64,000 bases of DNA from Promethearchaeia archaeon (GCA_029856045.1 JAHQWG010000003.1:1-64000), one strand, 5' to 3'; shown: positions 1 to 64,000, counted from the first letter of the stretch. Made by a program: numbers and translations. Notes: generated from the letters alone by a model not told the origin.

Positions 1-143
1 CCTTTGCGACGTATAGCTCCAGCAACACCACCACCAAGTATTAATTGAGAATTAGCTGCATTTACTATTGCATCAGTATTACATTCTGTAATATCGCCTT
101 GTTTTAATTCAATAACCGAATTTTTTATCTTTAAACTGTCCAT
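1..143 (-). CDS. Macrodomain protein (N-terminal part, cut by window edge)
   Basis: Reading the minus strand from an ATG at 143 gives 47 residues before the window ends. They contain [16 protein letters not shown] followed by [12 protein letters not shown], the hallmark first strand and glycine-rich loop of the macrodomain. Macrodomains bind ADP-ribose, and many remove ADP-ribose or the O-acetyl group of O-acetyl-ADP-ribose. The Asn of the NAAN segment and the Gly loop are the ligand-binding elements of the family. The C-terminal part lies outside the window, so subfamily and total length cannot be judged. Confidence 0.85.
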
Positions 144-229
144 ATCTTTATTTTCTCTAAAAAATTTTAAGGTTATATTGATTACCAGCTAATATTCAAT
201 TAGGTTTTGAATACTTTTTGTGAAAATGG

Positions 230-961
230 TTATTTTTCAGAAACATCCCGAGGTTTGCTAAATATTTCACTAATTTTCTTTTTATCTTCTTCGCTCATAC
301 TTTCCATTGCTTCTTTATTTTGTTTGATTAATTCCATCATTACATCTTTTTGTATGATTTGATGCAATACGGCAATATTAATCCTTATCCTTGTAAGTTC
401 AGTAAACATCAGTTTGGCAGTTTCTCTCATTTTTTCTAATTCTTCTTTAGTCATACCCTCTTGACCTACTCCGGGGCAATCCACATCGACATTAGAATAG
501 TTTTTTCCGTCAAATTCCAATGGATAAGTCCTGCAACTGAGAGGTCTATTCTCATAAATTAAACATTCTTTTTTCTCTAGATTATATAAAGGACATTTCT
601 CTTCCAGTAATTCTTCAATTGGAGTAGATGAGAACGGATCTGATGGAGTCACTTTTTGATCTGCATCATCTTTTGGGATTGGGATTGGTTTTAGTATAAG
701 ATCCAAATTTCCAGTGGGATTTTTATACAATTCTAAATATGGCATAAAATTCATCAAAACACCATTTCTTGCCCACATTTCTAAATCCCAAAATGTTAGT
801 GGGATAGGACCCCTAGCAGCGCAACACTTATTACATCTTGTGCAATTAAACGTAAATTTCGCTTTCTTCTTTTCTTCCTTTTTCACTTCAGTATCTTTAC
901 TTTCATTTAAATTTACTTCTTCATTTTCTTCTTTTTTTTCATTATTTGAACCTTCAGACAT
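230..961 (-). CDS. YkgJ/UPF0153-type Cys-cluster protein
   Basis: The 243-residue protein has a CTRCNKCCAARGP motif near residue 40 and a second group, CPLYNLEKKECLIYENRPLS followed by CRTYP, around residues 122-148. This CxxCxxCC plus C...C...RPxxCRxxP layout defines the YkgJ/UPF0153 family, presumed to bind zinc or an iron-sulfur cluster. The first 35 residues are very acidic and lysine-rich and probably disordered. No signal peptide or membrane segment is seen, so it is cytosolic. The partner or substrate is unknown. A second family member lies at 22047-22682. The gene stands alone on the minus strand, with an AT-rich gap to the divergent peptidase gene. Confidence 0.8.
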   Translation of the reverse strand: MSEGSNNEKKEENEEVNLNESKDTEVKKEEKKKAKFTFNCTRCNKCCAARGPIPLTFWDLEMWARNGVLMNFMPYLELYKNPTGNLDLILKPIPIPKDDADQKVTPSDPFSSTPIEELLEEKCPLYNLEKKECLIYENRPLSCRTYPLEFDGKNYSNVDVDCPGVGQEGMTKEELEKMRETAKLMFTELTRIRINIAVLHQIIQKDVMMELIKQNKEAMESMSEEDKKKISEIFSKPRDVSEK

Positions 962-1092
962 ATTAAAAAACTCCTCAATTGTTATAAATTAGTTAAACAT
1001 AACATCAAAAAAAAATTTTTACCTTTAGATTTATTTTTAAAAATAAATACTATGTTAATTTCTATAAAGTAATACTATTTGAAGTTAGTAAA

Positions 1093-2181
1093 ATGAGTTT
1101 TGAAGAAGATTTTAAAATTATAAAAAATCTTACTGAGATCCAAGGATGCTCAGGAAATGAAGGAAAAATAAGAGAATATATTAAAAAAATAATAACACCC
1201 TATTGTTCGAAAGTAGAGATCGATTCTATTGGTAATTTATTTGGTTTTATTAATGGAGAAAAAATAGGAGACACTAAAGCAAAATTAAATATTTTATTAG
1301 ATGCACACGCGGATGAGATTGGGTTTATGGTAAGATACATTGATAAAAAAGGTTTTATCAGATTTTCCCAAGTAGGTGGTCAAAATCCACGAATTCTTCC
1401 TGGACAAATAGTTACTGTTCATTCGAGTTCGGGACAAGATATTATTGGAATTATTGGAGAAAAACCGTTACATCTTCTTAAACAAGAAGAAAGAAAAAAA
1501 ACAAGTAAGATAGAAGACCTATTTATTGATATCGGCACTAAAGATGAACAGGAATGTAAAGAATTGGTTTCTGTAGGGGATTACATTACATTCAAGCAAG
1601 AGTGTTCAAGATTGATAAAAAATCAGAGAATCTTTGCAAAATCATTTGATGACCGAGCAGGCTGCTTTGTCCTTATGAAATTAATTATGGAAATTTCTCA
1701 GATTTCCGATAAATTACCTCATAATTTAATATTTTTATTTTCCAGCCAGGAAGAAATTGGAACAAGAGGGGCAACTGTTGGATCATATAATATTTCTCCT
1801 GATATAGGATTGGCGGTTGAGGTAAATCACGCAATTGATTTTCCCGGAATTGATAAGGAAAAATATTTTGAATGTTCATTAGGATCTGGAGTAGCAATAA
1901 GAGTAGGGCCAAATATGCATTCAAAATTAAGTAAAACGTTAATTGATCTAGCTAAAAAAGAAAATATTCCCTTTACTTTAAGAGCAGAGCCAGGTATAAC
2001 CCCTACAAATGCACGAGTAATTCAAATGACTAAATCTGGTGTTCCATGTGCGCTAGTTGGAGTCCCACTAAGATATATGCATACAAATGTAGAAACGATT
2101 CAATATTCAGATATAATTCATACAGTGAATTTATTGAAATCTTTTCTATTAAGTGATCTAACAGGGGTATTAATCTTGTAA
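1093..2181 (+). CDS. M42 family metallo-aminopeptidase
   Basis: The 362 residues match the length of M42 peptidases (glutamyl aminopeptidase/FrvX/TET type), cytosolic di-zinc enzymes that trim peptides from the N-terminus. Visible landmarks in order are LTEIQGCSGNEGKIREYI at the N-terminus, the metal-binding DAHADEIGF near residue 70, KSFDDRAGC near residue 180, FSSQEEIGTRGA near residue 217 (catalytic and metal Glu pair), and the C-terminal VPLRYMHTNVETI that supplies a late metal-binding His. The metal ligands I can place are present. The start is the only nearby ATG with a family-like N-terminus. The gene is monocistronic and convergent with the next. Confidence 0.9.
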   Translation: MSFEEDFKIIKNLTEIQGCSGNEGKIREYIKKIITPYCSKVEIDSIGNLFGFINGEKIGDTKAKLNILLDAHADEIGFMVRYIDKKGFIRFSQVGGQNPRILPGQIVTVHSSSGQDIIGIIGEKPLHLLKQEERKKTSKIEDLFIDIGTKDEQECKELVSVGDYITFKQECSRLIKNQRIFAKSFDDRAGCFVLMKLIMEISQISDKLPHNLIFLFSSQEEIGTRGATVGSYNISPDIGLAVEVNHAIDFPGIDKEKYFECSLGSGVAIRVGPNMHSKLSKTLIDLAKKENIPFTLRAEPGITPTNARVIQMTKSGVPCALVGVPLRYMHTNVETIQYSDIIHTVNLLKSFLLSDLTGVLIL

Positions 2182-2223
2182 TTAGGATAACAATTCATAA
2201 ATTTTTAGAAACTAAAAATAAAA

Positions 2224-3720
2224 TTATTCCTTTAAAATTCTTGAGATTTCTTGATTAGCTCTTTTAAAAGTTTCTTTTGATATAATTTGGTGCTCATATA
2301 AAGTATTAAACAACTCCTTATCAATAACCTCTTTTCTACCATCATTGAATTCAACAACATCGACTTCTAAATCTAAATAATGAATTTCCGTAGGTCGAAT
2401 TTCAATAGGTGTATTAATATTATAATATGCACCCTTAAAGGAATCATGACGATCAAAATACTCATTCTTATAACTCCATTCTCCTTCAATGAAATGAACT
2501 AAAGCATAATCTCCTCTTTCAATTGGAATATTTAAACCATCATAATGTCCTTCCGATTTAAATCCCCTTTTTACCTTGAGTTCGAATGGAGTTTTCTCAC
2601 TTTTTTCAATTATTTTCCCTGGCGATAAAGATTCAACCTTAAGTAAAATTTTTTGATGATTTATTGGAATATATGTGTCTTTTTGAAAATATTTCTTATA
2701 AATAAATTCAATAAATGAAGAATTTATTCTTTGTTCTTCTTCAGGAAATTTTTCTAATAAATATTCATTGAAATCAATAATCATTTCAAATTTTTGAGAT
2801 GGGGGGTTAAAGCCAGATTTAAATGAATGATGAAATTGAATAGTTTTACATGTATTTCGCCTAATTTCATCCATTTTTAGTTTTATATTTCCAGAAAATA
2901 AATAATGACATGAAATTGTATCTCGATATACAAGTCCAATATCTTGCTTTTGCTTCATTTTTAAATCTATTGATTTCTTTAATTCTAATATTTCATCAAA
3001 TTCATCTCGAAGGTCTTCCTCATTAGCCTGCATAGCAGCAGTCCGAAAAATGATATCAATTCCTGTTAATTCAAATGATTTTCCTAAATTAAACAATTTT
3101 GATTTAAGATTTGATGATTGGATCTTTTTGCTAAATAAGATTCTTGAATTACCTTTTAATAATAATACAAGATAATTTCCGCTTAATGAGTTAAACGGCA
3201 TTAAAATAGCAGGATTTCTTCCAGAATCTTCCTGAATTATTTGAAAAAAACCTTCGAAATTTTTTTCGTAATAGGAATAAATAATTCCATAATCTGGTTT
3301 ATAATCAGTTGTTGAGAGATGTTGATTATCTTTACCGTAATCATTTTCTGTTATTAAATCTACAATTGAATAACCCCGATTTTCATACGTTCTTATAACC
3401 TTTCCTTTATATATTGAATTACGTGAATATTTTGAAATGAGAGTAACCAAATTTGGAAAATCTTTTTGATTTAAAGGTAATTGTGAGATCAATTCTATAG
3501 GATTTTCAATGTGTTTTTTAAATAAAAAAATATAAACAATAATCCCTTGATTATCATTGCGATTTTGAATAGATATTTCCTTTATTTTATTTTCTTTATC
3601 AGATAATAAATTAAATCTTTTTTGAATTAGAGGAGATGGATAGATTATATTGTATCCAGCCTTTAAAAAGAGGTCGGTTAAAGCAGTTGAATATATACCA
3701 CGTATAAATACATTTTTCAT
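2224..3720 (-). CDS. FAU-1-like RNase E/G-type RNA-binding protein (DUF402)
   Basis: This is about 498 residues and resembles the archaeal FAU-1/AU-1 family. That family has an N-terminal S1-like/RNase E-G-related RNA-binding part and a C-terminal DUF402 domain, and its members bind AU-rich RNA and have been linked to rRNA processing. The C-terminal segment KGAYYNINTPIEIRPTEIHY, then LDLEVDVVEF and KEVIDKELFNTLYEHQIIS, is the typical DUF402 signature (an Asp/Glu-rich metal site). The frame could start at TTG 3735, but I prefer the ATG at 3720 (MKNVFIRGIY), because it is a better start and no SD favours the TTG. It is transcribed away from the archaeosortase gene. Confidence 0.75.
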   Translation of the reverse strand: MKNVFIRGIYSTALTDLFLKAGYNIIYPSPLIQKRFNLLSDKENKIKEISIQNRNDNQGIIVYIFLFKKHIENPIELISQLPLNQKDFPNLVTLISKYSRNSIYKGKVIRTYENRGYSIVDLITENDYGKDNQHLSTTDYKPDYGIIYSYYEKNFEGFFQIIQEDSGRNPAILMPFNSLSGNYLVLLLKGNSRILFSKKIQSSNLKSKLFNLGKSFELTGIDIIFRTAAMQANEEDLRDEFDEILELKKSIDLKMKQKQDIGLVYRDTISCHYLFSGNIKLKMDEIRRNTCKTIQFHHSFKSGFNPPSQKFEMIIDFNEYLLEKFPEEEQRINSSFIEFIYKKYFQKDTYIPINHQKILLKVESLSPGKIIEKSEKTPFELKVKRGFKSEGHYDGLNIPIERGDYALVHFIEGEWSYKNEYFDRHDSFKGAYYNINTPIEIRPTEIHYLDLEVDVVEFNDGRKEVIDKELFNTLYEHQIISKETFKRANQEISRILKE

Positions 3721-3867
3721 TTTAATATATCTCAAAAAGAAAAAATACTATAATTTATTTACTAAATTGATTTAAAAAATTTTATCATTAAAAATAAATA
3801 AGTTAAAAAATTTTTAATTAGAAAAATCAATCTTAAATAAATTAAATAAAAACAGAATTATCCATTC

Positions 3868-4530
3868 ATGAAGCCACCAGAAATTGAATTTGAAGGTAAA
3901 AAATATATTTTTTCTTTAAAATCTTTAATTATTTTTGCAGTAGGAATTCCATTAATTTCATTTTTAATTTATTTCAGCCATGACTGGGTTTGGCTTCATG
4001 ATGTAGTAATCCACCAAACAGTCTTCGTCATGAACCTTTTGACAGGGATGGGGGCTGAAGCCGTTTATAACCCTTATGGACCTCACTATTGGTATTTTGA
4101 TATCCCCGGAAAGCCTAATATTGGCTTCGAAACGTTCTGCACCGGAATTCAAGCAATCGCTATATTTGCAGGAATTATTATCACTATTCCACACTCAAAA
4201 GATCCAATCACAAGTAAAAATATTTGGTGGAGAAAACTTAAAGCTCTAATTATCTCTTCTTTAATATTTTATATTGTAAATATTATTAGGATGGTTATAC
4301 AACTCTATTTATATTATATTGGATATGCTTGGGATGATATACATTATTCAATTTCTGCTGCCAGTTCGTTTATTGCAGCGATTATAATCCTATTACTTCA
4401 TAAGTGGATTCCAGAATTTATCATATCAATTATTTATGCGGGAATATTAATTAAAAGAAGAATTAAAGGTTCCAAAGAGGTTGAATTAAATACTTTATCA
4501 AATGAACAAAATAAAATTGAAAAGATTTAA
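3868..4530 (+). CDS. Archaeosortase/exosortase-family membrane transpeptidase
   Basis: The 220-residue multi-spanning membrane protein carries the three exosortase/archaeosortase residues: Cys91 in FETFCTGIQA, Arg141 in IVNIIRMV and His159 in DDIHYS, each at the edge of a hydrophobic segment. Archaeosortases cut C-terminal tripartite sorting signals (such as PGF-CTERM) off secreted proteins and attach them to the membrane or cell surface. The length is close to a minimal archaeosortase. The C-terminal 30 residues are basic and cytosolic-looking. No protein in the window has an obvious sorting signal, so its targets lie elsewhere. MtrH follows 18 bp downstream, possibly on the same transcript but with no evident functional link. 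Confidence 0.8.
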   Translation: MKPPEIEFEGKKYIFSLKSLIIFAVGIPLISFLIYFSHDWVWLHDVVIHQTVFVMNLLTGMGAEAVYNPYGPHYWYFDIPGKPNIGFETFCTGIQAIAIFAGIIITIPHSKDPITSKNIWWRKLKALIISSLIFYIVNIIRMVIQLYLYYIGYAWDDIHYSISAASSFIAAIIILLLHKWIPEFIISIIYAGILIKRRIKGSKEVELNTLSNEQNKIEKI

Positions 4531-4548
4531 ACTCTGTGAATTGCTAAT

Positions 4549-5457
4549 ATGATAGAATTTGAAAAAGAACAAAAAGTATTAACGATTGGAAATATTAAAA
4601 TTGGTGGTCAACCGGGAGAAAATCCAAATGTATGTATCGGTTCTGTTTTTTATGCAGGACACTCTGCTCTTCTTGATGAAAAAACCGGAAAAATTGATAA
4701 AAAATTAGTTGAACAAGAACTTAATGAATTTGTTGATGTTTGTGAAAAAAATTCAATTCCATTTATCATAGATGTTGTTGGTTCTTATGAGGATCCGTTA
4801 TATAAAGAATGTATGTATATAGCGGATTTGGTGGATTGTCCATTTTTAGTGGATGGATTAAATGATTCATCAAGAATTCCAGTTATGGAGAAATTGGCTG
4901 AGAATGGACTGTTAGATCGGGCGATTTTGAACAGTATAGATGAAAGTACTAAAGATGAATCCCTTGAAAAATTTAAAGAGATTGGAGTAAAAAATGCAGT
5001 TATTCTAACATTTGGGAGTCGTTATGTTTTTCCAAAGCAGAAATTAAAATTTTTAAGAGAAACTTTATTACCAAAAGCAAATAAAGCGGGTATAGATAAT
5101 TGTATTATTGATACTGGAGTATTAGATTTGCCTTCAATCTCCATAAATGCAAATACTTCATTTATGATAAAAAATGAACTCGGATTGCCCACTGGATGCG
5201 CTCCAGCAAATGCTATTTATGCATGGAAATCAATTAAACAATTCGGGAACGAAGCAAGGATAAGCGCAATTACATCCGCTTCTATATATTGTATAGTTTC
5301 AGGAAGTGATTTTATTTTATTTGGACCAATTAAATTTGGAAAATACATAGTTCCATCAATTGCTTTAATAGTATCAATGAATTCTTATTATAGAAAAAGA
5401 GTTTTACGAAAAGAGATAGCAGAAAATAATCCATTATATAAAATCTTTAGAGAGTAA
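4549..5457 (+). CDS. mtrH: MtrH-like tetrahydromethanopterin methyltransferase
   Basis: The 302-residue TIM-barrel protein has the MtrH opening (VLTIGNIKIGGQPGENPNV, then CIGSVFYAGHS). Later segments GLNDSSRIP, RAILNSIDEST and GLPTGCAPANA are also typical. MtrH transfers methyl groups between tetrahydromethanopterin and a corrinoid protein. In methanogens it works inside the sodium-pumping MtrA-H complex, but none of MtrA-G is in the window. In Asgard and other non-methanogens, orphan MtrH is thought to act with separate corrinoid proteins to feed methyl groups into the Wood-Ljungdahl pathway. That role is inferred. It fits the methanofuran/Fwd genes in the right half of the window. Confidence 0.88.
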   Translation: MIEFEKEQKVLTIGNIKIGGQPGENPNVCIGSVFYAGHSALLDEKTGKIDKKLVEQELNEFVDVCEKNSIPFIIDVVGSYEDPLYKECMYIADLVDCPFLVDGLNDSSRIPVMEKLAENGLLDRAILNSIDESTKDESLEKFKEIGVKNAVILTFGSRYVFPKQKLKFLRETLLPKANKAGIDNCIIDTGVLDLPSISINANTSFMIKNELGLPTGCAPANAIYAWKSIKQFGNEARISAITSASIYCIVSGSDFILFGPIKFGKYIVPSIALIVSMNSYYRKRVLRKEIAENNPLYKIFRE

Positions 5458-5510
5458 AATAATTATTTTCTAAAACTAATGTTGAAATAGGCCAAAATTA
5501 ATTACTATTT

Positions 5511-6029
5511 TTATTTTATTTGCTCAATTTTTTGCTTGAAATCAAGATAATCAAAAACTTCCCCACTTTCAAGAATCAACGGAGGATCAAACACGGGGTC
5601 TATTCGTCGAAATTTTTTAAGAGATAATATGTTTTTATCATGGGTCGCTATGGTTTGAATTTCCATTCGCTCCATTGTTGCTATTATTAAAGCATCACGC
5701 CCTCCGATTCCTATTGTTCTATATTTCTTTAATATATCTATTACTTCAATAATTAAATTTTGATCAATATCAATTAATTGGCAATTTTCTAATAATATTA
5801 ATGATAGAAGTATTTCTTCTACTTGTGTTTTATTTAATTCTTTATTTTTTTCATGAATACTAAAAAGATTATGAGCAATCTCGATGGGGATAATAGAACT
5901 AAGAATAATAACTTCTTTTAATAAGATTTTATCTAACCATTTGAGCACATTACTATGTTCTCTGGCTGTTGTATCATAGTAATAAATCCAAATTTGGGAA
6001 TCAATCGACAACAATTTAATTCTAATCAA
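5511..6029 (-). CDS. PIN-domain toxin, VapC-like
   Basis: The 172-residue protein has the PIN-domain pattern: an early acidic residue in LLSIDSQIWIYYYD, a mid-chain IPIEIAHNLFS, and GIGGRDALIIATMER with the third acidic position and ATHDKN with the fourth. PIN domains are metal-dependent RNases, and in VapC toxins they cleave tRNA or rRNA. Its start overlaps the end of the AbrB-like gene by 8 bp, the usual antitoxin-first order. This supports a VapBC pair rather than a ribosome-processing PIN protein. It is slightly longer than typical VapC (about 130-140 residues). The extra length is a C-terminal tail after the fourth acidic motif. Confidence 0.8.
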   Translation of the reverse strand: MIRIKLLSIDSQIWIYYYDTTAREHSNVLKWLDKILLKEVIILSSIIPIEIAHNLFSIHEKNKELNKTQVEEILLSLILLENCQLIDIDQNLIIEVIDILKKYRTIGIGGRDALIIATMERMEIQTIATHDKNILSLKKFRRIDPVFDPPLILESGEVFDYLDFKQKIEQIK

Positions 6030-6255
6030 AAATCTTTTTTACAGGAATGGGTTCATCTGTTACTTCTTGTAAATGCTTTCTAAATATTTTAGACCTTTCT
6101 ATAAATTCCTCTGGTTTTGTAGCCTTTATCATAATTATTGTTCCCTCTTTTACTTGAAATAACAATTTCTCACCAGCTCTAAGGTTAAGTTTTTTTCTTA
6201 ATTCCACAGGAATACATACTCTCCCCTTTTTATCAATAATTGATTCTGAATTCAT
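6022..6255 (-). CDS. AbrB/SpoVT-type antitoxin, VapB-like
   Basis: The 77-residue protein starts with SIIDKKGRVCIPVELRKKLN and continues LRAGEKLLFQVKEGTIIM, the swapped-hairpin AbrB fold (DxKGRxxIPxxxR). Proteins like this bind DNA as dimers through the N-terminal half and wrap the toxin's active site with the C-terminal half, here the ending EEFIERSKIFRKHLQEVTDE. It is the first gene of the toxin-antitoxin operon and probably represses its own promoter, where a dyad lies at 6262-6282. Confidence 0.82.
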   Translation of the reverse strand: MNSESIIDKKGRVCIPVELRKKLNLRAGEKLLFQVKEGTIIMIKATKPEEFIERSKIFRKHLQEVTDEPIPVKKIFD

Positions 6256-6261
6256 AATAAA

Positions 6262-6282
6262 CCACTAAGTGTACCTAAGTGG
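6262..6282 (-). promoter_or_regulatory. Operator-like dyad before vapBC
   Basis: Seven bases upstream of the antitoxin ATG lies CCACT-N11-AGTGG, which also contains a direct repeat of CTAAGTG (6265-6271 and 6275-6281). Its place right at the start of the operon suits autorepression by the AbrB-type antitoxin. This is inferred from symmetry and position only. Confidence 0.4.
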
Positions 6283-6339
6283 GATTTATTAATAAATTTA
6301 TTTAAAATAAAAAAAAGATAATTATGATTCTAAAAAGAT

Positions 6340-7851
6340 TCAGGAAATATATCGAATAATTAAATCTTGAGTTTTTTCTAAAAGTAAAGGTAAGAACTCA
6401 TCAATTTTTTCATTTTTTTCTTCATTATTCACGAAAAAAAGAAAGAACATTGGATTATTTTCAATTATTGTCTTTTTTATTATTATTATATCATCAGGAC
6501 TTATTTTATAAATTGCTTCATTTATATCAGTTTCTCTGAATTTTTCCAAAATTTTATACAAATTGGCTATTTGAGGCGCCAGAATTTCAAAAAAACTCTT
6601 AACAGAGGCTTTTAAAGGTTGTGATTCAGAGAAGATATATTTTATTTCGCCAAGTAATGAAGGACTATAAAAATCAGCAAGTACTAGCCCTTGTTCATTC
6701 ATCAACATAGAAATCTCAATTCCAATGTCTTCTGAAAACCTACTTAAATTAAAGTTAATTAATTCTCTGTTTGGAGACAATAATGATAATCCATGAGAAT
6801 ACGAAGCCAGTATCGTATATACTGAAAAAATACTTGTTAAGAAATATTCAATATTTAATTGCTTTTCTTGATTTATCTCTTCAATTTTTTTGACAATTTG
6901 ATAAACTAAATTTTTTATTTCAGTTGTTTCTTTTATATCTGGATCAACTTTGGAAATTATGATTAACACAGGAATTTCTTGTACATATGTTTTGACATTT
7001 TCGAGAATTTGGTTAAAATAATGAAGACTTTCACCAATTCTTTTGGGATCTCTGACATCTATGAAGTAATAAATTAAATCCGCATCATACAAATAGATTG
7101 GAGCCTTTTTAAGAAATTTATCTCTTGATTTTTCTTGGCCAGATAAGTCCCACGTGAAAACATGGCTGCCGAATGTTTCAAGATGTTTAATTTCTGCTCC
7201 TAATGTAGGTTTTAAACCTAATAATTTGGAATATTTTCGATCAATAGTTAACAAAAAGGATGTTTTTCCAGAATTATCTAGTCCAGCAAGAACGATTTTT
7301 AACTTTCTTGAAGATGTTAGAGGTAAAGTGGGGTTTTCCTCAATTTCAAGCAAATTATTGGTTAATTTTGAAAATGTTGGTTCTAATATATTGTTTTCTA
7401 CATAACCATTATTAATTTTTTCGTCAATTTCGGTTTCAATTTCCAAAATAAATGGTTTTAACCTCTCAATATTATTATAAATAAAACTCCTTTTATTTTC
7501 ATCAATTAATATTGATAAGGTTGAGGCAATTGGTCTCTCTGAAAAGGTAGTTTTAATAAAATGAAAAAACACTAAACTGGAAACTCCAAAATCAGGAAAG
7601 GGTATAATTCCGAAATAATTATAATCGGAAATTTCATTATCAGTAAATAATAAAGAAAGACTTTTAATCGAAATTTGATAAATATCTCTTAAACTCTGCC
7701 TAAACGCCCCATCCACATTTTGGTTAGTATTACATTCATCTAAATTGGACAAGATTGATTCAGGGAAAATATATTTAGGTTCAGGACCACGGTCACCATA
7801 AATAGAAAATATAACTCCTTTTATACAACTTTCTTTGGGTATCTCTCTCAT
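6340..7851 (-). CDS. Longin-like - Rag/Arf-type GTPase - Roadblock/longin-like fusion
   Basis: This 503-residue protein has three parts. Residues 8-150 start with CIKGVIFSIYGDRGPEPKYI and look like a longin fold. Residues 184-345 are a small GTPase with G1 GLDNSGKTS (190-198), G3 WDLSGQ (234-239), a G4-like SKVD (300-303) and G5-like TS (339-340). The rest has the strand pattern of a Roadblock/longin-like domain (ISMLMNEQGLVLADFYS). GTPase plus C-terminal domain resembles eukaryotic Rag/Gtr proteins. G4 has Ser where its two paralogues have the Rag-like His. No lipidation motif or membrane segment is visible. A close paralogue lies at 14902-16332. Function is unknown; a nucleotide switch in membrane or nutrient signalling is a guess from Rag proteins. 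Confidence 0.78.
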   Translation of the reverse strand: MREIPKESCIKGVIFSIYGDRGPEPKYIFPESILSNLDECNTNQNVDGAFRQSLRDIYQISIKSLSLLFTDNEISDYNYFGIIPFPDFGVSSLVFFHFIKTTFSERPIASTLSILIDENKRSFIYNNIERLKPFILEIETEIDEKINNGYVENNILEPTFSKLTNNLLEIEENPTLPLTSSRKLKIVLAGLDNSGKTSFLLTIDRKYSKLLGLKPTLGAEIKHLETFGSHVFTWDLSGQEKSRDKFLKKAPIYLYDADLIYYFIDVRDPKRIGESLHYFNQILENVKTYVQEIPVLIIISKVDPDIKETTEIKNLVYQIVKKIEEINQEKQLNIEYFLTSIFSVYTILASYSHGLSLLSPNRELINFNLSRFSEDIGIEISMLMNEQGLVLADFYSPSLLGEIKYIFSESQPLKASVKSFFEILAPQIANLYKILEKFRETDINEAIYKISPDDIIIIKKTIIENNPMFFLFFVNNEEKNEKIDEFLPLLLEKTQDLIIRYIS

Positions 7852-7936
7852 TAGTTAATATTATACAAACAATGGCTAAAAAAAATTTGTTTTCTAATAA
7901 GCATAAAAATATTGAATAATTATATCAAACATAGGT

Positions 7937-8893
7937 ATGATTGAGAAATTAGCTGAAAATATAAGAAACAATGTTGAAATAATCCAAAAACAATCATTAG
8001 ATCCTATTATAGATTTTGTTAGGACTAAATCATATAAAAGTGAAAGGATTTACAGCGATTACGGTGAAGACAGTGCTTCTATTAAAGAAAATGAGAAGTT
8101 ATTATTATTCACAACTGATGGACTTCGTTCCGAATTTGTTGAAAATTTTCCATATGGAGCAGGATTTAGTGCAATAATGGTAAGCGTTGACGATATTTAT
8201 GCATGCGGAGGAATTCCTCTAGCAGCAAGTTTAGTGGTCAATTATAATAAAGAAAAAATTGGTAACGAAATATTTAGAGGAGCTTGCGAAAGTTCCAGGA
8301 AATTTAAAGTTCCAATTATTAGGGGACATACAAATCAAAACTCAGCGATTTGTTGTCTAGCTATTAGCATGGTTGGAGAAATAAAAAAGGAAGATTATAT
8401 TTCCGCAGGAAATGCTCAAATTGATGATGATATAATATTAATTGTAGACTTTGATGGAAAACCTGGGAATGCTAGCAAATATTATTGGGATACGGCTACG
8501 TTTAAAACTTCTGAACAAATATTGTATTCAAGAAAAAGTATGAATGAAATTGCTACTAAGCATTTATTAAATTCTTCTAAAGATATCTCAAACGCTGGAA
8601 TTTTTGGTACATTGTATCAATTACTAACATATTCTAAAGTAGGTGCTAAAATCGACATAGATTTAATTATTCTTCCAGAGCTTCTGAGAGATTTAAATTA
8701 TTCTATTTTTGATTATTCTAAAATGTATTTAACTACTTCTTTTATAACTACATGCAAGGAGATAAATACAGAAGAGGTAATTAATTTGTTTAAACGATAT
8801 AATCTAGAAGCACATAAAATTGGTAAAGTAATTAAAAAACCTATTGTAAAAATATATAATAATAAGGATGAAACTATTTTATTTGATCTATAG
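7937..8893 (+). CDS. AIR synthase (PurM/ThiL)-related protein
   Basis: The 318 residues follow the PurM/ThiL/SelD superfamily plan. There is an acidic nucleotide/metal loop (DYGEDSAS), LLFTTDGL, then SAIMVSVDDIYACGGIPLA and a C-terminal domain beginning after SMVGEIKK. The segment ISNAGIFGTLYQLL replaces the usual SxxGLxGxLxEM. This pattern is closest to the sll0787/methanogenesis-marker-2 type of AIR-synthase-like proteins rather than true PurM or ThiL. Members use ATP to activate a small substrate, but for this branch the substrate is unknown. A membrane protein gene follows 14 bp downstream. Confidence 0.65.
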   Translation: MIEKLAENIRNNVEIIQKQSLDPIIDFVRTKSYKSERIYSDYGEDSASIKENEKLLLFTTDGLRSEFVENFPYGAGFSAIMVSVDDIYACGGIPLAASLVVNYNKEKIGNEIFRGACESSRKFKVPIIRGHTNQNSAICCLAISMVGEIKKEDYISAGNAQIDDDIILIVDFDGKPGNASKYYWDTATFKTSEQILYSRKSMNEIATKHLLNSSKDISNAGIFGTLYQLLTYSKVGAKIDIDLIILPELLRDLNYSIFDYSKMYLTTSFITTCKEINTEEVINLFKRYNLEAHKIGKVIKKPIVKIYNNKDETILFDL

Positions 8894-8907
8894 GTATAAA
8901 GTTATTT

Positions 8908-9672
8908 GTGAAAATTCGTATGAAATTTAATATCTCAAAAAGAGATTTATCAATATTTATTATTCTACTTTTCTCATTTAATTTAATAAATCTATTATTT
9001 CTCAATTTTGATAATACTAATTCATTTGAAATTAATTATGAAAATCAGAAAATACCGAAAATTTCTCAATCTGAAGCGAGTGAAAATCTAAGTGTGGAAA
9101 TTAAAAGTTATAGTCAATTAATTTGGTTTAGTGGCAATGTTGTAATAGAAACATCCAGTAATATTTCAGGATATTTAAAAATTGGTTTATCAGACGGTTT
9201 AGGAGGAAGTTATTTTCAGAATTTACAGCAAATAATTCCAATTTCCAATACTTCAGAAAATGAGATTTCTGAAATTCCAATAATCCCTCAAATGTATCTG
9301 TTTCCCGGAGTGTATAATTTATCATTTATTATTAATTATATTCCATTAATAAATTCAACTGATGAAACTACTATATTATCTAGCCAATTGCAGATTAATG
9401 TTGGATTAGGGCTTCCAATGCTGATAGTGCTGATTATTATATTTGGAATATCATTTACATTAATTCTTACCAAAAAAGAAACCATAAAAGAAGAGATTTT
9501 AGCCTATGAGCCAGAAAAACAAATTGAAGATGCTTTGGATGCACCTCAAGGTAAGATTAAATGTCCAGAATGCAAAAAAGTCATCGATGAAGGACTTATA
9601 TTTTGTCCGGAATGCGGAAAACGGATTCCTGAATTCCTTAGATATCGTCCGGAAACTACTGTTCCTAGTTAG
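8908..9672 (+). CDS. Membrane protein with C-terminal zinc ribbon
   Basis: The 254-residue protein has an N-terminal hydrophobic anchor or signal (about residues 14-33) and a Ser/Asn-rich, beta-rich outside region. A membrane helix follows near residues 165-187 (LPMLIVLIIIFGISFTLIL), then a cytosolic tail with a rubredoxin-like zinc ribbon, CPECKK...CPECGKR. The outer domain resembles Ig-like or CARDB-like beta domains only in general character. The start may be GTG 8908 or ATG 8920; neither has an SD. I do not recognise a family. The double-CPxCxK ribbon suggests a protein-binding or regulatory tail. Confidence 0.6.
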   Translation: MKIRMKFNISKRDLSIFIILLFSFNLINLLFLNFDNTNSFEINYENQKIPKISQSEASENLSVEIKSYSQLIWFSGNVVIETSSNISGYLKIGLSDGLGGSYFQNLQQIIPISNTSENEISEIPIIPQMYLFPGVYNLSFIINYIPLINSTDETTILSSQLQINVGLGLPMLIVLIIIFGISFTLILTKKETIKEEILAYEPEKQIEDALDAPQGKIKCPECKKVIDEGLIFCPECGKRIPEFLRYRPETTVPS

Positions 9673-9745
9673 CTGTCTATACAAATTGAATTAATAATAT
9701 TTTTTTTAATTTAAAATTTTAAAGAATTTGTGACGTGAATCAAAA

Positions 9746-10261
9746 ATGAATTTTAATTATAAAGGAATAATCTCAGTAATAGGTTCTAGCGAAATAGATT
9801 CTGAAACCGCTGAAAAGGCTCGAAAAATTGGAAAATTAATAGCTAAGAATAATTATATTCTAGCATGTGGTGGAATGGGAGGAGTAATGGAAGCTGCATG
9901 TAAGGGGTGTAAAGAAGAAAATGGTTTAACTATCGGAATTTTGCCGACAGGAAATAAAAATAACGCCAATCCATATGTAGATATTAAAGTTCCAACAGCG
10001 CTTGGGCATGCGAGAAATACAATAGTTGCTTTAACAGGTGATGGAATTATAGCTGTAGCTGGAAATGCTGGTACTTTAAGTGAAATCTGTTTTGCATGGG
10101 TATATAATAAACCAATTTGTGTATTGACTAGTGTAAAGGGATGGTCATCTAAAATGGCAAATCAAAAATTAGATTATAGAAGAAAAGAAAAAATTCATGG
10201 AGCTAATACACCAGAAGAGGCAGTAAAAAAGATTATTGAACTAATTGAAACTAATGAATGA
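9746..10261 (+). CDS. TIGR00725/LOG-like nucleotide-binding protein
   Basis: The 171-residue Rossmann-fold protein has CGGMGGVMEAACKG, a GILPTG segment and LTGDGIIAVAGNAGTLSEI, the order seen in the TIGR00725 (YvdD-related) group of SLOG/LOG proteins. True LOG enzymes release cytokinin-type bases from nucleotides using PGGxGTxxE. Here that motif is AGNAGTLSE, so the glycine loop and the Glu are kept. The substrate is unknown, probably a nucleotide. It is a single gene with AT-rich flanks. Confidence 0.78.
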   Translation: MNFNYKGIISVIGSSEIDSETAEKARKIGKLIAKNNYILACGGMGGVMEAACKGCKEENGLTIGILPTGNKNNANPYVDIKVPTALGHARNTIVALTGDGIIAVAGNAGTLSEICFAWVYNKPICVLTSVKGWSSKMANQKLDYRRKEKIHGANTPEEAVKKIIELIETNE

Positions 10262-10289
10262 AATATTTCAAAAATAAATTTGTAAAGTC

Positions 10290-11072
10290 CTAGTCATGAT
10301 ATTCCTTCTTTTTCTTCTTTTTACCTGACGAAGACCACCCACCAGAACCATCAATAGAATCAGCACCAGCAATTGCTGCAACAATAATGAGAACAACAAT
10401 TAGAACTATAACAAGAAATATCAATAAAAAACATAAGATTCTGAATGCAATAAATATCCAGAAATCATCTTTTATTTTTTTTGTCATTATTGTACCATAC
10501 AACATAATGATTAAGGATATACTAATTAAATATATCATAGAAACTAGAATTACAATCCAATTAGTGATTGCCATGACAAAAATATAAAATAATAACACCA
10601 TAATTATACCTATTGCTATTAAAAGGAATTGAAGCCAAAAATATCCAGCTGCAAGAAATTTATCCTTTAAGATAAGCCCCATTATTAATATAATTGCAGT
10701 TCCCCATACCGACAAACTAACAAAAACATGAACATATATCGAAAAATCCGAAAGCCATATAAATATAGGAACGCTGAGGACTCCGGCAGTAAAAGCGAAC
10801 ATAAAATAAATAATGAGTCCTGAAATATTTTTTCCTTTTCGGGAAACAATGTAAAATATAACGAATAAAATAGCATTTAGGATAATCATTATAACATATA
10901 TGGCGCCAATATCCAATAATGACGCTATTTCTGTGAAAATTATGCCAAAAAGGATTTCACTAATTAACCAAATTAAGGATCCAATAAATATAGTTGGCAT
11001 TACTTTTTGTAAAAATACTGTACGTTTAGAATCAGTAAGAATATATTTAGAAACCATTTTTAACAATCCCAA
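10290..11072 (-). CDS. Polytopic membrane protein, about 7 helices
   Basis: The 260 residues form about seven hydrophobic helices with a short N-terminal cytosolic part and a polar C-terminal tail (SSSGKKKKKKEYHD). Helix spacing and the segment FMFAFTAGVLSVPIFIW faintly resemble the Bax-inhibitor-1/TMBIM fold, which would make it a pH-sensitive calcium leak channel. The paired acidic residues of that family are not clearly placed, so this is only a suggestion. The gene runs toward the LOG-like gene and away from the Rag-like GTPase at 11261. Confidence 0.55.
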   Translation of the reverse strand: MGLLKMVSKYILTDSKRTVFLQKVMPTIFIGSLIWLISEILFGIIFTEIASLLDIGAIYVIMIILNAILFVIFYIVSRKGKNISGLIIYFMFAFTAGVLSVPIFIWLSDFSIYVHVFVSLSVWGTAIILIMGLILKDKFLAAGYFWLQFLLIAIGIIMVLLFYIFVMAITNWIVILVSMIYLISISLIIMLYGTIMTKKIKDDFWIFIAFRILCFLLIFLVIVLIVVLIIVAAIAGADSIDGSGGWSSSGKKKKKKEYHD

Positions 11073-11260
11073 AAATCTATTAAACTGATAATTAAATTAT
11101 TATCATTTATGGATTTATAAAGTTATTGATCAATAATTTTTTTTTTAAGAAATATCAGTCAATAATTTAAATTAGTTTTTTTATTTTATTATCGTAATAT
11201 AAATATATGGCGAAATGTTTTTTTAAAGATATATAGTTAAAAATTATAAAATAATAAGAA

Positions 11261-12205
11261 ATGCAATATCTCAAAAGTGAAGAATTAGCAAAAAAGATTT
11301 TGTTTACAGGTTTAGACTTCGCAGGAAAGAGCTCAATTATTCTTGCTCTACAGAAAGAATTTTCAAAGATAGCTATACTCAAACCTACTCGAGGCGCAGA
11401 CAGGAGCGTATTCTCTTTTTTAGGATATGAATTTAGTACTTGGGACCTCGGCGGTCAGCAGGCTTACAGAATTAATTATTTACGAAATCCGACTAAATAT
11501 TTTGATAAGACTGAGATTGCAATTTATGTAATTGATATTCAAGATCCAGCACGCTTTGATGATGCAATTGGATATTTAGCGGATGTTATTAAGCAATTTA
11601 AAGAACTTGAAATTGAACCTCCACTCTATGTCTTTTTCCATAAAGTTGATCCAGCATTAATTAAAGAATCAAAGACAGATTTAAACAATTTAATATTAGA
11701 TCTTACTGAAAAAATTAATAATGCCATAGAATATGAAAAAATTAATTTTTATGAGACATCTATTTATGATTTATTTTCCATCATGGCAGCTATTTCGGAA
11801 ATTTTACTTAATCTTTATCCGAAATCTAACCTTATTGATAAGACTCTTTCCGAATTCGGGAAAAAAATTGAAGCTGAAGGACTTATGATCATAGATGATA
11901 ATTCATTACTTGTAGGTAGATATTACTCGAATGATGAAATTAAGCAGATTTTAAGTGCAAGTTCTCCATATTTCTTAACATTACATGATAGGTTTAATGA
12001 GGCAGATATGGAAGGTTCTCCAAAAAAAGAGGATGAGGGAATGGTTGTACAAAGATTTGGAAAATATTTTCAATTTAAAGAAATTAAGTTCCGTTCTGAT
12101 CCTGGGGGACGATATTATTTATTGATTGCGAAAGATACTTATGAATTTGATATAAATTTAATAAACGAATTCGTAGAAATTTTCCAAGATATTTTTACAA
12201 TTTAA
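11261..12205 (+). CDS. Rag/Gtr-like small GTPase with C-terminal Roadblock-like domain
   Basis: This 314-residue protein has G1 GLDFAGKSS (17-25), G3 WDLGGQ (61-66), G4 HKVD (127-130) and G5 TS (166-167). The HKxD motif in place of NKxD, the GGQ and the ETSIYD stretch leading into a C-terminal domain are the features of eukaryotic RagA/Gtr1. That domain (about 190-314, with KIEAEGLMIIDDNSLLVGRY) has the Roadblock-like strand pattern by which Rag proteins pair. It lacks the N-terminal longin part of its two paralogues. A Roadblock protein gene follows 153 bp downstream, and the two products may bind each other. AT-rich TATA-like sequence lies about 30-40 bp before the ATG, so the mRNA is probably leaderless. 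Confidence 0.85.
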   Translation: MQYLKSEELAKKILFTGLDFAGKSSIILALQKEFSKIAILKPTRGADRSVFSFLGYEFSTWDLGGQQAYRINYLRNPTKYFDKTEIAIYVIDIQDPARFDDAIGYLADVIKQFKELEIEPPLYVFFHKVDPALIKESKTDLNNLILDLTEKINNAIEYEKINFYETSIYDLFSIMAAISEILLNLYPKSNLIDKTLSEFGKKIEAEGLMIIDDNSLLVGRYYSNDEIKQILSASSPYFLTLHDRFNEADMEGSPKKEDEGMVVQRFGKYFQFKEIKFRSDPGGRYYLLIAKDTYEFDINLINEFVEIFQDIFTI

Positions 12206-12358
12206 AACAGGAAAAACTCATTTGTTCTATAAATTCGAATATACTTGCTCTTTTATTAGTTTATAGAAGAAAAATATTTAACTTTTAATTATTATATTTC
12301 AGTTAGAGAAATTTTCTAAATTAAAAATCAGTAAAAATTTGTCCGAAGTGAAGATTGA

Positions 12359-13300
12359 TTGATAATTTGTCCGAATTGTGGTTTTACCAACGATAATCAA
12401 TCCCAATACTGCCGAAAATGTGGTACCGCAATTTCGAATGTTTTTTCCCCTCCAAAAGTAAAAATTCCAATCTTTAATTCTGAAAATGAAGAAATTATTG
12501 GGGATAAACGAGAGGTTAGAAATGATTTACAACCCATTCAGAGAGATACTAAAGTACCCCCAAAACAAAAAGAGCAAGAAAATACATGGACTCCAGATGT
12601 TTCAATTAATAATAAATATGATTTTAATCTCAGAAAAATACCAAAGGTTTCAGAAATTGATGAACCTACTACAAGAAAAGGGAGACCTGCTTCAATATTA
12701 CAAGAAATACCCCCACAACCCTTTTCACTTCAAAGTATTCCATTAACTAATAGTAAAAAGCAATCTTCCCAAGTTCAAAATATTCAGCCTCCAAAAAGAG
12801 AAGAAATATCTTCATCAATGACGAATGCAATGCAAACCCTTACAAAAAATCTTACAACTAAAAAGAAACCGATGAGAACTTCACAAGAATCTCTTGAAAC
12901 TCAACCGGATACAAAATATGAAGAGATCATCTCTAATAATTTGGATGAAATATTAAGAAACATATCAAGATTAGACAAGAATATAGAAGCTTCGGCAATT
13001 ATTAACCCTGATGGAGTGATATTATCTTCCGCACTTTCAGGAAGAGTAAATGACTCATTATTTGTCTCAATTGGAAAAACTTTATCGGTCATTGGTAATG
13101 ATATAGTTAATGCATTAAATACAGGAGCCTTAAAATCCGTTACAATTAATGGAACTCATGGAAAATTTAGTTTAGCGCCAATAGTCAGTGATGTTCTTCT
13201 TCTAATTTTAACTGGTCCGAGAGGAAAAGCAGGAATCATACATTTAGCTGTTAGCTTATTTAAAAAGCAATTTAAATCATATACGGAAAAGAGAAAATAA
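12359..13300 (+). CDS. Zinc-ribbon Roadblock/LC7 domain protein
   Basis: The 313-residue protein begins with a zinc ribbon (CPNCGFTNDNQSQYCRKCG, residues 4-22). It continues with about 160 low-complexity Pro/Gln/Lys/Ser-rich residues and ends in a Roadblock/LC7 domain (about 190-310). The latter shows LDEILRNISRLDKNIEASAI, INPDGVILSS, and a late TGPRGKAGIIHL. Roadblock domains dimerise and, in eukaryotes, form the Ragulator platform for Rag GTPases; in bacteria MglB regulates MglA. The start is TTG 12359, because an in-frame TGA sits immediately upstream and the ribbon begins at residue 4. It follows a Rag-like GTPase gene, so a regulator/GTPase pair is likely. Confidence 0.82.
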   Translation: MIICPNCGFTNDNQSQYCRKCGTAISNVFSPPKVKIPIFNSENEEIIGDKREVRNDLQPIQRDTKVPPKQKEQENTWTPDVSINNKYDFNLRKIPKVSEIDEPTTRKGRPASILQEIPPQPFSLQSIPLTNSKKQSSQVQNIQPPKREEISSSMTNAMQTLTKNLTTKKKPMRTSQESLETQPDTKYEEIISNNLDEILRNISRLDKNIEASAIINPDGVILSSALSGRVNDSLFVSIGKTLSVIGNDIVNALNTGALKSVTINGTHGKFSLAPIVSDVLLLILTGPRGKAGIIHLAVSLFKKQFKSYTEKRK

Positions 13301-13320
13301 TAATCACTAATTGCTGAATT

Positions 13321-14148
13321 TTAAAAAATATTTGTTAAATTTTTTTGAATTGTTATATTAGTTATTATTTCATAAATAAAAAATTTCTCGTTGTAATCAA
13401 ATTCTTGGATGAATCTGTTTAAATGAAAAATAGATACAATAGGAACTTGAATGTAACTTAATTTAACTTTATTCTCAATTAATGTTACAATCATTGGAAT
13501 AAGTTTAAAGGGCATAAATGCTTTTATTTTTTGAAGCTCATTTTGATTTAAAAGTATAGTAATTAATTTTGATATAACATCAGGATTTTTTATTAAGGCA
13601 CGCATTCTTCTTGATTGAAGTTTTGCTGCTCTATTAATTGCTGATAAATTATTTGTCCTACAATTCCAATGTTTTGCATCAATTAAAAGAATCAGTCTTC
13701 CCAATATGGCTATTACATCTATTTCATACCGTTTTTGATCAGTTTTACGATAATAATTTGAGTGATCAGTAAATCTAAAATTTTTTATTACTTTAAATTC
13801 ATTTTTTTCAAAAATCTTTGAAATTAAATCTTCAAATTCTTTCCAATTCAATAATTTTGACAATTTCATTATATCTATATCTAAATATTTAGCAGCCTCC
13901 AAAACAAAAAGAGATTTTTGAACTTTAATGTACTCATTATAAAATGTAAGACCACATTCAATTGATACCGAAAAATCTTTTATTAGTTCAATATCATATT
14001 GTGAGAAATTCTCAAAAAAATTTTCTTCAAGAGAGATATTAATATAAGTATTTTGAGTTCTATATTGGTCCAATTTACTTATATTGTAATAAATTTTTCG
14101 AAAAAATAAAGAAATGGTTTTATATTTATCAGAAAATTTAGAAATCAT
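13321..14148 (-). CDS. Putative PD-(D/E)XK nuclease (NERD/Mrr-like)
   Basis: The 275-residue protein contains a central KRYEIDVIAILGRLILLIDA followed by KHWNC, matching the E...D...(D/E)xK core of restriction-endonuclease-like folds. It is flanked by EFEDLISKIFEKNEFKVIKN, the usual first helix and strand before the core. NERD and Mrr-type nucleases have this order. The N-terminal 100 residues are helical and may recognise a partner or DNA. No methyltransferase or helicase gene is nearby, so a classical restriction system is unlikely; a lone repair or defence nuclease is possible. The gene is convergent with the Roadblock gene. Confidence 0.65.
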   Translation of the reverse strand: MISKFSDKYKTISLFFRKIYYNISKLDQYRTQNTYINISLEENFFENFSQYDIELIKDFSVSIECGLTFYNEYIKVQKSLFVLEAAKYLDIDIMKLSKLLNWKEFEDLISKIFEKNEFKVIKNFRFTDHSNYYRKTDQKRYEIDVIAILGRLILLIDAKHWNCRTNNLSAINRAAKLQSRRMRALIKNPDVISKLITILLNQNELQKIKAFMPFKLIPMIVTLIENKVKLSYIQVPIVSIFHLNRFIQEFDYNEKFFIYEIITNITIQKNLTNIF

Positions 14149-14275
14149 TAAATTTCAAGGTTGAAATTTCATATAAAATTTTTATTAATCAATTTTTTTA
14201 ATCCTAAGATAATTTATAATACAACGAGACAATTCAATAAGTATAAAATTTCAATAGATAATATGTGAATATAGA

Positions 14276-14713
14276 GTGAAAAGCAAAAAATTGGAAGAAG
14301 AGTTTAATTTAGTTAAACATATGTTGCCAAATGTTATAAACAGTAAATTAGAGGTTGTCAAATTTAAACCCGAAGCGATTATTAATTCTTTATCACTTGA
14401 AACTGATGCAACAAGAGATGAAGCAAATCTTGTAACTCTAGAGGTAATAAGAAAGATTATCTCTGCAAATCTAAAAATTTTAACTGCACCCTTAATCAGG
14501 GAATTAGTCAATGCTACATTATTATCAAAAGGGCTTGAATTATATCGATATCAATATACTAGACTAGGATTACCTTTTTATGATTTTGGTAAGAAATTAG
14601 AATCTCAAAATATTAGTAGCGAAGATATTTTTAATCATTTAAAAACCGAATATGTGGAAGTAAAAAAATTAATAAATAAATTAAAAAATAGAGAATTTAA
14701 GGACAAATCATAA
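14276..14713 (+). CDS. Stand-alone ATP-cone domain protein
   Basis: The 145-residue protein holds one ATP-cone (about residues 26-92): VVKFKPEAIINSL, a helix ending VIRKIISAN, then LIRELVNATLLSKGLELY. The next segment, RYQYTRLGLPFYDFG, is the conserved stretch that follows the ATP-cone in anaerobic ribonucleotide reductase (NrdD). There the cone is the allosteric site that turns activity on with ATP and off with dATP. Here no reductase body follows and no NrdD is in the window. The product could be a separately coded activity switch, or a nucleotide sensor regulating transcription as NrdR does; it has no zinc ribbon, which argues against NrdR. The start is GTG 14276; nearby upstream ATG/GTG are closed by stops. 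Confidence 0.7.
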   Translation: MKSKKLEEEFNLVKHMLPNVINSKLEVVKFKPEAIINSLSLETDATRDEANLVTLEVIRKIISANLKILTAPLIRELVNATLLSKGLELYRYQYTRLGLPFYDFGKKLESQNISSEDIFNHLKTEYVEVKKLINKLKNREFKDKS

Positions 14714-14901
14714 GTTGCGTTATAATAGATTAAGGAAAGTTAATCTTATTTTTTAAAGAGTTAATGATTTCTAACGATTCTTTAATTAAATTAAATTTAT
14801 TTTTTGGAACCAATTAAAAATAATTGAAGATTTAAATAAGTTAAATAGATGAAACTAGTAAAAATCTATTTATTGAAATAATTGATAGGAAAGGGTATAA
14901 G

Positions 14902-16332
14902 TTGGCTAATAGTCAGAATTCAAATAACGTAAAGAATATAGAAGAGTCTTCTATTATTAAAGCTATTGTTGTATCCATTTTTGATGCGGAAGGGCCAACA
15001 CCTAAATATTATTATCCAGAAAATTTAAATGAAGAATCACGGCTTTTAATAGCAATGAAAACCATAAGTTTGCTTATGGGGGAGGCAACATATCAAGATG
15101 GCAATGCAATAGAAGGCGTTAATTATTTTGGCATTTTACCTTTCCCAGATATAAAATTAAATGGATTGACCTATTTTTTTCTTATATATGACCCTGAAGC
15201 AAGAGGTCAAGCAAAAGCATCTACAATTACTATTTTAGTTGACGAGGAAAACAAATCATTTTTCTATGATAATATTAAATATTTACGAGTTATTATTGAC
15301 AAAGCTGCTTCTCAGATCCAAACTGCTCAGGACTCAAATGAAATGAAAAACATTTTAAATTCTCTACGTATGCAATTATTAAATTTTATCAAAGATTTAA
15401 AACACCCATTTTCTCAAACCAGACAAATAAAAATTTTATTTGCGGGATTGGATAGGTCCGGTAAAAGTTCATTTGTTCTTGGAATACAGAAAAAATATTC
15501 TGAAATAATAAAAGTCTTACCAACTAAAGGTGTATCAAGAGAGATAAGTGAGTTATTTGGTGCTCAACTCATACGCTGGGAACTTGGTGGTCAGAAAAGC
15601 TACCGAGATCAGTATCTTAAGGAAAGCGAAGTTTATTTATATAACGTTGATTTATTATTTTTCTTGATAGATGTTCAAGATTTAAAAAGAAGGGAAGAAG
15701 GATTAAAATATTTTAAAAAATTAATTGAATCTCTTGAAAACATTGATGATTTCCCTCCTATTGTATTATGTTTCCATAAGACAGACCCAGACATAAAAAA
15801 TGAAGAAAAAATTCGTGAAAACATTGAATTCTTAATTATGAGAATTCAAGAATTTACCCAAAATTATTATATTAAAATATTTGAAACATCAATATTTGAC
15901 CACTGGTCATTAGTCTCTGCCTTTTCCTACGGTATTAGTAGATTATCTCCAAATAGAGAGATTTTTAAAAAGCAATTGGAGTGGTTTGCTAATAAAACAG
16001 ATTCTGAAGCTATTTTACTCTTAAATGAAAAAGCAATAATTTTATCAAATTTTTCAAGAGATGATGTCTCAGGAAAAGTTTTCGAGATTTCCGCCCCTCA
16101 TTTTCAAACATTATATAAGACATTTAAAGAATTTAAGATTTTGAAAAAAGATTTCCTTGTATCTTCTGGAATTTCTCAAACTAAAAAGATATTATTTAAG
16201 AAACTTAGTATTGGGAAATTTAATTTATATCTTCTCCTATTCATTAGTAGTGAAGATTATATTGAGAAAATTGATGAAAATTTGGAAGAGTTTATTTCAA
16301 GAATTGAAGTATTGATACAAACATATATTTAG
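14902..16332 (+). CDS. Longin-like - Rag-type GTPase - Roadblock/longin-like fusion
   Basis: This 476-residue protein is a paralogue of the one at 6340-7851 with the same three-part layout. A longin-like N-terminus (about 17-150, IIKAIVVSIFDAEGPTPKYY) is followed by a GTPase with G1 GLDRSGKSS (182-190), G3 WELGGQ (226-231), G4 HKTD (292-295) and G5 ETSIFD. The C-terminus contains SEAILLLNEKAIILSNFS. The G3 box has Glu in place of the usual Asp. Both longin-like parts share the pattern xSIxxxxGPxPKYxxPE. It is probably a cytosolic nucleotide switch. The start is TTG 14902, with no better start before the conserved region. Confidence 0.8.
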   Translation: MANSQNSNNVKNIEESSIIKAIVVSIFDAEGPTPKYYYPENLNEESRLLIAMKTISLLMGEATYQDGNAIEGVNYFGILPFPDIKLNGLTYFFLIYDPEARGQAKASTITILVDEENKSFFYDNIKYLRVIIDKAASQIQTAQDSNEMKNILNSLRMQLLNFIKDLKHPFSQTRQIKILFAGLDRSGKSSFVLGIQKKYSEIIKVLPTKGVSREISELFGAQLIRWELGGQKSYRDQYLKESEVYLYNVDLLFFLIDVQDLKRREEGLKYFKKLIESLENIDDFPPIVLCFHKTDPDIKNEEKIRENIEFLIMRIQEFTQNYYIKIFETSIFDHWSLVSAFSYGISRLSPNREIFKKQLEWFANKTDSEAILLLNEKAIILSNFSRDDVSGKVFEISAPHFQTLYKTFKEFKILKKDFLVSSGISQTKKILFKKLSIGKFNLYLLLFISSEDYIEKIDENLEEFISRIEVLIQTYI

Positions 16333-16363
16333 GAAAAGAAAATTTAACTCCTATTTTTAAAAT

Positions 16364-17689
16364 TCAATAATTGTTAGAATAAGAATAGTTTTGATACATT
16401 GCTTCCTTTTTCTTCTTATTTTTACTAGTTTTTATAAAAATGTAAATTATAACTAATAGAGTTATTAGTAAAATTAATCCGACTATAATATACATCATAG
16501 TATTATCTTCTATTAAATTTACTTCAAGCACTTTAACGTTTATTAATGTATCATACTTGAAAATTGCATTAGATTGAAATACAGGACTTGGAAGAACCGA
16601 ATATTCACTAAATATTGATAAAGATGGAACTTCGAACCATGCTCCAATGTTCGCGGTTAAATGAATAAAGTCCATATAATTAAAATAGTTAAATCCAGCG
16701 CTACCCCAAGTTGGATCACATGGTATCCATCCTAGATTCGGGACGTAATATTCTAACCAAGCATGTAATAAAGCATTAGAATCAGGTTCTCCTGCAGAAA
16801 GTTGTGAATTTTTTAAAAAATTGCTATAATAACTCCATTCTGTGCCAACTATTGGATTATAGTTTGGTGTAGCTTGACCAGAAGCAGTAACATTGCTTAA
16901 AATCATGCCCGTGCATTTTCTAGCTGGAATTCCTTGGATTCTTAGTAAAGTAATCATCAAATCAGAGAATTCACTACAATCTCCCTCTTTATTTTGATAT
17001 GCCCACAGGGCCCCCCATTCTACGGGTTGTCCTACATATTCTATATTTTCAGAAACATAATCGTAAATTGCTTTAGCTTTATCAATTGGGTTGCTTAATC
17101 CTTCAGTAAGGCTATTAGAAAGAGCTATTAAAGTGGGGTCATTCATTTCAAAGAGTGGTTCTGCTTGACAATAAAGGTCATGAATTATATCTGAAGTGTT
17201 ATACGCACCAATATCTCCCCCAGGAACTCCCTCATCAAAAGAAATTTCATTCAATGTTATAACGTATTTCTGATTAATCGAAATAGGAGCACTATTCATA
17301 TTATTAATTGTTCTATTAAATAAATAGTAATGATTACCGAATTTATCTGTTTGAGTAATTATTTCAGTTCCATTACCTTCAATTGAATGAGTTTCTAATG
17401 ACGATACTTGTATCGGGGGAGTAAATACATATTCGCTAGGAATACGATTATCAAAAAAAGAGTTTTTTAAATAAAAAGTATAAGAATTTGTACCTAAACG
17501 AGTTAAAGTCCAATTAATCGTAATTTCGTAAGTAACATTTTGAATCATATTATAATGTGTTATTCCTGGGTATTCTGATTTAATCGAAACTTGTTCTAAA
17601 CCTTTCACAAAATTAAAGTGAATAAATGAGAGATGACAGAAAGTTAATTCAAATAAAATAAATGTTAATATAATTGTTTTTTTTTGCAT
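16364..17689 (-). CDS. Exported transglutaminase-like protein with C-terminal membrane anchor
   Basis: The 441-residue protein has a hydrophobic N-terminal signal (residues 4-28) and a beta-rich domain. A transglutaminase-like core follows, with the full triad Cys238 (GDCSEFSDL), His309 (LLHAWLEYY) and Asp325 (CDPTWG). A C-terminal helix (about 398-420) and a Lys-rich cytosolic end complete it, so the catalytic part faces outside. Such domains act as cysteine peptidases or cross-linkers of proteins. The substrate is unknown; surface protein processing is a reasonable guess. It is convergent with the preceding GTPase gene. Confidence 0.82.
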   Translation of the reverse strand: MQKKTIILTFILFELTFCHLSFIHFNFVKGLEQVSIKSEYPGITHYNMIQNVTYEITINWTLTRLGTNSYTFYLKNSFFDNRIPSEYVFTPPIQVSSLETHSIEGNGTEIITQTDKFGNHYYLFNRTINNMNSAPISINQKYVITLNEISFDEGVPGGDIGAYNTSDIIHDLYCQAEPLFEMNDPTLIALSNSLTEGLSNPIDKAKAIYDYVSENIEYVGQPVEWGALWAYQNKEGDCSEFSDLMITLLRIQGIPARKCTGMILSNVTASGQATPNYNPIVGTEWSYYSNFLKNSQLSAGEPDSNALLHAWLEYYVPNLGWIPCDPTWGSAGFNYFNYMDFIHLTANIGAWFEVPSLSIFSEYSVLPSPVFQSNAIFKYDTLINVKVLEVNLIEDNTMMYIIVGLILLITLLVIIYIFIKTSKNKKKKEAMYQNYSYSNNY

Positions 17690-17802
17690 AATATTATAAT
17701 TCTTATTTTTATCGATCTAATAAAGTTAAAAAATATAAAATTGACTATTTTAAATCGGTAAATTCCATTCAAAAAAATCATTAATCTAAAAGAGGCTTAT
17801 GT

Positions 17803-18447
17803 TTGATTTATAAAGTATTTTTGATAGATGGGAGTGATGGTATTCTTATTTTAGAAAAATCTTTTAAGGAATTTAATAAAAGTAAAAACTTAAAAACAGA
17901 ATTATTAACTGATTTCTTTAAAGAAGTAAATAAGATGATTGATGATTTACAAGATGCCATGACCAAGGGAAGTAGATTAGGTGATACAAATAGGATTATT
18001 TCTGGAGATTACTCCACGATAATAATGTATTACCATTCATTGTCTCATGTGCTATTTTGCTCAATATCTGATGATGATGATGATAAAGAAAAACTAATAG
18101 AAATACTACAAAATTTTGGGTTAAAATTTTATGAAAAATATGAAAAGGATTTAAAGAAATTTAGAAAAACCTCAGAAAAAAAATATTTTTTAAGTTTTAT
18201 TGATGAAATAGATATATTATCAGTTAGAGGTCGTGGGGCAGAAATATTACCAAAACTGATTATAGCAAAAAATGTTCTTGAACGTATCAAAAATATGGGT
18301 ATAATAAATGATAAGGAACTAAAAATTGCTCTAGAATGTAATGGAAAAAAGTCCCTTCTTAAAATTTCAAGGAATTTAAGTATAGTCGAGAGCAAAATAA
18401 GAGAGAGTCTTAAAAAATTGGAAAATTTAGAAATTATTAAATTATAA
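17803..18447 (+). CDS. Longin-like domain protein with C-terminal helical/winged-helix region
   Basis: The 214-residue protein opens with IYKVFLIDGSDGILILEKSF, then a helix (LLTDFFKEVNKMID) and STIIMYYHSLSHVLFCSISD. This strand-turn-strand-helix pattern matches longin/SNARE-like folds and is similar in style to the N-termini of the two long GTPases nearby. After an acidic DDDDD stretch and a charged helix, the last 60 residues (SLLKISRNLSIVESKIRESL) resemble a winged helix. Function is unknown; longin domains serve as docking units for GTPases and coat proteins. The start is TTG 17803. Confidence 0.55.
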   Translation: MIYKVFLIDGSDGILILEKSFKEFNKSKNLKTELLTDFFKEVNKMIDDLQDAMTKGSRLGDTNRIISGDYSTIIMYYHSLSHVLFCSISDDDDDKEKLIEILQNFGLKFYEKYEKDLKKFRKTSEKKYFLSFIDEIDILSVRGRGAEILPKLIIAKNVLERIKNMGIINDKELKIALECNGKKSLLKISRNLSIVESKIRESLKKLENLEIIKL

Positions 18448-18547
18448 AAACTCATATTGACAAAAAAAAAAGAAAATTTCAAAAATTCATCTTAATTAAT
18501 AAACTCACAATTAATAATTTTTGAAAAACTGTAAAAATCGAATTATC

Positions 18548-19015
18548 ATGGTACAAAAACCAATAGTTATATCACCAAGTAGAAAAAAGGATTTTAAAAA
18601 AGGAACCGGTTTTTCACTTAGAGAGGTAAACAAATCAAATAAAACATTGCAAGATTTGAAAAGTGCAAAAATAAAGATTGATTTTCGCCGAAAATCAGAA
18701 TATCAACAAAATATTGAATACTTAAATAATTTAAAATTAGATTTGAAGAAAAAACCAAAACGTGAGCCTTATAGGAAAAAGGAAGAAAAACCTAAAAAAA
18801 TAATAAAAAAGAAAGTAATTAAGAAACCCCCAATAAAATTAACTTTATTAAATAAATTAGGCCCATCTACTGAAAAAAAAATGATTGAAATTGGAATTCC
18901 TGATGTTCAAACATTAATTAAAGAAGATCCTAAGGAAGTGGCTAGCTTAGTCTCAGGGTGTTCGGAAGAGCGAGTGATTAAATGGATTGAAGAAGGTAAA
19001 AGATTAGTTGAATAA
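18548..19015 (+). CDS. Basic protein with C-terminal helix-hairpin-helix
   Basis: The 155-residue protein is strongly basic for its first 100 residues (many Lys/Pro). It ends in LLNKLGPSTEKKMIEIGIPD, VQTLIKEDPKEVASLVSG and RVIKWIEEGKRLVE, a helix-hairpin-helix arrangement like the N-terminal domain of RadA/Rad51. It probably binds DNA or RNA. A longer frame from TTG 18521 exists, but the ATG at 18548 (MVQKPIVISPS) is the more plausible start. The neighbours give no clear clue to its partner. Confidence 0.55.
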   Translation: MVQKPIVISPSRKKDFKKGTGFSLREVNKSNKTLQDLKSAKIKIDFRRKSEYQQNIEYLNNLKLDLKKKPKREPYRKKEEKPKKIIKKKVIKKPPIKLTLLNKLGPSTEKKMIEIGIPDVQTLIKEDPKEVASLVSGCSEERVIKWIEEGKRLVE

Positions 19016-19049
19016 TTATACTAAATAAAGAAAAATTAGTGCTATTATT

Positions 19050-19541
19050 TTGCAAAAAAATTATTATATTTATTCAAATGATAAATGTAAAATAGTTATA
19101 AATAAAACTCCCATCTGGTTCGAAGAAGTAAAAGTAGAAGGGAATCATGAAAAAGGAACAATATTTTTCGAATCTCATGAAGAATTTGACGAAAATTTTG
19201 GTAAAAGTGTAAAAATTGAATTATCATGGTACCCTAAGGAAAGAGAAGAATATTATCATGCTAGAGAAGTACAAGATTCTATTGATACTTATAATAGCAT
19301 TAATATTGTAGTTACAAAAAAAGAGACTATTTGGCTCTTAAGTCATGAATGTACATATTGGTTTGGAGCAAGGATTAAGATGATACGAAAAGGTTATTAT
19401 CCTTCAAAAATCATTCACTCAATATTTTTTTGTGAAATTACTGGGCGTGTTATAACTATTCATTTTGAAGTGATTAGAAAATATTACTTAAATTATGAGA
19501 AATATATAATTGAAATGCTTCAATCGATTATATGTCATTAA
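19050..19541 (+). CDS. Hypothetical protein, 163 aa
   Basis: I do not recognise this protein. It is soluble, rich in aromatic residues and predicted beta strands (IELSWYPKEREEYYHAREVQ, TIWLLSHECTYWFGARIKMI), with a helical end. It starts with TTG 19050, 35 bp after the HhH gene and on the same strand, so the two may be co-transcribed. Amino-acid use is ordinary for this genome, and no overlapping gene competes for the space. Confidence 0.5.
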   Translation: MQKNYYIYSNDKCKIVINKTPIWFEEVKVEGNHEKGTIFFESHEEFDENFGKSVKIELSWYPKEREEYYHAREVQDSIDTYNSINIVVTKKETIWLLSHECTYWFGARIKMIRKGYYPSKIIHSIFFCEITGRVITIHFEVIRKYYLNYEKYIIEMLQSIICH

Positions 19542-19556
19542 ATAATAAATAAATTC

Positions 19557-20330
19557 TTATTTTTCTGATTTTTCTTTTTGTAGCCAAATAAAAAAATTGT
19601 CATTATTTGTGGGTCCCCCTAAGATTGAGAATTTTCGGATTTTAAAGTGTTTAGTTAATTTTTTAACTTCTTTTTCTGAAAATAAGTGATAATAGCGAGT
19701 GTAAGATCCTTTATTATTCGATTTTTTCCAAGGTATAATTATATCACCAAATTCTTGTAATCCCTTACCGTATTGAGATTTCCTATATTTAGCGGAGAAT
19801 ATCCTTTTTAACCAATCTTTTATGAAATATTTTCGAAACCTCTTTTGCCATTTTCGCCATACAGATAGGATAAATGAACCATTTTCTATCATTAAGTTTG
19901 GGAGTTTAAGCATAAAATCTGAACGAATTTTTTTGTTGTATAAGTGGTGAATCGAAGCGATTGCAAAGATATGGTCAAATACTTCTTTTCTAAAAGGAAG
20001 GAAAATTAGATCAGACAATATTATTTCGATTTCTCTTGTTTTTAAGCGACTATTCCTATTTCTAATTAATTCATCTCTTTGATTTTTAATAATTTTCAAT
20101 AATTCGATCGAATTATCTAATCCGATTATTCGAAAATCATTTTGTTTACTTCCAATAATTGACATATTCCTACCATTTCCACATCCAGCATCTAAGACTA
20201 TTCCACTAACGTCAAGATTATCTATTATAGATTCATAAAATTCTTTAAACGCTCTCCAGGGCTTCTTCCTTTTCAAATCAAAATCTTTTGCAAAACAATC
20301 ATAAAAATTTTTTTTCAAACTCTTAATCAA
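19557..20330 (-). CDS. Trm9/ALKBH8-like SAM-dependent methyltransferase
   Basis: The 257-residue class I methyltransferase has the SAM-binding VLDAGCGNGRNM (motif I), IIGLDNS, LSDLIFLPF and an IASIHHLY catalytic-loop segment. The late part is distinctive: EFGDIIIPWKKS and YTRYYHLFSEKEV match the GDxxVPW and RxYHLF elements of yeast Trm9 and the methyltransferase of ALKBH8. Those enzymes methylate carboxymethyl-uridine at tRNA wobble position 34. A tRNA substrate is therefore likely, but only by family. No Trm112-like partner is seen in the window. Confidence 0.72.
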   Translation of the reverse strand: MIKSLKKNFYDCFAKDFDLKRKKPWRAFKEFYESIIDNLDVSGIVLDAGCGNGRNMSIIGSKQNDFRIIGLDNSIELLKIIKNQRDELIRNRNSRLKTREIEIILSDLIFLPFRKEVFDHIFAIASIHHLYNKKIRSDFMLKLPNLMIENGSFILSVWRKWQKRFRKYFIKDWLKRIFSAKYRKSQYGKGLQEFGDIIIPWKKSNNKGSYTRYYHLFSEKEVKKLTKHFKIRKFSILGGPTNNDNFFIWLQKEKSEK

Positions 20331-20379
20331 GTTTGAAAATATACTAAAATATAAAAAAATATAGATACTTCTATAAAAT

Positions 20380-22050
20380 ATGGAAAATGTTGATAATTTC
20401 TTTCAAACTTTTAATCAAGTGCTTGGAGAAGATCTTTTAACTTATTTTGGAAAATTTTATAATTATTTATCTGATTTATTTGTAGAAGCTTATATTAAAT
20501 TAGAAAATAAGACTAAAAATGATGATTTTATAACTTATAAAAAAAATATTGAAAGTATTTTTGAGGTCATTTCATTAGGATTAAGAACAGTTGGTGTTTC
20601 AAGAGATGAGATTACCTCATTTAAAAATGATTTTCTTAATTCGATTAAAGATAAATATGAAAATATTGAGAAATATAGTCAAATATTAGATTTAATCTTG
20701 AAACCAATAATAGAAGCTTCTCTCATAGAAATTATTATTCAATATCTTATAAGTGAAGATAAAACCCAACTTTTAAATCTCAATGTTTTCAATTTACTTC
20801 CAAGAGGTTTTATTGAGAAAGTTGAGAATTTTAAAGAATCTTATGTCTCACCTCCAATTCTTGTTTTTTTAAAAGGTGATAAAATTAAGAAAGAACCTTC
20901 TCCAATTCCAGTTGAAATTGAGAAAATACCGACAAGATTTATTAAACCTGCAGAAAAAGCTATAATGGACCTTTTAGAAAAACTAAAACAACAAAGAATC
21001 GATAGTGAAAAAATTCTTGAAAAAAAGATTCCTATCGAAAACAAAGATGAAGCCGTGGAGATTTTAAAAAAAATTAGAAGAATTCGAGATGAAGATCTCT
21101 CTCTTATTGAATCAACTGAAGCTAAACAATCAATTGAGGAAATAAAAATAAAAGAATCAGTAGATATTAGAAGTGAAATATTTATTGAATTTTTTGGTAA
21201 TTTTCCTCAATTATCTCCAATTGTTAGAAATAATATTAAAATTAATAATGAAAATTTACAACAATATAATTTTAAAGAGTTTCAAGATTTAGAGACATTC
21301 TATTATTTTATTTGTTCTTTAAAGATGATGGGGTTAGATTTTCCTTATTCTAGAGATGAAATCGTTAATAGATTGCAAAATTTTATCTCTAATAAAATTT
21401 TTTGCACAGGAATTGATTCTGTCCCTGATCCTTTAAATGTTTTTTTTGGAACTGCAATTTTTTCCGAGTTTAGTTTATTATCGCATAAAAGTATTGACAT
21501 CGGAAAGATAAAAAATTTTATTTATGGAGAGCTTTCTGATTTTAATCCCTGGAAATTACATCTAAATACATATTCTTTATTAACTCTTAAAGTTTTAGAA
21601 AAAAATGGAGTTTCTTCCCAAAAATTTTCCCAATTAGAATCCAATTTATTAAAATATGATATAAAAACAGCCGAAGACTATTATCCAAATATAGATTTAT
21701 TTGATAAAATTCTTTCTCTTAAATTATTAAATAATTTTGGTGATTTAAGCGATTTTTCTCAAGAATTTCTCAGACAACTTAAACAAAATATAACAATAAA
21801 TGGGTCTATTAGTTACAATCTTACTGACACTGCAAAATTTTTGTTAATGGCATCTCTATTAAATTTAAATAATGAAATAAAAGAAGAAATAAATCAAATG
21901 AAAAATTACATACAAAATGGAACAACACTCTTTAATAATCCAAAAGATCTCAAAAATTTAAATTGGAATCTTGATAATCTTGGATTTAAAATAGAAATTA
22001 GGATGTTATATTGGATATTATTAGCATTATCTCAATTCCCAAATCCTTAA
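20380..22050 (+). CDS. Large helical protein, possible alpha/alpha-toroid C-terminus
   Basis: The 556-residue soluble protein is almost all helical. Residues 1-190 are helical with no recognised motif. Residues about 190-260 are a charged coiled-coil-like stretch (EKAIMDLLEKLKQQRIDSEK). The C-terminal 290 residues have repeated helix pairs such as DPLNVFFGTAIFSEFSLLS, WKLHLNTYSLLTLKVLEKNG and NLTDTAKFLLMASLLNLN. These look like the repeats of prenyltransferase-beta/terpene-cyclase type alpha-alpha barrels, but I see no catalytic zinc motif. Function is unknown. The end overlaps the next (minus-strand) gene by 4 bp. Confidence 0.5.
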   Translation: MENVDNFFQTFNQVLGEDLLTYFGKFYNYLSDLFVEAYIKLENKTKNDDFITYKKNIESIFEVISLGLRTVGVSRDEITSFKNDFLNSIKDKYENIEKYSQILDLILKPIIEASLIEIIIQYLISEDKTQLLNLNVFNLLPRGFIEKVENFKESYVSPPILVFLKGDKIKKEPSPIPVEIEKIPTRFIKPAEKAIMDLLEKLKQQRIDSEKILEKKIPIENKDEAVEILKKIRRIRDEDLSLIESTEAKQSIEEIKIKESVDIRSEIFIEFFGNFPQLSPIVRNNIKINNENLQQYNFKEFQDLETFYYFICSLKMMGLDFPYSRDEIVNRLQNFISNKIFCTGIDSVPDPLNVFFGTAIFSEFSLLSHKSIDIGKIKNFIYGELSDFNPWKLHLNTYSLLTLKVLEKNGVSSQKFSQLESNLLKYDIKTAEDYYPNIDLFDKILSLKLLNNFGDLSDFSQEFLRQLKQNITINGSISYNLTDTAKFLLMASLLNLNNEIKEEINQMKNYIQNGTTLFNNPKDLKNLNWNLDNLGFKIEIRMLYWILLALSQFPNP

Positions 22051-22682
22051 TTTTCAATTATTAATCTTTTCATCTTATTATCATACTTTAAGATGGTTTT
22101 TATAAAATTTCGCGCTGTAGGTTTGATTCTTCCTTTCTCCACATTATTATTCCAAATTTCAATAAATTTACTATTTTCCTTTAATTCTTCTACAACTCTC
22201 TTACCAATTTTTACCCATTTTTTATTACTAATATATGGAGCATTAGCTGAAATGCCTTTACAATATTCTTTTGCTTTTGTTGTATAGAACATCTGAATAT
22301 TGATTTTTGAACTAGAACTTTTTATATTTAATACTTTAAACGTAAAAGGAAATGTTCGACAAAACATAGGGCGTAAATTATAAATTTTACACTTTTTTTC
22401 ATCTAGGAAAATACATTCCCCAGTAGATTTTTTTAATAGCCCAACAAAAGCGTTTCCTTTTTCGGTGATTATCGACGGAATTACCATCTTTTTAAAAAAA
22501 TCATTTGAAATATTTTTTTCATATATATAAAAACCCAAAATTTCTAAAATTTCATTAAAAGATAAATTTAATCCTTTAGTTATTCTTAATATATCAAGAT
22601 AAGTTACATTAACTATTGTTTTTTTATCGGAACAGCAATTCGCGCAATAAACACATCGAAATTTGAAACGATCCTTTTGCAT
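22047..22682 (-). CDS. YkgJ/UPF0153-type Cys-cluster protein
   Basis: The 211-residue protein has FKFRCVYCANCCSDKK at the N-terminus and CIFLDEKKCKIYNLRPMFCR plus TFPF in the middle, giving the CxxCxxCC...C...C...RPxxCR signature of the YkgJ family. The first motif starts at residue 10 and the N-terminus lacks the acidic leader of the other copy (230-961). It presumably binds zinc or an Fe-S cluster; its role is unknown. A small unknown gene lies 40 bp upstream on the same strand and may be co-transcribed. Confidence 0.78.
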   Translation of the reverse strand: MQKDRFKFRCVYCANCCSDKKTIVNVTYLDILRITKGLNLSFNEILEILGFYIYEKNISNDFFKKMVIPSIITEKGNAFVGLLKKSTGECIFLDEKKCKIYNLRPMFCRTFPFTFKVLNIKSSSSKINIQMFYTTKAKEYCKGISANAPYISNKKWVKIGKRVVEELKENSKFIEIWNNNVEKGRIKPTARNFIKTILKYDNKMKRLIIEN

Positions 22683-22722
22683 TTTAATATATTAAAATAA
22701 GAAAGAATAGTTTTTAATTAAT

Positions 22723-23049
22723 CTAGAGAAATTCCTTTTTTAACATACTAATAATGTCATCACGATCTGAATTATCAATATCTTTTGCATCTTTACCCAT
22801 TGAGTTGAATTTATCAGGGGGGACTTCATGAAAAAGAGATAGAATTAGGATTATTGCATTTTCAACAAGTTTATAATTATTATATAAATTTTCGATTTCT
22901 TTCTTTTTTTTCAAGAAGCCCATTAAATTTATATAAGTTTGATCTTCCCAAATTTCTGTTTCTTCATCGGTTCTATTTTTTTTGTTAAAAAATTTTAGAA
23001 TTTGGTCATAGGCTTCCAATTCTTTACCGCCGCCGCTAATAGTACTCAA
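22723..23049 (-). CDS. Hypothetical small acidic helical protein
   Basis: The 108-residue protein is soluble, mostly helical and acidic, with a glycine-rich start (STISGGGKELEAYDQILKFF) and an Asp-rich end. No known motif is seen. It lies 40 bp upstream of the YkgJ-type gene in the same direction, so an operon is likely. It has a clean ATG and no competing reading frame. Confidence 0.5.
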   Translation of the reverse strand: MSTISGGGKELEAYDQILKFFNKKNRTDEETEIWEDQTYINLMGFLKKKKEIENLYNNYKLVENAIILILSLFHEVPPDKFNSMGKDAKDIDNSDRDDIISMLKKEFL

Positions 23050-23129
23050 ACCTTTTTAATATTTTTTTATTATATCAAAAAATTTTTAATAATAGTTCTT
23101 ATATTTCAAATTTTTAAAACTCCTAAAAA

Positions 23130-23151
23130 ATGCGCATAATATGCGCATAAT
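23130..23151. promoter_or_regulatory. Two tandem palindromes, ATGCGCAT
   Basis: The self-complementary 8-mer ATGCGCAT occurs twice, at 23130-23137 and 23141-23148, as an 11-bp tandem unit ATGCGCATAAT. It lies in the 279-bp AT-rich gap between the divergent small protein gene and the acyltransferase gene. Paired palindromes one helical turn apart look like an operator for a dimeric repressor. The rest of the gap shows only AT-rich sequence and short T runs. Confidence 0.35.
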
Positions 23152-23328
23152 ATGAACCGATAACCAATTTTGTCGTATATTATTATTACTCCTTGAATAT
23201 TTATTATTTTTGTCGAAAAATAAAACACAAAATTACTCTAATTTGCATATCTTGATTTATCACTAAAAGAACTTTTTTTTTACTAAAATAGTAACCTTTA
23301 ATTAATTTCTAAGCTAATTTTTTAAAAA

Positions 23329-25023
23329 ATGGCATCAGAAACTAATAAGAAAAAAATAAAAAATCATAATATTCTTCTTTATTTAATTAGTTATCTTTTA
23401 ATTTATTTTGTTTCATTTGGTATTCCAGGAATTCTATTCATTGTGTTTATTAATTTTTTTTTTATTCCACATGTGTTAAATGTTTCAAATTTTCTGGATC
23501 TTTTTACAGATCAAAATTCACTTATTTGTTTAATATTATCTCCAATTATTATAATTGTATGTTATTTATTGCATTTACTCATAATAGCCATAAATTTAAA
23601 GTTAATCTATCATTATACAGAGAAAAAAGTTCCTACTAAAGATGGTATAATTCCAAGAGATTTTCCCAATAAAGAATTGCAATTTTATCATGTAAGATCA
23701 TTTATTATGAAATATCCAAAATGGGCTTTTTCAAAAAGTCCATTCCCTTGGCTTACTGTTAAATTATTTAATTTTATTGGTACAAACCAGATGGGAAAAG
23801 GTACAACACTTGAAGAACAAGTCGTTGGTGAGAAATTAATCAAAACGGGAAAAAATTGTTATTTTGGAGTAAATAGTGTTTTAGCTAGCCATTTAGTAGA
23901 AGGAATTTATGGAAATGTGAATCTATTTACCATTAAAGTGGGAAATAATGTTACGTTTCCAGCATTTGGAATGGCAACTCCAGGTACGGAGATTGGTGAT
24001 AATGTTGTTTTACTCCCATTATCAGCTGCTGCAAAACATAATCAATTGAAAGGAAATAACTATTATTTTGGAATCCCAGTAAGAAAAATATTCACTAAAA
24101 AAATAAAAGAATGCACAGGATTAACCGAAAACCAAATCATAAAAAAAAAAAAAAAAAAAAAGATATGTAATGATATGAATGAATCAACTGAATCTATGGA
24201 ACTAACTATCGATGTTCTTACAGGAAGTGGAATGCCTAAGGATGCTTTAAAATTTTTATGGCTTTATATTCCGATTATTTGGTTTGCAGGAACAGTAACT
24301 TTATTTCAATTCACATCCTTTTGGAAGGATTATATTAATATTCCTATACTTTTTTACTTACTATTACCATTTGTGATATTTGGAGATATTTATATTTTTC
24401 TTGGTCTTTCATTGTTTTTTACTAAACTATTATTAATTTTTATAAATCTTATTCATAAACCAAAAGAAGGAATTTTTCACATTAGAGAAGATAGAAGAGT
24501 TTATATTTTTTGGTGCATCAGAAAATTACTAAAAAAATTTGTAATATGGTTTGCAAGAAATACCCCTCTCCCATATGTTGATATTATAGCTTTTAGATGT
24601 TTGGGAGTGAAAGTGAATTTTTCAAATTCAATATTAGACAGCTGGTTAGATTTAGAATTTATTGAAGCTGGAAAAAAGGTTTTTATTGGGCAAGGTTCAA
24701 CGGTTTGTAGTGGCATCGTTGTTGGAAATTATTTAATAATCAAAAGGATAATATTTGAAGATCTCGCTATAGTTGGGGGTCATTCTGTTGTTTCTCCAGG
24801 AACAATTATCCGAAAAAACACAATATTGGGTGCTGCATCAATTACTAGCTTTAATCAAGAATTAGAAAAAGATTGGGTATATATGGGGATTCCAGCAAGA
24901 AAACTTAAACTAAATAAATATGCTGAGAGTAATAGAGAGATTATTATAAAAAAGGACGTCGAATTAAAAGAGACATCTATAGTTAAATATGAAAAAATAG
25001 AAAATAAAGAAGGTGAAAAATAA
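23329..25023 (+). CDS. Membrane-bound hexapeptide-repeat acyltransferase (NRPS-terminal-domain-like)
   Basis: The 564-residue protein has two similar halves. The first has an N-terminal membrane helix pair, a second helix and a left-handed beta-helix (KTGKNCYFGVNSVLASHLVE ... NNVTFPAFGMATPGTEIGDN). The second repeats the plan with helices around 305-375 and another beta-helix (KVFIGQGSTVCSGIVVGNYL ... GGHSVVSPGTIIRKNT). This resembles TIGR02353-type domains found at the end of some non-ribosomal peptide synthetases. Probable activity is acyl transfer at the membrane; the substrate is unknown. A 21-base A run (24141-24161) codes for a lysine run between the halves. The frame ends at TAA 25021, but homologous sequence continues in the next frame, so this is likely part of a larger protein. 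Confidence 0.7.
   Translation: MASETNKKKIKNHNILLYLISYLLIYFVSFGIPGILFIVFINFFFIPHVLNVSNFLDLFTDQNSLICLILSPIIIIVCYLLHLLIIAINLKLIYHYTEKKVPTKDGIIPRDFPNKELQFYHVRSFIMKYPKWAFSKSPFPWLTVKLFNFIGTNQMGKGTTLEEQVVGEKLIKTGKNCYFGVNSVLASHLVEGIYGNVNLFTIKVGNNVTFPAFGMATPGTEIGDNVVLLPLSAAAKHNQLKGNNYYFGIPVRKIFTKKIKECTGLTENQIIKKKKKKKICNDMNESTESMELTIDVLTGSGMPKDALKFLWLYIPIIWFAGTVTLFQFTSFWKDYINIPILFYLLLPFVIFGDIYIFLGLSLFFTKLLLIFINLIHKPKEGIFHIREDRRVYIFWCIRKLLKKFVIWFARNTPLPYVDIIAFRCLGVKVNFSNSILDSWLDLEFIEAGKKVFIGQGSTVCSGIVVGNYLIIKRIIFEDLAIVGGHSVVSPGTIIRKNTILGAASITSFNQELEKDWVYMGIPARKLKLNKYAESNREIIIKKDVELKETSIVKYEKIENKEGEK
24141..24161. repeat. Homopolymer tract of 21 adenines inside a gene
   Basis: Twenty-one consecutive A residues code for six AAA lysine codons and part of the next inside the acyltransferase hinge. 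A run this long is prone to slippage in replication, transcription and sequencing, so the reading frame after it should be treated with care. The frame is kept through it here. Confidence 0.9.
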
Positions 25024-25196
25024 CGGCGACTCCTGTATCTTTAAAAATAGCTCCTTTTACTGCAAGTGTTATAGCTAAAAAGAGATATTTTATTATATAT
25101 TTCATTTTAATATGGGGAAGTTGCATTCCTCCCATTTTACAATTTTGGTTTTTTTGGAAAATTCTAAATATTAATGAATTATTATTTTTTGCTCTT

Positions 25197-25853
25197 TTGC
25201 CATTAGAATTTCTTCTTTTTTATTTAATTTTAGTTTTTAGTTCAATATTTTTTGCAAAAATAATCTTAATTTTTGTAAATTTATTTCATAAACCTCGAGA
25301 AGGTGTATTCAAAAGAGATCCGAAAAATAGAGATTATTGTTATTGGAGTCTTCGATCAATGATTATAAAATGGCCAGCATGGATAAGTCATTCATTCCCC
25401 GTTCCTTGGCACGATGTAATTTTAATGAAAGTATTTGGAGTAAAAACTAATTTTTCAAATTCAACTTTTGATGGATGGGTAAATTGTGAATTTATTGAAT
25501 TTGGAAGTAATATATCGGTTGGTCAAGCTGCGATAATATTATCTTCAATGATTATTGGCGATTATTTAATCATTAAAAAAGTTAAAATAGGAGACAATGT
25601 AATCATTGGCTCGCATTCAGTTATTTCACCTGGAACAATTATTGGAAAAAATTGTATCCTTTCTGCATTTTCTTATACTATGGTTGACCAAGAATTAGAA
25701 GAAAGTTGGGTCTATATTGGGATTCCAGCAAAAAAATATAGAGAAAATAAATTCATAAAGGCTGAAAAAGAGTTAAAGATTAAAAAGAAATTAAGTGTAT
25801 CAGAAAAATGGGATAATTTTATTGAAAAAAGAGAAGGTATCACTTCAAAATAA
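25197..25853 (+). CDS. C-terminal acyltransferase module, probably out-of-frame continuation of the previous gene
   Basis: The 218 residues called from TTG 25197 are homologous to the second half of the preceding protein: KIILIFVNLFHKPREGVF, WVNCEFIEFGSNISVGQAAI, a beta-helix and WVYIGIPAKKY. The same frame is open without a stop back to 25017, but with no ATG, GTG or TTG before 25197. That upstream stretch codes for KKRYFIIYFILIW and more hydrophobic sequence, matching the membrane hairpin missing from the TTG-started product. One extra base in the A run at 25016-25020 would join both frames into a protein of about 840 residues. I read it as one gene split by a frameshift or a sequencing error; an independent gene with an unusual start is the alternative. 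Confidence 0.6.
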   Translation: MPLEFLLFYLILVFSSIFFAKIILIFVNLFHKPREGVFKRDPKNRDYCYWSLRSMIIKWPAWISHSFPVPWHDVILMKVFGVKTNFSNSTFDGWVNCEFIEFGSNISVGQAAIILSSMIIGDYLIIKKVKIGDNVIIGSHSVISPGTIIGKNCILSAFSYTMVDQELEESWVYIGIPAKKYRENKFIKAEKELKIKKKLSVSEKWDNFIEKREGITSK

Positions 25854-25897
25854 GAAAATATTAGAATAAATTAAATTTAAAAGAAATTCTCCGTAAA

Positions 25898-26878
25898 TTA
25901 ATCTAATTCCTTTGGAATATATCCATAAGTTTCTTTAAATTTATTTTTAACAGCTTTAAAAGTATATTCTTGAGATTGACCCCCCATTGATTGAACAACA
26001 AAAGAACCAATAACGGATCCTAATTTACAAGCATCTTCTAATGACATTCCTTTAATTAACCCCGTTAAGAAACCAGAACGATAACCATCTCCTGCTCCCG
26101 TTGGGTCAACGACATCATCAACTTTACAGCAGGGAATTTCACACTTAATATTTTGTTCCTTAGAATATAAAATCGAACCCTTTTCACCCTTTGTTATTAT
26201 AACAATTGGAACCAATTTGTAAAGCTCCTCATCAGAGAGGTTAATTTTCTGTTTAATAATCTCAATCTCATTTTCATTGCATATTAATACTTGAGCTTTT
26301 TCAATAACATTAATCAATTCTTGACGTTGAAATAATGGGAGCACTTGTCCGGGGTCAAAAATGAAAGGTATTCCAAGTTCTTTCAACTCTTCTGCAAAAT
26401 GAACCATAGCAGGAACACTCTGAACTGAATTGATAGCATAAAAATATTCACTGGGATCTTTAATTTTTGATTTTAGTGAAAATTCAACGTTTTTGTCCAA
26501 TGCTCCACCATGGAAAGTTATCATTTGATTTTTTGAATTATCATTTATGACAAAACATGCTGCGGTGTATAAATCATCATATATTTCAATAATTTGATTT
26601 ATCTTATCAAATTTATCTATATGCTCCTTATAACCAAGGCTTATAAAATCCTTCCCGACTGAACCACAAATATCACAATGAACACCCAATTTACCAATAT
26701 GATAAGAAATGTTACCTGCCGTCCCTCCAAATTGACAAACTCTAGAACTAGCAGTAACCACTGATTGATATTTACGATTCTCTATATCAATACTAACAGC
26801 ATCTAAGAAGTTTTTATCGAAATCCATAATATAATCATATGCAATAGATCCCAAAACAAGAATTTTTTTCTTAGTCAT
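25898..26878 (-). CDS. PfkB-family sugar/nucleoside kinase
   Basis: The 326-residue protein has the PfkB N-terminal CQFGGTAGNISYHIGKLG and the C-terminal VDPTGAGDGYRSGFLTGL with the catalytic Asp and anion-hole GAGD. These are the ribokinase-family signatures for ATP-dependent phosphorylation of a sugar or nucleoside hydroxyl. The layout (SIAYDYIMDFD at the start, DPTGAGD) is close to archaeal adenosine/cytidine/ribose kinases, but the substrate cannot be assigned from sequence. It is transcribed away from the acyl-CoA synthetase gene at 27004. Confidence 0.85.
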   Translation of the reverse strand: MTKKKILVLGSIAYDYIMDFDKNFLDAVSIDIENRKYQSVVTASSRVCQFGGTAGNISYHIGKLGVHCDICGSVGKDFISLGYKEHIDKFDKINQIIEIYDDLYTAACFVINDNSKNQMITFHGGALDKNVEFSLKSKIKDPSEYFYAINSVQSVPAMVHFAEELKELGIPFIFDPGQVLPLFQRQELINVIEKAQVLICNENEIEIIKQKINLSDEELYKLVPIVIITKGEKGSILYSKEQNIKCEIPCCKVDDVVDPTGAGDGYRSGFLTGLIKGMSLEDACKLGSVIGSFVVQSMGGQSQEYTFKAVKNKFKETYGYIPKELD

Positions 26879-27003
26879 ACTATATTTCTTAATTAAATAT
26901 GCTAATATTAAAAATTGATCTTAAAATTGTTGTTGAAATACATATGTGCACTATTTAATGCAAAATCAAAAAACATAAAAGATTTCTAATTTTTTCTTAC
27001 TTA

Positions 27004-28434
27004 ATGGTTGATGATCAACAAGACTTTGACAAATTTGATACTTTATTCCATCCTAAACATATAGCTTTTATTGGAGCTTCAGAAAAATCAGCTCTCGGTT
27101 CTATGCTTTTTTTGAGATCTTTTAAAAACTCTCAATGGTCAGAAACATTTTATCCAGTTAATCCAAGAAGTGAAAAAATTCTTGATTGGAAATGTTATCC
27201 CTCTGTTCTAGATGTTCCATATCCTGTTGACACGGCTTACATTTCCACAAAGACAAAATATATCCCAAAAATAATGAAGGAATGCGTTGATAAAAGAATT
27301 CCTTGGGTGATAATTTTTTCCTCTGGATTTTCTGAGACAGGAGATCCTGAGAGAAAAAAATTAGAAGGGGAAATAGTGGAGATAATTAAAAGAACTGATA
27401 CAAGAGTTATCGGTCCCAATTGTTTAGGACCTTTTAATGGAGAAACGGGGATGGCTTTTACTTTTTCTACTCCATTTGGAGTTCCTGGCTCAGTTTCTTT
27501 TATGAGCCAATCTGGAGGGCACCTCACTCAATTAGTTGATGTGGGTTTCAAACGTGATCTTAGATTTCGATATGGTATTTCATTCGGTAATCAGATAGAT
27601 TTAAATTGTTTAGATTTCTTAAGGCATTTCCGTAGAGATATTAAAACAAAAATAATTGCTATATATTTAGAATCTTTTGGATCCGCAAATGGTCATGAAT
27701 TTTATTTGGAATTGAAAAAGACAACTAAAACTAAACCAGTTATAATTTGGAAAGGTGGATTTACAGAAGATGGTTCTCGTGCGGCCTTTTCACACACAGG
27801 AGCTATGGCTTCAAATCAAAAATTATGGGAATCAATGGTAAAGCAAACAGGGGCCATATTAGTAAAAAATAATGATGAATTTTGGAATATAATAAAAACT
27901 TTAGAATTATTATCCTCAAATCATCTTCCTAATGGAAGAAATGTAGGAATTATCACCCCTGGTGGTGGATCATCGGTAAATGTTACAGATTTATTTGCAT
28001 TTCACAATCTAAAAATTCCTTTATTAACACTAAATTCTCAAGAAAAAATTGCAAATATTTTGCCAGATATTAATGTGAATATCAAGAATCCGATAGACTT
28101 AGGGGCTTCCGGGTTTATATTGGATATCTTTGCAGATTGTATAGAGATTGTAGTTGATGACCCAAATATTGATATAGTTATCGTCCCATTATGGCCAGAT
28201 CATTTGTATCGACATGTTTTCAATAGAATGATTAAAATTCAAAAAAGGATTTCAAAACCATTTGCTTTTTGCTTGCCTAGCATTGCAGATTCTATTGAAT
28301 TGGCAAAAAAATTTAATGGTGTTAAGAAAAATTTACATAAAAACCGTGTTCTTTACTTCTTTTCTTTAAAAGAGGCTGCAAAAAGTATTTCTTTATTTTG
28401 TGATTATTGTGATTATTTAAATTTTGGAAGATAA
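27004..28434 (+). CDS. ADP-forming acyl-CoA synthetase, alpha-type only
   Basis: The 476-residue protein has the CoA-binding Rossmann domain (HIAFIGASEKSALGSM), then FSSGFSETG, VIGPNCLGPFNGETG and SFMSQSGGHLTQLVDVGFKR. The second ligase-CoA domain carries the phospho-histidine in AAFSHTGAMAS. This is the alpha part of NDP-forming acyl-CoA synthetases, which convert acyl-CoA, ADP and phosphate to acid, CoA and ATP. No ATP-grasp (beta) domain follows and none is next door, unlike the fused protein at 33581-35767. It would need a separately coded beta subunit. The last 22 bp overlap the convergent GH4 gene. Confidence 0.8.
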   Translation: MVDDQQDFDKFDTLFHPKHIAFIGASEKSALGSMLFLRSFKNSQWSETFYPVNPRSEKILDWKCYPSVLDVPYPVDTAYISTKTKYIPKIMKECVDKRIPWVIIFSSGFSETGDPERKKLEGEIVEIIKRTDTRVIGPNCLGPFNGETGMAFTFSTPFGVPGSVSFMSQSGGHLTQLVDVGFKRDLRFRYGISFGNQIDLNCLDFLRHFRRDIKTKIIAIYLESFGSANGHEFYLELKKTTKTKPVIIWKGGFTEDGSRAAFSHTGAMASNQKLWESMVKQTGAILVKNNDEFWNIIKTLELLSSNHLPNGRNVGIITPGGGSSVNVTDLFAFHNLKIPLLTLNSQEKIANILPDINVNIKNPIDLGASGFILDIFADCIEIVVDDPNIDIVIVPLWPDHLYRHVFNRMIKIQKRISKPFAFCLPSIADSIELAKKFNGVKKNLHKNRVLYFFSLKEAAKSISLFCDYCDYLNFGR

Positions 28435-29738
28435 TCTTTTTGCAGCTCAACCATTTCGTTAAATATTGCTTCAGCCATTTCGGCATTTCCAACATTTGGA
28501 TCAACGGTTAAACATTGTAATGCTATCTCACGGGATCTTTTTATAACAGCTTCAATACATAAATCCTGCACACTTGCTTCGATGCGAAGTAATGCTGCTA
28601 TACCTTTAGGCAAATTACCGATTTTTATACCATGAACCCCATCACCATCAACCCACACAGATCCTTCGATTATTAAATCTTGAGGTAAATTATCTACAAA
28701 TCCATCATTCGGTATATTTACTGAACTTTCATAACTCTTTTTACCTGTAATAATTGCTTCAATTATCGGAATCGCACGCTCGCCAGTAGAATGTTTTGGT
28801 AATAACCTCAACCCTTTAAATGTTCCTTTTTTAAAACGTCTATGAAATCTCATAATGCGATCATAAATTGCCTTTCCTTCTTGGTCAGTCCGGTTAATCC
28901 AATCGATCATGTCTTGAGTTTCTGTAAATTCCTCTCCAAATTGCAGATATTCACCTAGATGATTATCACATGCATAAGAGAAATATCCAAATCTCTTAAA
29001 AACCTCAAATGTTAATTCAGAATATTCAAATCGATCTTTAACTTTATTAAGATATTTTAACGCTATATTATTAAATTCCGGCATTAAAGTTTTACCTGTT
29101 TTAAAATCCTCTAACCCAATTAAAAATCCAAAGTGATTTAATCCAAAAGCAGTTATTTTGAAATCCTCGAGTTTTCTATTAAATATCTTTGGAAGAAATT
29201 TATTTAAATAACCAATTTGATGGCAAAGACCAATAAATTTTAAATTTTTCGTGCTTCTTTTAATTGCTAAGCAAACACGGGACATAGGATTTGAAAAATT
29301 AATTAAAAATGCATTTGGACAAATCCTTTCAACATCTTTCACGATTTCTATAATTGGTGGAATTATTCTGAATGCATGAAAAGTTCCTCCAGGACCTCCA
29401 CATTCCCCCAGAATCTGCATTGAGCCATGTTTTCTCGGTATTTCATAATCTTGCCTCCATAATTCCATTCGATCACCAACCTCTATAGAATTTATAACGA
29501 AATTAGCATTTTCAAGGGCTTTTTGACGATTTGTAGTGCGCTCGATCGTGAAATTCTTCCCTAATTTTTCACTTTCATTAACAGTTAATTCATAAATTAT
29601 TTCTAATTTCTTTTTATCAATGTCATGCAATAAAATAGTTGAACCTTGTAAAATATTGCTTAAAAAAATATCAGCGAGCATTGAGGGTCCAAATGAAGTA
29701 CTGCCCGCTCCAATTAATACAATACGGTGATTCGTCAT
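28413..29738 (-). CDS. Glycoside hydrolase family 4 enzyme
   Basis: The 441-residue protein shows the NAD-binding start RIVLIGAGSTSFGPSML, then ANFVINSIEVGDRM, FLINFSNPMSRV, IGLCHQIGY (the metal-binding Cys and His) and FGLNHFGFL. These are the ordered motifs of GH4, which cleaves glycosides by an NAD-dependent oxidation-elimination route needing a divalent metal. GH4 members act on alpha-galactosides, 6-phospho-glycosides or glucuronides; the target cannot be read from the sequence. It lies next to a PfkB kinase, and a phosphohexomutase gene is divergent at 29890, so sugar use is a sensible theme. Confidence 0.88.
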   Translation of the reverse strand: MTNHRIVLIGAGSTSFGPSMLADIFLSNILQGSTILLHDIDKKKLEIIYELTVNESEKLGKNFTIERTTNRQKALENANFVINSIEVGDRMELWRQDYEIPRKHGSMQILGECGGPGGTFHAFRIIPPIIEIVKDVERICPNAFLINFSNPMSRVCLAIKRSTKNLKFIGLCHQIGYLNKFLPKIFNRKLEDFKITAFGLNHFGFLIGLEDFKTGKTLMPEFNNIALKYLNKVKDRFEYSELTFEVFKRFGYFSYACDNHLGEYLQFGEEFTETQDMIDWINRTDQEGKAIYDRIMRFHRRFKKGTFKGLRLLPKHSTGERAIPIIEAIITGKKSYESSVNIPNDGFVDNLPQDLIIEGSVWVDGDGVHGIKIGNLPKGIAALLRIEASVQDLCIEAVIKRSREIALQCLTVDPNVGNAEMAEAIFNEMVELQKDYLPKFK

Positions 29739-29889
29739 TTTATTTTAGCCTTTCTTTTATTTACTGAATTTATTAAAAAAAATTAAAATTTTTAATAAAC
29801 AATTAAAAATAATGAAAACTATATGTTATAATATAAATTATTTGATTATACAAATAACTGTTTATTTAAAATTTTAATGGGTTCATAAA

Positions 29890-31326
29890 TTGACAAAACC
29901 GACATTGTTCGGTACTTCTGGAATTAGAAAGGTTTTCAAAAATTACGGGGGAACTGAAGCTCATTTTACTCCAGAAATGGCGTTAAAGTTAGGATTAGCT
30001 ATAGGTTCGTATATTAATGGGGGTGTTGCAATAATCGGCAAAGATATCCGCACTGCCGCATTACCTATTGAACACGCATTAATCGCTGGTCTTATTAGCA
30101 CAGGATGTAAGGTTAAAGCCGTTGGCATAGTTACAACACCAACTCTTGCAATGTCTTGTAAAATGCTTAATGGAGATTGCGGAATCATGATTACTGCATC
30201 ACATAACACTCCTGAATATATTGGTGTCAAGCTATGGAACCCATCTGGCTTAGGGTTTTCAGCCGAACAGGAAGAAACAATTGAAGAGATATATAATAAA
30301 AAAAAGTTTAATAAAACTGATTGGACTGGAATCGGAAGCGCCACTCCAATATATGATCTTAACGAGTTTCATGTAAATGATATCTTAGAAAAAATTAAAA
30401 TTCCAAGAGATAATCAACTCCATTTAATCGTAGACCCTGGACATGGTTCCTCATGTGATATTCTCCCAATAATTCTTAATAATTATAATATTAAATATAT
30501 GACAATTAATTCGCAAATGGATGGATCATTTCCAGGAAGATTATCTGAACCTAATAAAGAAAATTTAAACCAATTAAGTAAATTTATTAAAATTTCAGAT
30601 GTCCAAGACATAGGAATTGCTCTTGATGGTGATGCGGACAGAGTTATTTTTATTGCTGAAGATGGTAAATTAGTTGACCCAATTAGATTACTTGCTTTAT
30701 GTGCTAAAGACATACTGACAGAAAATGGCGGAATACCAGAAAGAGATCGAAAAATCGCAACACCAATTAATAGTTCAAGTTTGCTTGAAAGATTTCTTGA
30801 ACCATTAGGTTATGAGGTAATTAGAACTGAAGTTGGAGACATTAAAGTTGCAACAGCATTGAAGGAAAAGGGGGGCATTCTTGGTGGTGAAACCAGTGGT
30901 ACATATATTTGGCCTAAATACCACTACGGACCAGACTCTCTTTTAACGATAGCATATGTTTTAGAAATGGTAAATAGAAAAGGAAAAACATTAGAAGAAT
31001 TATTAAAAGAGATTCCAGATTTTCCATTTGTACGAGAGAGTTTTCAATTAAACGAAGATATTCCTTTTACTAAAGAAGTAAATGAAGAAATAATAACAGA
31101 AATGAATATTTTATTTCAAGATTTAGGCAAAGACCATGTTAAAATAAATAAATTAGATGGTGTTAGATTTGATTATGAAGAAGGGTGGGTAATGATTAGA
31201 AGATCTGGAACTACTCCCGTTTTAAGAATATCTGTAGAATCAACGATAGATATTCCTCATGCTAAAGAAATATTTCAGATGATTGTAAAAAGAATGGATA
31301 AATTAGGTTTGATAAAGGAAAATTAA
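29890..31326 (+). CDS. Phosphohexomutase (phosphoglucosamine/phosphomanno-mutase type)
   Basis: The 478 residues match the length of alpha-D-phosphohexomutases and show the four family landmarks. These are the active-site serine loop MITASHNTPEYIG, the metal loop ALDGDADRVIF, the sugar loop GGETSGTY, and the phosphate-binding RRSGTTPVLRI. The enzyme interconverts 1- and 6-phosphates of glucosamine, glucose or mannose. The GETSG sugar loop fits GlmM or ManB-like archaeal enzymes, but the sugar cannot be fixed. The start is TTG 29890, directly before the conserved PTLFGTSGIRK. Confidence 0.88.
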   Translation: MTKPTLFGTSGIRKVFKNYGGTEAHFTPEMALKLGLAIGSYINGGVAIIGKDIRTAALPIEHALIAGLISTGCKVKAVGIVTTPTLAMSCKMLNGDCGIMITASHNTPEYIGVKLWNPSGLGFSAEQEETIEEIYNKKKFNKTDWTGIGSATPIYDLNEFHVNDILEKIKIPRDNQLHLIVDPGHGSSCDILPIILNNYNIKYMTINSQMDGSFPGRLSEPNKENLNQLSKFIKISDVQDIGIALDGDADRVIFIAEDGKLVDPIRLLALCAKDILTENGGIPERDRKIATPINSSSLLERFLEPLGYEVIRTEVGDIKVATALKEKGGILGGETSGTYIWPKYHYGPDSLLTIAYVLEMVNRKGKTLEELLKEIPDFPFVRESFQLNEDIPFTKEVNEEIITEMNILFQDLGKDHVKINKLDGVRFDYEEGWVMIRRSGTTPVLRISVESTIDIPHAKEIFQMIVKRMDKLGLIKEN

Positions 31327-31363
31327 ATTTAATTATTAGTTAAAAATTTAAATTCAGTTTCAA

Positions 31364-31888
31364 TTATAGAACCTTGAGTAAAGCATCTATATCTAACCAA
31401 CCTAATTTTTCATGAATAATTATGCCCTCAGAGTTTATAATAAACTGCCCGGGTGATTGTTTTTCCCAACCTTCATACTCTCCATGTTTAATTCCAAATT
31501 TTGTTGCTTCCTTAAACTTATCACGAACTTGTTTAACTGCTTCCATCCCCATTATTCCTAATCCATAATCATTATATAGTTCATTTTTTGAACTTGGAAT
31601 AACTGGAAATGTAATTTTTTTCTCCTCGATAAATTGTTTTGCTATTTTTTCACCAGATTGTGAAATATATAAAATCTTAGCATCTTTCGCTTCTATTTCT
31701 GACTTACGTTCTAATAAATTTTTTAGATCTAAATGACATATGGGGCAACCAAAATACCTTGAGAAAATAAGAATAATTTTTTGCTTTCCAATAAGATCAG
31801 ATAAATCAATAATTCCAGCATTATATGAATCGATTTTAAAAAGTGGTGCTTTATCTCCAATATTTAATTTTCCCATAGAATAAATCAC
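31364..31888 (-). CDS. Peroxiredoxin/AhpC-TSA-like thiol protein
   Basis: The 174-residue thioredoxin-fold protein has LNIGDKAPLFKID at the start and IFSRYFGCPICHLDLKNL near residue 45. It ends with QSPGQFIINSEGIIIHEKLG. The CPIC pair replaces the single peroxidatic Cys of classic peroxiredoxins, resembling the PRX-like (AhpC/TSA redoxin) group seen in anaerobes. It probably reduces peroxides or disulfides in the cytosol. The partner reductase is not in view. Confidence 0.78.
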   Translation of the reverse strand: MIYSMGKLNIGDKAPLFKIDSYNAGIIDLSDLIGKQKIILIFSRYFGCPICHLDLKNLLERKSEIEAKDAKILYISQSGEKIAKQFIEEKKITFPVIPSSKNELYNDYGLGIMGMEAVKQVRDKFKEATKFGIKHGEYEGWEKQSPGQFIINSEGIIIHEKLGWLDIDALLKVL

Positions 31889-32218
31889 TTTAGTTTTATA
31901 TTTATTTTTTAGAATTCTGAATTTCTTTTAATTGTTTTGCATACTCTTGAATTAAACAGCTAAGTTTAGAAAACTTATTTCTATCACCTTAACAACAGAT
32001 CTCAAATATGTTTTTGGCTTTTTACAAATAAGTAAATTTTAATTAATTAAAAAATTAAATTCTAATATTACAATAAAAAACACGTGCTAATATTAAACAT
32101 CAAAAAAAATACATTTATTGAAGAAGACTGAAATTTTAATTGTAGTTGGAATAGCGTATCTTAAACCTATAAAAAGCCAAACATAAAAATTAACTTTAAC
32201 AAAAGTGTAATGATATAA
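31889..32218. other. 330-bp AT-rich spacer
   Basis: No convincing gene is present. A 12-bp perfect inverted repeat, TTTGGCTTTTTA (32013-32024) and TAAAAAGCCAAA (32170-32181), flanks about 145 bp. On the minus strand around 31920-32000 there is a short open stretch without a start codon. The remainder is AT-rich sequence that may hold the promoters of the flanking genes. Confidence 0.6.
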
Positions 32219-32377
32219 ATGAATGAAATAGAGAACCATATAAAAGAATTGATAAGAATTTTAAGTATTTTGAAGGGAAAAAGAGAGTTATTTGTAAATA
32301 AAAAAGGGTACGATTCAATAATTTCTGTATTAGAGAAAGAACTTGAAGCTTGTAGATCGATCTTAGAGGTGGAGTAA
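32219..32377 (+). CDS. Small hypothetical ORF, 52 aa
   Basis: ATG 32219 to TAA 32377 encodes 52 residues, a charged helical peptide (MNEIENHIKELIRILSILKG ... LEKELEACRSILEVE). The residue mix is protein-like, with regular Leu/Ile/Glu spacing that suggests a coiled coil, and no longer frame competes. I do not recognise it, and it is short enough to be chance. Confidence 0.35.
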   Translation: MNEIENHIKELIRILSILKGKRELFVNKKGYDSIISVLEKELEACRSILEVE

Positions 32378-32442
32378 GAATTTTAGGAATTAATATAAAA
32401 AATTCTAAGATAAAATGAAATAAAAGTAAATTTAATAAAAAT

Positions 32443-33525
32443 TTAAGGTTTTAATAATTCCCAATTGATATATTTTTCTATAATTTCTAATGCAATCTGT
32501 TTTTCTTCTGGTTGAATTCCCGGTTTAATTCTTTCTATATTATATAAGGTCGTGTAGGTATCGCTGGGGCTTAACAGGAGCGGAATCCCTAATTCATCTG
32601 CTTTTACTTTAACTGAGATGTCTGGTTGGATATAGCCAGTTAGGATGATTACAGAAACATTAGATTCGAGAGTGGCTAAAATTAACTCACTTCTATCTCC
32701 ACCAGTAATACAAGCAGCGTTTACACTCTGTCTCACATACTTCATAGCGCTGGGAACATCCATAGCTCCAACTAATATTGATTTAACATTTTTATTCATA
32801 GATTCATCAGGCGGATTGTTTATTAATTCAGCACCAATGCCTTCCATAATTTCTAAAACTGTAGGTTCTGATAATGAGGGATCTTTTTGAATTATACCTA
32901 CCAAAGGGATCTCATATTTTTCGATATGTTTTTTCTGTAATTCTTTGACTCTTTCTACATAGTCAAAATCGATTTGGTTCATAATAAGCCCATTTATTTT
33001 CATTTCTCTAAAATCGAGATACTTCTTTGTAAAAAGTAATGTATCTATAAAATTATCAGTAGATATGTCTAATATAAAATATATTCCATCGATTCCTAAT
33101 TCTTTTGCAATTGTAACATCATCTAATCCAACTCGGCAAAAATAGCTAAAATTAGGTGTCCCCTCAATAATAACTATATCGCAATCTTGTTTAATTTTCT
33201 CATAAGCCTTTTTTATTTTCTCTGTATATTCAGTTCTTTGTCCAATATCTATATTATCAATATAATAGGTAGGTGAAATTGATACAGGACAAACCGTTTC
33301 CATATCATGCACTGATGCAATTATATTCATTAAAATAAACGAAACATCGCGATCAGATTTGTTGGTTAATGCTCCAATTGGTTTGCCTACAGGTTTGAAA
33401 TATTTAACTTTATAACCTTCTTTCTTGAATTTTTGGAGCAATCCTATGGCAATTAGAGTTTTACCAGCTCTTTCATTAAATGAACTCAAATATATTGTTT
33501 TTACCAATTTTTCTCTCACATACAT
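32443..33525 (-). CDS. Phosphotransacetylase-like P-loop/DRTGG protein (COG0857 type)
   Basis: The 360-residue protein starts with a dethiobiotin-synthetase-like P-loop domain (TIYLSSFNERAGKTLIAIGL), with switch-like IVIIEGTPN near residue 120. It ends in a DRTGG-type domain (ACITGGDRSELILATLESNV, IILTGYIQPDISV). The same two-domain protein makes up the N-terminal half of long phosphate acetyltransferases, but the catalytic PTA_PTB domain is absent. It lies 55 bp downstream of the fused ADP-forming acyl-CoA synthetase on the same strand. I infer a regulatory or accessory role in acetate/acyl-CoA energy metabolism. Confidence 0.78.
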   Translation of the reverse strand: MYVREKLVKTIYLSSFNERAGKTLIAIGLLQKFKKEGYKVKYFKPVGKPIGALTNKSDRDVSFILMNIIASVHDMETVCPVSISPTYYIDNIDIGQRTEYTEKIKKAYEKIKQDCDIVIIEGTPNFSYFCRVGLDDVTIAKELGIDGIYFILDISTDNFIDTLLFTKKYLDFREMKINGLIMNQIDFDYVERVKELQKKHIEKYEIPLVGIIQKDPSLSEPTVLEIMEGIGAELINNPPDESMNKNVKSILVGAMDVPSAMKYVRQSVNAACITGGDRSELILATLESNVSVIILTGYIQPDISVKVKADELGIPLLLSPSDTYTTLYNIERIKPGIQPEEKQIALEIIEKYINWELLKP

Positions 33526-33580
33526 TTTTAATTTTTTTATTCAAATAAATTTTAATTTTTTTCTTTTTCTGTTTATTATT

Positions 33581-35767
33581 TTAAGATTTAATTGTAATTT
33601 TAATATCAACAGCGGAACATCCTTTAACAAAGGATAACAGAGGATTTATATCCAATTCTACTATCTCAGGAAAATCATTTACTAATTGAGAGAGTTTTAA
33701 AAGTACATCAATAATTGCATCGATATCTGATGGAGGTTCGCCACGAACTCCTTGGAGTAAAGCAAAAATTTTAGTCTGAGATAATAAATTAACTGCATCT
33801 TCTCTTGTAAATCTATAAGTTAATGCAAATGCAATATCTTTAATGAAGTTAGCATAAATACCGCCACTACCTACCATAATCATCGGTCCGAAAGTAGAAT
33901 CTCTACTCATCCCCAAAATTAATTCATTTACTTTTGGTTGGGTTTTAAAATCTATCATTTCTTGAATTTCTATACCATAAATCTTTGCATTTCTAGGTCC
34001 AAATTTTTTTACTTTTGTCATAATTTGAGTATAAGCTTCTCTTGCTTGTTTTTGGTCAATAATATTCAATAAAACACCTCCCACATCAGTTTTATGTAAA
34101 ATCTGAGGGCTTACAACTTTCGCCACTAAGGGAAAACCCATTTCATTACTTGTTTCAAAAGCTTGGATTGGAGATCGAACTAATCTTGATTTTGGCGATG
34201 GAATTCCATAAATTTGAAATATTTCATTAGTTTCAAAGCTCAATAATACTGAGCGATTATCTTTACGTACTTCTTCAAAAATCTCATTAACCCTATTCTT
34301 ATTTATATTAAATTTCTCAATATTAATACTCTTTAAAGATTGTCTTTTCTTATTTTCAGAATACTTTACCAACACTTTTAAAGTCTGAGCAGCTTGGCTT
34401 GGAAAATAATAACATGGTATATGATTGTCATTTAATAATTTTTGACCTTCCGCAATATTTTTTCCACCAATAAAAGAACAAACCATTGGTATATAAGGAA
34501 TCTTTTTTGATGTTTCAAGAACCAAATTTGCAACATCAGTTGGTCTTGTTAAAGCTTGAGGTGCAAGAATAAGACAACATCCATTAGGAAGGTCTTGATT
34601 TAGCGAATCTTCTTTAGTAGATTCATTAATAGTATTTTTATCAAAATTGGAGTCTAATCTAAAAATAGTATTAAGTGCAAATCTATATCTTTCTGGAGTG
34701 GCATCTCCTACTATATCAACAGGATTAAATATACTTGCCTCTGCAGGTAAATTTTCTCTCAATTTATGAAGTATATCTTCTGGAAATTTTGCAAATTTTA
34801 AACCTTCCCGGGAAAAAGCATCGGCTGCTACAATTCCAGGGCCTCCAGCATTACTTATAATAACAAAAGAATTTTTTTTTGGTAAAGGTTGAAATGCAAA
34901 AATCTCCCCAAAATCAAAAAGATCCTCAATAGTTTTTGCTCTAATTACACCTGTCTTATCAAATGATAAATCATATGCCTTATCAGAACCTGCTAAGGCT
35001 CCAGTATGACTTGATGCTGCTTTTGCACCTTGCTCAGATATACCAGATTTCAGAATTACAACCGGTTTCTTTCTTGTAATTTCAGATACAACCTCTAAAA
35101 ACCTATCTCCATCAATTATATTTTCTAAATAAGCTATAATGACTTTTGTATTGTCATCATCTGTTAAATATTTTAAAAAATCGACAAATGTTAAATCCGC
35201 TTTATTACCCAAAGATATACAACAAGAAAAGCCAAAAGTTCGACCCATTGAATAATCTAACATCCCTGTAAGCATCGCACCTGACTGTGATATAATTGCT
35301 ATATTTCCTTTTCTGGGTTGATCAGCTGCAAAGGTTGCATTATAATTAAGACCCATAAAGCCCAAACAATTAGGGCCTAAGATACGAATGCTATTTTCTC
35401 TGCATATTTTAGCCAATTCTAACTCTCTTTTAACCCCCTCTCCACCAACTTCTTTAAATCCTGCAGTAATTACTATTAATCCCTTAATTTTTTTTTGTGC
35501 GCATTCTTTTACTACATCAACAACATACTTTGCAGGAATAACAATAACGCCAATGTCAATATCTTCCTTTACATCTAATACGCTTTTATAACATTTATAT
35601 CCAAGAATTTCACTGGCTGATGGATTAATTGGATATAATTTTCCTTTATATCCTGAATTTTTTATATTTTTTACCACACTATTTCCAATTTTAGCTTCAT
35701 TTACGCTTGCTCCTATAACTGCAATACTATCAGGATTAAAAAAATAACCTAAATCACTTTCCGCCAT
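33581..35767 (-). CDS. Acetate-CoA ligase (ADP-forming), fused alpha-beta
   Basis: The 728-residue protein holds all parts of an ADP-forming acetyl/acyl-CoA synthetase. It has a CoA-binding domain (IAVIGASVNEAKIG), a ligase domain with IRILGPNCLGFMG and AIISQSGAMLTGMLD, and the phospho-His in AASSHTGALAGSD. A C-terminal ATP-grasp beta part follows (FPLVAKVVSPQILHKTDVGG, ELILGMSRDSTFGPMIMVGS, VVELDINPLL). The enzyme makes ATP by substrate-level phosphorylation while turning acetyl-CoA to acetate, or can run in reverse. It is the first gene of a likely operon with the phosphotransacetylase-like gene. Confidence 0.92.
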   Translation of the reverse strand: MAESDLGYFFNPDSIAVIGASVNEAKIGNSVVKNIKNSGYKGKLYPINPSASEILGYKCYKSVLDVKEDIDIGVIVIPAKYVVDVVKECAQKKIKGLIVITAGFKEVGGEGVKRELELAKICRENSIRILGPNCLGFMGLNYNATFAADQPRKGNIAIISQSGAMLTGMLDYSMGRTFGFSCCISLGNKADLTFVDFLKYLTDDDNTKVIIAYLENIIDGDRFLEVVSEITRKKPVVILKSGISEQGAKAASSHTGALAGSDKAYDLSFDKTGVIRAKTIEDLFDFGEIFAFQPLPKKNSFVIISNAGGPGIVAADAFSREGLKFAKFPEDILHKLRENLPAEASIFNPVDIVGDATPERYRFALNTIFRLDSNFDKNTINESTKEDSLNQDLPNGCCLILAPQALTRPTDVANLVLETSKKIPYIPMVCSFIGGKNIAEGQKLLNDNHIPCYYFPSQAAQTLKVLVKYSENKKRQSLKSINIEKFNINKNRVNEIFEEVRKDNRSVLLSFETNEIFQIYGIPSPKSRLVRSPIQAFETSNEMGFPLVAKVVSPQILHKTDVGGVLLNIIDQKQAREAYTQIMTKVKKFGPRNAKIYGIEIQEMIDFKTQPKVNELILGMSRDSTFGPMIMVGSGGIYANFIKDIAFALTYRFTREDAVNLLSQTKIFALLQGVRGEPPSDIDAIIDVLLKLSQLVNDFPEIVELDINPLLSFVKGCSAVDIKITIKS

Positions 35768-35871
35768 TACTTATCGATTTATATTGATAAAACTATATTG
35801 TTATTTAACTAATTTAAATTTCTTATTAATTAATTGTTTTTTCTGTATAATATTATGAAATAATTAAATCC

Positions 35872-35881
35872 TTTTATATAT
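35872..35881 (+). promoter_or_regulatory. TATA box for the cyclophilin gene (leaderless)
   Basis: TTTTATATAT lies 22-31 bp before the ATG at 35903. Archaeal transcription starts about 25 bp after the TATA box, which would place the mRNA 5' end at or next to the start codon. No SD-like sequence precedes the ATG. This suggests a leaderless transcript. Confidence 0.45.
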
Positions 35882-35902
35882 GTCAATTATTTCTTATTAA
35901 AT

Positions 35903-36379
35903 ATGACTAATATCGTGATTAAAACAAATAAGGGGGACATTAATTTACAGCTTTTTGACGAGGATGCACCTTTAACCGTCACATCTTTTTTGGACCTAAT
36001 AAGAAAAGGTTTCTATACCGGACTTACATTTCATCGAGTTATTGAAAATTTCATGGTTCAAGGAGGTTGCCCATTAGGAACTGGTACTGGTGGCCCCAGT
36101 AACGTAGGAATTAACGGATTTGAATATCAAGGACACATGGTTTCTTATCCATTTAAGGATGAATTTCAGAGCGGTAGGGTTTTTGATAAACCTGGTTTAT
36201 TAGCTATGGCGAACGCAGGACCAAATACAAATGGTTCTCAGTTTTTCATAACTCATATAGTAACTGATTGGTTAACTAACAAGCATACAATTTTCGGACA
36301 AGTAAAATCGGATACTGATCAAGGAATTGTTAATTCAATTGTTACAGGAGATAAAATCTTAGAAATACAAATTTTTTAA
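35903..36379 (+). CDS. Cyclophilin-type peptidyl-prolyl cis-trans isomerase
   Basis: The 158 residues are a single cyclophilin domain. Key segments are FYTGLTFHRVIENFMVQGGC (catalytic Arg in FHR), GLLAMANAGPNTNGSQFFIT and WLTNKHTIFGQV. It speeds Xaa-Pro isomerisation in protein folding. There is no signal peptide, so it is cytosolic. The Trp in WLTNKHTIFG is that of the cyclosporin-binding region of eukaryotic and bacterial cyclophilins. It is a single gene with a close TATA box. Confidence 0.93.
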   Translation: MTNIVIKTNKGDINLQLFDEDAPLTVTSFLDLIRKGFYTGLTFHRVIENFMVQGGCPLGTGTGGPSNVGINGFEYQGHMVSYPFKDEFQSGRVFDKPGLLAMANAGPNTNGSQFFITHIVTDWLTNKHTIFGQVKSDTDQGIVNSIVTGDKILEIQIF

Positions 36380-36468
36380 GTCCTCATTTTTTTTATTTTA
36401 ATTAATTTGCACTATAAAGAGAAAGATTATCTTTTTATGGGAAAAAAAATAGTTAAATAATTCAATTT

Positions 36469-36657
36469 CTATTTTTGTTCTTCTCTTAGGTTATTAATGT
36501 AATCACAGATAATTTGAATAGTTTTCTCAACGATAATTTTTTCTTCGCTATTTAATTCAATTTTGAGAAACTCTAAATATTTTAGAGTTTTCTCTGCCCT
36601 TGCCATATTTTTAAGATATTGACTTCCGTCTTTATCTATAAAACCTCCCCATGCCAT
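36469..36657 (-). CDS. Hypothetical small protein, 62 aa
   Basis: The 62-residue charged helical peptide begins MAWGGFIDKDGSQYLKNMAR and then looks like two helices (KTLKYLEFLKIELNSEEK). The family is not recognised. It lies 23 bp downstream of the membrane protein gene on the same strand, so co-transcription is likely. The sequence is protein-like, with an ATG start. Confidence 0.45.
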   Translation of the reverse strand: MAWGGFIDKDGSQYLKNMARAEKTLKYLEFLKIELNSEEKIIVEKTIQIICDYINNLREEQK

Positions 36658-36680
36658 GAAAATCCTTTTCTTGCCTTATT

Positions 36681-37139
36681 TTATGGAGTCATCATTTTTC
36701 CAACAAAATAAAATATTATCATTAGAATAAATCCAATGAGATAAACTGTGTAGGTAATGTAAGCGCTTTTCATCTCTCCCGGTTTAATCAGAAGCTTCCA
36801 TAATAATAAATAAAATGCTGCAGCTAGAGTAACAAAAATAATGTCCATAGAAGCATTTAATAATGAATCTTGTCTATTCTCAAATTTCAAGCCCCAACTC
36901 CATAATACAAAATTTTCAAAGAATTCCCAGAAAATCCCTATTATTACTGTAATTAAAAGTGCTAACCAAATGGGGAACGCATCGCTCTGCTTTATATATT
37001 TAAAATAGACATGAAGAAATGATAATAAGGCAAAAAATCCTAATCCCATTGCAATATGGCCCCAAGTGAAATAATCCATTGCCGAAATACCAACTTCAGC
37101 AATTGATTCTGCTATAATATCATTTTGAATTCCAATCAT
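36681..37139 (-). CDS. Four-helix membrane protein (DUF2238-like)
   Basis: The 152-residue protein has about four membrane helices. Two of them frame the polar segment IIGIFWEFFENFVLWSWG and SLLNASMDIIFVTLAAAFYL. The WE..FE and D(x)nD residues between helices 2 and 3 resemble the DUF2238/VanZ-like group, whose function is unknown. Helix 3 is followed by a cytosolic LLIKPGEMKSA. It is probably co-transcribed with the small gene downstream. Confidence 0.5.
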   Translation of the reverse strand: MIGIQNDIIAESIAEVGISAMDYFTWGHIAMGLGFFALLSFLHVYFKYIKQSDAFPIWLALLITVIIGIFWEFFENFVLWSWGLKFENRQDSLLNASMDIIFVTLAAAFYLLLWKLLIKPGEMKSAYITYTVYLIGFILMIIFYFVGKMMTP

Positions 37140-37314
37140 TTCTTATTACGTTATTTATTTTTGAATTTTTTATAATATATGATAAGTTGAATTGCTTTTT
37201 AATATTATATTCAAATAGATACATTTAATAAATTGAGAACAAATAAAATTCATTTTAGCATTAAATTAATTAATTTATATGATCGATTAATAATTCACCA
37301 TAAAATAAAATAAA

Positions 37315-37968
37315 TTGAACACTGAAATTCCCTTTGTAATTTTAATCGGTGGAAAGAGTAAAAGATTTGGCTTGGATAAAGGTTTGATAAAAGTATCCGG
37401 TAAATCATTTATTGTTCAGCAAATTGAAACATTAAAAAAAATTAGTAAAAATATTTTTCTTTCTGTGCATGATAAATTTCAAATTCAAACTTACCAAAAA
37501 GCATTAACTAAATTTGATTTTTTATCCTATATTTTAGATGATTATTCAATTTTGGAGGGAAAAAAATTACGAAGCCCTCTACTTGGAATATATTCATCTT
37601 TTAAGTATTTGTTAAAAACCAATTTTAAAAAAATTTTTGTAATCTCTTGCGATTCACCGCTAATAAAATACGAAGTTCTCATCTTGATGTTAAAAGAATC
37701 CTTAAATTTCGATTGTTGTATCCCTCGATGGAAAAATGGATTCCTAGAACCACTTTTCGCTATATATCCTATAGAAAAAGGATATCGTATGGCAAAGAAA
37801 AATTTAAATCTTAAGAAATTTAGATTAAGAGAACTTCTAAATAAAGATTGGAAAATAAATTTCGTATCGATTGAAGATAAAATTAAAAATTATGATAATA
37901 AGTTAGCGACTTTTTATAACATCAATAAAGAAGAAGATCTAGAAAAATTAAAGACTAAACTTTCTTAA
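37315..37968 (+). CDS. MobA-like molybdenum cofactor guanylyltransferase
   Basis: The 217-residue protein has the nucleotidyltransferase signature VILIGGKSKRFGLDKGLIKV, then KIFVISCDSPLI and CCIPRWKNGFLEPLFAIYP. This is the MobA layout; MobA adds GMP to molybdopterin. The GG-x-S-x-R-x-G-x-D-K loop is standard, though it starts LIGGKS rather than the common LAGG. The start is TTG 37315, without an SD. It directly precedes the redox island with the Mo/W enzymes FwdB and tungsten AOR, so a cofactor-supply role is reasonable, inferred from position. Confidence 0.78.
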   Translation: MNTEIPFVILIGGKSKRFGLDKGLIKVSGKSFIVQQIETLKKISKNIFLSVHDKFQIQTYQKALTKFDFLSYILDDYSILEGKKLRSPLLGIYSSFKYLLKTNFKKIFVISCDSPLIKYEVLILMLKESLNFDCCIPRWKNGFLEPLFAIYPIEKGYRMAKKNLNLKKFRLRELLNKDWKINFVSIEDKIKNYDNKLATFYNINKEEDLEKLKTKLS

Positions 37969-38096
37969 AAAAAAGAGTTATTAAGATAAAGCCTTCAGAC
38001 ATTCTTGTTAATAGAATTAAATCTAAACTTTTTTAATATATATAATTTTTAACTAATTAAGATTCAATAGAATAGAGAATAAAAAAAAACAAGAAA

Positions 38097-39488
38097 ATGC
38101 CCGTTCAAGTAGCATTCATGCAACTTTCTAGTTGTTGGGGTTGCCACCAGAGTCTCCTTAATGCGCACTTAGGATTATTGGGTATTCTCCCCGAGTTAGA
38201 AATTGTATATTGGCCAGCTGTTGTGGATTTCAAACATGATTCGCTTGAAGCAAGAGAAGATAGTTCAATTGTCGTGGGATTTCTTGAGGGGTTAATCCGA
38301 ACCCATGAAGATTTAGAAAATACTAAATTAATGAGAAAGAAATGTCAAATTATAATTGCTTTTGGTGCATGTGCTTGCTATGGAGGCATTCCTGGACTAA
38401 GCAATCTTTATAAAAAAGATGATCTTTTACAAAGGAAATTTATTGAAGCGGAATCAATTACAGAGTCTAGAATTCCTGACCAGCATGTTCCACCTATTGA
38501 AGACTATATTGTTAATGTTAAAGAAATTATTAATGTTGATATTTTTATCCCTGGTTGCCCCCCAACCACTGATAATATTATTGCTTCAATTTCATATTTA
38601 TTAAGTTTATTGTCCCCCGATCCAGAAAAGAAAGATGTTGATAAATCTGTATGTGAACAATGTTCATTATATAAAGATGGGTGTCTCCTTGAAAAAGGAG
38701 AGTTATGTTTTGGACCTATCACAGCTAGTGGTTGTGATTTAAAATGCCCAGAAAACGGTAGTCCTTGTGTTGGTTGCTTTAAAGCTAGTTCGAAAGTTGA
38801 TGATAAGGGAAAAAAACTATTGAATTTGCTAGGTTCAATTGATGAAATCGATACGCCCACCGGACTAAATATCAAAAAATTTCTTGAATTATATTTAGGA
38901 TTATCTAATTTGGAACATATGTATTTCAAAGGAGATTTATTGCAACGATTAGCTAAAGAACCTGAGACCTTTTCTGAAAAATTAATTTCAACCTTTAATG
39001 GAAAACAAAAAGTTTTAGAAGTTAAACAGACGGGAAATGAATTAATTGATAATATTATTGGATTACTTCTCTACAAATTAAGAGATAGCCCAGAATTTAA
39101 ATTTAGCCAAAAAACCGTTTGTAGTACATGCGACAGAGAAGTTGTTGATAAAGTTTTTACTGAAATAAAAAGGGATTATGAAGGCTTACCTACAATGGAT
39201 ACTTGTTTTTTAGAACAAGGATATGTTTGTTTAGGACCTGTAACTAAGGCTGGATGTGGAACAATCTGTCCAAATAAAGCAAATGCTCCATGCTTGGGCT
39301 GCTATGGACCTCCTGAAAATATAAAAGATGCAGGAGCAAAATTTTTATCTACTTATTGTTCTATCTCACAAAATGACCCTGAGGAAATTAATGAGAAAAT
39401 AAAGGACCCTGCTGGACTCTTTTATAGATTCACGCTCCCAAGTAGCATTTTAAGTCGAAAACGTGATGATTTTAAGGAGGATAAATAA
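38097..39488 (+). CDS. MvhG-like [NiFe]-hydrogenase small subunit with two extra Cys-rich modules
   Basis: The first 170 residues carry the small-subunit Cys pattern: CWGCH (13-17), GACACYGG and IPGCPPTTDN (from 151). This matches the MvhG/FrhG group and their proximal 4Fe-4S cluster. The C-terminal half has two similar Cys-rich modules (about 186-227 and 342-402), each with CxxC, a Cys-x-GP-x-T step, GCxxxCP and PCxGC. They could bind further Fe-S clusters. At 463 residues it is longer than ordinary MvhG (about 300). No large subunit (MvhA) is in the window. It could relay electrons between HdrA/MvhD and another module. FwdA follows 56 bp later. Confidence 0.72.
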   Translation: MPVQVAFMQLSSCWGCHQSLLNAHLGLLGILPELEIVYWPAVVDFKHDSLEAREDSSIVVGFLEGLIRTHEDLENTKLMRKKCQIIIAFGACACYGGIPGLSNLYKKDDLLQRKFIEAESITESRIPDQHVPPIEDYIVNVKEIINVDIFIPGCPPTTDNIIASISYLLSLLSPDPEKKDVDKSVCEQCSLYKDGCLLEKGELCFGPITASGCDLKCPENGSPCVGCFKASSKVDDKGKKLLNLLGSIDEIDTPTGLNIKKFLELYLGLSNLEHMYFKGDLLQRLAKEPETFSEKLISTFNGKQKVLEVKQTGNELIDNIIGLLLYKLRDSPEFKFSQKTVCSTCDREVVDKVFTEIKRDYEGLPTMDTCFLEQGYVCLGPVTKAGCGTICPNKANAPCLGCYGPPENIKDAGAKFLSTYCSISQNDPEEINEKIKDPAGLFYRFTLPSSILSRKRDDFKEDK

Positions 39489-39544
39489 TCTTATAAAAAA
39501 TAAGATAAAAAGATATATTAAATATTACTATTAAAAACCCGATA

Positions 39545-41281
39545 ATGAATAAAAAAATGTCAAAATCAATAATAATAAAAAACGGTCGTGTATATGACCC
39601 CAAAAATGGGATCGATGGAGATAAAATCCAAATTCACATTCAAAATGGAAAAATTGTAGAAAAAGTTAATGAAAAAGACGCAAAAGTTATCGATGCATCT
39701 GGAATGATTATACTTCCAGGTGGAGTAGATATTCATGCCCATATTGCTGGACCCAAAATAAATAGTGGTAGAGCCTTTAGACCGGAAGACCATGCAAAAG
39801 ATCCGGTTCTTAAAACTAAATTTACAAGAGGTGGTTCTGGATATTCATGTCCCTCAACATTTGTTACAGCTTACCGCTATGCACAATTAGGTTATACAAC
39901 AGTTGTAGAACCTGCAATGGCACCGCTTGAAGCTAAACATACACATGAAGAATTTTTAGATATGCCAATTATTGATAAATTGGCTTTTCCAGTATTCGGA
40001 AATAATTGGTTTGTGCTTCAATATGTTAAAAATAATGATATTGATAAGTTATCCGCATATATTGCGTGGTTATTAGAAACAGTTAAAGGTTATGCTGTAA
40101 AAATTGTAAATCCTGGAGGTGTTGAATCTTGGGCTTGGGGTAAAAATTGTGAATCTTTAGATGATCATGTTCTATATTTTGATGTCACACCCAGACAAAT
40201 TCTTGAAGGATTATCAGCTGCCAATGAAAAATTAGGATTGCCACATACCATACATGTGCATGGTAATAATTTAGGACACCCTGGAAATTATGCCCATACT
40301 ATAGAAACTTTTAAAACTCTAGAAAAAATTAATGCTGCATCAGGAAGAGAGAATGTAATACATTTAACTCATTGTCAATTTAATGCTTATGGAGGTACTA
40401 GCTGGAAAGATTTTGAATCTGGAGCAGATAAAATTGTAGAATATCTTGATTCTCATCAACATGTTACAACTGATGTTGGTCAAGTAATATTTACAAATAC
40501 AACAACTATGACCAGTGATGGACCATGGGAATATGCACTACATCATCTCTCAGGAGTATCAGGATGGGGGGCAAAGCCAGGTGTAAAATGGATAAATAGT
40601 CAAGTAGAAGCAGAATGTGGTGGGGGACTTGTACCATATATATTTAGTCCAAAAGTGGCTGTAAATGCTATTCAATGGGCAATAGGATTAGAACTTCTGT
40701 TATCTATTAAAAATAAAGAACAATGCTTTTTAACTACTGATCATCCTAATGGTGGTCCTTTTACATTCTATCCAAGAGTTATAAAATGGCTTATGGATAA
40801 AAAATCTAGAAATGTTTTACTTAAAGAGGAACTTTCACCTAAAGCAAGTTCAGCCACTGGATTAGAAGCTATTGATACAGAACTCACACTCTACGAATTC
40901 GTCCAATGTACTCGTTCTGGAACGGCAAAATGTTTAGGTTTAACAGATAAAGGGCATCTTGGAGTTGATGCTCAAGCAGATATCTCTATGTATAAATTTA
41001 ATCCTGATAATGGATATAAGGGAATTGAGATTGAAAAGGCATTTACAAATGCAGCATATACCATAAAAGATGGAGAAATTGTCGTCAAGGACGGAAAGGT
41101 TATAGCCACACCATTGGGTGATACTATTTGGACTAAAGCAAATGTTAAAGAAAATCTAATGGATGCTGTGATACAAGATATTAAAGCCAAATGGAGAGAT
41201 CATTATTCAATTAATTTTAATAATTATCCCGTTCAAGAAGTATATCTACCTAAACAAAAAATTATTACTACAAACAGTTAA
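39545..41281 (+). CDS. fwdA: Formylmethanofuran dehydrogenase subunit A (FwdA/FmdA)
   Basis: The 578-residue amidohydrolase has the metal residues of FwdA: His64 and His66 in VDIHAHIAGP, Lys186 in GYAVKIVNPGG, His237/His239 in HTIHVHGNN, His276 in HLTHCQ and Asp399 in FLTTDHPNGGPF. In the family this subunit joins formate to methanofuran as the second half-reaction of CO2 fixation. The start is ATG 39545, or possibly the internal ATG 39557. HdrC follows 12 bp downstream after a strong SD (AAGGAGGA). The remaining Fwd subunits are about 16 kb further on. Confidence 0.93.
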   Translation: MNKKMSKSIIIKNGRVYDPKNGIDGDKIQIHIQNGKIVEKVNEKDAKVIDASGMIILPGGVDIHAHIAGPKINSGRAFRPEDHAKDPVLKTKFTRGGSGYSCPSTFVTAYRYAQLGYTTVVEPAMAPLEAKHTHEEFLDMPIIDKLAFPVFGNNWFVLQYVKNNDIDKLSAYIAWLLETVKGYAVKIVNPGGVESWAWGKNCESLDDHVLYFDVTPRQILEGLSAANEKLGLPHTIHVHGNNLGHPGNYAHTIETFKTLEKINAASGRENVIHLTHCQFNAYGGTSWKDFESGADKIVEYLDSHQHVTTDVGQVIFTNTTTMTSDGPWEYALHHLSGVSGWGAKPGVKWINSQVEAECGGGLVPYIFSPKVAVNAIQWAIGLELLLSIKNKEQCFLTTDHPNGGPFTFYPRVIKWLMDKKSRNVLLKEELSPKASSATGLEAIDTELTLYEFVQCTRSGTAKCLGLTDKGHLGVDAQADISMYKFNPDNGYKGIEIEKAFTNAAYTIKDGEIVVKDGKVIATPLGDTIWTKANVKENLMDAVIQDIKAKWRDHYSINFNNYPVQEVYLPKQKIITTNS

Positions 41282-41292
41282 GGAGGATTAAA

Positions 41293-41853
41293 ATGGAAGA
41301 TTTAAAATCTGATCGAATTTTAGAGATTAAAGATGATATTTCTGATGAACTTAGAAAAGCGGGCTATGCAGAAATTGGTGCTTGCATTCAGTGCGGAAAT
41401 TGCACAGCTAGCTGTCCTTCCGGAAGAAGGACGGCAATGCGAACGCGCTCTATAGTTAGAGAAGCACTTTTAGGGCTTGATGAGGTTCTCTCAGATAAAG
41501 AGCTCTGGCTTTGCACAACTTGTTATACTTGTTTCGAAAGATGTCCGCGTAATATACCGATTACAGATATCATTATATTCCTAAGAAATTTAGCAGTTCA
41601 AAGAGGGCATATTCTACCAAATCATCTCAATTTATGTAGGATGTTCTATGATACAGGACATGGTGTACCAATAAATGACGAAAAATGGAACATCATGAGA
41701 GAATCTTACGGAGTAAGCCGAGTTCCACCTACAGTTCATGCACACCCTAAAGCCGTGAAAGAAGTGCAAGAATTAATTAGTTGTGTAGGTTTCGATAAAA
41801 CTATTGCTTGGGGTAAATACGCCAAAAAAGAAGAAAAAGCGGAAAAAAAGTAA
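41293..41853 (+). CDS. hdrC: Heterodisulfide reductase subunit C (HdrC-like)
   Basis: The 186-residue protein has two 4Fe-4S motifs, CIQCGNCTASCPSG (about residue 32) and CTTCYTCFERCPRN (about residue 75), separated by REALLGLDEVL. This matches HdrC, which passes electrons from HdrA to HdrB. It starts with ATG 41293 after GGAGG, with a short 12-bp gap from fwdA, so the two are translated from one mRNA. HdrB and HdrA are encoded at 53.5-56.5 kb. The tail is charged (AKKEEKAEKK). No membrane anchor is present, so the complex is cytosolic. Confidence 0.88.
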   Translation: MEDLKSDRILEIKDDISDELRKAGYAEIGACIQCGNCTASCPSGRRTAMRTRSIVREALLGLDEVLSDKELWLCTTCYTCFERCPRNIPITDIIIFLRNLAVQRGHILPNHLNLCRMFYDTGHGVPINDEKWNIMRESYGVSRVPPTVHAHPKAVKEVQELISCVGFDKTIAWGKYAKKEEKAEKK

Positions 41854-41971
41854 TTTTTACTTCAAATTTTCTTTTTAATGGAATTCTTATCTCCTGTAAA
41901 AGTAAAAAATTTTTTCTTTTAAATATTAATATTATATAACCAAACCACACATACCAATATGAGTGAGTAAA

Positions 41972-43222
41972 ATGAAAAGATTAAATAATCTAATATATCT
42001 TTTTGGATATTTAGTTCAAGGATTACTGCTAGTATTTTTTAATACTTTCTTACCCGTTCTACTAATTACGGTTTTGGGAATTCCTGAATCAGAAATTGCT
42101 TTTGCTCAATTAATTTCATATGCTGCGTTTTTAATTAAACCGATATTTGCATTGTTATCCGACAAAACTTATGAAAAAACTGGTCAACATCCTAAAAGGA
42201 AAACTTACATATTTTTGGGCAGTATTGGCTTATTTATCAGTTTTCTGTTAATGATTATTTCAATTCAAATTATGATTCTTTTTGGTATTTTTTGGAGTAT
42301 AAACTATTTCTTCATATCAATAATTGATGTTGCAATTGATGGAAATATTATCGATACTTCACCTAATATTCAAACGAAAAAAAGAAAAATTGTCTTAATA
42401 CAAATTGGAAATTCATTGGGTAATGTTTTAGCTTATTTATCCTATATTTTAATTATTAATAATATTTATAACATAAACGATTGGAATAATCTCTTTACTT
42501 TCCAATTAATCACACTATTTCCATTAATAATTCTTTCTTATTTTATATATAATAAAACTATTAATGAAGGAAATAGACAAGAAAGCCTTGAAGAAGAAGG
42601 TGTAAAACAAAAAATATATAAAAAGATAAGTATAAAAACTTTAGATCAATCACATCTAAAGCTTAGTTTCATTTGTATAAGTGCATTTTTGATCCTTTTT
42701 TTCTCAGAAGCACTAGTGCAGGTCCCTTATGAACCTTGGTTAGTGGGAAGATTTGGTCAGGAAGGTTTTGAAATATTTTCATTCTTTCTGATTTTTGCTC
42801 CTTTTATCAACATTATTGGATACCTCTTAATTAATATCGCGCTCAAATATAGTGATAGAAAGAAAATTCTTTATTTTTCAATAATTGTCGTTGGTATTTT
42901 TGATATGTGTATTCCATTTATGGATCTTTGGACTTTAATCATATTAGGAATGTTTGTATTAATTCCGAATGCAATAGCCTATATTGCATTTGTTTCTTTA
43001 ATGATGGAGTTTGCAGGAAATAAGTTTAGTTATAAATATCAGATACTTGCATTAATGGTAATTATTTCTATGCTTATTTTCGGACCATTAGGCACTTTTC
43101 TTTCTGGATTTATAGATACGGGAATTCTACTTGTTATCGTAGGAATACTTACTCTGAGTTCAATTATTCCGATAATATTCATAAAAATGCAAAAAGTTGA
43201 TAATCGAAATTATTTTTTTTGA
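41972..43222 (+). CDS. MFS-type transporter
   Basis: About 416 residues form eleven or twelve hydrophobic helices with a long loop in the middle (residues about 205-230, NEGNRQESLEEEGVKQKIYK). The segment after helix 2 (LLSDKTYEKTGQHPKRKTYI) has the GPH/MelB-like DxxxxKxGxxPxRK pattern of the major facilitator superfamily. The substrate is unknown. GTG 41963 is an alternative start adding three residues; ATG 41972 is preferred. It lies between HdrC and the pseudogene. Confidence 0.7.
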   Translation: MKRLNNLIYLFGYLVQGLLLVFFNTFLPVLLITVLGIPESEIAFAQLISYAAFLIKPIFALLSDKTYEKTGQHPKRKTYIFLGSIGLFISFLLMIISIQIMILFGIFWSINYFFISIIDVAIDGNIIDTSPNIQTKKRKIVLIQIGNSLGNVLAYLSYILIINNIYNINDWNNLFTFQLITLFPLIILSYFIYNKTINEGNRQESLEEEGVKQKIYKKISIKTLDQSHLKLSFICISAFLILFFSEALVQVPYEPWLVGRFGQEGFEIFSFFLIFAPFINIIGYLLINIALKYSDRKKILYFSIIVVGIFDMCIPFMDLWTLIILGMFVLIPNAIAYIAFVSLMMEFAGNKFSYKYQILALMVIISMLIFGPLGTFLSGFIDTGILLVIVGILTLSSIIPIIFIKMQKVDNRNYFF

Positions 43223-43292
43223 ATAAATCAGAAATTTTTAATACTTTTTTAAATAAAATTAGCATAATTTCTTAGAGAGGCATTTGTAATTG

Positions 43293-43701
43293 ATGATTAA
43301 ATCCGAAATTGGTTCCGAATAAACGGAAAAACTTCTTGATTTAAAGAAGGACGAGTTCTTAATTCCGTTTAAGGTCGTACTGGGGTCCAGGTGAGTCGGG
43401 AAAAACAATAAATTTTAATAGGTTAAAAGAAAGGTTCAGTAAGGTCAAAATAACTCAGGGATATTCGATCGAGACGACCAATGGAAGGACGCTCTGGCAA
43501 GATTCCGTGTTTTTAATGTTGGGATGCGAATTAGAAGGTAAAAAATATAGAATTATCGTACAGATAGTTACCTGCACAGTTCAGGAAAGATTTTTATCTA
43601 CTAGAGAATACGTAATTGACGGAGCTGACGGATTTGTGTTTATTGGGGATTCAGACCCTGAGAAAATCGAGGAAAATACCAGTTTGTTCCCTTATCTCTA
43701 G
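43293..43701 (+). pseudogene. Degraded MglA-like small GTPase gene
   Basis: Reading across two lesions rebuilds a GTPase: MIKSEIGSE, a stop (TAA 43320), TEKLLDLKKDEFLIPFKVV, a frame shift at 43380, then WGPGESGKTINFNRLKERFS with a perfect P-loop (43384-43407). Further segments are KITQGYSIETTNGRTLWQDS and REYVIDGADGFVFIGDSDPE. This matches MglA-type GTPases of the Ras superfamily, common in Asgard archaea. Its third motif reads TVQE where TGQE is expected, and the frame ends early, before the NKxD region. The local GC content looks higher than the neighbours. It is a dead or dying gene. The only intact frame (GTG 43507 to 43701) lacks the P-loop. Confidence 0.78.
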
Positions 43702-43741
43702 TTTTACTATTGAAAATTTGTTGGTAAGTATTTCTTTCAAT

Positions 43742-44089
43742 TCAATAATCCTTGGATCGAATTACATGAAACCATTGATTCCAAACATTTAATAATTTTG
43801 CAAATTGTTCTCTGGAAATTGAGTATTCTTTGAATTTACCTTTCTTAGAACTATGAATAAATTTATGTTTCTCCAAAATTCTAATATGATGGGAGATAGA
43901 AGGTTGACTTTTATTCAAGCTTTTTTCAATATCAGATAGTAAACATGGTTTATTATTTAATAGATTTAAAATTAAAAATCTGTCTTTATTCCCTATGATT
44001 TCCATACATTCTCGTAAGAACTTATTGGAGTTCTTCTTCTTGATTTCTTTTTTTATAGTTTTACTTTTATTCTTTGAGAATTCTTCCAT
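43742..44089 (-). CDS. ArsR-like winged-helix transcription regulator
   Basis: The 115 residues have a Lys-rich leader, then a winged-helix domain: DRFLILNLLNNKPCLLSDIE, KSLNKSQPSISHHIRILEKH and KGKFKEYSISREQFAKLLNV. The SxxSxHHIxxLE helix is the DNA-reading helix of ArsR-type repressors. No metal-binding Cys pair is present. The same DNA-binding domain is fused to a receiver in the next gene upstream (44132-44971), so the two regulators are paralogues. It is third in a three-gene operon: sensor kinase, receiver-HTH, HTH. Confidence 0.8.
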   Translation of the reverse strand: MEEFSKNKSKTIKKEIKKKNSNKFLRECMEIIGNKDRFLILNLLNNKPCLLSDIEKSLNKSQPSISHHIRILEKHKFIHSSKKGKFKEYSISREQFAKLLNVWNQWFHVIRSKDY

Positions 44090-44131
44090 GTTTTTCTTAA
44101 TATTCTCTTTTTTCTACTATTTTCTAAAAAA

Positions 44132-44971
44132 TTAAGATGAGAGATTTTTAATCCAATTCTCCCATAAATGCACAAATTCCATTATTTTTGGCTTATTTAA
44201 TGAATAATAAATATATTTTCCATTTTTACATCCTTTAATGAATCCTGTTTCCTCTAATTTCTTAATATGATGTGAAGATGTAGATTGAGATTTACCAATC
44301 AACATCTCTATTTCTTCCAACTTTAATGGTTGAGATTTTATTACTTCCAGCATTAAAAATCTTTCAGGATTTGAAAACGATTTTAACCATTCAATTAAGT
44401 TAATTTTTTCATTAATAACGGCTATTTCAAGTATAGGTTCTATGTCGTCATTTCCTTGTTCAAGATAATTTCCTTTTTCTAAAGAATTATTAATTTGGGA
44501 GGGTAAAACACTTTTATCTGATTGGATTAAATGTTTAATCTGTTTAAATTTTTCATTATCTTTCTTAAGTTTATTTTTCACTTGATGATTATACATTGCG
44601 AGTTCTATTGTAGGTAGAAGCTCATCTTCACTCGTTATAGGTTTTACTATATATCCATAAGGTTCCGATAATTTGGCTCTATTTAATGTTTTTTTATCTC
44701 CGTATGCAGTTATAAATATAATAGGAATATTATATTTTGCATTAATAATTTTCGCTGTTTCAATTCCATCCATAGACCCAGCGAGAATTATATCCATTAA
44801 TATCAAATCAAGATTTAAATTCTTGATTTTGGAAATTGCTTTTTCTCCAGAAGAAACAATGGCTATTGGATTATAGTTTAATTTTTTTAAAAGAATCGCT
44901 ATTGCTTCAGCGGTAATTAATTCATCTTCAACAATCATGACTTTTATTTGCGACATTTTACTAATTCTCAT
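44132..44971 (-). CDS. Response regulator: receiver domain fused to ArsR-like HTH
   Basis: The 279-residue protein has a receiver domain (about 7-125) with the acidic pair VEDE, the phosphorylated Asp in LILMDIIL, a Thr in FITAYGDK and a Lys in VKPITSEDE. A linker of about 60 residues leads to a winged helix (about 195-275: FSNPERFLMLEVIKSQPL, SQSTSSHHIKKLE). Phosphorylation by the kinase upstream probably alters DNA binding. A receiver fused to an ArsR-type head is unlike the bacterial OmpR/NarL types. ATG 44971 is the start; an internal ATG at 44956 is possible. The kinase gene is 8 bp upstream. Confidence 0.85.
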   Translation of the reverse strand: MRISKMSQIKVMIVEDELITAEAIAILLKKLNYNPIAIVSSGEKAISKIKNLNLDLILMDIILAGSMDGIETAKIINAKYNIPIIFITAYGDKKTLNRAKLSEPYGYIVKPITSEDELLPTIELAMYNHQVKNKLKKDNEKFKQIKHLIQSDKSVLPSQINNSLEKGNYLEQGNDDIEPILEIAVINEKINLIEWLKSFSNPERFLMLEVIKSQPLKLEEIEMLIGKSQSTSSHHIKKLEETGFIKGCKNGKYIYYSLNKPKIMEFVHLWENWIKNLSS

Positions 44972-44979
44972 AATAATTT

Positions 44980-47277
44980 TTATAATTTCCAGGTGATTAT
45001 GAAATGAGTTCCATTATTTCTTTCAATAGTAATATTTCCATCCATTTGTTTGGTTATAGTGTATATAAGTTTTAACCCAATTGTATCTGAATTTCTATAA
45101 TTTACATCTTTGGGAAAACCTATTCCATTATCATACACATCTAATAATATTCTATTGTTTTTGGTTTTTTTCAGTGTAACAATAATTTTTCCAACATCAT
45201 TTTTAGAAAATGCATGTATTAATGAGTTAGATACAAGTTCATTTACAATTAAACCACAAGAAATGGCTTTATTTAGGTTTAAATCAATATTTTCAATTTT
45301 CAATTGTAATTTAATTTGTTTGGAATTTGCTGAATAAGCTTTAAATAGATTATTAACAAGGGTTTTCATGTATTTTGAAAGATCTATCTTATTTAAGTTT
45401 TCGGATTTGTATAATATTTCGTGTATTAGCGCCATAGCTTTAATACGATTTTGGAAATCCTTAAAAATATGAAGAACTCTTTCATCTTTTACATATTGAT
45501 CTTGTAGTACTATTAAACTTGAAATTATTTGTAAATTATTTTTTACTCTATGATGGATTTCTTTTAGGAGTATTTCTTTTTCTGCTAGGGAAGATTCCAA
45601 TAGTGATTCATTCTTTTTTTGCTCGTTTATATCAATTATATTTATATGTAGAGCACAGGTTCCTTGAAATTGAATCCTTTTTGAATATTGTCGGATATAC
45701 AAATAATTTTCATTTTTTTTCTTCATTCGTATTTCGGATTGAAATGAGGATATATCTTCGTTTAAAATTTTATTATATTTTTCTAAAGTCATTTTTAAGT
45801 CTTCAGGATGAATATGCTGGCTTATAGTGTTTAGATCCCAAGATAGTAGTTCATTTATCGAAAATCCTAAAATATCAGATATACCTTTGTTTGCAAAAAT
45901 TATGCGTTCATTAGCAATGATAAGAGTACCCAACAAGGATTGTTCTGTGAGTATTCGATATTTTTCTTCACTTTCTCTTAACTCTTTTTCAGTATAATCA
46001 CGAACAATAACACTTGCAAGAATATTTGCTATAGATTGTAAAAAATTGATATCATCTTTTGAAAATTTCCGATATTTTTTTGTATGAGCTCCTAAAATAC
46101 CAAATGGTGCGTTTATTCCTTGAATAATAACACTCATTCCACTAATGACATCATGATCCGCAAGAAGTTTTGGTGCACAAAATCTCGTTTCATTTTTCAA
46201 GTTTTCCACAATTACTGGCGTAGTTTTTAGTAATGTAAAACCTGCTTGCGAATTTATATTATTTTCAACAGTTGCATTTCCAACTAATCCTTTATGCCAA
46301 CCAGACCCTGCCCTTAATTTTAAAAATTTGTTATTCGGAAGAAGTTCAAGTACTTTCGTAAACTCAATATCCAATATTTTTGCAAGTAAAGATGATGCTT
46401 TTTTAAACAATTTATCAATTTGTTTTTCCGTAATAGCTTCTAAGCCAAATTTTGCAATCATTGCTTGTCTATGGATACGATTATCAATGAACTGTCGGAT
46501 TGTTCTGTATCTCGTTAAGTCTTCGGAAACACAGAGAATTCCGACAATTTTATTTTGGTTATTGAAAATTGGTCCCATATTAGATGAAAATTGTATATCA
46601 CTTCCATTCTTTTTTTTTAATCGATATTTAATATTTGTAACAAATTTACCTTCCAATACTTTCTTAATTCCTTTGGTAAAAATCATTTTATCATTTGGAT
46701 GAATTAATTTATAAATGCTTAATGAATCAAGGATTTCTTCTTTGTTATATCCTAGAATATCAGTAAAAACATTATTTATATCAAGAAAATTTATGTTTAG
46801 ATCTAATTTATAAATCATAAATTTAGAAATTTTAAGCAATGTTTGAAATTTCTCTTCAGCTAAACATTGAGAAAAATAAGAATTTTTTAGTTTATTGAAG
46901 TGTTTTGTATTTTTTATCTCTCGTTTAATAGTAGGAATTAAGCGATTTAGATCATCTTCTTTGATATAATCATTTATTCCGGTTTTTATCAAGGAAATCA
47001 TCGCTTTTTCATCTATTTCTTGTCCAATAACAATATAGGGAATTATTAATTCTTTTTCTTTGATAATTCTTAATATTTCTATTCCGTATCGTGTCCATGC
47101 TTTATAGTCGGATAATATAATATCCCATGTTTTTTTAGATAACACTAAATTTAAAGTAACATAATTTTCGATAAATTCCAATTGCACTTTGAAGTTATAA
47201 GCTTTTAACTTTTGAATTATTGAGGATACTGAATCTTTAGAATCAGAAATGAATAATATATCAAATTTTTCACTCAA
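44980..47277 (-). CDS. Hybrid-type sensor histidine kinase (REC-PAS-GAF-PAS-HisKA_2-HATPase)
   Basis: The 765 residues show a receiver-like N-terminus (about 5-120: Asp in LSDYKAW, Lys in DYIKEDD) and a PAS domain (about 150-260). A GAF domain (about 275-425) and a second PAS (about 430-555) follow. The His is in EIHHRVKNNLQIISSL, a HisKA_2-type box near residue 570, and the ATPase has DVYDNGIGFPKDV and IGLKLIYTI. No membrane helix is present, so it senses a cytosolic signal; PAS/GAF may bind a small ligand. The receiver sits at the front rather than the end. The operon's likely promoter is in the divergent gap to 47745. Confidence 0.88.
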   Translation of the reverse strand: MSEKFDILFISDSKDSVSSIIQKLKAYNFKVQLEFIENYVTLNLVLSKKTWDIILSDYKAWTRYGIEILRIIKEKELIIPYIVIGQEIDEKAMISLIKTGINDYIKEDDLNRLIPTIKREIKNTKHFNKLKNSYFSQCLAEEKFQTLLKISKFMIYKLDLNINFLDINNVFTDILGYNKEEILDSLSIYKLIHPNDKMIFTKGIKKVLEGKFVTNIKYRLKKKNGSDIQFSSNMGPIFNNQNKIVGILCVSEDLTRYRTIRQFIDNRIHRQAMIAKFGLEAITEKQIDKLFKKASSLLAKILDIEFTKVLELLPNNKFLKLRAGSGWHKGLVGNATVENNINSQAGFTLLKTTPVIVENLKNETRFCAPKLLADHDVISGMSVIIQGINAPFGILGAHTKKYRKFSKDDINFLQSIANILASVIVRDYTEKELRESEEKYRILTEQSLLGTLIIANERIIFANKGISDILGFSINELLSWDLNTISQHIHPEDLKMTLEKYNKILNEDISSFQSEIRMKKKNENYLYIRQYSKRIQFQGTCALHINIIDINEQKKNESLLESSLAEKEILLKEIHHRVKNNLQIISSLIVLQDQYVKDERVLHIFKDFQNRIKAMALIHEILYKSENLNKIDLSKYMKTLVNNLFKAYSANSKQIKLQLKIENIDLNLNKAISCGLIVNELVSNSLIHAFSKNDVGKIIVTLKKTKNNRILLDVYDNGIGFPKDVNYRNSDTIGLKLIYTITKQMDGNITIERNNGTHFIITWKL

Positions 47278-47374
47278 AATTCATGCACTACTCTAAATTT
47301 TCTATTTTTATTAACTTTAATATTTTAAGAAATTTCTTTAATTATAATATTGGAATTTTCATTAAAAAATATCT

Positions 47375-47422
47375 GTTTAATATTAACTATATCCAAGCGT
47401 TTAATATTAACTATATCCAAGC
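47375..47422. repeat. Perfect 24-bp tandem duplication
   Basis: A 24-bp unit beginning GTTTAATATTAAC and ending ATATCCAAGC occurs twice head to tail without a mismatch (47375-47398 and 47399-47422), about 100 bp upstream of the sensor kinase start. Two equal sites close together resemble a tandem operator. It could also be a recent chance duplication. Confidence 0.8.
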
Positions 47423-47478
47423 TTTCATTCTAACATTCTTAATATTATTAAAAAAAAAAATTGCTTTAAGGAAAAATT

Positions 47479-47496
47479 TTTCGATATAGATCGAAA
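47479..47496. promoter_or_regulatory. Operator-like dyad TTTCGAT-N4-ATCGAAA
   Basis: Perfect 7-bp arms separated by ATAG form an 18-bp palindrome between the divergent operons. The winged-helix regulators encoded next door (43742 and 44132) bind DNA as dimers, and a symmetric site of this size would suit them. No other site in the gap has comparable symmetry. Confidence 0.4.
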
Positions 47497-47666
47497 TATG
47501 TTAATATTGAATTAGATAAAATAGAAAGGAAGGTTTAATTAATTTAACAGATGATTTTTGCTTTAATATAAATTTTAAAGATATTTTTTCCATTTTTCTA
47601 TTCTAACTAATTTATCAGTTTAAAAAACTATTAATACAGTAAAACTTATAAATAAATTGAAGTAAG

Positions 47667-47676
47667 TTTTATATAA
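47667..47676 (+). promoter_or_regulatory. TATA box for the flavin-protein operon
   Basis: TTTTATATAA ends 68 bp before the ATG at 47745. Transcription would begin about 25 bp later, leaving a leader of about 40 nt that contains an SD-like TAGGAGA just before the start codon. In contrast to 35903, this transcript has a leader. Confidence 0.4.
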
Positions 47677-47744
47677 AGATTGTTGTTTCTTTATTTAAAA
47701 AAATTTATTTCAAAAATATAAAATTATAAAAATAGGAGAAAAAA

Positions 47745-48230
47745 ATGGTAAAATTAACACCTGAAATGAAAGAAGCGTTGATAGTTCCTGGAAAAGGAGG
47801 ATCTGTAATCTATTTAGCTACATCAACTATAGATGGTAAACCTAATATTGCTGCTATGAGATATATAGCAAGTATGAAAGATGACAAGGCTTTGGTCGCT
47901 GATATGTTTTTACTGAAAACAAAGAGGAACCTAAAGGAAAATCCCGAATGTTCCATAATTATAGGACACCCTATTGATTCGGGAAGAGATTGGGTATTTA
48001 AAGGAAAAGCAATAGATATAGAATATGGCTTTCCGCCTGATTTTGATTGGTATGGGATAACTGCTAAAGAAGTTTTAGCTGAATGGGGAGATTGGCATAA
48101 TAAAGAACCTCCAGATGAAGTGCCTCCTGATGTTGTATATTCACATCCCGCTCAGCGTGGAGTTGTTGTATTACATATCGAAGAAGTATATTCAATTGAA
48201 AAAGGAAAAGTAGGAGAAAAAATTTTATAA
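47745..48230 (+). CDS. Pyridoxamine-5'-phosphate-oxidase-like flavin-binding protein
   Basis: The 161-residue split-barrel protein starts MKEALIVPGKGGSVIYLATS, then GKPNIAAMRYIASMKDD and TKRNLKENPECSIIIGHP. These are features of FMN- or F420-binding proteins of the PNPOx superfamily. The reaction is unknown; such proteins often reduce flavins or bind F420. The next gene, 14 bp later, is a paralogue, and the two may form a heterodimer. It is the first gene of a possible long operon of redox genes. Confidence 0.72.
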   Translation: MVKLTPEMKEALIVPGKGGSVIYLATSTIDGKPNIAAMRYIASMKDDKALVADMFLLKTKRNLKENPECSIIIGHPIDSGRDWVFKGKAIDIEYGFPPDFDWYGITAKEVLAEWGDWHNKEPPDEVPPDVVYSHPAQRGVVVLHIEEVYSIEKGKVGEKIL

Positions 48231-48243
48231 GAGGTATATAAAA

Positions 48244-48666
48244 ATGGCAATAGTTTTAACGAATAGAATGAGAGAATGGATAAAGACAGGATGTCTTTTA
48301 AATGTAGCTGATAAAAATGGAGTACCTTGTATTACCACCGCTAGAAAAATAGATTCAGTTTCAGATGATGAAGTCGTATTTGCCCTTACTAAAGACGAAT
48401 ATTCAGTGATTAAAAAACCTTTATCAGATAATTCCTGGGTTGCTTTTGGAATTCTTGGAATTGGTAGTATTCGGTTTTGTTATCAATTTAAAGGTAAAGG
48501 AATAGCGAAACAGAAAGGGGATAATGTACATTTGACTGTTAAGCTCTCGGAAGTTTATTGCACTAAACCTGGATGTTATGCTGGGTTGCGACTTGATCTT
48601 AAAACTCCTAAAGAATTTGATGAGTGGGAACGAAATTTATGGAAAGATATGCCAAAAAAAAAATAA
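48244..48666 (+). CDS. Pyridoxamine-5'-phosphate-oxidase-like flavin-binding protein
   Basis: The 140-residue protein shows the same split-barrel plan as its neighbour: LNVADKNGVPCITTARKIDS, ALTKDEYSVIKKPLSDNSWV and a late VYCTKPGCYAGLRL. It has Cys residues (GCLLNVA, PCITT, YCTKPGC) that the first copy lacks. It is translated from the same mRNA (GAGGTATATAAAA before ATG). Function is unknown. A T13 run downstream may end the transcript. Confidence 0.68.
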   Translation: MAIVLTNRMREWIKTGCLLNVADKNGVPCITTARKIDSVSDDEVVFALTKDEYSVIKKPLSDNSWVAFGILGIGSIRFCYQFKGKGIAKQKGDNVHLTVKLSEVYCTKPGCYAGLRLDLKTPKEFDEWERNLWKDMPKKK

Positions 48667-48674
48667 AATTTTAA

Positions 48675-48687
48675 TTTTTTTTTTTTT
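48675..48687 (+). terminator. T-run terminator
   Basis: Thirteen T residues lie 9 bp after the stop codon of the second flavin-type gene. Archaeal RNA polymerase stops at such T runs without needing a hairpin. Confidence 0.5.
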
Positions 48688-48752
48688 CTAATATCAAAAA
48701 AGATTAGAAAGAGATACATAATAAAAATAATATATACATGGTTAAATAACAA

Positions 48753-49061
48753 TTGAAATCAGTTAAGCAGATGGATAGTAAAAAAATAGATAGAAAGAAA
48801 CCTAAAAAAAAACCCGAACAATTTCCTTGGTTTATGCCATTTATGTGTGAAGGGTGTGGAGATTGTGTAGAAGCATGTCCAAATTCGTGTATTGAATTAA
48901 TGGGATTAAATCGAAAAGTCCCAGTGGCATGGCTAATTTATCCAGATTATTGTTTGGGATGTGGAAATTGCGCAAATATGTGTATAGTTGATGCCGTTCA
49001 AATGACTAAATACGTGGATAAAGCAATCGAGCGATATAAAACAAAAAAACCGTTTGAATAA
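48753..49061 (+). CDS. 2[4Fe-4S] ferredoxin-like protein
   Basis: The 102-residue protein has two 4Fe-4S motifs, CEGCGDCVEACPNSC and CLGCGNCANMC, after a Lys-rich N-terminus. The second motif ends in CIVDAV, without the Pro that usually follows the last Cys. It probably carries electrons for the neighbouring HdrB/D-like protein. The start is TTG 48753, or the internal ATG 48771 (MDSKKIDRKK). Confidence 0.75.
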   Translation: MKSVKQMDSKKIDRKKPKKKPEQFPWFMPFMCEGCGDCVEACPNSCIELMGLNRKVPVAWLIYPDYCLGCGNCANMCIVDAVQMTKYVDKAIERYKTKKPFE

Positions 49062-49090
49062 ATTTGAATAAATAGCAATTAATTTTTTTT

Positions 49091-49165
49091 AATTCATAAC
49101 AAATTTAATTCATAACAAAATTAAAAGTAAAAAAAAAAGTAAAAAAAAGCAAAAAAAAAGTAAAA
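49091..49165. repeat. Short tandem repeats and A-rich slippage tract
   Basis: AATTCATAACAAA occurs at 49091-49103 and 49107-49119, followed by near-repeats of AAGTAAAAAAAA up to 49165. They lie immediately before the strong SD (AGAGGAGGAAATAA) of the next gene. They look like replication slippage. A role as a leader element is possible but not shown. Confidence 0.6.
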
Positions 49166-49178
49166 GAGGAGGAAATAA

Positions 49179-50243
49179 ATGGTATTTGATTTAAGAAGAT
49201 GTGATTTTTCGAAATGTAAAGGAGAATGTCTTGCAATGTGCTTATTTGTTGATTATGATGAGCAAAAAGCTAAAGCGGATATGGCCAAATTAATAGCTCA
49301 AGAACCTGCTGATATTCTTGCTAAATGTGTTACTTGTTATGGGTGTAATGAATATTGTCCTCAAGGAGCAAATCCATGGGATTTGATAAATCAAATGCAG
49401 GAAAAGACAGGTCTTTATATATATCCAAAAGAAGCTAAAAAAACTGCTTTAGGATGGGCAGAAAAAGAAGATAAGATCGTTAAAGGAGATCCTGATAAAC
49501 CTGCTGTTTCTATAGGTGGTTTTCCTGATGCACTTCCATGGGAGAAAGTTTTTAAAGGAAAGTTATTTGAAGGATTACCACTAATAATGGGTGGATCATA
49601 TTGCTGCAGAGCACCAGAAACACATATGTGTGATGCTAATTCTGCCTTAGATACCCTTCCATCATTAGTAAAAAATCTTGCTGATACAGGATATAAGGAA
49701 ATAATTTTTTATCATGATGCATGTTGGGGTTTTGTAACATCTGAAGCACTTGCTAAAATGATTGAAGTTCCTTTTAAACCAATTCATCTTATGGAATATA
49801 TTCGAGATTGGCTAAGAGAGCATAAAGATTTAATCACTCCATTAAATATTAAAGTTGCATATCAACGACCTTGTACTACAAGATATAATCCTCATGGAGA
49901 TTTAAAAGAAGGTTTCTATGATTGGGTTGAACAAACTTTTGAATTACTCGGTTGTGAGCTTGTAGAGCGAACATATCAAAAGGAAAATACCATGTGCTGT
50001 TGTTCCGGTATTTTTCCAACCCAGAAAGAACGTGCTATGAGTTATGTAAGAAAGAACCTGCAAGATGCTAAAGATGCTGGAGCAGATAATTATATTACAT
50101 TCTGTCCTATCTGTACTGCAGTAATGCGAGGTACAGCTAGAAAAATGGAAATGGAACCTTATCATATAATAATGCTCGTACAAAAGGCACTTGGTGAAGA
50201 TTTACCATTAGGGGGAGCAGGAATCGGAACTCCAGTTCATTAG
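49179..50243 (+). CDS. HdrB/D-like Fe-S protein with CCG domains
   Basis: The 354-residue protein has N-terminal 4Fe-4S type cysteines (CDFSKCKGECLAMC, then CVTCYGCNEYCPQG). Two CCG-type regions follow (SYCCRAPETHMC; YHDACWGFV and RPCTTRYNP; ENTMCCCSGIFPTQK; CPICTAVM). HdrB and HdrD use such cysteines to bind the noncubane 4Fe-4S clusters that split disulfides. Family members outside methanogens reduce other thiols or quinones; the partner here is unknown. It has a strong SD, AGAGGAGG. It is distinct from the HdrB at 53496. Confidence 0.72.
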   Translation: MVFDLRRCDFSKCKGECLAMCLFVDYDEQKAKADMAKLIAQEPADILAKCVTCYGCNEYCPQGANPWDLINQMQEKTGLYIYPKEAKKTALGWAEKEDKIVKGDPDKPAVSIGGFPDALPWEKVFKGKLFEGLPLIMGGSYCCRAPETHMCDANSALDTLPSLVKNLADTGYKEIIFYHDACWGFVTSEALAKMIEVPFKPIHLMEYIRDWLREHKDLITPLNIKVAYQRPCTTRYNPHGDLKEGFYDWVEQTFELLGCELVERTYQKENTMCCCSGIFPTQKERAMSYVRKNLQDAKDAGADNYITFCPICTAVMRGTARKMEMEPYHIIMLVQKALGEDLPLGGAGIGTPVH

Positions 50244-50259
50244 TAAAAATAATCAAATA

Positions 50260-50270
50260 TTTTTTTTTTT
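50260..50270 (+). terminator. T-run terminator
   Basis: Eleven consecutive T residues (50260-50270) follow 16 bp after the HdrB/D-like stop. Read-through to mfnB is possible, since its ATG is 22 bp further on. Confidence 0.35.
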
Positions 50271-50291
50271 ATATATAAATAAGGATTTAAG

Positions 50292-51002
50292 ATGAGAGTT
50301 CTTATAAGTATACGTTCACTTGAAGAATTGCAACCTGCCTTAGAAGGAAAAGCTGATATTATAGATCTAAAGAATCCAGACGAAGGTTCATTAGGTGCAG
50401 CCGTTCCTTCATTTATTAAAAAAGTTAAAAAATTAGCATTAAATAATTTAGTAAGTGCGGCAATCGGAGATATGCCAAACCTTCCAGGAACTGCAGCATT
50501 AGCCGCATTTGGAGCTGCAAAATCAGGAGCAGATTATGTAAAAGTAGGACTTTTTGGAGTAACTAATGAGGAAGAAGGAATAAAATTGATGACTGAAGTA
50601 GTTAATGCTGTGAAAGAGGCCAACTCAGATGTTGTAGTAGTTGGGGCTGGTTATGCAGATTCAAGATCTTTTGGCGGTGTTGATCCGTTGATAATTCCTA
50701 ATATTGTGAAATCAGCAGGTGCTGAAATTGCAATGTTAGATACCGCTGTAAAAGATGGTAGAAGGTTATTTGATTTTTTAAATTTAAAGGAATTAAAAAA
50801 TTTTGTAGATAATGCTCATAATCAAAATTTATTGGTAGCGCTCGCAGGATCTCTTCGTACTGAAGATTTATCTATTATTAAACAATTAGGCGCTGATATT
50901 GTAGGATTTAGAGGTGCTGCGTGTAGTAATAATGATCGGAGGAAGGGTGTTGTTACAACAGATCGTGTTGCCAAGATTATGAAAATCACTAATAATTTAT
51001 AA
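50292..51002 (+). CDS. mfnB: (5-formylfuran-3-yl)methyl phosphate synthase (MfnB)
   Basis: The 236-residue TIM-barrel protein matches MfnB, which builds the furan of methanofuran from two triose phosphates. The family landmarks are present: Lys27 in IIDLKNPDEGSLGA, VSAAIGDMPNLPGTAALA, Lys84 in YVKVGLFG, and Asp150/Lys154 in MLDTAVKDGRRLFD. Methanofuran is the C1 carrier used by the Fwd complex encoded nearby, so cofactor synthesis and use sit together. There is no strong SD (AAGGATTTAAG). Its presence indicates that the organism makes methanofuran or a variant of it. Confidence 0.93.
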   Translation: MRVLISIRSLEELQPALEGKADIIDLKNPDEGSLGAAVPSFIKKVKKLALNNLVSAAIGDMPNLPGTAALAAFGAAKSGADYVKVGLFGVTNEEEGIKLMTEVVNAVKEANSDVVVVGAGYADSRSFGGVDPLIIPNIVKSAGAEIAMLDTAVKDGRRLFDFLNLKELKNFVDNAHNQNLLVALAGSLRTEDLSIIKQLGADIVGFRGAACSNNDRRKGVVTTDRVAKIMKITNNL

Positions 51003-51057
51003 AACAATTAAAATATTATTTTAAAAATTTTAAATAAATTAAAAAAAGTATAAAAAA

Positions 51058-51312
51058 ATGTCAACAAAAATAATAAAGCATATAGATGATAGATGTTATG
51101 CTTGCAAAACGTGTGAATTAGTTTGTTCTTTTCACCATAATAAAGTATTTCAGCCATCAAAATCGAGTATATCCGTAGAAAGAGACCATTTAAATGGTAT
51201 TTGGACATGGACATTAGATGATAGTTGCGATAATTGTGAAAACGAAGAGGAGCCATTGTGTGTTAAATTTTGTTTATATAATGCTATTGTAATTAAGGAG
51301 GAGGAAGATTAA
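51058..51312 (+). CDS. Small ferredoxin-like electron carrier for AOR
   Basis: The 84-residue protein has a first 4Fe-4S motif CYACKTCELVC and a second, wider one CDNCENEEEPLCVKFC. That spacing resembles the Fe-S subunits paired with some tungsten oxidoreductases. It ends one base before the AOR start, and the SD for AOR (AAGGAGGAGG) is inside its last codons, so the two are translationally coupled. It probably passes electrons between AOR and a ferredoxin pool. Confidence 0.75.
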   Translation: MSTKIIKHIDDRCYACKTCELVCSFHHNKVFQPSKSSISVERDHLNGIWTWTLDDSCDNCENEEEPLCVKFCLYNAIVIKEEED

Positions 51313-51313
51313 T

Positions 51314-53233
51314 ATGAATAGATTTAAAATTAAAGGAGGAATTACGGGGAAGATTTTACGTGTTGATTTAAGTGCAGAGAAAGTAAGAGTTGAGGAAAAT
51401 AAATATGCTGAAAGATGGATTGCAGGAAGGGCTTTGAGTAGCTGGATTCTCTTGAATGAAATGGACCCCACAACTAAATGGTCTGATCCTGAAAATTATC
51501 TTATTTTTGGTGCTGGTGCATTAATTGGTACGATCGCTCCTGCTAGCTGCCGGACAAACATCGATACGATAAATGTATTTAATAATGGAAAAGGATCCTC
51601 TAATGTTGGTGGGCATTTTAGCCCAGAGATGAAATTTGCAGGGTTTGATCAAATAATCATAAAAGGTAAGGCTGAAAAGCCTGTCTATTTATTTATCTCT
51701 GATGGTAAAGCTGAAATTCGTGATGCATCACATCTTTGGGGCAAAAGTACTTATGAAACTGAAGATATACTTAAGAAAGAATTAAGAGATAATAAAATTG
51801 AGATAGCTTCTATTGGTCCTGCTGGAGAAAATTTAGTTCATGGATCCGCAATAATTATAGATTGTGGTAGGGCTGCTGGTGGGTCTGGGGTTGGATGTGT
51901 TATGGGAGATAAAAAATTAAAAGCTATTGTAGTTCGAGGACACAACTCAGTGAAAGTTGCTCATCCAGAAGAATTTTTACAAAGAGCTTATGAAGCATAT
52001 CAGAAAATAATAAAACGTCCTACAGCTAAAGTATTCCGTAAAAAAACTCTTGCAGGAATGGTATATAATGACTCTGAACAATTTGATGATCTATGGGAAA
52101 TGATGCATTCTACTAAAAATTCTCAAGATGTACATTGGTCTCGTGAACAACGTTCAAGAATAATGGGTAAGGAAGGTGTTGGAAAATTCTTTAAAAAAGT
52201 TCAAGCGTGTTATGCATGTCCTGTAGGTTGTCAGCCATATTCTGAAATTAATGAAGGAAAATTTAAGGGTTCCAAGGGATTAGGTTATTGGATTAATTCA
52301 GTTATGTGGTCTGGAAAGATGGATGTTACTGATCCAGAAGCTTCATTAAGATATCATCTTCGTGCTAATCAATTGGGCTTGGATGGAGATGACTCATCCG
52401 TCGTTATGTCTTGGGCATTCGAGGCATATGAAAAAGGATTGTTAACAAAAGAAGATGTTGATGGCTTAATTTTAACATGGGGTAATTCTGATGCAATGCT
52501 TGAATTACAGGAAAAAATAGCTTCACGTGATGGTTTTGGTGATTTTCTTGCAGATGGTGTAGTTGCTGCAGCAAAAAAACTTGGAAAAGGTTCAGAAAAA
52601 TTTGCTATTAATCAAAAAGGACAAGATTCACTTGATCCATATCGTGTTTGTAAGGGATGGTCTCTCGCGTGTGCCACATCTCCAATTGCAGGGCGTCATA
52701 TGAGGGGAAGCATCAATATACCGATTGCATTTGGGCCAAAAGGTGTAAAATTTAATCCATATTCTTATGAAGACCAACCACCAATAGTATTTTGGGAATT
52801 ACGAGCTAAAGAAATTGAAGACATTACTGGAATCTGTGTTTATGTAGGAACTTGGTCTGGTGTATATGCACTTGAACCTTCAGATTATGTCGAATTAACT
52901 AATTTAGCATTAGGAATTAACCTAACGGAAGAGGATTTCATGCTCTTAGGGCAAAAAGGTTATAACTTAGAGAAAGCATTTAATACCATTCATGTTGGAT
53001 TTAAACGCGAAGATGACCTTCCACATCGAAGATTCTTTGAAGATCCTATATTATCAGGGCCACATAAAGGAGAAACCTTAAATAAAGAAAAATATAATTC
53101 TATGTTAGATGCATTTTATGAACTTCATGGATGGGATAAAGAAACGAGTTGGCAAACCCGTAAAACTTTAGAATCTTTGGGACTATCCGATGTAGCCGAA
53201 AAATTAGCAGAAGTTGGTCGGTTGATTGAATAA
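51314..53233 (+). CDS. aor: Tungsten-dependent aldehyde ferredoxin oxidoreductase
   Basis: The 639 residues are typical for AOR. Landmarks are GGITGKILRVDLSAEKVRVE at the start, a substrate/cofactor region SSNVGGHFSPEMKFAGFD, GPAGENLVHGSAIIIDCGRA, and the Fe-S cysteines including ACYACPVGC. The enzyme uses tungsten bound to two pterins to interconvert aldehydes and acids with ferredoxin. The nearest neighbour is its small Fe-S partner. The exact aldehyde is unknown. The start ATG 51314 lies one base after the small subunit's stop. Confidence 0.9.
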   Translation: MNRFKIKGGITGKILRVDLSAEKVRVEENKYAERWIAGRALSSWILLNEMDPTTKWSDPENYLIFGAGALIGTIAPASCRTNIDTINVFNNGKGSSNVGGHFSPEMKFAGFDQIIIKGKAEKPVYLFISDGKAEIRDASHLWGKSTYETEDILKKELRDNKIEIASIGPAGENLVHGSAIIIDCGRAAGGSGVGCVMGDKKLKAIVVRGHNSVKVAHPEEFLQRAYEAYQKIIKRPTAKVFRKKTLAGMVYNDSEQFDDLWEMMHSTKNSQDVHWSREQRSRIMGKEGVGKFFKKVQACYACPVGCQPYSEINEGKFKGSKGLGYWINSVMWSGKMDVTDPEASLRYHLRANQLGLDGDDSSVVMSWAFEAYEKGLLTKEDVDGLILTWGNSDAMLELQEKIASRDGFGDFLADGVVAAAKKLGKGSEKFAINQKGQDSLDPYRVCKGWSLACATSPIAGRHMRGSINIPIAFGPKGVKFNPYSYEDQPPIVFWELRAKEIEDITGICVYVGTWSGVYALEPSDYVELTNLALGINLTEEDFMLLGQKGYNLEKAFNTIHVGFKREDDLPHRRFFEDPILSGPHKGETLNKEKYNSMLDAFYELHGWDKETSWQTRKTLESLGLSDVAEKLAEVGRLIE

Positions 53234-53256
53234 TATTTTTAAGAATTAATACAAAC

Positions 53257-53278
53257 TTTTATTTTTTTATTTTTTTCT
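53257..53278 (+). terminator. T-rich terminator after AOR
   Basis: Runs of T4, T7 and T6, interrupted only by A or AT, begin 24 bp after the AOR stop. This is a probable T-run terminator. The 262-bp gap up to 53495 is otherwise AT-rich and presumably holds the promoter of the HdrB operon. Confidence 0.4.
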
Positions 53279-53495
53279 ATTTCAGTTTTTAAATAATTTT
53301 TCCTGTATTTTTTTTTTAAGATATTTAATTTATCTTCTAAAACGGAAAAAAAATGAACTAGTTTTTGAATTATAACCTTTCCTCCACAATTTTGTATATC
53401 TTTAAATCTAAAATTTTAAAACAAATTGAATAATTAATTACTTAAGTTCAGAGAACGTGTTTTACCCCAATTTAATAAAAGAAAGAAAGACCATT

Positions 53496-54440
53496 ATGCC
53501 TGAAAAAAAGTTAAAATATTCATTCTATCTAGGATGTGTTATTCCCAATAGATACCCTTTTATTGAGCAATCTGTGCGAAATGTGTTTAAGGAATTAGGA
53601 ATAGGGCTGATAGATATGCAGGGAGCGTCCTGTTGTCCAGCTCCTGGAGTATTCAGAGGATTTAGCATACCTCTTTGGCTTGTGGTGGGAGCGCGAAATA
53701 TTTCTATAGCAGAAGAGAATGGTGCCGATATTGTCCTTATGTGTAATGGATGTTATGCTACTTTGCTTGAAGTGAATGTTATGCTAAAACATGATAAAAA
53801 AAAGCGGGATATGGTAAATGAGCATCTTGCAAAAATAGGTAGGGAATTCAAAGGGACAATCGAAGTAAAACACATAATTGATGTTTTATATTATGATTTT
53901 GGACTTGATAAACTTAAAGATTATACCAACATCAAGTTCCCTAATTTAAGAGTTGGTGTGCATTATGGATGTCATATATTGAAAGATTCTACGCATCGAC
54001 CATGGCATGGAGAATCTGAAGATCCGAGGTTTTTCGAGGAATTAATTGAAATAACCGGGGCAAAATGCATAGATTACAAAGATCGGTTAATGTGTTGTGG
54101 AGCAGGAGGGGCTGTCCGAACAGCATCATTAGAGGTATCTCTTGATTACACTAGAGAAAAGCTTGAAAATATGCGAAATGTTGGGGTTGATTGTTGTATG
54201 GTTTGTTGTCCATTTTGTCATTTACAACTTGATTTGGGTCAAGTGCAGGTGAATGAGACATTTAAAGATATTATTGGGGAACCTTATAAGATTCCCATTA
54301 TTTATTACACGCAATTATTAGGATTATCAATGGGAATGAATCCTCGAGAGTTAGGATTAGTAGCCACTCATAAATTAGCGGGCGTTCCCCCATTTATTCC
54401 AATTAAATCATTTATGGATAAAATCAAGGAACACATATAA
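53496..54440 (+). CDS. hdrB: Heterodisulfide reductase subunit B (HdrB-like)
   Basis: About 314 residues from ATG 53496 (MPEKKLKYSFYLGC). A GTG at 53457 would add 13 residues that do not look like the family. It holds both CCG-type cysteine sets: CCPAPGVFR, MCNGCYATLL, YGCHILKDS, LMCCGAGGAVR and CCMVCCPFCHLQLD. HdrB carries the noncubane clusters that reduce the heterodisulfide. HdrA follows 15 bp later and MvhD after that, while HdrC lies near FwdA. The natural disulfide in an organism that may not be a methanogen is unknown. Confidence 0.88.
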   Translation: MPEKKLKYSFYLGCVIPNRYPFIEQSVRNVFKELGIGLIDMQGASCCPAPGVFRGFSIPLWLVVGARNISIAEENGADIVLMCNGCYATLLEVNVMLKHDKKKRDMVNEHLAKIGREFKGTIEVKHIIDVLYYDFGLDKLKDYTNIKFPNLRVGVHYGCHILKDSTHRPWHGESEDPRFFEELIEITGAKCIDYKDRLMCCGAGGAVRTASLEVSLDYTREKLENMRNVGVDCCMVCCPFCHLQLDLGQVQVNETFKDIIGEPYKIPIIYYTQLLGLSMGMNPRELGLVATHKLAGVPPFIPIKSFMDKIKEHI

Positions 54441-54455
54441 AAGAATGTTGAGAAG

Positions 54456-56462
54456 ATGTCTAATACTATAAATACTGATGAAGAAATAAAAATCGGAATA
54501 TATGTATGCCACTGCGGTATTAATATTGCTGGAGTTATTGATACAACTACACTTACTGAATACGCAAAGACTTTACCAAATGTTAGTCTTTCAAAAGAAT
54601 ATACATTTATGTGTAGTAGTATAGGGCAGGAAATGATTAAAGAAGATATTAATAAAGGTTTAATAAATCGCGTGGTTGTTGCAGCATGTAGCCCACGAAT
54701 GCATGAGCCTACATTTAGAACAGTGGTTAGAGAAGCGGGTTTGAATGAATTTTTATTTGAACAAGCAAATATTCGTGAGCATGCATCATGGGTAAATTTA
54801 AATGATTCTGAAGGAGCATTAAAGATTGCAAAAGACCATGTGAGAATGGCTGTTGCAAAATTAAATGAATTAAAACCATTAGAAGTTGAGCTTGTAAAAG
54901 TTGAGCCGACTTGTTTAATAATTGGTGCCGGAATTGCCGGGATGTATGCATCCTTAGATTTAGCACAAGAAGGATATGATGTTTATTTGGTAGAAAAAGA
55001 ACCGACCATAGGGGGACATATGGCACAATTAGATAAGACCTTTCCAACAATGGATTGCTCGGCATGTATCTTAACGCCAAAAATGGTAGATGTTGAGAGA
55101 GAGGAAAAAATTCATCTTATGACATATTCCGAAGTTGATAATGTAGATGGATATGTAGGAAATTTTGATGTTACCATAAAGAAAAAACCTCATTATATTG
55201 ATCAAGAAGCATGTACAGGATGCGGAGCATGCGCTATAGAGTGTCCAGTTATTTGCGGGAATGAATTTGAGTTAAGTATAGGAACTAGAAAAGCAGCTTA
55301 TATTCCATTTCCGCAAGCAATTCCTGGGAAATATACGATTGATATGATTAAATGTATTAAATGTGGTATATGCGCAAGTCCCGATGTTTGTGAACCAGAT
55401 GCTATAAGATTAGATCAGAAACCGGAATATATAGACGTGAAAGTAGGAACAATTATTGTTGCTACAGGATGGGATTTATATGATCCAACAGAATTAAAGC
55501 AATATGGTTACGGAAAGTATCCAAACGTGATAACTGGCCTTGAAATGGAAAGGTTATTAAGTTCATATGGGCCTCTTGAGGGGAAACCTGTAAGACCTTC
55601 TGATTTAAAACCACCACATGTCTTAGGATTTCTACAATGTGTAGGTAGTAGGGATTTCCGTCCAGGAAAGAATAAATATTGTTCCCGTGTTTGTTGTATG
55701 TATGCAACGAAACAAGCCAGACAGTATAAAGAAAAACATCCAGAAGCGTCCGTTTATATCTTTTACACGGATATACGAGCCTTTGGTAAGGGATATGAAG
55801 AATTTTATGAATCCGCAGGAGAAAATTTTAATATTAAATTTATTCGCGGAAGAATTGGAGAACTGTATGAAAATAAAGATCACAGCCTTATTGTTCGAGC
55901 TGAAGATACTTTCCTTCAAAAACAAATTGAGATAAAGTTAGATATGTTAGTGTTATCATGTGGTTTAGAACCAAGGCATGATTCCGATCAGCTTGCATCA
56001 CTACTTACTATTCAAAAATCATCTGATGGGTTTTTCATGGAAGCTCATCCAAAACTTCGTCCGGTTGATACACTAACAAGTGGAATTTTCATTGCGGGTG
56101 TTGCCCAAGGGCCAAAGGATATCCCTGATACTGTAGCTCAGGCAAAAGGAGCAGCATCCAGTGCTGCTACATTAATGGCTAAGGGTGAATTTGAAATTGA
56201 GCCCTATTACTCCATAGTTTTAGAAGAAAAATGTAGCGGCTGTAAAAGTTGTCAAAGCCTGTGTCCATTTAATGCAATAAGTTTTGATGTGTTTAAAAAT
56301 ATTGCAGTAATCAATAAAGCTCTTTGTAAAGGCTGCGGAACATGCGTTGCGGCTTGTCCATCAGATGCTATTGTCCAGAATCACTTTTCAGACGATCAAA
56401 TTTTTGCTATGATCAATACAGCCATTCCACCACTAGCAAAAACAGAAAATGGAGGTAAATAA
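54456..56462 (+). CDS. hdrA: Heterodisulfide reductase subunit A (HdrA-like, flavin and Fe-S)
   Basis: The 668-residue protein starts IGIYVCHCGINIAGVID (N-terminal HdrA Cys) and has the FAD-binding CLIIGAGIAGMYASLDLAQE and the TFPTMDCSACILTPKM step. Two middle 4Fe-4S sets (CTGCGACAIECPV, CIKCGICASPDVC), KYCSRVCCMYATKQA and two C-terminal clusters (CSGCKSCQSLCPF, CKGCGTCVAACPS) follow. In methanogens HdrA bifurcates electrons through its FAD between ferredoxin and the HdrB disulfide. All these parts are present. MvhD follows with a 1-bp gap and an SD inside the HdrA end. Confidence 0.92.
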   Translation: MSNTINTDEEIKIGIYVCHCGINIAGVIDTTTLTEYAKTLPNVSLSKEYTFMCSSIGQEMIKEDINKGLINRVVVAACSPRMHEPTFRTVVREAGLNEFLFEQANIREHASWVNLNDSEGALKIAKDHVRMAVAKLNELKPLEVELVKVEPTCLIIGAGIAGMYASLDLAQEGYDVYLVEKEPTIGGHMAQLDKTFPTMDCSACILTPKMVDVEREEKIHLMTYSEVDNVDGYVGNFDVTIKKKPHYIDQEACTGCGACAIECPVICGNEFELSIGTRKAAYIPFPQAIPGKYTIDMIKCIKCGICASPDVCEPDAIRLDQKPEYIDVKVGTIIVATGWDLYDPTELKQYGYGKYPNVITGLEMERLLSSYGPLEGKPVRPSDLKPPHVLGFLQCVGSRDFRPGKNKYCSRVCCMYATKQARQYKEKHPEASVYIFYTDIRAFGKGYEEFYESAGENFNIKFIRGRIGELYENKDHSLIVRAEDTFLQKQIEIKLDMLVLSCGLEPRHDSDQLASLLTIQKSSDGFFMEAHPKLRPVDTLTSGIFIAGVAQGPKDIPDTVAQAKGAASSAATLMAKGEFEIEPYYSIVLEEKCSGCKSCQSLCPFNAISFDVFKNIAVINKALCKGCGTCVAACPSDAIVQNHFSDDQIFAMINTAIPPLAKTENGGK

Positions 56463-56463
56463 T

Positions 56464-56892
56464 ATGGCCAAAGTAAAGGAAGATTATGACCCTTATATTT
56501 TAGGAATTTGCTGCAATTGGTGTACATATGCTGGTGCAGACCAAGCAGGGACTTCACGTATGCAAAGGCCCGCAAATTTAAGAATTTTAAGAGTTATGTG
56601 TGGTGGGAGAATGGAACCGATAATGGTACTTCAAGCATTGAAAAATGGCGCGGATGGCGTTCTTGTAAGTCATTGTCATGCCGGTGATTGCCATTATGTA
56701 GAAGGGAATCTTAAAACATTTCGAAAAATGCCATTATTTATAAAAATGCTTGGACAATTTGGAATTAATCCAAAGAGAGTAAAATACACGCAAGTTTCCG
56801 CAAGTGAAGGAGCTGAATTAACAGAAATTGTAAAGGAATTTGTTAAAGAATTAAAAGAAATTGGACCAAATCCATTAAAAATGGAGGAATAA
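56464..56892 (+). CDS. mvhD: MvhD-like iron-sulfur subunit
   Basis: The 142-residue protein from ATG 56464 has the MvhD cysteines (ILGICCNWCTYAGADQAG, VMCGGRMEPIMVLQAL, VSHCHAGDCHYVEGN), which bind a 2Fe-2S cluster and link hydrogenase to HdrA. A longer frame from 56449 overlaps the HdrA stop and is not preferred. The GGAGG SD lies at 56451-56455, just before the HdrA stop, so the two are coupled. The hydrogenase large subunit it would serve is missing from this window. Confidence 0.9.
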   Translation: MAKVKEDYDPYILGICCNWCTYAGADQAGTSRMQRPANLRILRVMCGGRMEPIMVLQALKNGADGVLVSHCHAGDCHYVEGNLKTFRKMPLFIKMLGQFGINPKRVKYTQVSASEGAELTEIVKEFVKELKEIGPNPLKMEE

Positions 56893-56895
56893 GAA

Positions 56896-57156
56896 ATGAA
56901 AGTTTATAGCATTGAAGTTAATAAAGTTTTATGTACAGGTTGTAATGATTGTGTTGTAAGTTGTCCGGTAAATTTTGATCAGTTAAAAGAAAAAGGTTAT
57001 TTAACTAATGAAAACGCAGTTATTTTAGTTAAAAACGGCTATGCAAATGAAGTATATGATGAAAATAGAACTACAAATTGTACCGGCTGTGGAATTTGTG
57101 TTGAGATTTGCCCGCAAAAAGCAATTAATATAAAGATAGTTGAAATGTTAGAATAA
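56896..57156 (+). CDS. 2[4Fe-4S] ferredoxin-like protein (FwdG-like position)
   Basis: The 86-residue protein has CTGCNDCVVSCP near the N-terminus and CTGCGICVEICP near the C-terminus, separated by about 45 residues, a common spacing of small two-cluster proteins. It starts 3 bp after MvhD and stands before the FwdF gene, so it may be the FwdG-like electron carrier of the Fwd complex. That assignment is by position. Confidence 0.72.
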   Translation: MKVYSIEVNKVLCTGCNDCVVSCPVNFDQLKEKGYLTNENAVILVKNGYANEVYDENRTTNCTGCGICVEICPQKAINIKIVEMLE

Positions 57157-57219
57157 ATCAAATAATTTTAATTAAAGAAAATAAAAAGATTATTAATAAT
57201 TAGTAGTTGAGAAATAAAG

Positions 57220-57927
57220 ATGTCATTTCCAAAAATATCAAGGACAATAACCAAAGAAATGGAAAGTGTTCGAGTAAAATATCTAATTGAGAGTACTCAA
57301 CTTGATTTAGATAAGACGAAATGTGTGGGTTGTGGAGTATGTTCTAAGGTTTGTCCCAAGGAAGCAGTATCTAGAGGTCCAGTAGGTGCAACAAAAAGAT
57401 TATCCACCGAAGATCTTGTTCCAAATATATATGATCCAAATAAATGCAGTTTTTGTGGAGTCTGTGTCTATATGTGCCCATTCTTTGCGCTCTCAATTTA
57501 TTATAATGGTGAGAAAGTAGAATCTATTGATTTACCATTAGTTCAAAAGAAAGCACTACCTAAATTAGAATTTGAATTGAAAGATTGTGAAAAAATTGGT
57601 CGTCAAGCTAAACAGTATGTTGAAGGGAAGATCAGCATTGTTACAGAAGAATGTGCAGGTGGTTGTTCTACTTGCGTTGATGTTTGCCCCACGGGAGCTA
57701 TAACACTTCCAGAAAAACAAAAAGAAACACCTGGTTGGGAAAAATCACCCAAAATTGAACTCGACGATAAAAAATGTATATATTGTGGAACTTGTGATAA
57801 TGCTTGCCCAACGGGTGCAATAAAGCTTGAAATTACTGAAGTAAAATATTCTGGTGATTATAACGAGCCGTTTTGGCCAGATATGGTTGAACGATTGAAA
57901 ATGATGAGAAGGGGTGGAAAGGAATAA
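57220..57927 (+). CDS. fwdF: FwdF-like polyferredoxin (four 4Fe-4S clusters)
   Basis: The 235-residue protein carries four 4Fe-4S motifs: CVGCGVCSKVCPKE, CSFCGVCVYMCPFF, CAGGCSTCVDVCPTG and CIYCGTCDNACPTG. Methanogen FwdF has eight, so this is about half size; it should still carry electrons to FwdB. Each motif is followed by a Pro. FwdD begins right after the stop. The third motif has an extra Gly (CAGGC) compared with the usual CxxCxxC. Confidence 0.82.
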   Translation: MSFPKISRTITKEMESVRVKYLIESTQLDLDKTKCVGCGVCSKVCPKEAVSRGPVGATKRLSTEDLVPNIYDPNKCSFCGVCVYMCPFFALSIYYNGEKVESIDLPLVQKKALPKLEFELKDCEKIGRQAKQYVEGKISIVTEECAGGCSTCVDVCPTGAITLPEKQKETPGWEKSPKIELDDKKCIYCGTCDNACPTGAIKLEITEVKYSGDYNEPFWPDMVERLKMMRRGGKE

Positions 57928-57928
57928 A

Positions 57929-58309
57929 ATGAAGTTTTTTCTCACCAGCGGTCGAACCATAGACCAGGGAGTTGCCCTTGAAGGTCAAAAACTAGGAAGG
58001 GAAAATATAAAAGCTTGTGCAATTTGTGAATTTGATAAAGATGATTTTAAAAAATTAGATTGCATGATTGGAACGCCTGTCAAGGTCACTACAAAATTTG
58101 GGGAAGTGGTTGTATATTCTCAAATTACAGAACAAGGACCCCACCCTGGCTTAATCTTTATTCCAATGGGTCCTTGGGCGAATGCTATTATTGATCCTGA
58201 AACTTATGGCACAGGAATGCCCTCATACAAGGGAACCGATGCGGAAGTAGAAGTAGTAAAAAGTGGGAAGATTCTTTCAGCATTAGAAATAGTTAAAAGT
58301 TATAAATAA
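57929..58309 (+). CDS. fwdD: Formylmethanofuran dehydrogenase subunit D (FwdD)
   Basis: The 126-residue protein starts KFFLTSGRTIDQGVALEGQK, then LDCMIGTPVKVTTKFGEVVV, LIFIPMGPWANAIIDPETYG and GTGMPSYKGTDAEVE. This is the beta-barrel domain that closes the molybdopterin site in FwdB. The frame could begin at GTG 57914, but ATG 57929 with the upstream AAAGGA is preferred. It starts 1 bp after FwdF ends. A divergent copy is at 62343-62717. Confidence 0.9.
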   Translation: MKFFLTSGRTIDQGVALEGQKLGRENIKACAICEFDKDDFKKLDCMIGTPVKVTTKFGEVVVYSQITEQGPHPGLIFIPMGPWANAIIDPETYGTGMPSYKGTDAEVEVVKSGKILSALEIVKSYK

Positions 58310-58324
58310 AAAGAGGCAAAATAA

Positions 58325-59638
58325 ATGGCTAAAGTTGTTAAAGAAGATGTAGTCTGTCCTTTCTGTGGGACACTTTGTGATGATATAAAAATTATTATTG
58401 AAGATAATGAGATTATTGAAGTAGATAATGCTTGTGCTATAGGAACTGCAAAATTTTACTCATCGAATGTATCAGAGCACAGATACACAAAACCTATGAT
58501 AAGAAATAATGGTAAATTAGAAGAAGCTTCTTGGGATGAAGCTCTAAATAAAGCTGCTGAGTTATTAGCAAATGCAAAAAGACCATTGTCTTATGGATGG
58601 AGCTCTACGGAATGTGATGCACAGAGAAAAGCGGTTGAATTAATAGAAATTTGCGGAGGTATTCTTGATAATACTGCCTCAGTTTGTCACGGACCTTCAA
58701 TACTTGCCATCCAAGATGTTGGTTGCCCAACAAGTACATTAGGAGAATATAAAAATCGAGCAGATTTAGTATTATTCTGGGGGAGCAATCCAGTACATGC
58801 TCATCCTAGGCATATGTCGCGCTATAGTGACTTTATTAGAGGGTATTTCAGAGTAGATGGGCGTCTTGACCGAACAATAATTGTTGTAGATCCTAGGAAC
58901 ACACATACTGCTCAAATAGCAGATATGCATATTAAAATAAATCCTGGTGAAGATTATGAGTTATTTAATGCAATAAGAGCAATTCTTCGAGGGGCAGAAT
59001 TAGATGTTAAAAAAGTAGCGGGTGTTCCTGTTAAACAAATTAAAGAACTTGTTGAAATTTTAAAATCCTGTAAATTTGGAGTATTATTTTTTGGTTTAGG
59101 TTTGACTATGACTAAAGGTAAGCATAGAAATGTAGATGCAGGAATAAGTCTTGTTAGGGAATTGAATGACCACACTAAATTTAATTTAACTCCAATGAGA
59201 GGTCATTATAACGTTTCGGGAGCAAATATTGTATTTACATGGTCAACGGGTTATCCATATTCTATAGATTTTTCAAAAGATTATCCGCGTTATAATCCCG
59301 GCGAATTTTCAGCAGTCGATATATTAAAAACAAATGATTTTGATGTTACTTTAGTCATTGCTAGCGACCCAGCAAGTAATTTTCCGAAAGATGCTGTAAT
59401 TAATATGTTAAAAAAACCTTTAATTTCCATTGAACCTCATAAAACTCCGACCTCTGAAATGGCTGATATAGTATTGCCCCCAGCAATTGCAGGGATTGAA
59501 TGCGAAGGAACGGCCTATCGAATGGATAAAATTCCATTAAGGCTACGTAAGGTAAAAAATGCTCCCGAAGGTTGTATGGCAGATGCAGAAATAGTTGAAA
59601 AATTAATTGAAAAAGTAAAGGAGTTAAAAGGTGAGTAA
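58325..59638 (+). CDS. fwdB: Formylmethanofuran dehydrogenase subunit B (FwdB, Mo/W catalytic)
   Basis: The 437-residue protein has the N-terminal 4Fe-4S set (VCPFCGTLCDDI, then DNACAIG), a molybdopterin-binding body, and the metal-ligand Cys in NTASVCHGPSILAI. Further on are VLFWGSNPVHAHPRHMSR, VVDPRNTHTAQIADMHIKI and a C-terminal DIVLPPAIAGIECEGTAYRM. It reduces CO2 to formate on a Mo or W bis-pterin centre. The ligand is Cys (TGT), not selenocysteine (TGA). FwdC overlaps or follows directly. Confidence 0.93.
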   Translation: MAKVVKEDVVCPFCGTLCDDIKIIIEDNEIIEVDNACAIGTAKFYSSNVSEHRYTKPMIRNNGKLEEASWDEALNKAAELLANAKRPLSYGWSSTECDAQRKAVELIEICGGILDNTASVCHGPSILAIQDVGCPTSTLGEYKNRADLVLFWGSNPVHAHPRHMSRYSDFIRGYFRVDGRLDRTIIVVDPRNTHTAQIADMHIKINPGEDYELFNAIRAILRGAELDVKKVAGVPVKQIKELVEILKSCKFGVLFFGLGLTMTKGKHRNVDAGISLVRELNDHTKFNLTPMRGHYNVSGANIVFTWSTGYPYSIDFSKDYPRYNPGEFSAVDILKTNDFDVTLVIASDPASNFPKDAVINMLKKPLISIEPHKTPTSEMADIVLPPAIAGIECEGTAYRMDKIPLRLRKVKNAPEGCMADAEIVEKLIEKVKELKGE

Positions 59639-59642
59639 AAGA

Positions 59643-60455
59643 ATGAGTAAAATTGAATTAACGTTAAAGAAGGAACCTACTTTTTCCCTTGAAGCAGAAT
59701 CAATATCTCCAGATAACTTTAAAGGAAAAACACAAAAGGATATTGGGGCTTTGAGAGTATTCCATGGTAATGAAAAACTTTCACTTAAAGATTTTTTTGA
59801 TATTAAAGGCACGGCTGGTAATAATTTAGATGATATTGAAATTGTGGTAAATGGAAATTTGTCAAAAGTGAAAAGAATCGGGGAAAAAATGTCTGGTGGG
59901 GCAATTACAATTAATGGAGATGTGGGAATGCACGTAGGAAATACAATGAGTGGAGGTAAAATTGTAGTGAATGGTAATGCTGCGGATTGGGCAGGAGCAA
60001 TGATGGAAGGAGGTGAATTAGAAATTACGGAGAATGCAGGAAATTATGTAGGTGCTGCATATAGAGGGAATTGGGAAGGTATGACAAATGGTGTAATAAA
60101 AGTTAAAGGAAGTGTTGGATATGAATCAATGATTTGGGCTCGAGGCTCAACTCCAAAAAAAAGATTTCCCAAATTAATCTGTGGTTCAGCAGGTCAATTT
60201 TTAGGCCTTCATAATCACGGAGGTATAATTATATGCGAAGGTGATGCAGAAGCTCGAGTTGCTGCCGATCAAGCCCGTGGATTCGTTGTAGTAAAAGGAA
60301 AAATCGGGAGGATGATGCCGTCTTTTAAAAAAATTGGAGAAGTTTCGGAAATCGAACTGCCAGACGGTGAAAAGATCTCAGATAAGTTTATTGAATATAG
60401 TGGAGATCATGCAACAAGTGCAAAAACCAAAGGAAGATTATTTGTAGCAAAGTAG
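59643..60455 (+). CDS. fwdC: Formylmethanofuran dehydrogenase subunit C (FwdC)
   Basis: The 270-residue beta-helix protein has the GxxG-rich repeats of FwdC and the glutamate-synthase alpha C-terminus: GEKMSGGAITINGDVGMHVG, NTMSGGKIVVNGNAADWAGA and NAGNYVGAAYRGNW. It holds FwdA and FwdB together in the complex. GTG 59631 gives a four-residue longer product overlapping fwdB; ATG 59643 with GGTGA 8 bp upstream is chosen. It is the last gene of the island on this strand. Confidence 0.9.
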   Translation: MSKIELTLKKEPTFSLEAESISPDNFKGKTQKDIGALRVFHGNEKLSLKDFFDIKGTAGNNLDDIEIVVNGNLSKVKRIGEKMSGGAITINGDVGMHVGNTMSGGKIVVNGNAADWAGAMMEGGELEITENAGNYVGAAYRGNWEGMTNGVIKVKGSVGYESMIWARGSTPKKRFPKLICGSAGQFLGLHNHGGIIICEGDAEARVAADQARGFVVVKGKIGRMMPSFKKIGEVSEIELPDGEKISDKFIEYSGDHATSAKTKGRLFVAK

Positions 60456-60652
60456 TTTTCTTTTTTATTATCTTTTTATTATTATATCATTAATTTAATA
60501 CTGCTGTATTTGTTTTAGCAAATTTTTTCCTAATAAAAAAATAGTGTATAATCTTAAAATAAATAAAGAATTATATGCTTATTTATCTCCTCAAGATGTA
60601 GAACAGATGCTATCTTTTCTTTTTGAGTAAGTTTATCAAAAATTAAACAGTT

Positions 60653-62326
60653 TTATATTTTAATTAACTTAATTTTATCAGTATTTGGTTTCAATGATTC
60701 ATAGAAGATTGAGCTATATTTTTTATAAAATTCCTTTTTCTTATCCATAATTTTTTCATAATTTTGTGTATTAACTATACCTTTTGACCAAAAAAGTGCA
60801 CCTTTATGATTTAGATTTATCGTTTCACCCTGTTTTACAATAATTCCATTCTTAATCACGGTATCTATATCAGAAAAAGCTTTCTTAATCTCATCTATTT
60901 GAGAAGCAGAGTCTTTTTCTTGAAGATTTATATTTAAAATATTAATATCTGCATCTGCACCGGAGCCTAAATTTCCTTTAATATCCCCCAAGCCCAAAGA
61001 TTTAGCCGGACTTGCTCGTGTTATGATTATTAAATCATTAATGGAGAAAGTATCTTCAATATTTAAGAGTGGATTGTCTTGTTTAAAATCATGATTCATA
61101 TCATCGGTAAATTTATCCCGTATATTCTTATTTAATAACCATGAGATGATTTCCGGAATATCAGTTAAATGTGCATAATTAGGGAAATTAATTGAAAATT
61201 GCATTTTCCACTTATCTTTTATCCCTAAGGCTAGACTTAAGGCGTTTGCCCATATGGTGCAATAGTGTAAATTATCTTTTTTTAAGATTCTAAAAGTTTC
61301 AAAATGGTCTCCTTCAGATTCAATTGCACCCTTAATTATTGGGTGTGATTTAGAAGAAGTTCCGTCATATAATTGGTTAATTAACCTTCGATCAGAAGTA
61401 ATTAGAGGATTAATTGGGCAAAAATTCATAAACCCTAAATCTAAATCAAAATTATCATTTGAATTGAAAAAATTAATTAATTTAGTATTGTCGTTAAAAG
61501 AATAAGCAGATGCATGAGCTAAATGGAATATTTGAGAACGTTTAATTTTTGTTTGACCTGATTGACTTGGTGCGAGTCCTTGAGTTTTAATATCTTCTAA
61601 TACCTTAAAAGCATTTGATTGCCCTATCTCTGATTCATATCCATCAATATGAGCATGTATAGAGTGGGGTAATCCAATATTCTCAACAGTTTTTGTCATA
61701 TTTCTGAAAACATCCATTGCACTGAGATTATAAAGCCGACCACTTGTTGATAGATCATCTCTGATTTCTTTAAAATCCCATTCCTCTGCTTCGAAGGGAT
61801 TATATATCTTTAATCCAAAACCCTTGATTAGATCCAGTAAGTCAGAGATAAATACAGATAATTTTTCAATATCTCCCTTTTGATATTCCAATTCAAGCGA
61901 CCATAAATTACTGGCATTAATCAGCATTGCTTTATCTAAAATTGGAATTTGATCAAAATTGAAAATAGTTTGTTTGGCTAAGGATGGAAATACATTTGCC
62001 TCAACAATAAAAGTATATCCCTTTGAAATATATTCTTTTGTTAAATAATCCAGCGTAAGCCCATTCCAAAATTGTAAAAATTCTTTATTTTTTGAGCCTA
62101 ATAATCTGATATTATTAGTTTGTTGTGATGCGATGTGTGTATGAATATCTATCGCACCAGGGATAACTGTTTTACCACTGGCATCTATAGATTTTACATC
62201 TTTTGAATTATTGTGTTTGAATTTATCAACAATTTTTCCTGCTTCAATTAATAAATCCTTCTTTTCACCAGAAATATTATTTATCGGATCAAAAACAATC
62301 CCATTTTTTATAATTAAATTGGACAT
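60653..62326 (-). CDS. Second, divergent FwdA-like subunit
   Basis: The 557-residue protein is clearly homologous to FwdA at 39545 and keeps His62/His64 (IDIHTHIAS), Lys173 (GFGLKIYNP), His224/His226 (HSIHAHIDG) and His271. The metal-site Asp (Asp399 in TTDHPNGG of copy one) aligns with Asn380 in FSINFPNYAH, and the adjacent His is Phe. Amidohydrolases generally need that Asp for water activation, so this copy may be weak, altered in substrate or structural. The gene lies in the order B2-D2-A2, opposite in strand to the first Fwd set. Confidence 0.85.
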   Translation of the reverse strand: MSNLIIKNGIVFDPINNISGEKKDLLIEAGKIVDKFKHNNSKDVKSIDASGKTVIPGAIDIHTHIASQQTNNIRLLGSKNKEFLQFWNGLTLDYLTKEYISKGYTFIVEANVFPSLAKQTIFNFDQIPILDKAMLINASNLWSLELEYQKGDIEKLSVFISDLLDLIKGFGLKIYNPFEAEEWDFKEIRDDLSTSGRLYNLSAMDVFRNMTKTVENIGLPHSIHAHIDGYESEIGQSNAFKVLEDIKTQGLAPSQSGQTKIKRSQIFHLAHASAYSFNDNTKLINFFNSNDNFDLDLGFMNFCPINPLITSDRRLINQLYDGTSSKSHPIIKGAIESEGDHFETFRILKKDNLHYCTIWANALSLALGIKDKWKMQFSINFPNYAHLTDIPEIISWLLNKNIRDKFTDDMNHDFKQDNPLLNIEDTFSINDLIIITRASPAKSLGLGDIKGNLGSGADADINILNINLQEKDSASQIDEIKKAFSDIDTVIKNGIIVKQGETINLNHKGALFWSKGIVNTQNYEKIMDKKKEFYKKYSSIFYESLKPNTDKIKLIKI

Positions 62327-62342
62327 TATTTTAATCTCTCTT

Positions 62343-62717
62343 TTATAAATTTTTTAATTTTTCTAATATATTAGAGATTTCTGGGACAGTCTCTTCCGTT
62401 GGCTCAACTTCAACCTCTAAATTTTTAAAAAGCATTTTATTTTTAAAATCTCCAATGATTTGATTTGCCCAAATTGATTTATTTATGTAAATCATTTCTA
62501 ATGGAATAGATTCATCCTGAACTGGCTTTAAAACAACTGAACCATAATTGGTTGTTAATTTTAAATTTACTCCAGATTTTGATACAATTTTTTTAAATGT
62601 TTCAGGGTGAATTAAACAAAGAGCGACATTTTCTTTGAGCTCTTTCTCAGATAATTCATTAATAAGGGTTTTTTGATCATATTTTATTTCGCGAATCGTA
62701 CTTAACAATAATTTCAT
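62343..62717 (-). CDS. Second FwdD-like subunit
   Basis: The 124-residue protein follows the FwdD pattern in degenerate form: VALCLIHPETFKKI, VNLKLTTNYGSVVLKPVQ, LEMIYINKSIWANQIIG and NLEVEVEPTEE. These match the copy-one segments KVTTKFGEVVV, FIPMGPWANAII and DAEVEVV. It starts 3 bp after FwdB2, with the GGAGG SD inside the end of that gene. It is probably the pterin-site cap for FwdB2. Confidence 0.78.
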   Translation of the reverse strand: MKLLLSTIREIKYDQKTLINELSEKELKENVALCLIHPETFKKIVSKSGVNLKLTTNYGSVVLKPVQDESIPLEMIYINKSIWANQIIGDFKNKMLFKNLEVEVEPTEETVPEISNILEKLKNL

Positions 62718-62720
62718 TCT

Positions 62721-64000
62721 TTATTCCTCCATTTTTTGTATTATCTTTTCTAGGATTTGCTCATCAGAAGACAAATTAGCTGGTGGAGCAATTAATTTTT
62801 GCAAATTCATAGGTATATTATCCATTCTATATACAAGTCCATCAGTTTCTATTCCTGCAATTGCCACGGGCAATACAACATCAGCCAATCTTGTTGTAGG
62901 GGAAATAAAACAATCAATTGCAATTATGGGCTTCTTTGCTAATTTAGAGCTCAAAGTTATCGGTAAATTAGATATTGGATCGGAAGCGACGATAATAGAC
63001 AAATCAAATTCATCATCCTTTATTTTGGAAATTAGATCTTTTTTTGGTTCGACTAGTTGGTTATTTGAAAATTCTATTTGTCCCATTTTGCCCAATAAAG
63101 ATAAAGAAACTTGGATAAAACCATTCATATTATGCCCGGTCATAGGAATAATTGAAAAACGACTTCTCTTTGAAGTTTTATTAATTAGTTCAACTAATTC
63201 AATTAATGCCTTTATAACATTTCCATTTGGATTGGAATTAATTACTCCTTGCCCAAAAAGTATTACTCCATTTTCTGAACCTTTCAAATTTAGTATGAGA
63301 CGATTTAAATCCTGTTTATCAATACCAACAAAACCATCAGCGGGTACTTCGGATTTTTCTTTTAAAATCATATCTTTTAAAAATTGAATTAACTCTAAAT
63401 CTTTACCGGGTTTTAATGGTATATACAAATCTCGGGCTCCAGCAACTCCATAAGTGGCGGTCTCTCTAGGATCAATTAAAATTAACGTTTTTATTTCTCT
63501 CCCTGTTATTCTAAATTTACCTCGTGAAAAAATTGTTCTTGTTAAAAATTTTGGATGGGATTCTGCAGCGTTAGATCCCCAAAATATAAATACATCAGCT
63601 TTATTAATACATTCATTTAATGTGGTAGAATTGAGTCCACTCTCGATAACATTCGAATAAGTTTGACCATGACAAATCGATGCATTAGAATCAATAAAAC
63701 CATTTATCTTTTTAGCAAGACGTATTCCATTTATTTGAGCTTCACAAGTTGTATTAACAAAACCGTATAAAAGTGGTTTTTGAGAAGAAATAATAATTTC
63801 CTTAACTTTATTAAGTGCCTCATCAAAAGAAACTTTTTTTAACTCACCATTCTCACGAATCAATGGTTTTTTAATGCGATTCTTTGAAGTGATTTCATTT
63901 ACTTTTTTATAGCCCTTTAAGCATAAACCATAAGTCTCGACAATTTCATTATTTTCGGATAATATGATTTGAATATCATCGCAATATAATGAGCATCCAG
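62721..64000 (-). CDS. Second FwdB-like catalytic subunit (N-terminus beyond window)
   Basis: The open frame runs through the right edge. A shorter call from TTG 63863 would cut off the 4Fe-4S part. Translating on to 64000 gives GCSLYCDDIQIILSENNEIV and YGLCLKGYKK, aligning with CGTLCDDI and DNACAIG of copy one. The metal-ligand Cys is kept in NASICHGQTYSNVIESG, and FIFWGSNAAESHPKFLTR, DPRETATYGVAGARDLYIPL and VVLPVAIAGIETDGLVYRM follow. So this set could still hold a Mo/W-pterin and one Fe-S cluster. Module order is B2-D2-A2; no FwdC is seen on this side. Confidence 0.88.
   Translation of the reverse strand, partial: GCSLYCDDIQIILSENNEIVETYGLCLKGYKKVNEITSKNRIKKPLIRENGELKKVSFDEALNKVKEIIISSQKPLLYGFVNTTCEAQINGIRLAKKINGFIDSNASICHGQTYSNVIESGLNSTTLNECINKADVFIFWGSNAAESHPKFLTRTIFSRGKFRITGREIKTLILIDPRETATYGVAGARDLYIPLKPGKDLELIQFLKDMILKEKSEVPADGFVGIDKQDLNRLILNLKGSENGVILFGQGVINSNPNGNVIKALIELVELINKTSKRSRFSIIPMTGHNMNGFIQVSLSLLGKMGQIEFSNNQLVEPKKDLISKIKDDEFDLSIIVASDPISNLPITLSSKLAKKPIIAIDCFISPTTRLADVVLPVAIAGIETDGLVYRMDNIPMNLQKLIAPPANLSSDEQILEKIIQKMEE

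Follow-up and report, generated by a model that had tools for sequence, protein, structure and literature searches.

A likely folliculin-type longin fused to a Rag-family GTPase in a Lokiarchaeal gene neighbourhood

Rag GTPases are nutrient sensors in human cells, and folliculin (FLCN) is the human protein that switches Rag off. FLCN is a longin-DENN GAP for RagC, a separate protein that is paired with FNIP and carries a C-terminal DENN domain. Catalytic arginines have been placed in analogous loops of FLCN (Arg164) and NPRL2 (Arg78) (PMC7464330), Arg147 of SMCR8 was observed pointing at BeF3 (PMC8213707), and DENN GAPs are defined by an arginine between strands beta4 and beta5 of the longin domain (PMC12803157). 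In FLCN, Arg164 has been proposed as the arginine finger that acts on RagC, and doubts about its direct role have been voiced (PMC8213707). A related arrangement exists in bacteria, where the small GTPase MglA is regulated by MglB, a protein of the Roadblock/longin superfamily. MglB is a separate Roadblock homodimer, and MglA is proposed to use an arginine of its own switch I (PMC10933270). Within the Asgard archaea, LokiRagO (8yl2) and LokiRagM (8zla, 9m28) are Lokiarchaeal Rag-like GTPases described here from their PDB titles, that of 8yl2 naming a homotetrameric RagA-like GTPase from Lokiarchaeota in the GTP-bound state. In MK-D1, proteins with the order longin, GTPase and Roadblock have been assigned to a Rag-like class, one pair of which lies in an operon (Tran et al. 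2024, PMC10933270). This fusion is already reported; the main text of that paper mentions neither a folliculin-type longin nor a longin arginine. A literature search that covered little of the subscription journals and preprint servers returned no paper in which longins of the folliculin or DENN type are connected with Asgard archaea.

The DNA analysed here (the window) is a stretch of 64,000 nucleotides from a Promethearchaeia archaeon (GCA_029856045.1, JAHQWG010000003.1:1-64000). The source genome is Lokiarchaeal; its nearest named gene sharers are 'Candidatus Lokiarchaeota' MAGs, and Prometheoarchaeum, Harpocratesius and Sigynarchaeum are remoter carriers of the same genes. A sequence-only reading had placed three GTPases in this window, together with a longin protein and a Roadblock protein that has a zinc ribbon. 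All five ORFs were recovered at the same positions and strands (Table 1), and models and Foldseek bear out the C-terminal Roadblock domain and the longin. What that reading did not contain, and what is added here, is that the N-terminal longin of RagL2 is, judged from its sequence, likely of the folliculin type. RagL2 has the domain order of the MK-D1 proteins and differs from the other systems in its architecture: its longin and GTPase form one chain, where FLCN and MglB are proteins apart from their GTPases, its candidate arginine would lie in the longin and not in switch I as proposed for MglA, and neither LokiRagO nor the eukaryotic RagA and RagC have the N-terminal longin found in RagL1 and RagL2. 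Since its longin is followed by a GTPase and a Roadblock domain, with no DENN domain, RagL2 is not filed as a folliculin.

Table 1. Genes and domains of the Rag-family neighbourhood, in window positions.
Feature	Position	Strand	Description or basis
RagL1	6340-7851	minus	longin - Rag-family GTPase - C-terminal domain
RagS	11261-12205	plus	GTPase with Roadblock-type C-terminus
ZnRB	12359-13300	plus	zinc ribbon - disordered linker - Roadblock domain
RagL2	14902-16332	plus	longin - Rag-family GTPase - Roadblock; 476 aa
RagL2 longin, likely folliculin-type, residues 19-165	14956-15396	plus	PF11704, AF2 topology, 8yqg match
Arg101 codon, candidate arginine finger	15202-15204	plus	invariance, HHalign, predicted loop
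RagL2 GTPase domain, residues 175-366	15424-15999	plus	G1 GLDRSGKSS, G3 WELGGQ, G4 HKTD
RagL2 Roadblock-type C-terminal domain, residues 352-475	15955-16326	plus	AF2 topology, Foldseek
LG	17803-18447	plus	longin domain + winged helix
LG longin	about 17806-18219	plus	AF2 model, pLDDT 88
LG winged helix	about 18268-18426	plus	AF2 model, pLDDT 88

Rag-family membership of the three GTPases

The best Pfam family of all three GTPases is PF04670 (Gtr1_RagA), ahead of Arf, with scores of 77.2 bits for RagL1, 95.4 for RagS and 86.1 for RagL2 against a cut-off of 22 bits. A tree was built from 68 G domains, comprising paralogues from the same genome, orthologues, eukaryotic references checked against PDB chains (RagA, RagC, Gtr1, Gtr2, Arf1, Arl3, Sar1 and Rab1) and 8yl2 and 8zla, which entered as fragments taken from alignments, with MglA left out. 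In this tree the Asgard Rag-like proteins form a single clade of 48 rows (support 100/99) with eukaryotic RagA/Gtr1 and RagC/Gtr2, which likewise have a C-terminal Roadblock domain, and this clade stands apart from Arf/Sar and Rab. By phylogeny the three GTPases belong to the Rag family, as the sequence-only reading had proposed; a placement away from Rag, which it had named as refuting, was not obtained. Constraining the window-type Asgard set with Arf is disfavoured but formally still allowed (p-AU 0.056), and the set is sister to neither the RagA nor the RagC branch specifically. The same reading had called the short GTPase, RagS, RagA/Gtr1-like; its G3 motif (WDLGGQ) and Roadblock-type C-terminus agree with this, the latter assigned through homology to 8yl2, but the protein is a member of the Rag clade and not RagA itself. 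The three G4 motifs were also read correctly as two of the HKxD form (HKVD in RagS, HKTD in RagL2) and SKVD in RagL1. Among relatives HKxD is constant in the RagS family, whereas RagL2 orthologues mostly have NKxD and the RagL1 family SKxD or TKxD, and HKxD was rejected as a Rag marker because RagL2 orthologues do not keep it.

RagS matches 8yl2 at 285 bits and forms with it a clade of its own (100/99), so that by sequence it is to be regarded as the orthologue of LokiRagO; 8yl2 in turn differs very little from the RagS protein encoded in a Prometheoarchaeum MAG. The tree joins RagL1 and RagL2 as sisters (93/84), and the two have 35% identity over nearly their whole length, and the profiles of their longins match each other at 2.9e-33. 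The G3 motif of RagL1 is WDLSGQ. In the Prometheoarchaeum family this motif is WDIPGQ, close to the WDFPGQ of eukaryotic RagC, and a RagC-like identity was considered and discarded: RagL1 is not near RagC in the tree, and the likeness is therefore convergence.

The RagL2 longin and its loop arginine

An AlphaFold2 model of RagL2, built with 41 orthologues (mean pLDDT 73), predicts a longin topology of two strands, a helix, three strands and two helices. The top Foldseek matches of the model are LokiRagO, RagA/RagC and Gtr1/Gtr2 chains; the Rag chains align across about 300 columns, LokiRagO with the GTPase and Roadblock parts, and the N-terminus is matched by 8yqg, a solved Lokiarchaeal longin. 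The switch-II glutamine is kept in nearly all RagL2 orthologues. In profile searches of PDB sequences the RagL2 longin gave nothing significant, and that of RagL1 a weak match to 8yqg (E 0.019).

The Pfam family Folliculin (PF11704, cut-off 23.3 bits) matches the RagL2 longin alone at 24.1 bits (E 3.6e-5), scoring 22.6 bits in the full protein and 23.6 in the genome search, where RagL2 is the best match of the window's genome; the match spans about a third of the Pfam model. Folliculin is the top family for each of ten orthologous RagL2 longin domains and is matched by 15 of 18 full-length orthologues, and by none of 16 RagL1 proteins. HHalign of the RagL2 longin against human FLCN (E about 0.002-0.005) pairs FLIYDPEARGQAK with FFIKDSLARGFQR, so that Arg101 falls on FLCN Arg164. 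Between single sequences the likeness is marginal, and when 1585 ORFs were searched reciprocally by phmmer, neither human FLCN nor human NPRL2 gave a significant match. Homology of the RagL2 longin to the folliculin class is considered likely, the likeness consisting of the PF11704 longin and of the arginine aligned with Arg164 in the beta4-beta5 loop. Both this arginine and the following Gly102 are invariant in all 59 distinct RagL2 sequences, with identities down to about 31%, and the model places Arg101 in the predicted loop between strands 86-96 and 104-114. The corresponding loop of RagL1 is freely variable and does not keep the arginine (31 sequences).

The distribution of such longins extends well beyond RagL2. 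Its longin profile finds homologues in 110 of 228 Asgard genomes; those read include Lokiarchaeial proteins of about 350 residues, in which the same longin is joined to a Ras/Rab-type GTPase and the loop reads xRG in nearly all cases, and one longin-TrmB protein. In other Asgard families xRG longins occur in proteins whose length ranges from about 170 to about 450 residues and in which no GTPase was detected; several of these pass the PF11704 cut-off (25 to 30 bits, E down to 6e-7). Forty of the 228 Asgard genomes have matches above this cut-off, and the 14 control genomes have none. The longins of all 29 PF11704 loci read carry xRG, a count biased towards the motif by the use of the profile to select the loci. 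A possible DENN-like region of the stand-alone Asgard proteins of 417-450 aa gave no HHalign alignment with the DENN domain of FLCN.

Possible roles of the longin and of the cluster

The preferred reading, which as a whole is given an even chance of being right, is that RagL2 combines a Rag-family GTPase and a folliculin-type longin GAP module in one chain. Its longin would be a member of an Asgard-wide folliculin-type family, and Arg101 would most likely accelerate GTP hydrolysis as an arginine finger. Its target would be either the GTPase domain of RagL2 itself, reached across a dimer, or the GTPases of the neighbours RagS and RagL1. RagL1 would then be the sister copy whose longin has lost the finger, as for a non-catalytic partner, RagS (LokiRagO) may serve as a free switch, and the C-terminal Roadblock domains would join the GTPases as they do in eukaryotic Rags. 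The domain order and the position of the arginine are read from sequence and model; GAP activity, substrate and pairing we infer, and the case for an arginine-finger function of the longin is about evenly balanced. The main rival, possible but held to be the less probable account, is that the longin is a platform and its arginine structurally required: it would provide for dimerisation, GEF activity, autoinhibition or docking to membranes or effectors, with Arg101-Gly102 conserved for the sake of the hairpin or for contact with a partner. Domains of the longin and Roadblock kinds frequently form platforms for GEF action, as in TRAPP, or dock, as in SNAREs (PMC10933270), and the equal invariance of Gly102 fits a structural role, as does RagL1, where a longin kept without the arginine must have uses beyond a finger. 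However, maintenance of the fold does not demand that an arginine be invariant in a predicted surface loop corresponding to the catalytic one of four longin/DENN GAP types, and be common to the Rab-type fusions yet lost in one paralogue.

The neighbourhood of the genes has to be weighed separately. The order archaeosortase - RagL1 - AIR - LOG - RagS - ZnRB - NERD - RagL2 - transglutaminase - LG - HhH - methyltransferase is kept, within the limits of the contigs, by about 50 MAGs belonging to the family, and the linkage is real and vertically inherited. As the whole genome has 15 strong Rag-type genes (PF04670 >60 bits), three within 10 kb are unusual (P = 0.012 for random placement). From this clustering the sequence-only reading had derived a Ragulator-like scaffold, with a Rag switch to which the Roadblock protein ZnRB and the longin protein LG would bind. 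Eukaryotic Rags do bind Roadblock dimers (PMC10933270), and the Roadblock domain of ZnRB, whose score of 19.7 bits lies below the Pfam cut-off, belongs to a family whose profile matches solved Robl_LC7 domains (E 1.5e-6). ZnRB is a possible but unproven partner of the GTPases. The same linkage, however, is shown by genes unconnected with GTPase signalling (archaeosortase, LOG-like, NERD nuclease, transglutaminase and methyltransferase), which are retained equally or better: in a neighbouring family, where some contigs are short, transglutaminase is linked to RagL2 in 7 of 7 loci, NERD in 6 and RagS in 3. ZnRB was not found at E 1e-8 in the Prometheoarchaeum and Harpocratesius genomes, which keep the GTPases (the trio lies together in two MAGs of the Prometheoarchaeum family, and in Harpocratesius a distance of about 80 kb separates RagL2 from the other two). 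Among the families read, ZnRB adjoins a NERD gene in three others, more distant, of the class, and NERD seems to be its older neighbour; the gap of 153 bp between RagS and ZnRB is not that of a tight operon. Conserved synteny was therefore rejected as a sign of a functional unit, the linkage alone is no evidence of a Rag-Ragulator unit, and a scaffold of this kind is unsupported and unlikely. According to Tran et al. (PMC10933270), genes for GTPases do not as a rule share operons with those for Roadblock or longin proteins, and genome layout is a difficult guide for matching GTPases to GAPs or GEFs. An explanation by old duplication and slow rearrangement, under which the genes form no acting unit, has a little less than an even chance. 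It agrees with the sister relationship of RagL1 and RagL2, with the tandem RagS copies of relatives, with the conservation of the entire block, unrelated genes included, and with a Sigynarchaeum-related family that has RagL2 without RagS and RagL1, and ZnRB with other block members. RagS, however, is no close duplicate of RagL1 or RagL2, and its linkage is thus not due to tandem duplication alone. This explanation leaves the domain finding in RagL2 untouched and is compatible with a GAP module in that protein.

The GAP-module reading bears on how Asgard GTPases switch off and on where the longin GAPs of the mTORC1 pathway originated. Tentatively, the eukaryotic longin GAPs (FLCN, SMCR8/C9orf72 and perhaps NPRL2) might descend from finger-bearing Asgard longins fused in cis to Rag- or Rab-like GTPases, the split form being either inherited or made in eukaryotes; RagL2 would then be a living one-piece form, with the finger-less RagL1 standing to it much as FNIP does to FLCN. 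If so, a switch and its off-button were at one time joined in a single protein, and RagL2 may represent the ancestor of FLCN-type GAPs. With a conserved folliculin-type arginine sharing a polypeptide with a Rag-family GTPase, a single point mutation can address both questions, and the RagL2 paralogue LokiRagO has already been crystallised.

The longin-winged helix protein LG

LG has TrmB/HTH matches in Pfam and no longin match, and its longin is recognised by Foldseek through those of Sec22b and VAMP7. Chains from GATOR1 entries (NPRL2/3-type) are also among the top matches, with a best E of 7.5e-4 and a low TM-score, and in the AlphaFold2 model LG shares with NPRL2 and NPRL3 the order of longin first and winged helix second. 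An identity as an NPRL2-like GATOR1 subunit was considered and rejected (HHalign E 0.5; no NPR2/NPR3 Pfam match), and LG is, like ZnRB, a possible but unproven partner of the GTPases. In the hairpin of its longin, the site of the NPRL2 finger is occupied by Arg or Lys in most relatives and by His in the window's genus.

Folliculin-type longins outside the Rag family

The loop motif xRG, which holds the arginine matched to FLCN Arg164 in the longin of RagL2 (a longin-Rag-family GTPase-Roadblock protein), is also present in fusions of about 350 aa between a longin and a Ras/Rab-type GTPase (L289, L290, L292, L294, L296, L297, L299 and L301). Some of these fusions are arranged as adjacent pairs; at L299, the arginine has been lost from one of the two members. 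In other Asgard families, longin proteins in which no GTPase was detected (L310, L314, L315, L320, L321, L323, L328 and L332-L358) score above or near the threshold of Folliculin in Pfam (PF11704, 23.3 bits) and carry xARG(G). Three of them (L310, L314 and L321) are 417-450 aa long, with a C-terminal stretch reading LLLNERILIVGR...LREFLP, which by eye looks like a candidate for the DENN domain, the C-terminal domain of folliculin. L318, L326, L330 and L331 encode large proteins whose folliculin-type longin, which has xRG, lies close to the C-terminal end of the part that was read. Fusions of a longin to a TrmB/ArsR-type winged helix recur in several Asgard families (L300, L311 and the window).

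Rag-family GTPases in relatives

In the Prometheoarchaeum/Harpocratesius family, switch II of the orthologues of RagL1, the longin-GTPase without the longin arginine, reads WDIPGQ or WDIPGK (L166, L169, L171 and L172), the latter lacking the catalytic glutamine. The motif resembles WDFPGQ of RagC, a likeness that is convergence. The short GTPase RagS has second copies in tandem at L156, L158 and L165.

Neighbouring genes

The zinc-ribbon Roadblock gene adjoins a NERD-type nuclease gene in the window and at L182, L183 and L184, and this pairing persists in families of the class that are only distantly related and lack the Rag cluster. The archaeosortase H gene adjoins that of an RNase E/G-like protein.

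Features of the window
Feature	Positions	Basis
RNase E/G-like protein	2224-3735	45 bits, far below its cut-off
Archaeosortase H	3868-4530	315 bits, over cut-off
Zinc-ribbon Roadblock and NERD-type nuclease genes	12359-14148	
Longin-winged helix fusion	17803-18447	
Formylmethanofuran dehydrogenase-like, heterodisulfide reductase-like and hydrogenase-like genes	38097-63863	assigned by reading translations
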